This document shows positions 1 to 40,704 of a stretch of 40,704 bases of DNA, in pieces (within the stretch, counting starts at the first letter, position 1; each line of letters starts with the position of its first letter). The stretch is from Terriglobia bacterium (GTDB taxonomy: Bacteria; Acidobacteriota; Terriglobia; JAIQFV01): NCBI GenBank assembly GCA_028716525.1, contig JAQUPQ010000038.1, positions 1-40,704 of the forward strand, in the 5' to 3' direction. A program made the position numbers and the translations under genes. The notes beneath the pieces are model-generated. The model was given only the letters and a program-made list of their open reading frames with translations. It ran no database searches and was not told the origin of the DNA.

Positions 1-663
1 ATTGCCATGGAAGTGTTGTCGCGTCTCGGGGTGCGGGATTTTCAGATCAATCTCGGGCACATGGAATATTTTGCCGGCGTGGTCGAGCGCATCGGTCTGA
101 ATGATGCTACTCTGCATTACCTTCGCGAATTAATCGACATCAAAGATATCACGGCGCTCACCGCCGAGCTGAAACGATTGAAACTCGACGCCCGCCGCCG
201 TGACCTTCTGCTGGCTCTGCCCCATTTGACCGGCGGCCCGGAGATTCTCCGCAAAGCCCGGAGCCTCGGCACGCATTCTCGATCGCGGTCCGCCATCGCT
301 CACTTGGACCACATGAGCCGCCTGTTTTCTGCTCTGGGCCTGGGAAAACATCTGACCATCGATCTCAGCGAAGTCCGAGGCCTGGATTACTACACGGGTA
401 TCGTCTTTCGCATTTTTGTTCCCGGCCTGGGATTTGAGATCGGCGGCGGTGGCCGCTACGATTCCCTGTTCGATAATTTCGGTTCGCCGCGGCGGGCCGT
501 CGGGTTCTCGTTCAGCTTGGAGCGTTTAATGCAATGCGCCAATCTTCGCCCCATGCCTCCCGCGACCACTCGAAGTTTTCATTTGAATCAGAAAAGCTTG
601 CGCTCTCAATTCGCACAAATTTTAAAGGCCCGACAGTCGGACCGCAAAGTCCGGCTCCATTAG
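1..663 (+). CDS. hisZ: ATP phosphoribosyltransferase regulatory subunit HisZ (5' partial)
   Basis: The reading frame is open from the first base, so the gene is cut by the window edge. The fragment (220 residues) is the C-terminal part of a histidyl-tRNA-synthetase-like catalytic fold. It carries the RGLDYYTG motif, a GGGGRYDSLF loop and the AVGFS..LERL motif, but no recognisable anticodon-binding domain follows. HisZ is a HisRS paralogue that does not charge tRNA; it binds short HisG and supplies its allosteric histidine site. The call over hisS rests on three things: the missing anticodon domain, the neighbouring hisG, and the short form of that HisG. The last 40 or so residues are low in recognisable motifs and basic. 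Function is confident; the N-terminus is not visible. Confidence 0.85.
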   Translation: MAMEVLSRLGVRDFQINLGHMEYFAGVVERIGLNDATLHYLRELIDIKDITALTAELKRLKLDARRRDLLLALPHLTGGPEILRKARSLGTHSRSRSAIAHLDHMSRLFSALGLGKHLTIDLSEVRGLDYYTGIVFRIFVPGLGFEIGGGGRYDSLFDNFGSPRRAVGFSFSLERLMQCANLRPMPPATTRSFHLNQKSLRSQFAQILKARQSDRKVRLH

Positions 664-731
664 GAGCAGGTAGACGCGACACGCCTTGTCGCAGACGAAC
701 CCGGGCGTATAAAAAGGAGAAAGTTTCGGTT

Positions 732-1379
732 GTGTTGACGGTTGCCATTGCCAAAGGCCGGTTATTTGATCCTTCGCTGGAACTCTTTTCGAAGCTGGGA
801 TATCGCACTCGTGTGCGTGAGACGGAATCCCGTAAATTAGTGATCAGCGACCGTCGAGGCAACCTGCGATTTCTTTTTGTGAAGCCCGCCGATGTTCCCG
901 TGTATGTGGAGTATGGCGTGGCCGATCTTGGAATTGTGGGGCGGGATGTGCTTTGGGAAGCCGACCCCGACGTGCACCAACCGCTCGATTTGAAGTTCGG
1001 TTACTGCCGGATTGTGGTGGCGGGTTTGAAAGGAACTGTGATTCAAAACGGACGTGAACCTGTTTCTACGCTCCGGGTGGCGACCAAATATCCCCGGCTT
1101 GCCGCGGAGTACTTCACCGGTCGCGGCATCCCGGTGGAAATCATTACTTTATCCGGATCCATTGAGCTGGCACCTACACTCGGGCTTTCCGATTGCATTA
1201 TCGATTTGGTTCAAACCGGGCGAACGCTCCAGGAGAACGGATTGACTGTTCTCGAAGTCATTGGCGAATCCACGGCACGTCTCATTGTCAACCGGGCGTC
1301 TTACCAGCTGCGCCGCCGGGAAATTTCGGATCTGCTGGATCAAATTGAGCGTCGGATGGGAAAGAAAAAAACACCATGA
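732..1379 (+). CDS. hisG: ATP phosphoribosyltransferase catalytic subunit, short form
   Basis: Catalyses the first step of histidine synthesis, joining ATP and PRPP to phosphoribosyl-ATP. The protein is about 215 residues starting VLTVAIAKGRLFDPS, which is the usual N-terminus of the short HisG family. It has the ADLGIVGRDVL segment and a C-terminal PRPP-loop-like region (DCIIDLVQTGRTLQENGL). The C-terminal regulatory domain of long HisG is absent, matching the upstream hisZ. The frame is open further upstream, but homology begins at this GTG; AGGAG at 715-719 lies 12 nt before it, slightly long spacing. The stop overlaps the hisD start (ATGA), which suggests translational coupling. Confidence 0.93.
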   Translation: MLTVAIAKGRLFDPSLELFSKLGYRTRVRETESRKLVISDRRGNLRFLFVKPADVPVYVEYGVADLGIVGRDVLWEADPDVHQPLDLKFGYCRIVVAGLKGTVIQNGREPVSTLRVATKYPRLAAEYFTGRGIPVEIITLSGSIELAPTLGLSDCIIDLVQTGRTLQENGLTVLEVIGESTARLIVNRASYQLRRREISDLLDQIERRMGKKKTP

Positions 1380-2752
1380 TGGAAATCGTCGACGCCGCCT
1401 CCTTTCATCGCCATCCGCGCATTCGACGGATTTTATCGCGCCGCGAGGTGGAGGATCCTCAAGTCAATCGGGTGGTCTCCAACATCATTGCCCAAGTGCG
1501 GCGGCGAGGTGACGCCTCGTTGCGCCAGTGGACCCGCAAACTCGATGGCGTAGTATTGCGCTCGATCCGGATTCCTGCAAAAGAGATTGAGCGACAGGCC
1601 GCTCGTGCCTCTCAGGAGGTGCGGCGCGCCATTTCTGCAGCGCGTCGAAACATCGAGCAGTTCCATCGACAACAACTTGAGACCTCTTGGAAGCTTTCGA
1701 ACAGATCCGGTGCTGATATCGGACAGCGTATTCGCCCCATCACTGCGGCCGGAATTTATGTTCCGGGCGGCACGGCGGCTTATCCCTCGACGGTGCTGAT
1801 GAATGCCGTGCCGGCGCGCGTCGCCGGAGTCAAACGCATTGTCGTTGCAACCCCTCCGCGAAATCTGACTTCAAATCCGGCAGTCGCTGCGGCCTTGCGG
1901 GAAATGCAGTTGGAAGAGGTGTACGGAGTCGGTGGGGCCCAGGCCGTGGCCGCTCTGGCCTATGGGACGGCCACCATCGAGCCGGTGGATAAAATCGTGG
2001 GGCCGGGAAACCGTTTCGTTTCGGCCGCGAAACGCCTGGTTTTTGGTCAGGTCGATATTGACATGGTGGCCGGTCCGAGCGAAGTCGTGGTCGTGGCCGA
2101 TGGCAGCGCGCGCGCTGATTTTGTGGCGGCCGACCTTCTCGCTCAAGCGGAACACGATGGACACGCCTCCGCCATTTGCATCAGCAACTCACGCGCCCTG
2201 GCGCTGCAAGTGCAAGCCGAGGTGGAAGCCCAGATGCGAACCCTGGAGAGAAAGCAGGTCTGTCGCGCTTCCATCGATCGCTTTGGCGCCATTGTGGTGA
2301 CTCCCAACCTTGCCGCGGCGGAAGAGATAGTTAATTTTCTTGCTCCCGAACATTTGGAATTGCATCTTCGGGACGCCGAAATTTTCAGCAAGCGGATCAA
2401 AAACGCCGGGGCCATTTTTCTGGGCTCCTATTCTCCGGAAGCCACCGGCGACTACTTCGCCGGTCCGAATCATGTGCTGCCGACCAACGGATCGGCTCGC
2501 TTTTCATCGGCGCTGGGGGTTTACGATTTCTTGAAGCGCACGTCGATCATTCGCTATTCCCAGGAGCGGCTGAAAAAAGATGCCCCCTCCATTCTCGCGC
2601 TGGCTCGGGCCGAAGGCCTGACAGCTCACGCTCGAAGCGTTGAGCTTCGGATCAGGAAAGGGGCTGGAAATGCGAAGAATCGCTCTCGGCGTTCCGGAAA
2701 TGCTCGAAGGGCACGATTGCTTGTCGCCAGGCTAAAGAGATCGAAGCCATGA
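1376..2752 (+). CDS. hisD: Histidinol dehydrogenase
   Basis: Oxidises histidinol to histidine in two NAD-dependent steps using zinc. All hallmark residues are visible: zinc ligands Q257, H260, D359 and H418, and the acid/base pair E325-H326 in APEHLE. The family signature runs through DMVAGPSEVVVVAD to AEHDGHA. The start ATG overlaps the hisG stop, and the stop overlaps the hisC start. The core ends at GLTAHARS as in other HisD proteins. About 35 further residues, very rich in Arg and Lys, follow to residue 458, compared with roughly 430 in the family. This tail is unusual and resembles out-of-frame or low-complexity extension rather than a known domain. Confidence 0.96.
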   Translation: MMEIVDAASFHRHPRIRRILSRREVEDPQVNRVVSNIIAQVRRRGDASLRQWTRKLDGVVLRSIRIPAKEIERQAARASQEVRRAISAARRNIEQFHRQQLETSWKLSNRSGADIGQRIRPITAAGIYVPGGTAAYPSTVLMNAVPARVAGVKRIVVATPPRNLTSNPAVAAALREMQLEEVYGVGGAQAVAALAYGTATIEPVDKIVGPGNRFVSAAKRLVFGQVDIDMVAGPSEVVVVADGSARADFVAADLLAQAEHDGHASAICISNSRALALQVQAEVEAQMRTLERKQVCRASIDRFGAIVVTPNLAAAEEIVNFLAPEHLELHLRDAEIFSKRIKNAGAIFLGSYSPEATGDYFAGPNHVLPTNGSARFSSALGVYDFLKRTSIIRYSQERLKKDAPSILALARAEGLTAHARSVELRIRKGAGNAKNRSRRSGNARRARLLVARLKRSKP

Positions 2753-3837
2753 AATCATTCGTCCACAAAATCAAACCGCATGTTCAGGCGATCCGGCCCT
2801 ATGAATTAGACTATGTGGACGCCGCCATTCAGCTGGACATGAACGAGAATCCCATTGATACGCCGGCCGCCATCAAGGAAGCAGTTGTCAAACAGCTTCA
2901 GTCACGGCCGTGGACGCGGTATCCCGAGCTCCATCCCCACGCCTTGTATCAAAAACTTTCGCGGTTTGTGGGCTGGCCGGAAGAGGGCCTTCTCATCGGG
3001 AACGGTTCGAACGAGATCTTGAAGATGGTTCTTACAGCCGCGATCGGACCAGATGATCGAGTCGTTGTGGTACAACCTTCATTTTCAGTCTATCGGCAGA
3101 TGGTTCAAGTCACCGGGGCTCAATTTATTCCCGTGATGCTGACACCGGACCTGAAGTTCGATGTTGACGCCGTTTGCCGCGCCGCCAAAGATTCGGATCT
3201 GACGATTGTCTGCACACCTAATAATCCCACCGGAACGACGCTCCAGGATGAAGGGATCCGGAAAATCCTCGCCGTCGCACGTGGGTTGGTGATTATCGAT
3301 GAGGCCTACCACGAATTCAGCCATCATACCGTCAAGGGGCTGCTGCCGGAGTTTCCAAATCTGATTATCCTGCGAACGTTTTCGAAGGCCATGGCCATGG
3401 CCGGCCTTCGAATCGGTTACCTGATGTCGGAAGCCAAGCTGACCGGCGAAATCGAGAAGGCCAAATTGCCTTACAATTTGAACTTCATGTCGATTGCGGC
3501 CGCCGAGGCCGGGTTGGATCATGCGGATCTGCTTCAGGCCAACGTGGAGTGTGTCATTGAGCTCCGCGACCGTCTTATTTCGGAATTACAGGCGATTCCC
3601 GGTGTGGAAGTCTTTCCCACCGGCTCCAACTTCATTTTGTTTCGAACTCCTCAGCCAGGGTCGGAAATATTCGAAGCGCTCTACCGCCGCTCCATTTTGA
3701 TTCGCGATGTCAGCGCTCAACCGCTCCTGGACCGCTGCCTACGAGTCAGCGTCGGAACAGCAGAGGAAAATCAAACCTTCTCACAAGCGCTTCGCGAAGT
3801 TCTTGAAACGGCCGGAACCTCCAAAGGTGGCTTATGA
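2749..3837 (+). CDS. hisC: Histidinol-phosphate aminotransferase
   Basis: A PLP-dependent class I/II aminotransferase that converts imidazole-acetol phosphate and glutamate to histidinol phosphate. The 362-residue protein contains the CTPNNPTGT substrate loop, IIDEAYHEF with the PLP-pyridine Asp, and the PLP Lys at about K213 in RTFSKAMAMAGLRIGY. The N-terminal LDMNENP motif is typical of HisC. It overlaps hisD and hisB by 4 nt each, so it sits inside a coupled operon. Position between hisD and hisB supports histidine over aromatic amino-acid use, though dual use cannot be excluded. Confidence 0.95.
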   Translation: MKSFVHKIKPHVQAIRPYELDYVDAAIQLDMNENPIDTPAAIKEAVVKQLQSRPWTRYPELHPHALYQKLSRFVGWPEEGLLIGNGSNEILKMVLTAAIGPDDRVVVVQPSFSVYRQMVQVTGAQFIPVMLTPDLKFDVDAVCRAAKDSDLTIVCTPNNPTGTTLQDEGIRKILAVARGLVIIDEAYHEFSHHTVKGLLPEFPNLIILRTFSKAMAMAGLRIGYLMSEAKLTGEIEKAKLPYNLNFMSIAAAEAGLDHADLLQANVECVIELRDRLISELQAIPGVEVFPTGSNFILFRTPQPGSEIFEALYRRSILIRDVSAQPLLDRCLRVSVGTAEENQTFSQALREVLETAGTSKGGL

Positions 3838-4430
3838 AATCCACGGCTCGCATCAGCACCATTCACCGGAAGACCCGCGAAACCGATATCCGCATTCGCT
3901 TGAACTTGGACGGTTCCGGGCGATCAACAATTTCAACCGGCATCAACTTCCTCGACCACATGTTGAGCGGTTTTGCCAAACATGGGCTGTTCGATTTGGA
4001 CCTCCGTTCCAAAGGGGATCTCCACATCGACGCCCACCACTCCGTGGAAGACATAGGCATCGCCCTGGGCCAGGCGTTCGCCGAAGCCGTCGCCGGCAAG
4101 GAACACCTGGTGCGTTATGGTCACGCCTATGTTCCAATGGATGAGACTTTGGTGCGAAGTTGCGTGGATTTTTCCGGCCGGCCTTACGTTCTGTTCAAGG
4201 TCAAGATTCCACGAAAAAATCTCGGCGATCTGGACACCGAGTTGGTGGAGCATTTCTTCGAATCGCTGGGCACGCATGCGCGTATCAATCTGCATATTGA
4301 ACTGTTGTATGGGAGAAATTCGCATCACATCTGCGAAGCCTCGTTCAAAGCCTGTGCCCGAGCCTTAGCCGCGGCAACGCGGCGGGACCCGCGAGTCGCC
4401 GGAATCCCGTCCACCAAGGGAAAGTTGTAG
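3834..4430 (+). CDS. hisB: Imidazoleglycerol-phosphate dehydratase
   Basis: Monofunctional IGPD (198 residues) that dehydrates imidazole-glycerol phosphate to imidazole-acetol phosphate using a di-manganese site. Characteristic metal-binding histidine motifs are present: FLDHMLSGFAKHG, DAHHSVEDIG (D66-H68-H69) and a second HH near RNSHHICEASFKA. There is no HAD-type phosphatase domain, so histidinol-phosphate phosphatase must be encoded elsewhere; none is seen in this window. The start overlaps the hisC stop. Length and motifs match the family throughout. Confidence 0.96.
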   Translation: MKSTARISTIHRKTRETDIRIRLNLDGSGRSTISTGINFLDHMLSGFAKHGLFDLDLRSKGDLHIDAHHSVEDIGIALGQAFAEAVAGKEHLVRYGHAYVPMDETLVRSCVDFSGRPYVLFKVKIPRKNLGDLDTELVEHFFESLGTHARINLHIELLYGRNSHHICEASFKACARALAAATRRDPRVAGIPSTKGKL

Positions 4431-4437
4431 GGCCTCC

Positions 4438-5037
4438 ATGATCACCATTGTGGATTGTGGAATGGGCAACTTGCGGAGCGTTCAAAAGGCCTTCGAGCAT
4501 CTGCGTTTCCCCGTACAGATTTCCGCCGATCCCAAGGCGGTTCGAAATGCGTCGCGATTGGTTTTGCCGGGCGACGGAGCCTTTGGAGATGAAATGAAGA
4601 ACCTGGAGCAACTGGGGCTGCTCGAGCCTCTTCGGGATGCCCTGGCGCGTCAAGTGCCGCTATTGGGAATTTGCGTGGGGCAACAAGTGCTTTTCGATGA
4701 AAGCGAAGAGTTTGGCCTGCACGCCGGCTTGGGCCTTTTTCGGGGAAAGCTTCGACGCTTGCCGAAGGCGCTTCCAGTCCCCCACATGGGCTGGAATCAA
4801 TTGCATATCCAGCGCCCCTCGCGGCTGCTCAAGGGCGTGGACGCCGAAAGTTTCGTATATTTCATTCACTCGTATTATGTTTCGGACTGCGAGCCCGACA
4901 TCGTCACGGCGACAACGGATTATGGGATCGAATTTCCCGTAGCGACTGAAAGCGAAAACATCTTTTCGGTGCAATTTCATCCTGAGAAGAGTCAGCGACC
5001 CGGCCTCCGGATCCTGGAAAATTTTGCGAAGATGTGA
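4438..5037 (+). CDS. hisH: Imidazole glycerol phosphate synthase, glutaminase subunit HisH
   Basis: A class I glutamine amidotransferase that feeds ammonia to HisF. The nucleophile is C79 in GICVGQQVLFD, and the His-Glu pair is H181-E183 in FHPEKS. The N-terminal MITIVDCGMGNLRSV is diagnostic of HisH. Length is 199 residues, normal for the family. The gene follows hisB after 7 nt. Its partner hisF is not adjacent: hisA and an unknown membrane gene lie between them. Confidence 0.96.
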   Translation: MITIVDCGMGNLRSVQKAFEHLRFPVQISADPKAVRNASRLVLPGDGAFGDEMKNLEQLGLLEPLRDALARQVPLLGICVGQQVLFDESEEFGLHAGLGLFRGKLRRLPKALPVPHMGWNQLHIQRPSRLLKGVDAESFVYFIHSYYVSDCEPDIVTATTDYGIEFPVATESENIFSVQFHPEKSQRPGLRILENFAKM

Positions 5038-5057
5038 ATTTATAGGAGCCCACTTCA

Positions 5058-5786
5058 TTGATTGTTTATCCGGCCATTGATATCAAAGGCGGACGCTGTG
5101 TGCGGCTGACCCAGGGGCGGGAAGAAGCGGTACGCGAATACGGCGCCCATCCGGTTGACATCGCCTTGCGCTGGGAGAGCGAAGGCGCCGAGTGGCTGCA
5201 TGTGGTCGATCTCGACGCCGCCATTTCCGGCCGCGACGACAATTGCCCGATTCTGGAAAAGCTCTTTGAGGCCGTCCGGATACCGATTCAATTCGGCGGC
5301 GGGCTCCGCACTTTGGAACGCATTGAACGCGCCATCGGCTGGGGCGCCAGCCGCGTCGTCATTGGAACCGCGGCTCTTGAAAACGAAACGATGCTGCGTG
5401 AGGCCATGGTGAGAAACAGCGATTCCATCGCCGTCGGGATCGATGTCCGGGACGGCCATGTGGCCACTCACGGCTGGACCTCCATCAGTGAACTAACCCC
5501 GACCTCCGCCGCCAAGCGATTTGCCCTGCTGGGCGTGCGCACTTTTGTCGTCACCGATATTGCACAAGATGGTATGCTGACCGGACCCAATTTCGCTTTG
5601 ACAGAACAAATCGCGTCGGTCACCAAGGCCTCCGTTATTCTCTCAGGCGGCATCAGCTCCCTGGATGACCTGGTTCAGGCGCGCACGCTTGAAAGCCGCG
5701 GCATCGATGGCGTCATTGTCGGGAAGGCCTTGTATGAACGCCGTTTCACGCTCCGCGAAGCCCTGGCCATGATGTATCGGCACTGA
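5058..5786 (+). CDS. hisA: ProFAR isomerase HisA
   Basis: Phosphoribosyl-formimino-AICAR-phosphate isomerase, a TIM barrel catalysing an Amadori rearrangement. The general acid/base residues are D8 (AIDIKGGRCVRL) and D129 (VGIDVRDG). Phosphate loops FGGGLRT and LSGGISS are present. The start is a TTG at 5058: AGGAG at 5044-5048 lies 9 nt before it, and homology begins at MIVYPAID. W in HGW and the TDIAQDG segment fit HisA; no sign of the Trp-pathway dual-substrate PriA was checked in detail. It is 242 residues, normal length. Confidence 0.95.
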   Translation: MIVYPAIDIKGGRCVRLTQGREEAVREYGAHPVDIALRWESEGAEWLHVVDLDAAISGRDDNCPILEKLFEAVRIPIQFGGGLRTLERIERAIGWGASRVVIGTAALENETMLREAMVRNSDSIAVGIDVRDGHVATHGWTSISELTPTSAAKRFALLGVRTFVVTDIAQDGMLTGPNFALTEQIASVTKASVILSGGISSLDDLVQARTLESRGIDGVIVGKALYERRFTLREALAMMYRH

Positions 5787-5812
5787 ATCCGGCATGCGGA
5801 GGGGACCCGGGC

Positions 5813-6409
5813 GTGCCGCGGATGATGGGAATGACTTCGACGAAAGAACCTAAATACGTGCAGGAGAAACCCCTGTCTCGACCAGCCCGCGCGGCGTTGG
5901 CGCTGGAAGTGCTATGCTGCTTGCTGGCTCTTTTCACAGTGCTTGGTAGTTTTTACTTCAATCAAAAAGTCCAAACTCTGGCCGCCCTCATCGAGCAGAA
6001 AACTGTTGCCGCCGAGACAGGGTCCGCTGTCCAACACATCTATAAGATTCAAAAAGACCAGTTGGAGCTGCGATTGAATGAATTGGCCATCGACGAAAAG
6101 AGCGATGAAGACGTACTTGGAAATTACAAAATGAGAATCGCGCAGTATGGCACCGACGTGGATCGTTTGGCGGCTGAACACCAGCAGGCAGAAGCGGAAA
6201 TCGCCGCCCTGGAAACGCGCCATCTCAACGCCCTGCGGCGATACCAATGGCTTCTTGGAGCCACTGCGGCTTTCTTGATGTCCATTCTTCTCACCGCCTG
6301 GAATCTTCAAACCGGCCGGGCCTCCGTGCTCGCGGCTGCACTCTCTTTATCAGTGATTGCCTTAACATTAACTATGAACGGCCTTCTGTTGGTTGTGAAA
6401 CTGAAATAG
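5813..6409 (+). CDS. Unknown three-helix membrane protein with coiled coil, inside the his operon
   Basis: I do not recognise a family. The 198-residue product has a short basic N-terminus and a hydrophobic helix at about 25-48. A highly charged, heptad-like stretch at about 55-140, rich in Glu, Gln, Leu and Ala, is probably a coiled coil. Two more hydrophobic helices follow at about 145-165 and 172-196. A GTG start at 5813 is favoured by GGAGGGG at 5798-5804 (8 nt spacing); ATGs at 5822, 5825 and 5831 are alternatives. It begins 26 nt after hisA and ends 6 nt before hisF, so it is cotranscribed with them. No catalytic motif is visible. A role in histidine synthesis is not implied by the sequence; it could be a membrane organiser or an insertion into the operon. 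Confidence 0.75.
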   Translation: MPRMMGMTSTKEPKYVQEKPLSRPARAALALEVLCCLLALFTVLGSFYFNQKVQTLAALIEQKTVAAETGSAVQHIYKIQKDQLELRLNELAIDEKSDEDVLGNYKMRIAQYGTDVDRLAAEHQQAEAEIAALETRHLNALRRYQWLLGATAAFLMSILLTAWNLQTGRASVLAAALSLSVIALTLTMNGLLLVVKLK

Positions 6410-6415
6410 ACCGCC

Positions 6416-7198
6416 ATGCTCGCAAAGCGCATCATTCCCTGCTTGGACGTGACCGACGGACGGGTTGTCAAAGGAATTCGATTTGTCGAGCTCCGCGACG
6501 CCGGCGATCCCGTGGAGTGCGCCCGCCGTTATGATGAAGAGGGCGCCGATGAACTGGTCTTTTTGGACATCACCGCCTCCTCGTCGAGCCGAGCCACGGC
6601 GGCTGAATTGGCCGCCCGAGTAGCCGAAGAACTTTTCATACCCTTCACCATCGGCGGAGGAATTCGGTCGATTGAGGATGTCCGGAACACTTTGAAATCC
6701 GGCGCCGATAAGATTTCCTTGAACACCGCTGCGGTGAATACGCCGCCATTGATTTCTGAATCCGCAGAACGTTTTGGAAGCCAATGCGTAATGATCGCGA
6801 TCGACGCCCGGCGAAAAACGCCGAATGGCGCCTCCTCAAAAGAACCCGTTCGATGGAAGGTCTATACTCACGGCGGTAGAATGGAGACCGAACTGGACGT
6901 CTTGGAATGGGCCGCCAAGGCCGTTGAGCTCGGGGCCGGAGAAATCCTCCTGACTTCCATGGACCGCGACGGGACCCGGGATGGCTATGACCTGGAGCTG
7001 ACCCGCGCCGTCGCTGAATCCGTGAACGTCCCGGTCATTGCTTCGGGCGGCGTCGGGACATTAAAACACTTGGAGGAAGGTTTAACCCAAGGCAAAGCCA
7101 GCGCTGTCCTGGCCGCTTCAATTTTTCATTTCGGGACGTACTCGATACGCGAAGCGAAATCCTATCTCAGCTCCAAAGGCCTCCTCATGCGGTCATGA
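6416..7198 (+). CDS. hisF: Imidazole glycerol phosphate synthase, cyclase subunit HisF
   Basis: TIM-barrel cyclase/lyase that uses ammonia from HisH to make imidazole-glycerol phosphate and AICAR. The catalytic aspartates stand at the canonical positions D11 ([12 protein letters not shown]) and D130 (MIAIDARRK). GGGIRS and ASGGVGT phosphate loops are present, and the segment [16 protein letters not shown] is typical. Length is 260 residues. It starts 6 nt after the membrane gene, and a repeat-filled gap follows before hisIE. Confidence 0.97.
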
Positions 7199-7596
7199 GA
7201 TGTGAGGACCTCAGCGCCTTTGCTCCGAAAATAGGTTTCTGTCGCCCCTACCGGGGCTGGGCGATCTTATTTGTCCGCAAGATTGTCAGTCCAGTCCCCC
7301 GCGGGGGACTGGGCTATTGAAGATGTCCCTTGCAGGGACCAGAAAACTGCCGCTTCAAGTGCCTGAGTTCATTTTCATGTTCTCGGGTGCCCCGATCTAT
7401 CGGGGCATGAGGAACTGCCTCGAAAATAGGTCGCGCTTTGGTAGCCACGATCAACCGCCTTTTGGTTGATCGTGGGATTTTGTGCAGGGTAAGGTAAAAT
7501 TCCACGATCCTCCCGTTTTCATGGTCCCGGGTGCGATAAAGGCCCACGAGCGACTGCGGTGAAATTTTGTTTTTCAACAATGCGCCAAGGACTCCA
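7199..7596. other. hisF-hisIE gap filled with palindromic repeats
   Basis: A roughly 400-nt break in an otherwise tightly packed operon, with no convincing gene. It holds a REP-like unit at 7244-7339 (listed separately). A 9-bp stem with a 2-nt loop lies at 7388-7407 (TGCCCCGAT arm). A perfect 12-bp stem with a 7-nt loop lies at 7445-7475 (CCACGATCAACC arm). Two short imperfect direct repeats are also visible: TTTTCATGTTCTCGGGTGC at about 7372 and TTTTCATGGTCCCGGGTGC at about 7515. A reverse-strand frame runs through the area but shows no known domain. The whole block looks like remnants of REP/transposase-associated sequence. Confidence 0.6.
7244..7339. repeat. REP-like structured repeat, copy 1
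   Basis: Contains GCCCC-TACC-GGGGC at 7244-7257, then a perfect 22-bp palindrome at 7291-7312 (CCAGTCCCCCG arm). The linker GCTATTGAAGAT is at 7313-7324. The hairpin GTCCCT-TGC-AGGGAC is at 7325-7339. The same linker flanked by hairpins with different stem bases recurs at 25877-25920, so pairing rather than stem sequence is kept. This resembles REP elements mobilised by REP-associated tyrosine transposases; no such transposase is in the window. Confidence 0.7.
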
Positions 7597-8277
7597 ATGA
7601 ACGACGAATTATTTTCAAAACTGAAGTTTGATCCGGAAGGCTTGATCCCTGCGGTCGTCCAGGACGCCACGACCAAGAAACTTTTGACGCTCGCCTACAT
7701 GAATCGCGAGAGCCTGGAAAAAACGCTCGAGACGCGCGAAACCTGGTTTTGGAGCCGCTCCCGGAAAGAGCTGTGGCACAAAGGCGCCACCAGCGGGAAC
7801 ACCCAACGTGTCGAGCGCCTGGTTGCAGATTGTGATGGAGACGCCCTGCTCATCGAAGTCACGCCGCGCGGTCCGGCTTGCCACACGGGCGCGGAAAGCT
7901 GCTTCGACACCTCCGTCCTTATGGAAAGATGGGGTGGCATATCCGGCGCAACATCAAGCGAATCTGCGGACATTGGCAAAGTCCTGGCCCATCTGACGGG
8001 CGTGATCCAACAGCGGAAAAGAGATCTCCCCGAAGGTTCCTACACCACTTCGCTCTTCCGCAAAGGCTTGGATCACATCGCCAAGAAGGTTGCGGAAGAA
8101 TCCACCGAAACGATTCTGGCCGCCAAAGGGCATCAACCGGATCAAATTGTTTACGAGACAGCCGACCTGCTTTATCATCTATTGGTGCTGCTGCAGGCGG
8201 AAGATATCCCCCTCGAAAAGATTGCTCAGGAACTCGCCGCCCGATTCGGAAAGAAGAAGGAAGAATACCCGCGGTGA
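7597..8277 (+). CDS. hisIE: Bifunctional phosphoribosyl-AMP cyclohydrolase / phosphoribosyl-ATP pyrophosphatase
   Basis: Carries steps 2 and 3 of histidine synthesis. The N-terminal half is the HisI cyclohydrolase, with metal-binding Asp/Cys motifs DCDGDALL and CHTGAESCF and the [16 protein letters not shown] loop. The C-terminal 100 residues are the HisE alpha-helical pyrophosphatase ([25 protein letters not shown]). The ATG at 7597 is preferred because AAGGA lies 5 nt upstream and the frame upstream (from a TTG at 7567) has no family similarity. The product is 226 residues, normal for the fusion. It is separated from hisF by repeats, so it may need readthrough or its own promoter. Confidence 0.96.
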
Positions 8278-8345
8278 GCTTCAAACGGAGCCTTCGACCA
8301 ACGCCCCGGAATGTTGGACCGGTGAACCTGCGGTAAAGTGAACCC

Positions 8346-8376
8346 TTCCCCCGAAGTTGCGCGGCGATGATATAAT
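8346..8376 (+). promoter_or_regulatory. Possible trpE promoter
   Basis: A perfect TATAAT lies at 8371-8376, 58 nt before the trpE ATG. The best -35 candidate, TTCCCC at 8346-8351, is weak and spaced 19 nt. No leader peptide with Trp codons and no terminator/antiterminator pair is visible in the short leader. Confidence 0.45.
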
Positions 8377-8434
8377 CTCACGCTTATTTCCGGCCTGCGG
8401 GATTTAATACTCAACTCCACCAGAGATTTAGCTC

Positions 8435-9943
8435 ATGGCGCATCCTGAAGTCTCATGCACTTTTGAAGAATTCCAAAAGCTCACGGAGCAAGGCAATGTG
8501 ATTCCTGTCTACAAATGGATCACCGCCGATCTGCTCACTCCGGCCGCCGCCTTCTTGAAAATGGAATCGCAGTCTTCGTATGGATTTTTGTTGGAGAGTG
8601 TTGAGGGCGGCGAAACCATTGCACGCTACTCTTTTTTGGGGGTCGGGCCATTCCGCACAATCCGGTATCTCGAAGGTGAAGCCACTTTGGTTTCAAGTGG
8701 GTCCTCGTCGGGCGTCCGGAAGGACTTTTTTGCGCTTCTGCGCGAAGAAGTTCAGCAGTTTCGCCCGGTGCACATCAATGGAATTCCTCCATTCACGAGC
8801 GGCGCCGTGGGATATCTCGGATACGACATCGTCCGCCTGATCGAACGTCTTCCCGACCGCACCCGGCGCGACGTGGATTGGGACGATGCCCTTTTGATGT
8901 TCTTCTCGAACCTCGTGATCTTCGATCACGTACGACATCAGGCTCTTATCGTTTCCAATGTCCTCGTGGATGAGCACAGCGACCGGCTGACGCTCCAGGA
9001 AAAATACCGTAAGGCCGTGCAAAAGGTCGGCTCCATGGAGCGTCTTCTTTCCGCGCCGCTCCCGGCGCGCTCCGTTGGCCGTCACCGCAGCGCCTCCGGC
9101 CACCGCGCCGTGAATTCCACGTTCACGCCGCAGGAATTCGGCGGGATCGTCGAAAAAGCCAAGGAATACATCGGCGCCGGCGACATTTTTCAAGTCGTTC
9201 TGTCGCAGCGCTTCGACCGCCGTTGTGAGGCCGATCCCTTCGACGTGTATCGGGCTCTGCGCATTGTGAATCCTTCACCCTACATGTATTATTTGAAACT
9301 GGGTGATTTTCAAATCATCGGCTCATCGCCGGAGATGTTGGTCAAGGTTCAGGGAAACAAGATCTCCTATCGTCCCATTGCGGGAACGAGGCCTCGATCC
9401 CGCGGCGCCGATGACGCCACCGATGAACAAATGGCCGTCGAACTCCGGAACGACGAGAAAGAGAAAGCTGAACACATCATGTTGGTGGATCTCGGCCGCA
9501 ACGATGTCGGTCGTGTGGCTCGATACGGCACCGTCAAGGTTCCACGCCAGATGTTCGTCGAGAAATACTCCCACGTCATGCACCTGGTTTCCTCGGTTGA
9601 AGGGGAAATGCGCCGGGGATTTGACGCCGTGGACGTGTTGCGCGCCTGTTTTCCGGCGGGAACGGTTTCAGGGGCGCCCAAAGTCCGGGCCATGGAAATT
9701 ATCGACGAATTGGAGCGCACGCGGCGCGGTATTTATGCCGGCGGAATTTTATATCTCGATTTCAGCGGCAATTTGGATTCGTGCATAGCGATTCGAACCA
9801 TTGTCATGAAAGACCGCCATGCTTATGTGCAGACGGGGGCGGGAATCGTCGCCGATTCCAAACCGGAAAGAGAACAGCAGGAATGTGTCGACAAGGCGCG
9901 ATCCTCCTGGAAAGCCATTGAGCTGGCGGAGGAAGGGATTTAA
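8435..9943 (+). CDS. trpE: Anthranilate synthase component I
   Basis: Converts chorismate and ammonia to anthranilate, the first committed step to tryptophan. The 502-residue protein has an N-terminal regulatory part (the LLES-type element appears as LLESVEGGE near residue 50) and the chorismate-binding domain. It shows RPIAGTRPRS, where Ala in PIAGT separates TrpE from PabB (PIKGT). It also has DLGRNDVGRV, SHVMHLVSSVEGE, FPAGTVSGAPKVRAME and GAGIVADSKPEREQQEC. It follows hisIE in the same direction after about 160 nt and probably starts a new unit with trpG. Confidence 0.95.
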   Translation: MAHPEVSCTFEEFQKLTEQGNVIPVYKWITADLLTPAAAFLKMESQSSYGFLLESVEGGETIARYSFLGVGPFRTIRYLEGEATLVSSGSSSGVRKDFFALLREEVQQFRPVHINGIPPFTSGAVGYLGYDIVRLIERLPDRTRRDVDWDDALLMFFSNLVIFDHVRHQALIVSNVLVDEHSDRLTLQEKYRKAVQKVGSMERLLSAPLPARSVGRHRSASGHRAVNSTFTPQEFGGIVEKAKEYIGAGDIFQVVLSQRFDRRCEADPFDVYRALRIVNPSPYMYYLKLGDFQIIGSSPEMLVKVQGNKISYRPIAGTRPRSRGADDATDEQMAVELRNDEKEKAEHIMLVDLGRNDVGRVARYGTVKVPRQMFVEKYSHVMHLVSSVEGEMRRGFDAVDVLRACFPAGTVSGAPKVRAMEIIDELERTRRGIYAGGILYLDFSGNLDSCIAIRTIVMKDRHAYVQTGAGIVADSKPEREQQECVDKARSSWKAIELAEEGI

Positions 9944-10007
9944 TCATTGCCCCACGGCAGCCGGGGCCGCCATTCGACGGCAAAACGAAGAAAAGGACAT
10001 AGGCGCT

Positions 10008-10571
10008 GTGATTCTGGTCATCGACAACTACGATTCGTTTACCTACAACCTGGTTCAATATCTGGGTGAGATGAACGCACAGATCGAGGTGCATCGTAAT
10101 GATCAAATCACGCTGGCTGAAATCGAGAAGGCCGGCCCCGAGCGCATTGTGATTTCTCCCGGCCCGGGAAGGCCTGAAAGCGCCGGAATCATCGTCAACT
10201 GCATCCGAGCTTTTTCAGGAAAAATTCCCATCCTGGGAGTGTGCTTGGGCTTGCAGGCCATCGGATATGCCTTCGGCGGCAAGGTAATTCGGGCACAACA
10301 CCTCATGCATGGGAAGACCTCGCAGATCACCCACGACGGAAAGACAATTTTCAAAGGCTTGCCGCAAGGTTTTACCGCCACGCGTTATCATTCCCTGGTG
10401 GTGGAGGAGAGCTCGCTTCCCTCGGAGCTCGAAATTTCGGCCCACAGCAACGACGGAGAAATCATGGGGCTTCGGCATCGATCGCATTGCGTCGAGGGCG
10501 TGCAATTTCATCCCGAGTCGATCCTGACCAGCGAGGGAAAAACATTGCTGCAGAATTTTTTGAGGCTTTAG
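10008..10571 (+). CDS. trpG: Anthranilate synthase component II (glutamine amidotransferase)
   Basis: Class I amidotransferase supplying ammonia to TrpE, and possibly also to a PabB elsewhere. The 187-residue product starts at GTG 10008 ([19 protein letters not shown]) with AAGGA 10 nt upstream. The nucleophile is C79, and the family motifs [24 protein letters not shown] and GVQFHPES are present. An oddity is that the usual GVCLGHQ reads GVCLGLQ, so L82 replaces the common His. That position is not the catalytic His, so activity is expected. The open frame extends upstream into trpE but homology starts here. Confidence 0.94.
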
Positions 10572-10651
10572 GAAGCAGCAAACGGGCTGGATTCGGAAGA
10601 CTCAATAAGAGGGTTATTCGTTCCAGGGGCAATCATTCAGGGAGGAGATTT

Positions 10652-12439
10652 GTGGTACTCGATTTCTTAGGAAACACCCGACGTTCGCATTTGTGCGGCC
10701 AACTCCGCACCACGCACGAGGGACAGCACGTCACCTTGATGGGGTGGGTGGCACGGCGTCGCGATCTGGGTCAATTGATTTTCATCGACCTGCGCGACCA
10801 TAGCGGCCTGGTTCAGATTGTCTTCAAGACCGATGTCGATCCCGCCGTTCACGAAAAAGCGGAACGGCTTCGGTCCGAGTTTGTGATCGCCATCGAGGGC
10901 ACCGTGGTAAAGCGCGAACCGGGCACCATCAATAAAAACATTGCCACCGGGGAGCTGGAGGTTCTGGGCGCTCAATTGAAGATTTTGAACGAGGCGCAAA
11001 CCACACCCTTCCCGATTGAAGACGAGGCCAATGTCAGCGAAGACATTCGGCTGAAATACCGCTATCTGGATCTCCGTCGGCCGAAGATGCAGGCCAATAT
11101 TCGATTGCGTCATCAAGTGACGATGGCGGCGCGCCAATATCTCAGCGAAAACGGTTTCCTGGAAATCGAAACTCCCTTTCTAACCAAATCCACACCCGAA
11201 GGCGCTCGCGATTATCTCGTGCCGTCGCGCATCCAGCCGGGAAGTTTTTACGCGCTGCCGCAATCACCACAGATCTTCAAGCAATTGCTGATGATTTCCG
11301 GATTCGACAAATATTTTCAGATCGTGCGGTGCTTTCGCGATGAAGATCTCAGAGCCGACCGCCAACCGGAGTTCACACAAATCGACATCGAACACTCCTT
11401 CCCGCAACTCGATGCGTTTCTTGCCACCATCGAAGGCCTCATCGCGGCCATCTTCGAAGCCGGCGGCGAAAAGGTGCAGCAACCGTTCCCAAGACTTCCC
11501 TACGCGGAAGCCATGCGGCGTTTCGGGAGCGACAAACCGGATCTGCGATTCAAAATGGAAATTCTGGATATCGGCACGCTCGTCGCGAAGAGCGAGTTTG
11601 GGCCTTTCCAGTCGGCGCTGGCAGGAGGAGGTTCGGTTCGAGCCTTGTGTGCGAAGGGATGCGCCCGCTATTCCAGAAGGCAATTGGATGAGCTTGCCGA
11701 GGCCGTAAAAGTCTTCGGGGCGGCCGGATTGGCGGCCATCAAAGTCACCGCAGAGGGAGTCCAAAGTTCTCTCGAAAAACCGCTGGGTAGAGCGATGGTC
11801 ACGGAAATCGCGGGAGCCACCGGTACCCAGGTGGGCGATCTGCTGCTTATTGTGGCAGGAAGCACATCGGTTGTCGAAAATTCGCTGGGCGCCCTGCGGC
11901 TGAAGATCGCCCGGCAGGAGAATCTTATCAACGACGCCCCCCGGTGGAATTTTCTCTGGGTGACCGATTTCCCGATGTTCGAATGGAGCGACACCGATAA
12001 ACGTTTTGTCGCCATGCACCACCCCTTCACTTCACCTGTGGAAGAAGACATCGAAGCCGGTTTGCTGGAGAGTCATCCTGCCCAGGTGCGCGCTAAGGCC
12101 TATGATCTGGTCTTAAATGGAAGCGAGATTGGCGGCGGCTCAATTCGTATTCATCGGCCCGACGTGCAAGCACGGGTCTTCAAAGCGCTGGGTTTGAATG
12201 ACGAAGAAGCCCGCCGGCGATTCGGGTTTTTCCTCGAGGCCTTACAGTACGGAACACCTCCTCACGGAGGAATTGCATTAGGGGTCGATCGTCTGGTTGC
12301 ACTTCTGGCGGGTGAATCCTCGATTCGGGATGTCATGGCCTTCCCCAAGACCGCCCGCGCGACCGATTTGATGACGGAATCCCCTTCCCCGGTCGATTCA
12401 CATCAGTTGGAAGAATTGGGGATTGAAATAAAGAAATGA
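10652..12439 (+). CDS. aspS: Aspartyl-tRNA synthetase (bacterial type)
   Basis: Class II synthetase of 595 residues that charges tRNA-Asp. An N-terminal OB-fold anticodon domain ([19 protein letters not shown]) is followed by the catalytic core with motif 1 and motif 2 ([18 protein letters not shown]). The bacterial GAD insertion lies in the middle, and motif 3 is [17 protein letters not shown] 10652 is chosen because homology starts there and GGAGGAG lies at 10641-10647. The Leu in RRRDLG matches what is known for discriminating enzymes, whereas non-discriminating ones often have His; this is an inference from one position. It follows trpG by 80 nt. Confidence 0.95.
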
Positions 12440-12452
12440 AGCTCGGGACGAA

Positions 12453-12475
12453 GGGAAGGAAATGTTTTCCTTCCC
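12453..12475. terminator. Hairpin after aspS
   Basis: A perfect 10-bp stem (GGGAAGGAAA) with a 3-nt loop starts 13 nt after the aspS stop. There is no T-run after it, so it could be a weak terminator, an RNA-stability element, or part of the adjacent repeat. Confidence 0.4.
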
Positions 12476-12480
12476 GCCGT

Positions 12481-12615
12481 TCACCGCAAAGACGCGGAGA
12501 GTGCCGAAAGTTGAGGTAGCCGGCTCCGATCAGTTTGATGCGACGTCCGGGATGCTCCAAAAATCGGAGCATCCCGGCTACCAGATCTCTGTGTACCTCC
12601 GCGTCTTTGCGGTGA
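12481..12615. repeat. 135-bp nested inverted-repeat element before mutL
   Basis: The outer arms TCACCGCAAAGACGCGGAG (12481-12499) and its exact complement (12597-12615) are 19 of 19 matched. Inside are 9-bp arms GGTAGCCGG (12515-12523 and 12574-12582). A perfect 12-bp stem CCGGGATGCTCC with a 7-nt loop lies at 12547-12577. The element ends 28 nt before the mutL start codon. No coding capacity; it looks like a small non-autonomous palindromic element. Confidence 0.7.
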
Positions 12616-12643
12616 GCATTTCGGGTCAGCCTAGAAAGGTTTC

Positions 12644-14602
12644 ATGTCAAGAATTCGAGTTTTGTCCGAAAGTGTGGCCAACAAAATTGCCGCGGGTGAA
12701 GTGGTGGAACGGCCGGCCAGTGTGGTCAAAGAACTGGTTGAAAATTCCATCGACGCCGGTGCCCGGAAGATCACGGTCGACACGGAAGGTGGCGGCAAGC
12801 GTTTGATCCGCGTGGCCGACGACGGCTGCGGCATGACGCCCGACGACGCCTTGCTGGCCTTCGAGCGCCATGCGACGTCCAAAATGAAAACCGCCGACGA
12901 TTTATTGGCCATAGCGACACTTGGATTTCGCGGCGAGGCGCTTCCCTCGATCGCTTCGGTTGCCCGGGTATGGTTGGAAACGCGCTCGGCGGATGCGCCC
13001 GTGGGTTCGCAGGTCGAGATGGCGGGCGGCAAGATGATGTCGGTGAAGGAAATCGGCGCTTCGCCGGGAACAACGCTGGTGGTTCGCGATTTATTTTTCA
13101 ACATTCCCGCGCGCCGAAAATTTCTGAAATCGGAGTCGACGGAGTTGGGCCACATCTCATCGCTCGTGACGCACTATGCGCTCGCTCACCCCGACGTGTA
13201 CTTCCTCCTGCGTTCCACCACCAATGAAATTTTGAACGTTCCTCCGGTGGCCACGTTCAAGGAGCGCATCTATCAAGTCTTTGGTCAAGATCTGTTGTCC
13301 CAGCTGATTGAGATTGAAGGATCCAGCGCCGAATTGTTTGACGCCGACGAATCGGACGAGCCGGAATCCCAAGCGCGCACGGAATCAAGTTCCGCCCGGC
13401 GGATTAGAATCCACGGCTTTGTATCGCTCCCCGAAGTTCATCGCCTCAACCGCAATGCGATTTACGTATTTGTCAATCGCCGGCTGGTGCGTGACCGTCT
13501 GCTGCTGCACGCTCTCAGCGAGGCCTATCAAAACCTCATGCCCTCCTCGGTGTACCCGGCCGCGCTGGTGTTCATCGACATCCCTTTCAGCGAAGTGGAT
13601 GTGAATGTGCATCCCTCCAAAGTGGAGGTGCGGTTCCGCCGCTCGGGATTGGTCCATGATTTGATGCGCGACACCATTCGAGCGGCTCTGTTGAAAAGCC
13701 GCCCCATTGCCACTTTCCGACCCAAGGAGCGACAGGGTTCGGAAGAAATCGGCGCTGAAGTAGCCGCCTCGGAGCACCTGGGAAACGAAAGCTTCATGCC
13801 GGATTTAACATCACGTCCGCAATTCGCGCCCTCACGAGCGGGATTTGAATTCAAGCTGCAACCGGTGGCCCCTGAACCCCAGTCTTTGAGAATGAAATTT
13901 CCTTCAGCGCTTTCCATCTCACCCTACGTCCCGAGCGAAAGCGGCGATGCCGGAATTCCGGGGACCGATCCCGGTTCAATCATGACTGAGCCATTGCCGG
14001 AAATTGACGTGGCGACGTTGGCCGATCATCAAATGGCCCCGCTCGGGCAAATTCACGACAGCTTCATTGTGGCGAGCGACGATCGGGATCTTTATCTCCT
14101 GGACCAGCATGCCGCCCACGAACGGGTGTTGTTTGAAAAACACGTCAAACTGCGAACCAGCGGCCAACCCTTGGCGCAGCGTTTGTTGATGCCCCTCATT
14201 GTGGAGCTCGATCCGCGCCAAATCACCATTTTCGACGGTATCTTGCCGGAGCTGACCCGCAATGGATTCGAGGTCGAGCCCTTCGGAAAGAAAACTGTGG
14301 CCATCAAAGCGGCGCCCGCGGGGATTGACTCGTCGGAGGTGGAAGTGTTGCTGCGGGAGATCATTGAATCGCTGGAAAAGGAAACCCAGGCCGTCAATCT
14401 GGAAAAGTTGCAAACCAAGATCGCGGCCTCCATCGCCTGTCATGCCGCCATCAAGGTCAACATGAAACTGGACCTGAAGAAGATGCAGTGGCTCATTGAT
14501 GCGCTGTTGCAGACGCAGTTTCCAATGAGCTGCCCGCACGGTCGGCCGGTCATCCTGCGCTACGGCTTGAGGGAAATTGAACGAGCCTTTAAGCGACCAT
14601 AA
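12644..14602 (+). CDS. mutL: DNA mismatch repair protein MutL with endonuclease motif
   Basis: Couples MutS mismatch recognition to strand removal. The N-terminal GHKL ATPase carries motifs ELVENSIDAGA, DDGCGM and TLGFRGEALPSI. The middle transducer includes FVNRRLVRD and DVNVHPSKVEVRF, and a variable linker spans about 350-460. The C-terminal dimerisation/nuclease domain has the DQHA-x2-E-x4-E motif at residues 487-498. ACHAA (C599, H600) and CPHGRP (C630) complete the metal site. By family knowledge this predicts an intrinsic nicking MutL, as in bacteria without MutH. Start ATG 12644 has AAAGG 4 nt upstream. Length 652 is normal. Confidence 0.96.
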   Translation: MSRIRVLSESVANKIAAGEVVERPASVVKELVENSIDAGARKITVDTEGGGKRLIRVADDGCGMTPDDALLAFERHATSKMKTADDLLAIATLGFRGEALPSIASVARVWLETRSADAPVGSQVEMAGGKMMSVKEIGASPGTTLVVRDLFFNIPARRKFLKSESTELGHISSLVTHYALAHPDVYFLLRSTTNEILNVPPVATFKERIYQVFGQDLLSQLIEIEGSSAELFDADESDEPESQARTESSSARRIRIHGFVSLPEVHRLNRNAIYVFVNRRLVRDRLLLHALSEAYQNLMPSSVYPAALVFIDIPFSEVDVNVHPSKVEVRFRRSGLVHDLMRDTIRAALLKSRPIATFRPKERQGSEEIGAEVAASEHLGNESFMPDLTSRPQFAPSRAGFEFKLQPVAPEPQSLRMKFPSALSISPYVPSESGDAGIPGTDPGSIMTEPLPEIDVATLADHQMAPLGQIHDSFIVASDDRDLYLLDQHAAHERVLFEKHVKLRTSGQPLAQRLLMPLIVELDPRQITIFDGILPELTRNGFEVEPFGKKTVAIKAAPAGIDSSEVEVLLREIIESLEKETQAVNLEKLQTKIAASIACHAAIKVNMKLDLKKMQWLIDALLQTQFPMSCPHGRPVILRYGLREIERAFKRP

Positions 14603-14670
14603 ACGCCCTTGACAAGTGGTCCGGGCGGCAGGCCTGACCAGGCGAGGCAAAACCGACGAAAGTCTATCTT

Positions 14671-14778
14671 ATAAAGAATCCAGGAAGAGAGGAGATAAGT
14701 TTTTGGCCGGGCATCTGCCAAAAATATCTTATATTCTACGTCGTGGGTTTTGACCTCCTAGCCTCCTGGTTTCCTTAT
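14671..14778. repeat. 108-bp inverted-repeat element, copy 1 (before cmk)
   Basis: Left arm 14671-14695 and right arm 14754-14778 pair at 19 of 25 positions (core CCAGGA flanked by AGGAA and AGGAG-like blocks). A copy of almost identical length lies at 23994-24102 in opposite orientation. Left arm here matches the right arm there at 22 of 25 positions, and the other pair match at 20 of 25. The element ends 11 nt before the cmk ATG and may supply or disturb its leader. Confidence 0.65.
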
Positions 14779-14789
14779 GAGCATTTTTT

Positions 14790-15491
14790 ATGAAATCTTC
14801 TCGTCAACTCATCATCGCGATTGACGGGCCGGCCGGGTCGGGCAAGTCCACCGTGGGAAAACTGCTGGCTCAACAATTGAATTACCTGTATGTCGACACC
14901 GGGGCCATGTATCGCGCCGCCGCCTGGAAAGCTCTTCAACTCGGTGTGGCGCTCGATGACGGGCCCGCTTTGACGCGGCTGGCGCAACGCATGCAGCTGC
15001 AATTGAAATGCGATCCCAGAAACTTTCAGATCGCGGTCGATGGCACGGATGTCACCTCAGCGATTCGCTCTGCCGAAGTGAGTGATGCTTCTTCCAAAGT
15101 TTCGGTGGTTGCGGACCTTCGAAAGGAACTGGTGGCTCAGCAACAAAGGCTCGGAAAAGGCGGAGGCGTCGTCATGGAAGGCCGTGACATCGGAACCGTG
15201 GTTTTCCCGGATGCCGACATCAAAATTTTTCTGGACGCCAGCCCGGAAGCACGCGGCGCGCGGCGGCACGAACAGGATGCGGAGGGATCCGGTAACCCCC
15301 AAGAAACAATCCAGGCGGTGCGTCACCGCGATTCACGGGATGCTTCCCGGCGGGCTTCACCCATGGTCGCAGCCGCCGATGCCGTACATTTGGACACGAC
15401 CCATTTGACCGTGGATGAGGTTGTTCAACGCATTCTGGAGCTGGTGAAGCAGAAACTGGCAGACCCGAAAGGTGTAGCGTCAACACGCTGA
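14790..15491 (+). CDS. cmk: Cytidylate kinase
   Basis: Phosphorylates CMP and dCMP. The P-loop GPAGSGKST is at residues 13-21, followed by the CMP-binding DTGAMYRAAAWKA segment and the GRDIGTVVFPDADIKIFLDAS motif. The C-terminal part has the RHRDSRDASRRASPM and DTTHLTVDEVV motifs of the family. Length is 233 residues. No clear Shine-Dalgarno sequence precedes the ATG, because an inverted-repeat element ends 11 nt upstream. It leads into a chorismate mutase and DAHP synthase, a grouping common in bacteria where cmk lies near aro genes. Confidence 0.94.
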   Translation: MKSSRQLIIAIDGPAGSGKSTVGKLLAQQLNYLYVDTGAMYRAAAWKALQLGVALDDGPALTRLAQRMQLQLKCDPRNFQIAVDGTDVTSAIRSAEVSDASSKVSVVADLRKELVAQQQRLGKGGGVVMEGRDIGTVVFPDADIKIFLDASPEARGARRHEQDAEGSGNPQETIQAVRHRDSRDASRRASPMVAAADAVHLDTTHLTVDEVVQRILELVKQKLADPKGVASTR

Positions 15492-15578
15492 GATATTTTT
15501 GAACTGGCGTGTCCCGACTCTTTAGAAACTTGACGTTCTGGGATGCTGACGAGGCACGCTTCGTGACACGGAGGAGCT

Positions 15579-15881
15579 ATGGGTTTCGATGGATGGCGCA
15601 AGAAAATTGATGCCATCGATTTGAAGCTGGTGAAACTGTTGAATCGCCGCTCCCAATGCGCCATCGAGATCGGCAAGCTTAAGTTGAAGACGGGACTTCC
15701 GGTTTACACTCCGGAGCGGGAGGTAGAAGTCCTTAGAAATGTCACGACGGCGAACCAGGGGCCGTTAAACCACAAGGCCATCCGTCGATTGTTCGAACGC
15801 ATTATTGATGAAGCTCGCGGATTAGAGCGCGATTACATGGACCGGCAAAGAGGCATGAAGGGACCCAAGAAGAAACGTTGA
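15579..15881 (+). CDS. Chorismate mutase, AroQ class, stand-alone
   Basis: Rearranges chorismate to prephenate for Phe and Tyr synthesis. The 100-residue all-alpha protein matches the AroQ fold. It has WRKKIDAIDLKLVKLLNRRSQ in helix 1, then a Lys in GKLKLK, and VYTPEREVEVL with the substrate-binding Asp-replacing Glu and Arg. A C-terminal helix IRRLFERIIDEARGLE follows. GGAGGAG at 15570-15576 directly precedes the ATG. It has no prephenate dehydratase or dehydrogenase fusion. The DAHP synthase downstream also has its own regulatory domain, so the mutase may act alone or as a partner of that enzyme. The tail is Lys-rich. Confidence 0.88.
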   Translation: MGFDGWRKKIDAIDLKLVKLLNRRSQCAIEIGKLKLKTGLPVYTPEREVEVLRNVTTANQGPLNHKAIRRLFERIIDEARGLERDYMDRQRGMKGPKKKR

Positions 15882-15977
15882 TCATCGCCGCTGGGACGCT
15901 GCGAGATTTAAAATTAATATCTGCAAACGAACGGGCCGGCCCCACGAGATCCCGTCGATGCTTTGAGGAGATCAGAC

Positions 15978-17024
15978 ATGGTTATTGTGATGCAAATTGG
16001 CGCCACGGAATCGCAAATCCAGAATGTGATTGACCGGCTGGTGGCCTTCGGATTCGACGTCCACCGATCCACCGGCGTCAATCAAACTGTTCTGGGCGCG
16101 GTAGGCGCCAAACCGGCGATCGATCTTCGCGATATTGAGCTGCTGAACGGGGTCGCTGAAGTTGTTCGCATCACCACTCCATTCAAATTGGCCAGCCGGA
16201 CATTCAAGCCACAGGACACGGTGATTCGGGCCGGTCCTAAATCTCACCACGTCGACATCGGTGGAAAAGAAGTTGCGATCATGGCGGGGCCCTGCACCAT
16301 CGAAAACGCCGATCAGGTGCGAACGATTGCCCGGCAAGTCAAAAGGTCGGGCGCCCAAATTCTCCGTGGCGGCGCCTTCAAACCCCGCACCTCTCCTTAT
16401 AGTTTCCAGGGTCTTGGAGAAAAGGGTCTCAAACTGATTCGAAAAGCCGCCGACGAGGTGGGATTGCTGGTGATCACGGAGTGCCTCGATACCGGGCATG
16501 CCGACATGGTCGCCGAGTACGCCGACATCGTCCAAGTCGGCGCCCGCAACATGCAGAACTTTGAAATGCTCAAAGCACTCGGGAAGATCAAGAAACCGGT
16601 CTTATTGAAGCGCGGCATGAGCGCCACCATCGAGGAATTATTGATGAGTGCGGAATATATCCTGACCGGAGGGAATCATCACGTCATTCTGTGCGAGCGC
16701 GGCATTCGGACCTTTGAAACCTACACGCGCAACACCCTTGATATTTCGGCGATTCCGGTGGTGAAAAAACTCTCGCACTTGCCTATCATTGTCGATCCCA
16801 GCCACGGGACCGGTCGACGCGACAAAGTCGCCCCCATGGCCCGGGCCGCAGTGGCCGCCGGCTCCGATGGAGTGTTGATTGAAGTTCACCACGATCCCGA
16901 ACGCGCGCTCTGCGACGGCGCCCAGTCACTGCTGCCGGATCAGTTTGACCAGCTCATGAAGGAACTCCGCATCATCGCTCAAGCCGTGGGACGGACCGTT
17001 CCGGACCCGGAACCGGCCGACTGA
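15978..17024 (+). CDS. aroF: 3-deoxy-7-phosphoheptulonate synthase (class I-beta)
   Basis: Condenses PEP and erythrose-4-phosphate, the entry to the shikimate pathway. An N-terminal ferredoxin-like (ACT-type) regulatory domain spans about 1-80, as in the Thermotoga enzyme. The KDPS-like TIM barrel follows, with AIMAGPCTIEN, GGAFKPRTSPYSFQG, LLKRGMSATIEE, LCERGIRTFE and IVDPSHGTGRRD. ATG 15978 is chosen because GAGGAG lies 7 nt upstream; a TTG at 15963 is in frame but overlaps that site. It is 348 residues. A weak 6-bp hairpin (17027-17043) followed by a T-run lies in the 77-nt convergent gap to trpA. Confidence 0.95.
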   Translation: MVIVMQIGATESQIQNVIDRLVAFGFDVHRSTGVNQTVLGAVGAKPAIDLRDIELLNGVAEVVRITTPFKLASRTFKPQDTVIRAGPKSHHVDIGGKEVAIMAGPCTIENADQVRTIARQVKRSGAQILRGGAFKPRTSPYSFQGLGEKGLKLIRKAADEVGLLVITECLDTGHADMVAEYADIVQVGARNMQNFEMLKALGKIKKPVLLKRGMSATIEELLMSAEYILTGGNHHVILCERGIRTFETYTRNTLDISAIPVVKKLSHLPIIVDPSHGTGRRDKVAPMARAAVAAGSDGVLIEVHHDPERALCDGAQSLLPDQFDQLMKELRIIAQAVGRTVPDPEPAD

Positions 17025-17101
17025 ATTCCATCAGGCAGATGGAGTGACCCAAAAATTTTTATGCAATGAAAGTGTTCCAGAGCCTGCCATGATTTCTCCC
17101 C

Positions 17102-17956
17102 TCAGAGACGCGGCGGGATCAAACTCTCGACAAAGCCTTTGATCCGCTTGGCAAGATCGACTTCGGTCGGAATCTTCCCGGAATGGGCTTCAACGCTTCG
17201 TTCAATTTCCCGCACGATGGCGCTGCCTACCACGGCCCCATCCGCACACTCCCAAACCGTCGCCACCTGCTCTCGATTGGAAATTCCAAATCCCACGGCG
17301 ATGGGCAAAGGGGTGTGTTTGCGGATACGCGCGATGAAATTTTTCAAGTCCCCTGAAAGAGAATCCCGGGTCCCTGTGGTTCCGGTGCGCGACACCGCAT
17401 AGATGAAACCACGCGCCAGGGAGCAAATTTTCCGTATGCGCTCATCCGTGCTGGTGGGAGCAATCAAAAAAATCAAATCGAGATCGCACCGGTCGAATGT
17501 CTTTTTTATTTGTTCAGCCTCTTCCGGAATCAGATCCGTCACCAACACCCCCGAAACACCCGACTCCCGGGCCTGATCTGCAAATTTTTCGATTCCCAAC
17601 TGCCAAATGGGGTTCAAGTAGCTGAACAAAACGATCGGTGGACTGTTGCGCTGATGCAACGCCTGGCCGGAAGAAGGTTCTGATGAACGCCGATACTTTC
17701 CTACCAAAGCCAGGATTTTCGACAAGCTCGTGCCGCTGGCCAGGGCTCGTTGGGATGCCCGTTGAATGACCGGACCGTCAGCCAAAGGATCGGAAAAAGG
17801 CACGCCCACCTCAATGAGATCGGCCCCCGCAGCCGTTATTGCTTCCAAAATGGCGTAGGTATGGTTCAAAGAGGGATCACCGGCTGTGAAGTACGGGATC
17901 AGGGCCTTCCGTTCGGAATTTCGAAGTGTTGCAAAAACTGCATCAATCTGCGACAT
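17102..17956 (-). CDS. trpA: Tryptophan synthase alpha chain
   Basis: Cleaves indole-glycerol phosphate to indole, which is passed to TrpB. The catalytic E49 and D60 stand at the standard positions in DLIEVGVPFSDPLADGPVIQ. YFTAGDPS at the start and GFGISNREQV near the phosphate site are typical. The 284-residue length is slightly long because of an insert around residue 90-105 (RSSEPSSGQALHQ). It stands alone, facing aroF, with trpB and the other trp genes not in this window, so the Trp pathway is split across loci. GAGG lies just before the ATG. Confidence 0.95.
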   Translation of the reverse strand: MSQIDAVFATLRNSERKALIPYFTAGDPSLNHTYAILEAITAAGADLIEVGVPFSDPLADGPVIQRASQRALASGTSLSKILALVGKYRRSSEPSSGQALHQRNSPPIVLFSYLNPIWQLGIEKFADQARESGVSGVLVTDLIPEEAEQIKKTFDRCDLDLIFLIAPTSTDERIRKICSLARGFIYAVSRTGTTGTRDSLSGDLKNFIARIRKHTPLPIAVGFGISNREQVATVWECADGAVVGSAIVREIERSVEAHSGKIPTEVDLAKRIKGFVESLIPPRL

Positions 17957-18166
17957 GATTCCTCACCTTCCACGAAGGCCCGATTTTGATAAATTCCTGA
18001 TTTTTCTGCAATAGCCAATAAACTTTTTCATGTTTCTTGAATCTAACAGGTCACAACAGGACGATTCAACGCTGGTGCAGGCAGCGGTTTCCGGAAGATT
18101 CGCGACTCTCGGAATCCATTTCAAATTCAGGGAAAGGGTAGCGAATCGGGCCTTCTACATCCTCCA

Positions 18167-19153
18167 GTGAAAAAATTAACCTTGACCTCGCAGGAGCGCG
18201 AGTGGCTGTTGCCCTTCGGCGCCTACTTATTGATCGTGGTAACGGCGTATTATCGGGTTCATGAACTTTACGACTCCGATTTCGCCTTTCTCATCTTGAT
18301 TCTCTTTGCCGTGATTTTGGGCCGGCTCTCCTCATTTATCAGCGACTGGTTGCCGGCGGTCATGTTGCTTTTCTCTTACGAGTATCTGCACGGCTATGCC
18401 GATAAGGTAATCGGCCGTGTGCATTCCACCGATGTCATCGCGGTAGAACAAAAACTGTTCGGAACTCCGGTCATTGCCGTGTGGCTGCAGCGGTGGCTTT
18501 ACAATCCCGCCCATCCTCACTGGTACGACAAGGCCTCTGCCGTGATTTATTTTGCCCACTCCTTTGTGGTTCTCTTCGTGGGATTCGCGTTGTGGTTTTT
18601 TTCCCGCGACAAGTTCCGGATCTGGGTGCGTCTATTTGTCTACCTTTCCTTTGCGGGATTCACCACCTATGTTCTGTTCCCCGCCATGCCGCCCTGGATG
18701 GCCTCGCAACAACATTTGATACCGCCCATCCATAAAATCATCGACGAAGTCCTGCCCGATGGAACGCAGGGTGTCGTGAGCACCATGACTTCCAATCTGG
18801 TGGCCGCCATGCCGTCGCTCCATGCGGCTTTTCCCATGCTGGGATTCCTGTTCATGCTGCGGTATTTTCGCAAAATCGCTCCACTGTACGGACTCTATTC
18901 CCTGGCCGTTTTCTTCGCCATTCTTTACACAGGCGAGCATTTTATTGTCGACACCATTGCGGGGATCGGATATGCCGTGGGAATCTTCTACCTGGATGAT
19001 CTGATATCGTATCTCAAGCGAAGATGGAAGGAACAAAGAAGAATCACCTTTTCACTGGAACTTCCCGTGCCGAAGATGCTTCACAGACCTTCGCCGCTTT
19101 GGGAACCCATCGCGGAAAGTGATGGCAACCCTCGCGCGGAGAAACATTATTAG
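18167..19153 (+). CDS. PAP2-superfamily integral membrane protein (inositol phosphotransferase-like)
   Basis: The 328-residue protein has about six hydrophobic helices and the two conserved PAP2 histidine motifs. One is AMPSLHAAFP with H219. The other is GEHFIVD with H258 and D262. The spacing and the AMPSLHAA form resemble the Aur1/inositol-phosphoceramide-synthase-like branch rather than undecaprenyl-pyrophosphatase BacA or PgpB, but the substrate cannot be told. It presumably acts on a lipid phosphate at the outer face of the inner membrane. A GTG start at 18167 gives an MKKLTLTSQ N-terminus; no strong ribosome-binding site is seen. It is divergent from trpA. Confidence 0.8.
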   Translation: MKKLTLTSQEREWLLPFGAYLLIVVTAYYRVHELYDSDFAFLILILFAVILGRLSSFISDWLPAVMLLFSYEYLHGYADKVIGRVHSTDVIAVEQKLFGTPVIAVWLQRWLYNPAHPHWYDKASAVIYFAHSFVVLFVGFALWFFSRDKFRIWVRLFVYLSFAGFTTYVLFPAMPPWMASQQHLIPPIHKIIDEVLPDGTQGVVSTMTSNLVAAMPSLHAAFPMLGFLFMLRYFRKIAPLYGLYSLAVFFAILYTGEHFIVDTIAGIGYAVGIFYLDDLISYLKRRWKEQRRITFSLELPVPKMLHRPSPLWEPIAESDGNPRAEKHY

Positions 19154-19205
19154 GTTTTCCCGCTATGGCAGTGCTGCTGAGAGGTTGCGAAATGCGATTC
19201 CGGGA

Positions 19206-19233
19206 CTGTTCCGTAAATTTAGCGACGGAACAG
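19206..19233. terminator. Hairpin in convergent gap overlapping the DUF2905 gene end
   Basis: A perfect 9-bp stem CTGTTCCGT / ACGGAACAG with a 10-nt loop lies between two convergent genes and covers the stop of the minus-strand gene. No T-run follows in either direction, so terminator function is tentative. Confidence 0.35.
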
Positions 19234-19437
19234 GGAGAGTAGCAAGGTCAGGATCACACTGATCACCAGACAGGTGACAATGGGAAAGTAAAAAGAAAAA
19301 TGGCCGTGCTGAAATCGGATATCTCCGGGTAGACGGCCCAGGTGCAGCCAGCTCACTTTCTCCAAAAGAAGAACTGCCAGCCCCAGAACCACCAACAGAA
19401 CGCCTGCCAAAACCAGAAATTTCCCGATCGAAAACAT
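19219..19437 (-). CDS. DUF2905-type small membrane protein
   Basis: A 72-residue protein with two hydrophobic helices around a short loop. The loop carries LGRLPGDIRFQHGHFSFYFP, the signature of the DUF2905 family. N-terminus is MFSIGKFLVLAG from the ATG at 19437; an upstream in-frame TTG (19473) adds residues unlike the family. Function is unknown in all members. A TATAAT box on the minus strand about 50 nt upstream suggests its own promoter. Confidence 0.85.
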   Translation of the reverse strand: MFSIGKFLVLAGVLLVVLGLAVLLLEKVSWLHLGRLPGDIRFQHGHFSFYFPIVTCLVISVILTLLLSLFRR

Positions 19438-19486
19438 AAAGATTTCACGGCCCCGATTCAATGTCCGCGACAAGAATCCCTACACG

Positions 19487-19492
19487 ATTATA
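19487..19492 (-). promoter_or_regulatory. Possible -10 box for the DUF2905 gene
   Basis: Perfect TATAAT on the minus strand, 50 nt before the start codon. No good -35 hexamer is found at 16-18 nt, so this is tentative. Confidence 0.35.
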
Positions 19493-19611
19493 CTACCGGC
19501 AACGCCGTCAGATGTTGTCTTCACCACACGTCGTGCGGGAATCAATCCCCTTGAACGAACCTATTCACTAAGGACCCACCATCTTCATCGGCACTTGTCC
19601 AGGATTCCATT

Positions 19612-20427
19612 CTATTTGCCGCTCTTCTTCGCACTGCATTCAGAAAAGGTCACTTCCACTTGAAAAGGCTGGCCTCCATACGTCCCGCTCAAATTGAGCT
19701 TTTGTGGCAGCTTCAAATTTTCAACATCCTGGTAGGCGATCTCAACTTTCAGTTGAGTTGCCTCCCCGGGTACCTTGGAGTTATAAGTGGCCTCATATGC
19801 CGTCATAAGGAGTCCCTTGGGTGTCTTATCATACTTGGGTGCGATGACGCTTTCGAACTCCGATGTGACCACTTTGACACTGCTGATCACGAAATCCTGG
19901 CTCATGGTTGTCGTCACATCATCATTCGAACCTTCTTTGTAAGACAATCCGTACTGCCCCGCGGCCAACTTCAAATCGTAGGCGCTGTTGACATCGGGAA
20001 ACGGGGATCTAAGGACAAACAATGACCACGTGTCGAAAAACCCCGAGATCATCTGTTCCATTCCACCATAGATCTGTGCCAGCCCCTTGGCAACCTGGTC
20101 ATTCTCTGTGGTTACCTCATTGTGAGTTATCTTGACTTTGTCATCCGCTCCCATAAAGAGACTGAAACGAAGCGGCGTCAACGTCTTCACGGTGCTTTCC
20201 ATCACCTTGGGGTCCTTGACGCTTTGTGCCAGCAAGCTTCTCCAGTTGGGCAAAATCACACATTGAAATTCCACCAGCCCTTCGTGCCGAAGACCGTATT
20301 GTGCTTGAATCGCGCGATTCAAAGTGGCTTTCTTGTCACCCGCAGATTGAGCCGGCGCCACGGATGAGGCCAGCAGGCCGCCAAGGATGAGGAGAATGCA
20401 GAATCGGCATTGAAATTTTAGATTCAT
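19612..20427 (-). CDS. Secreted protein of unknown function
   Basis: The 271-residue product starts at the ATG at 20427, which has GGAGG 8 nt upstream; a longer frame begins at 20457. A signal peptide is clear at residues 1-27 (hydrophobic ILLILGGLLASSVAPA, cleavage after Ala), with no lipobox Cys. The mature part is mixed alpha/beta with a Lys-rich C-terminus and no recognised catalytic motif or family. A predicted export to periplasm or surface is the only inference. It has its own promoter-like sequence and no evident operon partner. Confidence 0.75.
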   Translation of the reverse strand: MNLKFQCRFCILLILGGLLASSVAPAQSAGDKKATLNRAIQAQYGLRHEGLVEFQCVILPNWRSLLAQSVKDPKVMESTVKTLTPLRFSLFMGADDKVKITHNEVTTENDQVAKGLAQIYGGMEQMISGFFDTWSLFVLRSPFPDVNSAYDLKLAAGQYGLSYKEGSNDDVTTTMSQDFVISSVKVVTSEFESVIAPKYDKTPKGLLMTAYEATYNSKVPGEATQLKVEIAYQDVENLKLPQKLNLSGTYGGQPFQVEVTFSECSAKKSGK

Positions 20428-20490
20428 TTGGTTTGCCTCCTTCGATTTTTGAGTCATAGGACGGGACCGTCCGCCATCGCGTATGAATGA

Positions 20491-20519
20491 TTTAAAAAAT
20501 GCATGCGCCTTCTGGTCAA
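20491..20519 (-). promoter_or_regulatory. Candidate promoter of the secreted-protein gene
   Basis: On the minus strand: -35 TTGACC (20514-20519), 17-nt spacer, -10 TTTAAA (20491-20496), about 64 nt before the ATG. The hexamer matches are 5/6 and 4/6. Confidence 0.45.
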
Positions 20520-20573
20520 AGTCAAAAAGGCCGGCACAAAAGACGATGAGGAGTAAGCGCCTTTCAAGATCAT

Positions 20574-20595
20574 CCGGCCTGGTTCGTTAGGCCGG
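20574..20595 (-). terminator. Hairpin after ndk
   Basis: CCGGCCT / AGGCCGG stem with an 8-nt loop, 20 nt after the ndk stop. It has no T-run, so it is a weak or Rho-dependent end at best. Confidence 0.4.
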
Positions 20596-20615
20596 CTGAT
20601 TCGATTTCGATTTTC

Positions 20616-21035
20616 TCAGCAGATTTCCAACTCGTCGAAGAAGTAGCGGGTCTCGAAAGCCGCCGTTTCCGGAGCATCGCTACCGTGCGTGGCATTGTAC
20701 TGAATGGATGTGCCAAAGGTTCGGCGCAGGGATCCCTCGGCAGCCTTCGCGGGATCGGTCGCTCCCATGACTTCACGCCATTTGAGAATGGCCTCTTCAC
20801 GCTCCAAAACCATCGCCACGATGGGCCCTGCGGACATGAAATCTGTCAGGGGTGTGAAAAAATTCTTTCCCCGATGGACCGCATAGAATCCTTCGGCCTG
20901 CTTCTTGGTGAGATGCACCAATTTCATGGCGACAATTCGAAACTCATTTTTTTCAATGGCGCCGAGTATGGCGCCGACGTGCCCGGCTTTCACGGCATCG
21001 GGTTTGATCAGGGCCAGGGTTCGCTGGATGGACAA
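20616..21035 (-). CDS. ndk: Nucleoside diphosphate kinase
   Basis: Transfers the gamma-phosphate between nucleoside tri- and diphosphates through a phospho-histidine. The active-site H117 lies in NATHGSDAPETA, and the N-terminal RTLALIKPDAV is typical. Length is 139 residues. The start is a TTG (21033-21035) with AGGAG 9 nt upstream. It follows sucD by 50 nt in the same direction. Pairing with succinyl-CoA synthetase fits GTP/ATP exchange, an association seen in other bacteria. Confidence 0.96.
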   Translation of the reverse strand: MSIQRTLALIKPDAVKAGHVGAILGAIEKNEFRIVAMKLVHLTKKQAEGFYAVHRGKNFFTPLTDFMSAGPIVAMVLEREEAILKWREVMGATDPAKAAEGSLRRTFGTSIQYNATHGSDAPETAAFETRYFFDELEIC

Positions 21036-21085
21036 AGGTCTGCTCTCCTCATGGGTAGAATTCGATGGACTCCAAATCGACAGGC

Positions 21086-21982
21086 TTACTTCCTGAGCAC
21101 TTCTTCAACTTTGGCGCCGATATCGGCCGGCGATTCGACCACGTGAATGCCGGCATCGCGCATGGCTTTCATCTTTTCAGCGGCCGTGCCCTTGCCGCCC
21201 GCAATGATCGCCCCGGCGTGGCCCATGCGGCGCCCCGGAGGAGCGGTCTGGCCCGCCACAAATCCCACCACGGGTTTCTTGACGTGGGCCTTCACATAAG
21301 CGGCGGCTTCTTCTTCTGCCGTTCCGCCGATCTCACCGATCATCACGATGGCCTGCGTGTCGGCGTCCTGGTTGAACAGTTTGATGGCCTCCAAATGAGT
21401 GGTTCCAATGATGGGATCGCCTCCGATCCCGATGCAGGTGGATTGACCGATGCCGCGTCGCGTCAATTGATCCACTGCTTCGTAGGTCAGTGTTCCGCTC
21501 CTGGAGATAACGCCCACCTGGCCTTCTTTGTGAATGTGCCCCGGCATGATGCCGATCTTGCATTTTCCCGGTGAAATGATCCCGGGACAATTGGGGCCGA
21601 TCAGGCGCGTGGTTTTCTTTTCCTGCAGGAAATTCCAGGCGCGGACCATGTCGAGAGTGGGAATTCCCTCGGAGATGCACACCACCAACGCCAGGCCCGC
21701 ATCCGCGGATTCCATAATGGCGTCGGCGGCAAAAGCGGGTGGAACGAAAATGACCGAAACATTGGCTCCGGTCTTTGCAACCGCTTCCGCCACGGTGTTG
21801 AAAATCGGCACGGGAGGGTGTTGAAGACCGTCAAATTGATGTGTCGTTCCTCCCTTCCCGGGCGTCATGCCGGCCACGATCCGGGTGCCGTATTCCGCAC
21901 AATTTCGAGCGTGAAACGATCCTTCCTTTCCTGTGAGTCCTTGAACCAACAACCGCGTATTCTTGTCCACCAAAATGCTCAT
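21086..21982 (-). CDS. sucD: Succinyl-CoA synthetase alpha subunit
   Basis: Substrate-level phosphorylation step of the TCA cycle. The phosphohistidine is H255 in [14 protein letters not shown], and the CoA-binding Rossmann part has [12 protein letters not shown] and [10 protein letters not shown]. The ATG at 21982 (MSILVDKNT) is preferred over the longer frame because AGGGA precedes it. It is 298 residues. A small secreted-protein gene separates it from sucC, which is unusual, as sucC and sucD are normally adjacent. Confidence 0.96.
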
Positions 21983-22065
21983 GAATAAGTCCCTTTCCCG
22001 CAATTCTTATCTTAGAATGTCAATGAACAAAACTGCGAATCTGCGCTGCTGCAAAAAATATGGGA

Positions 22066-22608
22066 TCACTCCGCTTCCTTGAAACTATCCACCAGCTTGT
22101 TCAGGCGTTCTTCCAAGCTGGCCTTCTTGACATGTTCAAGCGGAATATTGATCAGGATTGAAAATTTGTGTTTTTCTCCATCGATGGTAATCACCCGCAC
22201 ATGATATTTTGAAAACTTGTCATCCGTCCCGCCCTTAATGTCGTAGTCCGTTTCGAGGGCTTTGGCATCCCCGACCCGAATTTTTTCGAATTTCACTTTC
22301 TGTTTCTTGGGAGGTCCCTCAACGGCACGGTAGGCCACGGGTAATGCAATGCGGCGATGCAATTCCTCCAGCCCGTTGCCCCGGTACAATATGCTCAGGA
22401 CCACGACCACATCGTCGCCGCCCAAAGTCATGGTATTGGCCTCGGTGTTCTCGCTCGATACCCAGTTCGTCGGAATGGATATGGAAAACCGTTTCATGGT
22501 GTCCCAAACCACTTTCTCGCCTTCAGCGGCCGGCAAAAGACTTCCGCTCAAAATGAAGAGGGCCCCGATAAAGATTCCCCAGCGGAAAAAACCATGATTT
22601 CGGATCAC
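22066..22608 (-). CDS. Small secreted protein between sucC and sucD, unknown
   Basis: A 180-residue protein starting at GTG 22608 with GGAGG 7 nt upstream. A signal peptide covers residues 1-27 (GIFIGALFILSGSLLPA). The mature part begins MKRFSISIPTNW and alternates short strands with charged helices. That opening resembles the PsbP/DcrB-like (DUF1795) fold, but this is only a pattern impression. No catalytic residues are evident. The gene lies 18 nt from the sucC stop and 83 nt before sucD, so it is co-transcribed with the TCA genes. Confidence 0.7.
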   Translation of the reverse strand: MIRNHGFFRWGIFIGALFILSGSLLPAAEGEKVVWDTMKRFSISIPTNWVSSENTEANTMTLGGDDVVVVLSILYRGNGLEELHRRIALPVAYRAVEGPPKKQKVKFEKIRVGDAKALETDYDIKGGTDDKFSKYHVRVITIDGEKHKFSILINIPLEHVKKASLEERLNKLVDSFKEAE

Positions 22609-22626
22609 GACAATGCCTCCTTAAAA

Positions 22627-23814
22627 TTAATGGACGGGCGATTCCTGTGTGACCACGCCTCGGCCCAATTCCACCACGCGCTGCGCGGCGTCTTTCATGT
22701 TTTCGCCGACGGTGAAATTCAATCCCGATTCCGCCAGAATCTCGCGTCCCCGGGCCACGTTGGTTCCTTCCATGCGGACGACTATCGGAATGTTGATGTT
22801 CAATTCTTTGGCCGCGGCCACGACACCCGTAGCCAGGGTGTCACAACGGAGAATGCCTCCAAAGATATTGATCAGCACCGCCTTCACATTCTTGTCGCTG
22901 ATCAAAATACGAAAGGCGTTCTTCACCTGCTCGGCACTGGCGCCGCCCCCAACGTCCAGAAAATTGGCGGGCATGCCGCCGGCGTATTTGATGATGTCCA
23001 TCGTGGCCATGGCGAGACCGGCGCCGTTCACCATGCAACCCACATTGCCGTCCAGCTTGATGTAGTTCAGTCCGTATTTGCTGGCCTCCACTTCCAGGGG
23101 ATCTTCTTCCTTGAAGTCACGCAGGGCCGCAAAGTCTTTATGCCGGAACAGGGCGTTATCATCAAAATTAATTTTGGCATCGAGCGCATAGAACTCGCCC
23201 TCTTCGGTCAACAAGAATGGATTGATTTCCGCCAACGAAGCATCGGTCGCCATAAAAGCATTGAACAGCGCCGTCATGAACTGCGTGGCGCGGCCGACCT
23301 GCTCGGCCGCTAATCCCAAGCCAAAGGCCAGCCGGCGGGCTTGAAACGGCTGAAAGCCGATGGTGGGATCAATCCATTCTTTCAAAATCAGCTCCGGGGT
23401 CTTGCCGGCCACTTCTTCGATTTCCATTCCCCCGGCGGCACTGGCCATGAACACCGGTCGGCCGATGGCCCGGTCAATGACAATTCCCAAATAAAACTCT
23501 TTCTTGATGTGAAGTGCTTCCTCCACCAACAGGCGTTCGACGATCTTGCCTTCAGGACCGGTTTGATGAGTGACCAATTTCATGCCGAGCATTTGCCGAG
23601 CCAGCTTTTCAGCTTCCTCGGGCGACTTCGCCAGCTTGACGCCGCCGCCTTTGCCCCGGCCGCCGGCATGAATTTGAGCCTTCACCACCACCGCCCCGCC
23701 CAGTTGCTCCGCAATTTGTCGAGCTTCTGCGGGTGTCAGAGCGGGTCGGCCGCGTGGAATTTTGACTTGATACTTGGTCAGGATTTCCTTGGCCTGATAT
23801 TCATGAATCTTCAT
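22627..23814 (-). CDS. sucC: Succinyl-CoA synthetase beta subunit
   Basis: ATP-grasp subunit that pairs with SucD. The N-terminal [17 protein letters not shown] is diagnostic; the ATG at 23814 is chosen over a longer frame to 23922. [20 protein letters not shown] and the nucleotide-binding [18 protein letters not shown] segment are typical. [10 protein letters not shown] and FGGILRCD lie in the C-terminal domain. The protein is 395 residues. A sigma70-like promoter lies about 55-80 nt upstream of the start. Confidence 0.97.
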
Positions 23815-23866
23815 AAGGAGTGCCTCGTACGGTAAGATGAGAATCTGCAGGACAAAACAAAAGGAC

Positions 23867-23895
23867 ATTATAGACAGCGGTTTCAGGACGGTCAA
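23867..23895 (-). promoter_or_regulatory. sucC operon promoter
   Basis: Minus strand: -35 TTGACC (23890-23895), 17-nt spacer, perfect -10 TATAAT (23867-23872). The start codon is 53 nt downstream. Likely drives sucC, the secreted-protein gene, sucD and ndk. Confidence 0.75.
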
Positions 23896-23993
23896 GGAAA
23901 CCCCGGATCGATCATTGATCACAACCCTGCCAGTGCTGTCAACGGCTCACAATCAGGCTGAGGTTTAAACAGCACCATTCACAGAAAACCTTG

Positions 23994-24102
23994 ATAAGGA
24001 AGCCAGGAGGCCGGGAAAGCGATAAGGCACAACAATTAATGGAAGGCGTCTCCGGGCAAAGCCAGATCAATGACTTTTCTCCTCGCTTCCTGGATTCCTC
24101 AT
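23994..24102. repeat. 109-bp inverted-repeat element, copy 2 (before guaB)
   Basis: Arms 23994-24018 and 24078-24102 pair at 19 of 25 positions. The arms match those of 14671-14778, but with the element reversed. It sits just upstream of the guaB promoter and downstream of the sucC promoter, in the divergent gap. Confidence 0.65.
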
Positions 24103-24139
24103 AGAGCAGTTCTCTGGGTTCCGCACTTTTTCCTGCGCC

Positions 24140-24169
24140 TTGACAAAAATGAATTCACTTCTTTACAAT
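24140..24169 (+). promoter_or_regulatory. guaB promoter
   Basis: -35 TTGACA (24140-24145), 18-nt spacer, -10 TACAAT (24164-24169), predicting a start near 24176. The leader to the ATG at 24344 is then about 170 nt and includes a terminator. Confidence 0.75.
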
Positions 24170-24226
24170 CGTACATGGAATTCCGAAGAACGAAATTTAT
24201 TGGCACTCATCGAGCTTTGAAGGCTC

Positions 24227-24258
24227 AAAACCCGCCCCTTGAAGGGAGCGGGTTTTTT
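24227..24258 (+). terminator. Intrinsic terminator inside the guaB leader
   Basis: Stem AAAACCCGC / GCGGGTTTT (9 bp) continues after one bulged base into CCCT / AGGG with a 3-nt loop, then T6 at 24253-24258. It stands about 50 nt after the predicted start and 85 nt before the guaB ATG. This could end a short leader RNA or act as an attenuator. Confidence 0.75.
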
Positions 24259-24343
24259 GTTTGGAGAGACACAGGTGACCGGGTCCACGGGAGTACTCTG
24301 TGGATTGGGCGATGATCCATTCACTTCTCATTCAGGAGACGCC

Positions 24344-25807
24344 ATGATCGAAGACACTGTTCCCGAGGCCTTAACGTTTGACGACGTTCTGCTGCTGCCT
24401 TTGCAATCGCAGGTTCTTCCCGCGGAAGCCGACACCTCAACCCACGTTTCCCGTCACATCAAACTCAATATCCCGATCGCCAGTGCCGCCATGGACACAG
24501 TGACGGAGGCGCGTCTGGCCATCGCGTTGGCCCAGCAGGGGGGCATCGCCATCATCCATCGCAATCTTTCTATCGAGCGGCAGGCGAGCGAGGTCGACAA
24601 AGTGAAGCGATCGGAAAGCGGGATGATTGTCGATCCCATCACCATGACTCCCGATCGCAAGATCGCCGAAGCGCTGGAGATCATGAAGCATTACAAGATT
24701 TCCGGCGTCCCGGTGACCGATAAGACCGGCAAGTTGGTTGGAATCCTGACCAATCGCGATTTGAGATTTGAAACACGCCTCGATCGTCCCATTTCCGAGG
24801 CCATGACCAAAGAAAATCTCATCACGGTAGCGGTCGGCACCACGCTCGAACAAGCCGAAGAGCAGTTGCACCGCCACCGCGTCGAAAAACTCCTGGTGGT
24901 GGACAAGAATTACCGGCTCAAGGGTCTAATCACGGTCAAAGACATCCAGAAAAAAATTCAATATCCCAATTCCGCCAAAGACTCTCAGGGACGCTTGCGG
25001 GTCGGCGCCGCCATTGGAGCGACCGGCGATTTTGTGGAACGCGCTGCCGAACTGATCAAATCGAAAGTGGATTTGCTGATCGTCGACACGGCGCACGGCC
25101 ATGCTCAACGCGTGCTCGAGGCCGTGGCGACCATCAAGAAAAAATACTCCGATGTCGATCTGGCGGCCGGCAATATCGCCACGGCCGAAGCCGCGCGCGA
25201 TCTGATCGAGCGTGGAGTGGATGCCATCAAGGTGGGCATCGGGCCCGGCTCCATTTGCACCACCCGCGTGGTTACCGGGGTGGGAGTGCCGCAGATCACA
25301 GCGATTTCCACTTGTGCGAAGGTCGCCCGCAAGAACCGAATCCCGCTGATCGCGGACGGCGGCATCAAGTTCTCCGGCGACATTACCAAAGCGTTGGCTG
25401 CCGGCGCCGATTGCGTCATGATCGGAAGTCTGTTCGCGGGAACCGACGAGAGTCCCGGCGAAACCATTCTGTTTCAAGGCCGCAGTTTCAAATCGTATCG
25501 GGGCATGGGTTCACTTCCGGCCATGCAGGCCGGATCCGGCGACCGCTATTCCCAGGAACGGACCAGCGGCAAGGAAATGATTTCGGAAGGTGTGGAAGGT
25601 CGCGTCCCACATAAAGGACCGCTCGCCGACATGGTGCATCAGTTGGTGGGGGGGTTGAAATCCGGGATGGGATATTGCGGGGCCAAGACGATCTCCGATT
25701 TGCAGCACAAAACCAAATTCATCCGCATCACCGCTGCCGGCTTGCGCGAGAGTCACGTCCACGACGTGATCATTACGAAGGAAGCGCCGAATTACCAGCT
25801 GGATTGA
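24344..25807 (+). CDS. guaB: IMP dehydrogenase
   Basis: Oxidises IMP to XMP, the committed step to guanine nucleotides. The catalytic Cys is C305 in [15 protein letters not shown], in a TIM barrel. Two CBS regulatory domains are inserted at about residues 95-205 ([23 protein letters not shown]). The flap has YRGMGS and the GERYSQ-like DRYSQE region. The ATG at 24344 has AGGAG 5 nt upstream; the open frame reaches further up but has no family match there. It is 487 residues. A leader terminator suggests regulated expression. Confidence 0.96.
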
Positions 25808-25836
25808 TGCTCTGCGCATCGACCATTCAACTTAGA

Positions 25837-25920
25837 TTGCCCTTTCAGGGCAAGTAATCAAATGGGATCTTCGATCCCAGGGCGATGCCCTGGGCTATTG
25901 AAGATTGCCCCTGTGGGGCA
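25837..25920. repeat. REP-like structured repeat, copy 2
   Basis: Four hairpins in tandem: TTGCCCT-TTC-AGGGCAA (25837-25853), TGGGATC-TTC-GATCCCA (25863-25879), CCAGGGC-GAT-GCCCTGG (25877-25893), and TGCCCC-TGT-GGGGCA (25906-25920). The linker GCTATTGAAGAT (25894-25905) is identical to that at 7313-7324. Stem bases differ between the two copies but pairing is kept. It lies 30 nt after guaB and may serve as its 3' end. Confidence 0.7.
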
Positions 25921-25928
25921 ATGATAGA

Positions 25929-25982
25929 CAGGGTCAGGTCTTCGCTGTTGGTAATCGGTCCTCAGCAAAGTCAATTGCGAAG
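25929..25982. repeat. 54-bp direct repeat, copy 1
   Basis: Matches 26051-26104 at 48 of 54 positions. The 3' two-thirds can fold, with CTTCGC arms re-pairing near the end (TTGCGAAG). It starts CAGGGTCAGGTC, a sequence often seen beside REP-type transposase genes; this association is from general knowledge, and no transposase is present here. Confidence 0.6.
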
Positions 25983-26050
25983 CACACCACATAAAAAGGG
26001 GTCACACCTGGACATAGGACAGAGGCGGTGATTTTCTGCGAGAGGAGAGG

Positions 26051-26104
26051 CAGGGTCAGGTCTTCGCGATTGGTAATCGGTCCTCAGCAAGGCCGATTGT
26101 GAAG
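26051..26104. repeat. 54-bp direct repeat, copy 2
   Basis: Offset by 122 nt from copy 1. Arms CTTCGCGATTGG and CCGATTGTGAAG form a 12-bp stem if G-U pairs are allowed. Several of the differences from copy 1 keep pairing. Between the copies, 25983-26050 holds no gene. The whole 25808-26226 gap is repeat and terminator sequence. Confidence 0.6.
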
Positions 26105-26148
26105 TGGACTCTCTCCTTCAAGCTGTTGAACATGCCCCGCACAAACAA

Positions 26149-26188
26149 AAAAGCTTTGCGCCCCAAATTTCCGGAGCGCAAAGCTTTT
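26149..26188 (-). terminator. Terminator of the exopolysaccharide operon
   Basis: A perfect 13-bp stem (AAAAGCTTTGCGC arms) with a 14-nt loop, followed on the minus strand by a T-run. It lies 38 nt after the stop of the last gene of the operon and could also stop guaB-direction transcripts. Confidence 0.85.
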
Positions 26189-26226
26189 ATTGACGCCTCT
26201 GAGCGTGGTGGAAAGATCTCTCTTGA

Positions 26227-27516
26227 CTACTCCTCCGGCGGCGGCAAGGTCGGCGTACTCGGCGGTGGAGGTGGCGGTGGAGGTGGCGGACCCGGTGGAT
26301 TGGTCGGCGGCTGGCCGATCAGCTGATTTACAATCGGAGGCCGCAAGGGCTCGCACTGCAGCGGGCCGGTCAAGGCATATTGATTCGCCGGCATGGCCGC
26401 TCGCTTCAAAAGCTTTTCAAAATCCGCCGCACAGCCGGGCACACATTGCACCCAGCCATAAGATGGACTCAAATCGTATCCCGAAAGCCGTTGAATGGCG
26501 GCATCGGCGGTCCAACCACCCGGCGGTGGACGCATTCCAATGCGATTGGCAAACAAAATGGCCAGCTCCGCTTCTGTGGTGAACGGCTGCTTCTCCAACA
26601 CGGCCAGGGCCTGCAGCGGTGTTACAAAACCGTTCGGATCCACCGCCTGCCCGGTTCTCAAATCAAACTCCGTCCCCTTCAGCAAATTGAAAAAATCTTC
26701 ATTGGTCAGGCACTTGTTCAGCTGCCAACCCCCGCGCGGGTAATAACATTTCGCCAGCAGTTCATTGGCCGCCAGACCGGGTGACCACGTCAGAACACGG
26801 GGATCGAGATCGATTTTTTGAGCGAACAGCGAAGCAAATTCCCCCTGCGTGATGCAATCACATTTCATCACGGCGGCGCGCACTTCCGGAAGCCGGACTT
26901 GGGCATCCGGATCGCCGGCGGTATAGTTGAGCTCAAAGTATCCGTCCGGTGTGGACACGATGCGTTGCGTCAAATCCGGCGCATTGAATCCATTCGTAAA
27001 CGGCTTCCGATCGAACTTCGGATTTTCGGAGGCTTTCAAGGCATCGAAGAAAACTTCTTCAGTCAAAAAATCCGAAAGATGCCAGCCTCTCCGTTTGTAG
27101 GTGTAGGTCTTGTGTTCAGAATCCCACTGTCGCTTGACCGGGACAAACTTCAACCGGTCCGTTAGGGCAGCGCTGGCCGACTGCACCGTCCAGCCCTCGG
27201 TCGGCTCCGGCAATCCCAGCCCCTGGGCATACAGAATCGCGAATTCCCCTTCCGTGAGGGGTTGGCAACATTCCTGGGTAGGATAATACAGGATGGTGTG
27301 TCCCCCCGAGATCAGCGACATGTTCTGCGGCGGAATGTCCGTCGTCGCCGAGACACTCGCGGAACCCCCCAGCAACGCTCCCCCATGCGGCCCACCCGCA
27401 AAAAAGAAACTCTGAGCGAACAGAGGCGTGCCCGTCAGGATCACCAGAAGAGCCGGCACAAAAACCAAACCGTAAAAGGAAACTCGCAGGGCGTGTAAAA
27501 CTGATTTTGAAGTCAT
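26227..27516 (-). CDS. Secreted three-repeat protein with polyproline tail, in EPS operon
   Basis: I do not recognise a family. The 429-residue product starts at ATG 27516 (GGAG 9 nt upstream). It has a signal peptide at 1-35 ending TPLFAQS. Three imperfect modules of about 60-77 residues follow at roughly 87-163, 221-281 and 312-372. The shared pattern is T..EFA.LFA..I.L......W....A...L, then GW and a closing DFF..LK. The repeats contain several Cys residues. The C-terminus is PPG followed by ten Pro and a short Pro/Ser/Thr/Glu end. It is the last gene of the export operon, 42 nt after the tyrosine kinase, so a role in polymer display, surface attachment or export is an inference from context only. 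Confidence 0.8.
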   Translation of the reverse strand: MTSKSVLHALRVSFYGLVFVPALLVILTGTPLFAQSFFFAGGPHGGALLGGSASVSATTDIPPQNMSLISGGHTILYYPTQECCQPLTEGEFAILYAQGLGLPEPTEGWTVQSASAALTDRLKFVPVKRQWDSEHKTYTYKRRGWHLSDFLTEEVFFDALKASENPKFDRKPFTNGFNAPDLTQRIVSTPDGYFELNYTAGDPDAQVRLPEVRAAVMKCDCITQGEFASLFAQKIDLDPRVLTWSPGLAANELLAKCYYPRGGWQLNKCLTNEDFFNLLKGTEFDLRTGQAVDPNGFVTPLQALAVLEKQPFTTEAELAILFANRIGMRPPPGGWTADAAIQRLSGYDLSPSYGWVQCVPGCAADFEKLLKRAAMPANQYALTGPLQCEPLRPPIVNQLIGQPPTNPPGPPPPPPPPPPSTPTLPPPEE

Positions 27517-27558
27517 GATCTTGAGCTCCATTTCGGAAACGACGTAGGACACTTCAAT

Positions 27559-29658
27559 TTACTGCGGGTCTTCGCGATGATCGCCCACGAGTGAGGGATC
27601 TTTGGACGAATAATACTGATAGTAATATTGGTACTCGTAATAGCGCACCTTTTCCAAATCGTAATCGTTCAGAACAGCGCCCACGACATGCGGATTCACC
27701 TTTTGCAGTTTCTGGACACACCGCCGCGCAATTTTCTTGTCGGTGGCGTGGGCCCGGCACACAAAGACGACGCCTTCCACAAACGAAGTCAAAATCAGCG
27801 GATCGGAAACCGAGGCCACGGGCGGCGAATCGATCAGCACCCAACGGAACATGGAACGGAATTGGTCCAGCCAGTAGTCAATGAATCCCTCGGCCAAAAA
27901 CGCAGGAACATTGGGAGGCAAAGCCCCTGCCGTGATGACGCTCAAATTGGGCCGCCCCGTGCGCCGGATGATGCGGTTCAAATTGACCATTTCTGCATCG
28001 GTCATCAAATTCGTGAAACCCGGCTCGCTGGGTGTCTTCAATTGACGGTGCAAGGAGGGCCGCCGCAAGTCCAAATCGATCAGCAAGGTGGGATCCCCGG
28101 CATCCGCCAAGGCCTCGGCCAGGTGCAACGAGACGGTCGATTTGCCCTCTTGCGGCAAAGCGCTTGTGATCAAAATTGCCTGGGAGTTGCGGTCGCGCCG
28201 CGCGAACAGCAAGGCGGTGCGCAACGTGTTGAAACTCTCCCGTACCATTCCGGAATCGAAGTTGCGCGAACGCGGGATGACGGCCAACTGCGGGATGTCC
28301 AGGTAGGCCTCAACATCGTCGTGGGTCTTGATGGTATTGTCGATGAAATCCCTCAAAAAGGTCAGCGCCGCGCCCAGAATCAGACCCCCCACCAATCCCA
28401 GGAAAAGGTTCTTGGAGCTTTGCTGATTGATAGGAACCCCCGGGACGGTGGCGCGTTCCACGATGGAGATGTTATTTCCGCGCAACCCTTTCAGGAGGTC
28501 GATTTGGCTGTAGCTCTGCTGTAAACGCTCGATGGCTCCGAGCTGAGATTCCTTCTGACTCTGAACGGCTTCCAGCTTGTCGCGCCGGCCGGCGGCCAGG
28601 TTGGCTTCGCCGCGGGCCTGGCTCAGCGCCACTTGGGCATCCTGCTCCTGCTTTCGCGTATTGCTCAATTCGGTTTCGCTCTTCTTCAGATCGCTTCGCA
28701 ATTCATCATTGATCCGCGTCCGAATCTGCTCGACCTCACGTTCTTTTTGCAGCACCATCGGAAATTTCGGTCCGTATTGCTTGGTCAATCCCAGCAGATC
28801 GGTTTCGAGCTTGATCCGCGTGGTCACCAGAGTCTGAACGGCAGGACTCATCATGGAAGTCGGAACGGATTCCGCCCCGTCGTTGGCTTGAATGGCACGC
28901 TCGATGGTTGATTTCTTAATCTCGATTTCCTGACGATCGGAGGTGGCCTTGGCCAGATCCTTGGTGGCGGACAAGACGGCATCGTCGTCAATGGTCCGCT
29001 TGCCATCCGGGGTCAGAATCAAACCTTCCTGCCGCGCCACTTGCGAGGCCTTCTCTCCCGTTTCCTGAAGCTTCTTGCTCTGTTCTTGAATCCGTTCGGT
29101 CAATCCGCTCGTCAGTTTGTTGACTTCCTCGGCAATGCTGCGTTCGTTTTGTTCCACATACGCTTCGCACAGAACATTGGCGAACAGCGCGGCCTCCTGG
29201 GGATTGGCCGAAGTGATGTTAATGGCGACCAGTGAAGTGTCCGGCACAGGAGTGGGTGTCACCGATCCGGCGATTCGAATGGCCAGAGCATCCACCGGCT
29301 GGTACTGATAGAGTGCCGGTTTCTCTTTGATCAAACGCCTGGCGACTTCCAAGCCGAGAGCGCGGCCCGTGAGGATGCGGTACTGCGTGTTCATGTAGGT
29401 TTGATAGTTGAGGAGGCCGGCATATTCCTGTCCTTGAGACAAGCTGGTCGGCATGACATTGGACGGCTGCTCAATATTAATTTCAGCCGTGGCCCGGAAC
29501 AGAGGAGGTTGAAGCAAACCATACACGACCACGATCCCGACGATGACGACGGTGCACGTCAGAATGATCCATTTACCGGAGTTCAACAGCCGCAGATACT
29601 CCATAATATCGATCTGCGGTGCGTCTCTCCCCGTGGTGTGTGGTTTTTCAACAGCCAT
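27559..29658 (-). CDS. Wzz/GNVR chain-length regulator fused to BY-kinase (Wzc-like)
   Basis: A 699-residue polysaccharide co-polymerase with tyrosine autokinase. TM1 is at about 30-49. The periplasmic region (Wzz, long coiled coil, GNVR) spans about 55-415, and TM2 about 415-440. The cytosolic kinase has Walker A PQEGKST (K506), Walker A' LLIDLDLRRPS and Walker B VLIDSPPV. Its C-terminus has eight Tyr within eleven residues (YYEYQYYYQYY), the expected autophosphorylation cluster. It controls polymer length with the Wza-like protein encoded just upstream. The ATG has GGAG 7 nt upstream. Confidence 0.93.
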   Translation of the reverse strand: MAVEKPHTTGRDAPQIDIMEYLRLLNSGKWIILTCTVVIVGIVVVYGLLQPPLFRATAEINIEQPSNVMPTSLSQGQEYAGLLNYQTYMNTQYRILTGRALGLEVARRLIKEKPALYQYQPVDALAIRIAGSVTPTPVPDTSLVAINITSANPQEAALFANVLCEAYVEQNERSIAEEVNKLTSGLTERIQEQSKKLQETGEKASQVARQEGLILTPDGKRTIDDDAVLSATKDLAKATSDRQEIEIKKSTIERAIQANDGAESVPTSMMSPAVQTLVTTRIKLETDLLGLTKQYGPKFPMVLQKEREVEQIRTRINDELRSDLKKSETELSNTRKQEQDAQVALSQARGEANLAAGRRDKLEAVQSQKESQLGAIERLQQSYSQIDLLKGLRGNNISIVERATVPGVPINQQSSKNLFLGLVGGLILGAALTFLRDFIDNTIKTHDDVEAYLDIPQLAVIPRSRNFDSGMVRESFNTLRTALLFARRDRNSQAILITSALPQEGKSTVSLHLAEALADAGDPTLLIDLDLRRPSLHRQLKTPSEPGFTNLMTDAEMVNLNRIIRRTGRPNLSVITAGALPPNVPAFLAEGFIDYWLDQFRSMFRWVLIDSPPVASVSDPLILTSFVEGVVFVCRAHATDKKIARRCVQKLQKVNPHVVGAVLNDYDLEKVRYYEYQYYYQYYSSKDPSLVGDHREDPQ

Positions 29659-29701
29659 GTCTCAACTCCACCTCAAAAACTCCCGCCTTCAGCTCGTTGT
29701 C

Positions 29702-30733
29702 TTAAAAAGATCGTTTGGGAACGACAATGATGTCCCCGCCGGTAATCGGCACGTCCGGTGACTTTCCCCGCTCAATCTTTCCGACATCCACTTCACGATT
29801 AATTTCCTTGCCGTCTTTCACCGTCTTGATCATGACTTTCTTATTGGCGAACTTCCCGAATCCGCCCGCGACGGAAATGGCTTTAAGAACCGTCATGCCG
29901 CGCTCCAGGTCATATTGGCCCGGCTTGGCCACTTCGCCCTGAACATAAAACCGCGAGCCTTCGGAGCGGGTCACATTAATGACATCTCCATCCCGAATCG
30001 GAATATTCACTTTTTCGAAATTGCTGGAGAACATATCGTCCAATTTGATGGTATAGATCTTGTTGCTTCCCTCTTCCATTCGTGCCACGGTGGCTTGGCC
30101 TCCGGTGGTCTTGGTCAGACCGGCCTCCGAAAGAATTTCCAGCAACGTGGTCGGTCCGCGCAGCGGGTAGCGGCCCGGCTTTTGGATTTCTCCCAGAACA
30201 GTGACGGATAGACTATTGTACTCTTTTACGCCGACGCTGACCTGCGGATCCACGATGTATCCGTCGCTGAGCCGTTTGACCAAAAGATCATGAATCAGAC
30301 CGACTGTTTTCCCCGCGACCAACACATCGCCCAAGTAGGGAAACCGAATGGTTCCAGAGGGCGAAATCGTATAGAGCGTGGGTTGCTCGGTCTGGCTTTG
30401 TCCGAAAATGTGAATTTCCAACACATCCGAAACACCCACTTGATATTCCGCTTTTCCCAACGGCTCCGGTGTAGCGGCTTGCGTTTCGGGAGGCTTGACC
30501 GGGGCCTGGCCGGCAGGCGGAGCGGAAGCCTGGGCCGGAGTTTCTTGTGCCTTCGCCGGAGCGGGTGGAGTCTGGGAAGTTTGAGTTGGAGGCGTCTTTG
30601 GAGGAGCCTTTAACTCATCCCCGGGAACACGAGCCCGGGTCTGACCCAGCACCGGTTGCGCTGCAACCACTCCCATTCCCGCCAAGCTCATAAGCATCAA
30701 TCCCAATCCGCAAAATGCTCTAACTCGTCCCAT
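29702..30733 (-). CDS. Polysaccharide export protein, SLBB domains (Wza-like)
   Basis: A 343-residue outer-membrane/periplasmic channel protein. It has a signal peptide (hydrophobic to about residue 28, AAQPVLG), then a low-complexity Pro/Ala/Gln/Thr linker at about 30-92. The Poly_export domain begins EYQVGVSDVLEIHIFGQ. Two SLBB-type segments follow, SVTVLGEIQKPGRYPL and RFYVQGEVAKPGQYDLE. Unlike classical Wza, no lipobox Cys is seen after the signal, so it may not be a lipoprotein. ATG 30733 is preferred; an in-frame TTG at 30754 is an alternative. Confidence 0.9.
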   Translation of the reverse strand: MGRVRAFCGLGLMLMSLAGMGVVAAQPVLGQTRARVPGDELKAPPKTPPTQTSQTPPAPAKAQETPAQASAPPAGQAPVKPPETQAATPEPLGKAEYQVGVSDVLEIHIFGQSQTEQPTLYTISPSGTIRFPYLGDVLVAGKTVGLIHDLLVKRLSDGYIVDPQVSVGVKEYNSLSVTVLGEIQKPGRYPLRGPTTLLEILSEAGLTKTTGGQATVARMEEGSNKIYTIKLDDMFSSNFEKVNIPIRDGDVINVTRSEGSRFYVQGEVAKPGQYDLERGMTVLKAISVAGGFGKFANKKVMIKTVKDGKEINREVDVGKIERGKSPDVPITGGDIIVVPKRSF

Positions 30734-30884
30734 GGAATTCCCACGAACATCCAAAGCCCTTCCACAATTGCCCGGAGCTGCGAAGTTCGATTCCCCCTCT
30801 TCTTATCGGCCTGACTCTTGTTAAATTTCAATAAAACCTTCAATGAACTATCGTATCTCATTCACCTGGGCGCTCCCCCAAAAA

Positions 30885-32843
30885 CTAGGGCTGAGGAGTT
30901 GCGGGCGCGGTAGGCTGGCGGGTGTACACCTGGCTGCCCTCGCCGCTGGAAGCATGACCCATGTTGAAGCTCACATGGAAAATGTGCCGCCGAAAATTGA
31001 ATCCGTCTCCCAAGTTCGAAATTCGATCCTGAAAATCGTAACCAAAATCGACAATCATTTGACTGTTCAAAATGATGCCGAGATCCACACCGGCATCCCA
31101 CAGATGATCATTTCGCCGGGGTCCCAGGGTCACCACCGGGACGCCACCCAGGGTCGAGGCCAGGATTGAATCCTGAGGATATTGATTGCGCTGGAATCCG
31201 CCCCGGAACGTCAGTTGGTAGCGTTCTCCGGAATGCTGGAACCGGGCATTCACCCCGTCATTCACAAAATAGCTGTTGATCCCGAAATTCGACAGTGACG
31301 TGCTCCGCAGGAAAGCCACGTCAAAGACGTTGCGGTCGTTCAATTCCTTGGTCAAAGAGGCTCGTGCCGTCCAGCCGTGGAAATTCGAGAGTCCTTGGTT
31401 GTTGTAACTCGTGGTGCGGTATCCGATAGTGAAATTTCCGGAAGTGCGGTCGGTGAACGTCTTATTGATTCCAAACTCGTAAGAATTCGTGTTCCCGCTG
31501 CGCCCGGCGGCATTGGTTCCGCTGGTGATATCTTTGGTGTAGGTGTATCGCGCGAAAAAGTTGGCCGTCAGCCACTGGTCGCGCAGCCATCCGGCGCTCA
31601 ACGAGTAGGTATCGTAATTGAAGAACGTGGAGTTGTTGCGATTATCAAAGACCAAGCGGTTGAAATCCGCGTCGCCGATCAAGCGGTCTTTTTCCGTGAC
31701 ATCCACATTCACTTCCCCGCCGATGTCGTTGCGCAGGTAAGGCTCCGACGAAAAACTCAATTCCCTTCCGGGATCGAACTGGCGGGAATCGAAAATTCCT
31801 CGCACAAAGTGATCCCGCACGGAAAACCGCAGCCAATCCGTGGCTTCCACGCTGGAATCGAAATTCAAATAATGTTCGATATGGGAGGGTTGACTGAATC
31901 CCGCAATCCATCGGAACACGGGATTATAGGCAATTCGAAAATCGCGCGTCTCCCCGGGGATTTCATATTCCAAAATGGGCGACAGCGTGTAGCTGCTCAC
32001 TCCCAAGGCATTGGTGTTGGTTCCCAGGAAATTGGAATCATACTCATAAATAAAACTGACGTACGGACGCAAAGTACCCGGGCCGATCTTATATCCCAAG
32101 AGGACATTGTTTTCAGCGCCGCCCAGCGTGGTTCCGGGCAGGTACACGGTGTCGCTTCCGGGCGGATCGATGGCGGCATTCATGTAGCTCTGAATGCTGC
32201 CATTGGGCTTGACCTTCGGCAAAGCCAGGGTTTGAGCGGCGAGCGGGGTCTTCACCACACGTCCCCGAAGCAAAACCACTTCACCCGAAGATTCGAGGGC
32301 GGAATTCGCACTGGCGAGTTGCGTGCCTACACCGGTGGGAGAGGAAGTCTGGTCCGGGCCCTTCCCGGCGCCGCTTCCGGCCATCCCGCTGTGGCGGGCC
32401 AAAAACTCCACCATCTCACCGGAATTCGAAGTAATTTCAAAACCGGCACGATTGGATAGAAACTCCGTTTGAACCAAACGCGGAGTCCCCGGCGTCAGAA
32501 CCAGCACCGCCGTTCCCCGGGTTTCATTGATCGGGAGAACGACCAACGCTTTGGAGTTTGAAAGATTTTCCATTTCCAATTTGGCGCGCCGGGAGAGATG
32601 GAGAACAAATCCCTCGCGGTCTTCCAAAACCTCTGCCCGAATCTTGGGCAGGTCCGAGGACGAAAAAAGAACAAACTCGATTCCGGTGGGTGTCACATTG
32701 ATCCGATAGAATATCTTCTGGGCTGGAAACGGCATATCACTTCGTTCCGCATGCAACCCGACCCCGAAAAGCAGGGTCAGGCCCAACACCGCCAGAACAG
32801 CAAATCCGAGTCTGATAGCCCTCATACTATGCAGCCTTTTCAT
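30885..32843 (-). CDS. Outer-membrane beta-barrel protein of the EPS operon
   Basis: A 652-residue exported protein: signal peptide 1-32, then an N-terminal domain at about 38-145 of alternating strands resembling an AMIN-like fold. A linker rich in Gly/Ser/Thr follows to about 195. From about 250 to the end there is a series of amphipathic strands with Tyr/Phe and Asp/Asn repeats (FIYEYDSNFLGT, YTYTKDITSG and others). This fits the BBP2-type putative porins found in exopolysaccharide gene sets. The ATG has GGAGG 6 nt upstream. It is the first gene of the operon and probably provides the outer-membrane step or a scaffold; substrate unknown. Confidence 0.75.
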   Translation of the reverse strand: MKRLHSMRAIRLGFAVLAVLGLTLLFGVGLHAERSDMPFPAQKIFYRINVTPTGIEFVLFSSSDLPKIRAEVLEDREGFVLHLSRRAKLEMENLSNSKALVVLPINETRGTAVLVLTPGTPRLVQTEFLSNRAGFEITSNSGEMVEFLARHSGMAGSGAGKGPDQTSSPTGVGTQLASANSALESSGEVVLLRGRVVKTPLAAQTLALPKVKPNGSIQSYMNAAIDPPGSDTVYLPGTTLGGAENNVLLGYKIGPGTLRPYVSFIYEYDSNFLGTNTNALGVSSYTLSPILEYEIPGETRDFRIAYNPVFRWIAGFSQPSHIEHYLNFDSSVEATDWLRFSVRDHFVRGIFDSRQFDPGRELSFSSEPYLRNDIGGEVNVDVTEKDRLIGDADFNRLVFDNRNNSTFFNYDTYSLSAGWLRDQWLTANFFARYTYTKDITSGTNAAGRSGNTNSYEFGINKTFTDRTSGNFTIGYRTTSYNNQGLSNFHGWTARASLTKELNDRNVFDVAFLRSTSLSNFGINSYFVNDGVNARFQHSGERYQLTFRGGFQRNQYPQDSILASTLGGVPVVTLGPRRNDHLWDAGVDLGIILNSQMIVDFGYDFQDRISNLGDGFNFRRHIFHVSFNMGHASSGEGSQVYTRQPTAPATPQP

Positions 32844-32933
32844 CTCAACCCTCCGTACTCATCCAGGTCCTTCACAAATTCAACCACCCGAAGAAAAAAT
32901 CCTGGTACCCCTGTCTATCATTAACTTGCTGCC

Positions 32934-32996
32934 GTACTTTGAGACCCGCTTTCTTTGGCCGTCTTGGAACCTCATCTCCGACTTATTTCAAAGTAC
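32934..32996. promoter_or_regulatory. Perfect 9-bp inverted half-sites before the EPS operon
   Basis: GTACTTTGA at 32934-32942 and its complement at 32988-32996, separated by 45 nt, 90 to 155 nt upstream of the first EPS start codon. Spacing of about five helical turns centre to centre would suit a looping repressor or activator; no protein is known to bind. Confidence 0.4.
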
Positions 32997-33007
32997 GAGA
33001 TTCAACT

Positions 33008-33051
33008 GCTTGAACCGCCGAATGACGATGAAAATATTCGGCTTCTCAAGC
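33008..33051. promoter_or_regulatory. Two-part hairpin upstream of the EPS operon
   Basis: Stem GCTTGA/TCAAGC then a symmetric 3-nt internal loop and stem GCCGAAT/ATTCGGC, with a 12-nt apical loop. All 13 pairs are Watson-Crick. It may be an operator or part of a 5' leader on the minus strand. Confidence 0.4.
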
Positions 33052-33498
33052 CCGGATAATGATACTTTTGAACATTCACGAAACTTTCACAGACGGTGTC
33101 GGTTTTCCGTCGGAATGACCGATTCTCAGACAGCTTTGCCCTGTGCCCTGTCGCCTCCTGGCCGCGTTTGGAATGGGGACGAGAATTAGTCCCGCTGTGG
33201 GGATACCCCAACTCAGGCGGAGAAGGATGTCAAATAGCTTCACGCACACACCTGCGCGCCCCCGCTTGCCGCGGAGGACGGCTCCCCCTCTTTTTGCCTG
33301 ATATTAAGGCACATCCATCGTATTCCATTGGGGGGTGGCAGGCAAGCAAATTTAACCTGAAAAAAGTGGAGAGGTGGGAGCGAACGGGATCTACAAATTC
33401 AGGGTTCGGCACAAAATACAATATCTTGGGGGGAACGTGCCTCATCCCCTCAGCATATGCGTTCCCCCGCGCTGGCAGCCCCCGTCTTCGATCCCTTG

Positions 33499-33531
33499 AA
33501 AAAACGCGGCGACCCGGAGGTTTCTCGCCGC
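33499..33531 (-). terminator. Terminator after the first PilZ gene
   Basis: On the minus strand a 7-bp stem GCGGCGA/TCGCCGC with a 12-nt loop is followed by G and T6. It lies 45 nt after the PilZ stop. Confidence 0.7.
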
Positions 33532-33575
33532 CCTTTAGTCTTTTGGAGAGTGAATTTAAGGCAGTGTTTTTTTGC

Positions 33576-33923
33576 TCAATTCGAGATCACCCACTGACCC
33601 GTGATGGAGATCAATTCCACACCGACCAAGTCGCTTCCGTTGCCCCCATCTTTGGTCCACACCACACGACATTGAGCATCAAACTTGCTTCCCTGAGAAA
33701 GTCCAATGATGGAACCCACGCGCACCAAACCTCGCCGGATCTCAAAACAGGCGCCATATCTTGAGACGTTCTCCGTCACACCCTTGGTTTCGAATTGCTC
33801 CAAGGTTTGAGGATTGATTCCCGTCATGGTGATGGGCATCTGGATGTTCATGCGGTAATCTTTGCGACGCTCTGCCGGCATGGCGTTGGTTTCGGTGAAT
33901 ATCTGCATTTTAGCAGGTTCCAT
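33576..33923 (-). CDS. PilZ-domain protein (possible c-di-GMP receptor)
   Basis: A 115-residue single PilZ domain with the c-di-GMP signature RRKDYR (R20-R24) and N52-V-S-R-Y-G57. The ATG at 33923 has GAGGG just upstream; the frame extends further without homology. By family knowledge it could bind c-di-GMP and control surface behaviour. Placement between the exopolysaccharide operon and a second PilZ gene suggests EPS control, but no partner domain is present. Confidence 0.85.
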   Translation of the reverse strand: MEPAKMQIFTETNAMPAERRKDYRMNIQMPITMTGINPQTLEQFETKGVTENVSRYGACFEIRRGLVRVGSIIGLSQGSKFDAQCRVVWTKDGGNGSDLVGVELISITGQWVISN

Positions 33924-34074
33924 AGTCAGTCCCTCACAATGGAGCCATGCTAACACTATACTCTCTAGTGAGTGTGAGCCCCGTCACAAGGGCGCAAGAA
34001 AATTTTTGGAGACGCCGGTTCGAGATGGTTCGGTGACCGGGCGAGGGCCAATCACAATGAAGATCAGGCTCTTT

Positions 34075-34518
34075 TCAAATAACGTCAGATTCGATCGCCT
34101 TGGAGATGGCGGTTTGGTCCTGCGGTTGGATGCCTTCGAATTCCGCCCCAAATCCGGGGGGCCGATTGATCACCACGGGGGCCATTTTGTAATCGTTAAT
34201 CCATGCCACCCGCAAATTACAACGGACCGTGTGCCCATTCGGCAGTGTAAACTCGGCTCGAAGGCGGGTATTGACGCCCGGCGCATGCGTCGTGCGCACA
34301 TAAAGACCTTGCGCAGAAACGTCGAAGGTGGTGGCGTTCACCCAGTTTTCTTTGTCTTGAAAAATGATGGGGACTTCCAGGTAAGACCGCACATGGCGGC
34401 GGGACTCTTCAGGGCGTTCGATGCCCTTCATCTGCTCTTCCAGTCCCGAAGAAGGCATCGGAAACAGGACTTCATTCAGTCGCGTCCACCAGCTCTTGGG
34501 CTTGTTTGGGTCCGCCAT
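34075..34518 (-). CDS. Second PilZ-domain protein
   Basis: A 147-residue protein: about 38 N-terminal residues with amphipathic helices (WWTRLNEVLFPMP), then PilZ with RRHVR (R40, R44) and D66-VSAQ-G71. Both halves of the c-di-GMP motif are intact. AGGAG lies 7 nt before the ATG. It is 150 nt upstream of the other PilZ gene and in the same direction, so the two may be co-expressed. It is not a close duplicate of the first in sequence. Confidence 0.85.
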   Translation of the reverse strand: MADPNKPKSWWTRLNEVLFPMPSSGLEEQMKGIERPEESRRHVRSYLEVPIIFQDKENWVNATTFDVSAQGLYVRTTHAPGVNTRLRAEFTLPNGHTVRCNLRVAWINDYKMAPVVINRPPGFGAEFEGIQPQDQTAISKAIESDVI

Positions 34519-34701
34519 CGGGTCTCTCCTCTCGAAAACTGCACCATGGTGAAACCTCTGCGGTACTCAACATCCATACCGACCAAATTCGCCTGCAACT
34601 TGGTCGCCAACCCGGCAGACGCAGAAATCTCCTCGCCCCAGACAACATACCGTGACCTTAAAAAAATTGCAAACACTGGGAAAAACGTGCAACACAGGGT
34701 T

Positions 34702-34920
34702 CTAGGAGGTTGCTGAAAAACTGAATTTCCAGGGAGCCGATGGGCCATTTTGGAGTGCGCCGCCTGGGGCGGCGCTTTGGATGGTGGCTCGCAACTCCTT
34801 GTCCCGGTCATGCCATTCCTGGCGGCTCTCTTTTCAATTCGAGAATCCAAAGCGGCGTCGCGTCCGCCACCGGCGGACTTGCCGCCGCACTCCAAAATCT
34901 GTTTTTCAGCAACCTGCTAG
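34702..34920. mobile_element. 219-bp palindromic MITE-like element
   Basis: Ends CTAGGAGGTTGCTGAAAAAC and CTAGCAGGTTGCTGAAAAAC (read inward) match at 24 of 27 positions. Inside, TTTTGGAGTGCG (34748-34759) and its complement (34886-34897) are perfect. GCTTTGGAT (34774-34782) and its complement (34845-34853) are also perfect. No transposase frame exists. The end sequence resembles terminal repeats seen in several IS families from memory; family assignment is not made. It fills most of the gap 34519-35002, which otherwise holds no gene. Confidence 0.75.
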
Positions 34921-35002
34921 AATCGAAATGATCTGAGCAAATCGATCCATTGGGGGCGGAGTCCGAGGCCTATGGGGCAGCGTTCCAGGAGGAAGCCGAA
35001 AG

Positions 35003-37516
35003 TCAATACACAATATCGATGCCGGTATCGAGGAATCGATGCTGCATTCCAGTAAAACGTCTGAAGAAGGGAGAGGTGATGTTGTTGTACACGTCCCGCG
35101 GATTGGCACGGTCGGTAACATTGAAAATGGTTAGGGCTCCGCGCAATTTGTGGTTCTTGATCCAGGGAAGCGGCAATCGAAATTCCTTGCTGAGTTTTAA
35201 ATCCAGAGAAAGAAATCGCGGGAAACGCCGGCTGTTGGGCAGACCCACATAATTTTGCCTCTCATCGACCCAGGAGAATGGAAACCCGGAATGATAGTCC
35301 AGCAAAGGGCTCGCCAGAATCCCCCAGAAATGAGTCTGAAACCGCCCCCACGTAATAAGCCGATGGGGAATGTCTGAAGGCAAGGAGCCATGAAAATTAG
35401 GGCGAATGACCGGTTGTTCAAACGGCACATAGATCTGACTCAAGGTATTGAGATCGCCCTGCGCCCGGCTATTGACATAAGAAATATTCCATTCCGTTCC
35501 GGGTGTGGGCCGCGTATGGAGTGTGAATTCCAGCTCATGGTATTGGGCACTTCCATTGTTGAATAAGACCATCATCGGGGCTGCGGCACCGCTTGAGCTC
35601 TGCGGTTCCACAAAGAACTGATTGTAGGACCGGCTGAATACAAATCCCACCCGGAGTGCGATGTTGGGACGCAACTCGTGATTCCCTTCCACGTTCCACG
35701 TTAGATTGTATGGCGTCGTCCCGAACGGACGTTGCGAATAAAGGGGAGTTCTTTGAGCCGTCCATGCGCCATACATGTTGTTGAACATCACGGATGGCCC
35801 CACGAGCACCCCTGAAGAATTGAACAAGCTGACTTGGCGCGCCGGATTGGCGGCAAAATCAGCAGCCAACAACGGGACATGGTCATAGAAAATTCCCAGC
35901 CCGCTTCGAATAATCGTCCTGCCGCTCTTTCCCGGGGAAAAGACAATCCCGAATCGGGGCGCCAGGTTGGCTTTGCCGCCCAAACTTTGGGCCGAGTACC
36001 TCAATCCCCCATCCACTCCGACGCGTTCATTAATGGACCAGTGATTCTGGATAAAGAGGTTCGCTTCATTTCCACTCGCCGACATCCGACCCTGACCGGC
36101 AAAATCGATACGTTCAGCCAGTGAGCCGTCGCTTCTCAAAAGATCAATGCCGTGCGACAGGCTCGATCCCTCGAAGGCGCGCCGCAGAAAACTTCCTCCT
36201 AGCGTCAGTTCATGTTTGCCATGCCAATTCTTCGCGGGCAAAGAATAATTTGTTCGCAGCTCCTCCTGGTTGCTTTGGCGGTTGAACGTATTGAAGAAAT
36301 TTCCATCGTAACCGTCGGGAGTGATCCGCATATCCGCCGGTCCCTGTCCATGCCCCCCGCTGTCGAATTCCGTTCCTTGCAGCACCGTCGATAGAACTCC
36401 GCCTGATTTTGTGACATATCGATCCGCCAATGAAACGGAGAAGCCATTCTGGTCATAGTCTGAGGAAGCCGATTGCGGGATCAGAGAACTGATATTGGCA
36501 AATTGTCGCCGCAGGGGGAACACATTCGCATTGACGGTAATCAGGTGATTATCGGAGACAATGTATTGAAGCGACGTGAACGAATTCAGGTCCCGGGTCT
36601 TGATTTCATTCTTGGGCCACGGCAGCCCGCGCACCGGCTGCTTGTCAATGTCGAAAGCCACGGCTTCGGAAAAATTTAGTCGACCGCTGCGGAGGAGCGG
36701 ACCCGTGACATAAAGTTTGGGATTGACGTTTGCCAGGCCGACCAGTTGGCCATTCTTGAGGCGGGGATTGGGCGGAATGTCCTGGACCTCGTACTCCCAG
36801 CGGCTGGAGGGTGGACGCGTATATAAGGCTGTCAAACCGCCCGTGAAGCCACCATACTCCGCCGCATAGGCGTTCTTATACACTTGCAATGATTCAATCG
36901 CCTGCACCGGGACATCGATCGAGAAGCTGCCCGTGACGGGATCCACTGCTTCCGCGGAATTCACCAGCATGAGGCCTTGGTTTTCCGGTAGACCCTTGAT
37001 ATTGATTCTTCCATCGGGTGTGCGGATGACCCCGGGCAAAATCGGCAGAGCCGCCTTGAACTTTTGTTCTGTCAGGGGCAGGTCCGTCATCTGCTGTGTG
37101 CTGAGGGTGTCGGGCGGAGCACCTTGCTCGGGAACCACGGTGGATGCAGCCTCAGTGACCCCGACCGTCTGTCGAAGTCGGACCTCCGCGGACAGCTTCA
37201 GTTGAAGGAGGATCGGCTCCTCGGCCACTTCCAAATCTTTCTTGACGGGATAAAATCCCATGGCCGCGCAGGAGAGCCTGTACTTCCCCGGCAAAGCATT
37301 TTCGAATTTGAATTCTCCCCGGCTGTCCGTCTTTCGCGTCACACCCCCCGTAGGCAAAAGCGGACCTGTCAATGTACACACGGCCTCGGCGATGGGCGTG
37401 TTCTGCTCGTTTACAACGTCGCCCTGAATCGCAGTTCTTGTCTCCGGTGAAGACACGACGGACACAGGAATACCGAGGAAAAAGATGAGGATGGAAAGAA
37501 CTGCCCCGAGTTTCAA
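35003..37516 (-). CDS. TonB-dependent receptor with carboxypeptidase-regulatory-like domain
   Basis: An 837-residue outer-membrane receptor. Signal peptide 1-25; CarboxypepD_reg-like domain at about 30-115 (IQGDVVNEQNTPIAEAVCTL, DSRGEFKFENALPGKYRLSC). A plug region follows at about 140-240 (LPLTEQKFKAALPILPGV, AAEYGGFTGG). A 22-strand-type barrel runs to an aromatic C-terminus (DIVY). The overall type is the Oar-like family abundant in acidobacteria, here shorter than usual. TTG 37516 is chosen: GAGGA is 7 nt upstream and it gives an MKLGAVLS signal start. No TonB partner genes are next to it, so substrate is unknown. Confidence 0.88.
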   Translation of the reverse strand: MKLGAVLSILIFFLGIPVSVVSSPETRTAIQGDVVNEQNTPIAEAVCTLTGPLLPTGGVTRKTDSRGEFKFENALPGKYRLSCAAMGFYPVKKDLEVAEEPILLQLKLSAEVRLRQTVGVTEAASTVVPEQGAPPDTLSTQQMTDLPLTEQKFKAALPILPGVIRTPDGRINIKGLPENQGLMLVNSAEAVDPVTGSFSIDVPVQAIESLQVYKNAYAAEYGGFTGGLTALYTRPPSSRWEYEVQDIPPNPRLKNGQLVGLANVNPKLYVTGPLLRSGRLNFSEAVAFDIDKQPVRGLPWPKNEIKTRDLNSFTSLQYIVSDNHLITVNANVFPLRRQFANISSLIPQSASSDYDQNGFSVSLADRYVTKSGGVLSTVLQGTEFDSGGHGQGPADMRITPDGYDGNFFNTFNRQSNQEELRTNYSLPAKNWHGKHELTLGGSFLRRAFEGSSLSHGIDLLRSDGSLAERIDFAGQGRMSASGNEANLFIQNHWSINERVGVDGGLRYSAQSLGGKANLAPRFGIVFSPGKSGRTIIRSGLGIFYDHVPLLAADFAANPARQVSLFNSSGVLVGPSVMFNNMYGAWTAQRTPLYSQRPFGTTPYNLTWNVEGNHELRPNIALRVGFVFSRSYNQFFVEPQSSSGAAAPMMVLFNNGSAQYHELEFTLHTRPTPGTEWNISYVNSRAQGDLNTLSQIYVPFEQPVIRPNFHGSLPSDIPHRLITWGRFQTHFWGILASPLLDYHSGFPFSWVDERQNYVGLPNSRRFPRFLSLDLKLSKEFRLPLPWIKNHKLRGALTIFNVTDRANPRDVYNNITSPFFRRFTGMQHRFLDTGIDIVY

Positions 37517-38138
37517 CCGAATATCCTCAACCGGCTCGAACAACCTGAATGCTTCAATACCGATAACGATTAGCGACGAAATCTCCCTGCCTGCGCCTCC
37601 CGGAAGAACAAGAATTTATATCGCCTCGGGGGAAGCAATCAAGTGTTCAGTCAAGAAATTTGGAGTCATGTGTTCATGCCTGCCATCAACCGAATGCATC
37701 CCCTCCAGGGCGGTAGGCATCATAGTTAGTTGCTAATGCAGATTCCCGTTTAATAAAGAACTCCGAAGCTCAAGCCGACTGAGAAGCGGGAGCAAACCCG
37801 TAAACGTCCAAGGGAGTTCGATGGACACCTATTCCCCTCTCGGTGGAAGGAACATTCCCCCGACTGAGGGAAAGGGCTGCTGCGCTTCTCCGGCACTACA
37901 GAGATTTACCCTGTTTTCCGTAGACTCAGTTCTCCATCAAGACCCTTGATCATTTCCACCAAGTCTGGGGACTCACAGCAGAGTCCTCGGAGGAAATGGA
38001 GCATGCTATACGTCGCCGCCATCGATGCGTCGACGGTTGACCCATGAAGGTTATACAAACGCGCCTCAAAGCATTTTCTTTTCCGGCCTTTTTCGGAGCA
38101 GCATCCGGGCCGGCAAAACACGCGGGGAGTCACTGACC
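37517..38138. other. Divergent intergenic region, no gene seen
   Basis: A 620-nt gap between the receptor gene (-) and the aminotransferase (+). It holds the receptor promoter at 37615-37642. A stretch around 37770-37820 with GGGAGCAAACCC looked riboswitch-like but lacks the required consensus. Short frames on either strand have no recognisable content. No clear plus-strand promoter was identified. Confidence 0.5.
37615..37642 (-). promoter_or_regulatory. Candidate promoter of the TonB receptor gene
   Basis: Minus strand -35 TTGATT (37637-37642), 16-nt spacer, -10 TATAAA (37615-37620), about 100 nt before the start codon. Confidence 0.5.
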
Positions 38139-39500
38139 ATGCTTGCGCCCACTTCTACCCTTCTTTCCACCGAACAATATTCACAGCATGTCAATCCCCA
38201 GTGGGTCCGCCTCCTGGACTTATTGCAGATGAACGAGTGTTACCGGGAATGCATCGGGGCGGAGCTTTTCACGGCCGAGGGGCGCCGCATCCTCGATTTC
38301 TTATCGGGTTACTCTGTCCACAATGTCGGCCATAACCATCCCGCCGTTCTTGCCGCGATAAGAGACGAGATGGACCGTCGCGGACCCGCCATGTTGCAAA
38401 GCCACGTTTCGGAGCTGGCCGGAGAGTTAGCCGACCAGCTATGCCGCCGTGCCGGCGGGCGGTTGACCAAAGTTTATTTCTCCAACTCGGGCAGCGAGGG
38501 AATTGAAGCCGCCATCAAGTTTGCACGGGCTCATACCGGACGCTTCGGTCTGCTCCATGCCGACGGCGCGTTTCACGGGCTCACCTGCGGAGCGCTGTCT
38601 TTAATGGGCAGTTCCTTCTGGCGGGAGGGTTTTGGGCCGATGCTGCCTGAAACGGAGTCCGTTCCTTTCGGGGAGTTAAGCCCCCTCGAAGAAAAGTTGC
38701 GCAGCAGAAAGTTTGCAGCATTTATTGTCGAGCCCGTTCAATCCGAAGCCGGCATCCGGATCCCCCCGCGCGATTATTTGGGCCAGGCGCAGGATCTCTG
38801 CCGGCGATACGGCACCCTCTTTGTCTTGGACGAAGTCCAAACCGGATTGCATCGCACAGGGCCCTTCCTCGCGGCCCATCATTTCGGTCTGGATCCCGAC
38901 ATGGTGGTTCTCGCCAAGGCACTCAGTGGCGGGCTGATTCCGGTGGGCGCTTTGCTCCTGTCGGACGCCGTGTACGAATCGGTCTACCCCTCCTTGCGTC
39001 GCGCCTTAATCCATACGTCCACCTTCGGCGAAAACAGTCTGGCGATGCGGGCCGGACTGGCGACGCTGCAAGTCTTGGAAGACGAGAGGTTGGGAGAGCG
39101 GGCTACCCAGGTCGGGGAGCGGCTGCGCCGCGATTTGGGCCAAGCGCTCGCTGATCTGGAAATGGTCAAGGAAGTTCGCGGGCTGGGACTGCTCTGCGGG
39201 ATCGAGTTCCACACGCCCAAACAGCTTCGCTTGAAAGTCTTTTTTGAAGCGTTCAAGAGAATCCATCCGGGCATGTTTGGCCAGTTGCTGGTCATGCGCT
39301 TGTTTGGCGACCAGAACATTCTCACGCAAATCTGTGGCAACAATTTTTTGGTTTTGAAGATTGCTCCACCGCTGATGGTCAGCGATGCGCAAGTCGACGA
39401 GTTTGTTTCGAAAACGGCGGAAGTGGTGGACGCCATCCATTCTTCCAACGCGTTTTGGTCCGACGCGCTGAGTCTGGCCCGTCGCGCCGTTAATATTTGA
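38139..39500 (+). CDS. Class III PLP-dependent aminotransferase
   Basis: A 453-residue class III (ornithine/acetylornithine-type fold) aminotransferase. It has LDFLSGYSVHNVGHNHP, the NSGSEGIEAAIKFARAH PLP-phosphate loop, FVLDEVQTG, and the PLP Lys K260 in LAKALSGGLIPVGALL. The C-terminal GNNFLVLKIAPPL is conserved in a broad subfamily. ATG 38139 has GGGGAG 9 nt upstream; an in-frame upstream start lacks homology. Substrate is not evident. It is 64 nt before a type III PKS gene, so it may supply or modify an amine-bearing precursor for that pathway. Confidence 0.9.
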   Translation: MLAPTSTLLSTEQYSQHVNPQWVRLLDLLQMNECYRECIGAELFTAEGRRILDFLSGYSVHNVGHNHPAVLAAIRDEMDRRGPAMLQSHVSELAGELADQLCRRAGGRLTKVYFSNSGSEGIEAAIKFARAHTGRFGLLHADGAFHGLTCGALSLMGSSFWREGFGPMLPETESVPFGELSPLEEKLRSRKFAAFIVEPVQSEAGIRIPPRDYLGQAQDLCRRYGTLFVLDEVQTGLHRTGPFLAAHHFGLDPDMVVLAKALSGGLIPVGALLLSDAVYESVYPSLRRALIHTSTFGENSLAMRAGLATLQVLEDERLGERATQVGERLRRDLGQALADLEMVKEVRGLGLLCGIEFHTPKQLRLKVFFEAFKRIHPGMFGQLLVMRLFGDQNILTQICGNNFLVLKIAPPLMVSDAQVDEFVSKTAEVVDAIHSSNAFWSDALSLARRAVNI

Positions 39501-39564
39501 AAGGAAGAATGAAACGAGGCTGGCATCACAATAGACCGGCTCGTTCCACGAGAACAATCGAATC

Positions 39565-40611
39565 ATGAAAATCGCCAGCGTCGCCAGTTCGTTCCCGCCC
39601 CACTATTACAAACAGGAGGTTCTGACGGGGGCTTTAAAACAATTCTGGGGGGACCGATTGAATAGCCCCCAGGTGATCGACCGCCTGCACAATCACTCCG
39701 CCGTCGAAGGTCGATATCTTTCTCTGCCGTTGGAAGAATATTACCAAATCCAAACCTGGGGACAGGCCAACAACGCCTGGATTCGCACCGCCGAAGAATT
39801 GGGCCGCGAGGCGCTCTGTCGCGCCCTGCGTGGCGCCGGCCTTTCGCCGCAGGACCTCAACGCCATCTTCGTCGTCTCAGTGACCGGCATCGCCAGCCCC
39901 TCGCTGGAAGCGCGTCTTGCCAATCGCATGGGTTTTTCGCCTCATATCAAACGGATTCCCATCTTCGGTCTGGGATGCGTGGCGGGGGCTGCCGGCATCG
40001 CCCGCGCCGCCGACTACGTGCGGGGTTTCCCTCACCACGTCGCCGCCCTATTGGCCGTCGAACTGTGCTCGCTGACGATCCAAAAAGAAGATCTTTCCAT
40101 GGCCAATTTGATTTCAGCAGGACTGTTTGGCGACGGGGCGGCTGCCGTGATCGTCACCGGCTCGGAAAGTGCCGAAAGCGGTCCGACCGTCCTGGCGACC
40201 AGATCCGTGTTTTACCCGGACACACAGGACATCATGGGATGGAACATCTCGGAAAAGGGTTTTCAGATCGTCCTTTCTCCACATCTTCCGGATTTAATCG
40301 AAGAACACCTCGGTCACGACGTCGAAACTTTTCTCGAGGACTGTGGAATCGATCGCTCCGCTATCGGCTGCTGGATTCTTCACACCGGCGGGCCGAAGAT
40401 TCTCGATGCCACGGCCCATGCGCTGAAGCTTCCCAAGACCGCTTTGGCTACATCGTGGGAATGCCTTCGAAAGGTCGGAAACCTATCTTCGGCCTCCGTG
40501 TTGCTCGTCTTGGAACAATTCCTCCGGCGGAGACCGGCCGCGGGAACCTACGGATTGCTGGCCGCCATGGGGCCGGGCTTCTGTTCGGAACTGGTTTTGC
40601 TGAGGTGGTAA
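39565..40611 (+). CDS. Type III polyketide synthase (chalcone/stilbene synthase-like)
   Basis: A 348-residue thiolase-fold enzyme with the full triad C138 (FGLGCVAGAAG), H273 (ILHTGGPK) and N306 (GNLSSAS). This supports a decarboxylating condensing enzyme that uses CoA starter and malonyl-CoA. It is not a FabH, given the GLGC and GNLSSASVL context. It lies between the aminotransferase and an FAD oxidoreductase starting 4 nt later, so all three are probably one operon. The product is unknown; known relatives make alkylresorcinols, alkylpyrones or quinone precursors. Confidence 0.9.
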   Translation: MKIASVASSFPPHYYKQEVLTGALKQFWGDRLNSPQVIDRLHNHSAVEGRYLSLPLEEYYQIQTWGQANNAWIRTAEELGREALCRALRGAGLSPQDLNAIFVVSVTGIASPSLEARLANRMGFSPHIKRIPIFGLGCVAGAAGIARAADYVRGFPHHVAALLAVELCSLTIQKEDLSMANLISAGLFGDGAAAVIVTGSESAESGPTVLATRSVFYPDTQDIMGWNISEKGFQIVLSPHLPDLIEEHLGHDVETFLEDCGIDRSAIGCWILHTGGPKILDATAHALKLPKTALATSWECLRKVGNLSSASVLLVLEQFLRRRPAAGTYGLLAAMGPGFCSELVLLRW

Positions 40612-40615
40612 CGTA

Positions 40616-40704
40616 ATGGCTGTTGCTCGAAATACAGACGTCCTTGTCATTGGAGGAGGACCGGCGGGTCTGGCGGCGGCTCTGGCATGCCGCCAGAAGG
40701 GATT
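40616..40704 (+). CDS. FAD-dependent oxidoreductase (3' partial)
   Basis: Only the first 29 codons are in the window. They encode a beta-strand DVLVIGGGPAGLAAALACRQ, the GxGxxG dinucleotide-binding motif of FAD/NAD-linked enzymes. It starts 4 nt after the PKS stop. By analogy with other type III PKS clusters it could be a monooxygenase or reductase that tailors the polyketide; this fragment cannot tell. Confidence 0.8.
   Translation, partial: MAVARNTDVLVIGGGPAGLAAALACRQKG

Follow-up and report, generated by a model that had tools for sequence, protein, structure and literature searches.

A PigE-like aminotransferase beside a type III polyketide synthase in a conserved, modular gene set of Terriglobia

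Genes at the end of the contig

The window analysed here, 40,704 nucleotides in length, is the entire contig C38 of the source genome (labelled G000), and nothing lies past position 40704 in the contig. Its last three genes encode an aminotransferase (AT), a type III polyketide synthase (PKS) and the start of an FAD monooxygenase-like protein (FAD). They share one strand and are separated by gaps of 64 nt (AT-PKS) and 4 nt (PKS-FAD), as a sequence-only reading of this DNA had described. The features are as follows:

38139..39500, + strand: class III PLP aminotransferase, PigE-type (AT); Aminotran_3 6.1e-87; best NCBIfam model PigE, 1e-124 (next best 1e-83)
39501..39564, + strand: 64-nt AT-PKS spacer, read from the sequence, without the TPR-like gene of the near relative L003
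39565..40611, + strand: type III PKS with Chal_sti_synt_N/C domains; Pks11 match 1e-104; triad C138/H273/N306 by mapping
40616..40704, + strand: 5′ end (29 codons) of an FAD-dependent monooxygenase-like gene with the motif GGGPAGLAAA; the contig end cuts the gene

AT is intact and encodes 453 amino acids. The ATG at 38139, with GGGGAG upstream, is preferred as its start over a longer frame open from 38025, which is possible and unsupported. An Aminotran_3 domain (Pfam) and a putative PLP lysine identify the protein as a class III aminotransferase. Residues E120, D231, Q234 and K260 are present and invariant in 14 homologues, and K260, within LAKALSGG, is taken as the PLP lysine. By both curated model and PDB sequence, the closest aminotransferase is PigE/TamH of the prodigiosin and tambjamine systems; the best PDB match, 4ppm (PigE), is 40% identical over 346 aa and also matches in the C-terminal stretch. 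However, the PigE model score of 417.8 bits is about half of the equivalog cutoff of 850, and AT consists of the aminotransferase domain alone, without the N-terminal thioester reductase domain of PigE, and thus falls outside the PigE family proper. PigE converts a thioester to a lipid-type aldehyde that is then aminated, with ornithine or arginine as the probable donor (PMC8341465). Just before a PPL motif, K407 of AT is a lysine in all aligned AT homologues and an arginine at the aligned PigE residue, a difference that might affect how the donor or the substrate is bound.

PKS is likewise intact (348 aa) and is a type III enzyme by its chalcone/stilbene synthase domains (Pfam). It is nearest to Mycobacterium tuberculosis Pks11, followed by cyanobacterial CylI and RppA-type enzymes; Pks11 and CylI are the nearest solved PKSs. 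Pks11 aligns to the chain end and shares the triad: C138, H273 and N306 of the window PKS align with C138, H277 and N310 of Pks11 and are invariant across 81 homologues, in agreement with the intact triad read initially. Nevertheless, Pks11 is only 48.7% identical to the window PKS over 345 residues, and the genomic partners of Pks11 and CylI differ or lack assignment. Pks11 makes alkylpyrones from C16/C18 acyl-CoA (PMC6274091). Assignment to an alkylresorcinol or alkylpyrone subtype requires a known product or the ArsB W281/ArsC G284 determinant. W226 and W270 are conserved in the window PKS family, with equivalence to ArsB W281 not established, and a call from these Trp/Gly determinants was set aside. 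Across the 81 homologues, the active site has the same residues whether or not AT is linked to the locus, and PKS showed no signature of AT linkage.

The GGGPAGLAAA dinucleotide motif of the truncated gene matches the conserved N-terminus of the FAD family found downstream of PKS in relatives. Neither the remainder of FAD nor an operon-type YceI gene was found on the other contigs of the source genome, and the TPR-like gene has no match there at E<=1e-40. A YceI gene on contig C88 was considered as the missing operon member and rejected: it scores 56 bits against about 206-325 for the operon family and has no FAD beside it. As the sole other YceI in the genome, it is by sequence score a paralogue.

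Ordinary histidine biosynthesis genes (HisZ-like, HisD, HisC, HisB and HisH) occupy the other end of the contig (7-6409). An exopolysaccharide export set on the minus strand (27559-32843) comprises a Wzc-like tyrosine autokinase, a Poly_export/SLBB protein and a 652-aa protein with no Pfam match. Divergent from the AT operon, also on the minus strand (35003-37543), lies a gene for an outer-membrane beta-barrel protein with a carboxypeptidase-regulatory-like domain, whose conservation beside the AT operon was not seen in relatives.

A modular gene set across Terriglobia

One scan of GTDB genomes with the window PKS yielded 80 loci, nearly all labelled acidobacterial, with PKS identities of 56-74%. 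Together with the window, these 81 loci, some of them cut by contig ends, were scored with five profile families (AT, TPR, PKS, FAD and YceI). AT, a secreted TPR-like protein (TPR), PKS, a class A FAD monooxygenase-like protein and a secreted YceI protein constitute a conserved modular set of Terriglobia. All five genes form one operon in some genomes, and in others TPR-PKS is split from AT-FAD-YceI.

The three members missing or truncated in the window are best described from relatives. In L003, the FAD protein has FAD_binding_3 as its top Pfam domain, and domain and fold together identify a class A flavoprotein monooxygenase; the structure predicted for a relative (pLDDT 92.5) has class A flavin monooxygenases and flavin halogenases as matches. 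A geranylgeranyl reductase (GGR)-like structure is also among the fold matches, and a role as geranylgeranyl or menaquinone reductase was rejected on sub-cutoff NCBIfam scores and on the Pfam and fold results. The YceI protein of L003 belongs to the YceI lipid-binding family (PF04264, 6.7e-24), and in relatives the lipid-binding domain follows an N-terminal hydrophobic leader. The TPR-like protein is predicted to be a helical repeat, preceded by an N-terminal stretch of low confidence that would fit a signal peptide. Its fold search returned generic TPR matches only, none at E<=0.001; a match to a bacterial sterol transporter (E 0.055) is weak and was not used as evidence.

PKS-FAD-YceI without AT is the commonest form (26/81 loci), followed by AT-PKS-FAD-YceI (9), TPR-PKS (8) and AT-TPR-PKS-FAD-YceI (7), with the rest fewer. 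FAD lies downstream of PKS in 53 of the 81 loci, giving a PKS-flavoprotein operon of which the window retains only the 5′ end of FAD. In 18 of them, window included, AT and PKS share a strand and AT comes first. The pair is then followed by FAD and YceI and not by housekeeping genes, so the early suggestion that a small biosynthetic operon begins in the window is sustained by its relatives. No methyltransferase was seen among the conserved neighbours of the PKS loci. Of the closest relatives, L003 (72%) carries AT-TPR-PKS-FAD-YceI and L002 and L006 carry TPR-PKS; the window order is AT-PKS-FAD, without a TPR gene. Within one syntenic background, L014 and L034 have AT at a site with shared flanking genes, and most other loci lack it there, which indicates that AT comes and goes at one site. 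In L042, of the same background, AT is just upstream of PKS and the contig ends there. Five loci of genus g7 (L206, L207, L209, L210 and L211) hold a lone FAD-YceI pair with shared flanking genes; those g7 genomes that were searched carry, at another place, a PKS with about 40% identity to the window enzyme.

Genome-wide counts cover 349 genomes of the class Terriglobia, with AT counted as the close family (over 700 bits) and PKS at a threshold of 1e-90. AT occurs in 37, PKS in 110 and FAD in 121. AT is found with FAD in 35/37 genomes (Fisher p 7e-16) and with PKS in 31/37 (p 5e-12), and PKS and FAD are shared by 83 genomes (p 3e-27); these p values ignore relatedness. The two exceptions to AT-FAD, the source genome and G256, are both cut at this point by a contig edge. 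The tightest partner of AT is therefore FAD, with AT-FAD as the usual operon core, rather than PKS. AT is present across about 20 genera of the class, and no close relative was found outside Terriglobia among 247 genomes spread over the phylum.

Six AT genomes lack PKS at 1e-90. In G256 a contig edge leaves only part of PKS, and G149 and G157 carry a PKS about 40% identical. In the remaining three (G271, G042 and G304), a wider search at E<=1e-15 detected no type III PKS, and AT-FAD-YceI or AT-TPR-FAD-YceI is present. FAD-YceI also occurs in other PKS-free genomes; thus neither AT nor FAD strictly needs PKS.

That the five genes act in a common pathway is most strongly supported by the complementary way in which they split. 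Among the regions examined, AT and FAD belong to one operon in about 26 genomes; AT precedes PKS on the same strand in about 12 and stands by itself in 5. In genomes with AT as the first gene of AT-FAD-YceI, PKS usually sits elsewhere with TPR and has neither FAD nor YceI beside it (G205, G132, G321, G003, G249 and G173); in G144 and G335 PKS stands alone. Where AT stands alone, the rest forms TPR-PKS-FAD-YceI (G092 and G330) or the set is split three ways (G071, G090 and G222). Second FAD copies in split genomes lie beside PKS (G268 and G292) or in a third place (G132, G173 and G249).

On the PKS tree, the presence of AT beside PKS changes at least 11 times, at least 7 of them on supported branches, which argues that AT is dispensable. 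Linkage to PKS needs 9 changes on the AT tree, most of them on branches without good support. The AT sequences of PKS-free genomes nest among PKS-linked ones, and AT is thus not obviously repurposed in them. The five families also have correlated evolutionary distances; shared descent would produce this just as shared function would, and the correlation is weak evidence of the latter. The AT-PKS pairing first noticed in the window is accordingly conserved in relatives, but it is not obligatory and has changed repeatedly, FAD-YceI being the stable partner of AT.

Candidate pathway and competing readings

The reading we favour, with our confidence evenly divided, is that the three genes form the leading part of a modular Terriglobia lipid-modifying pathway in which a PKS lipid is oxidised by FAD and aminated by AT. 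We infer every substrate, the order of the steps and the product. PKS would extend a long-chain acyl thioester to an alkylresorcinol or alkylpyrone (a long-chain phenolic lipid), which the class A flavoprotein would then oxidise (hydroxylate). The PigE-like AT could aminate a carbonyl of this lipid or of a related one. Binding or carriage of the lipid in the envelope may fall to secreted YceI, joined in many relatives by the secreted TPR-like protein. AT would be an optional tailoring step, because most PKS loci lack it, and the AT-FAD-YceI module may also work without PKS. Against this reading stand the PKS-free genomes, the second FAD copies of some split genomes, the lack of a methyltransferase among the conserved neighbours and PKS active sites that are alike with and without a linked AT. 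The operon probably makes an oxidised, perhaps amine-bearing lipid. An amine-bearing phenolic lipid or quinone, as originally proposed, remains a suggestion, of which the operon part has held.

A less probable though serious alternative treats AT-FAD-YceI as an independent unit, a lipid-amine or amine-oxidation module whose substrates would be fatty aldehydes, quinones or isoprenoids, with PKS as a frequent but separate operon partner. It retains this standing mainly because AT-FAD-YceI exists without any type III PKS, in genomes whose ATs nest among PKS-linked ones. AT-FAD as the tightest pair and operon core, and FAD-YceI alone in several lineages, point the same way. However, the co-occurrence of PKS and FAD is strong, more loci have PKS-FAD-YceI without AT than any other arrangement, and the PKS locus of split genomes commonly lacks its own FAD, as if one FAD served both.

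It is unlikely that the set is a phenolic-lipid or polyketide-quinone operon like those of actinobacteria and planctomycetes, with AT as an auxiliary enzyme (e.g., in precursor supply) that does not touch the product. PKS with a flavoprotein and no AT is indeed the majority layout, and PKS-oxidoreductase operons elsewhere, including those of the PkQ and hierridin type, combine PKS, methyltransferase and flavoprotein oxidoreductase and lead to phenolic lipids and polyketide quinones (PMC9927152, PMC10896814). Yet AT never occurs without FAD where this can be assessed and is usually the first gene of the FAD operon. The comparison with these systems is also partial. PkqABC/srs-type actinobacterial operons resemble the Terriglobia set in uniting a PKS of long-chain acyl type with a flavoprotein oxidoreductase, but they include a methyltransferase, which was not seen in the conserved Terriglobia set, and the latter adds AT, YceI and a TPR-like protein. 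The Planctomycetota/hidABC alkylresorcinol operon shares PKS and FAD oxidoreductase, and one planctomycete-like member adds genes for a lipoprotein and a lipid/isoprenoid-binding protein, but its order is methyltransferase-oxidoreductase-PKS (PMC10896814). That paper mentions no aminotransferase, YceI or Acidobacteria, and the word aminotransferase is missing from two type III PKS surveys. No description of the AT-PKS-FAD-YceI combination was found in the open-access literature, which does not prove its absence; AT beside this kind of PKS, already flagged as an unusual layout, appears to be previously undescribed.

That AT is an unrelated housekeeping enzyme of the argD/ornithine type, beside PKS by chance, is very improbable: it shares the class III fold with ArgD and scores substantially against acetylornithine transaminase models, but it falls far below their cutoffs, is nearer to PigE and occurs in only 37 of 349 genomes, and its repeated conserved linkage to FAD/PKS in independent genera nearly excludes this reading. 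Two findings speak against the milder caveat that AT may be metabolically unrelated to its neighbours: its co-occurrence with FAD is nearly absolute, and the operons split in complementary ways.

Soils are rich in Acidobacteria, and only a small number of the lipids and secondary products of this group have been assigned to genes. A bolder and rather doubtful proposal is a Terriglobia-specific, widely scattered route to amine-bearing phenolic lipids or aminoquinones, built from a PKS scaffold by a PigE-type AT with dedicated envelope lipid-binding proteins; such a product would possibly be a membrane lipid or electron carrier not yet recognised in soil acidobacteria. The five-gene set offers a short list of genes for joint study and predicts a nitrogen-bearing phenolic lipid that depends on AT. 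If the product is a quinone, polyketide-quinone respiration would extend beyond actinobacteria.
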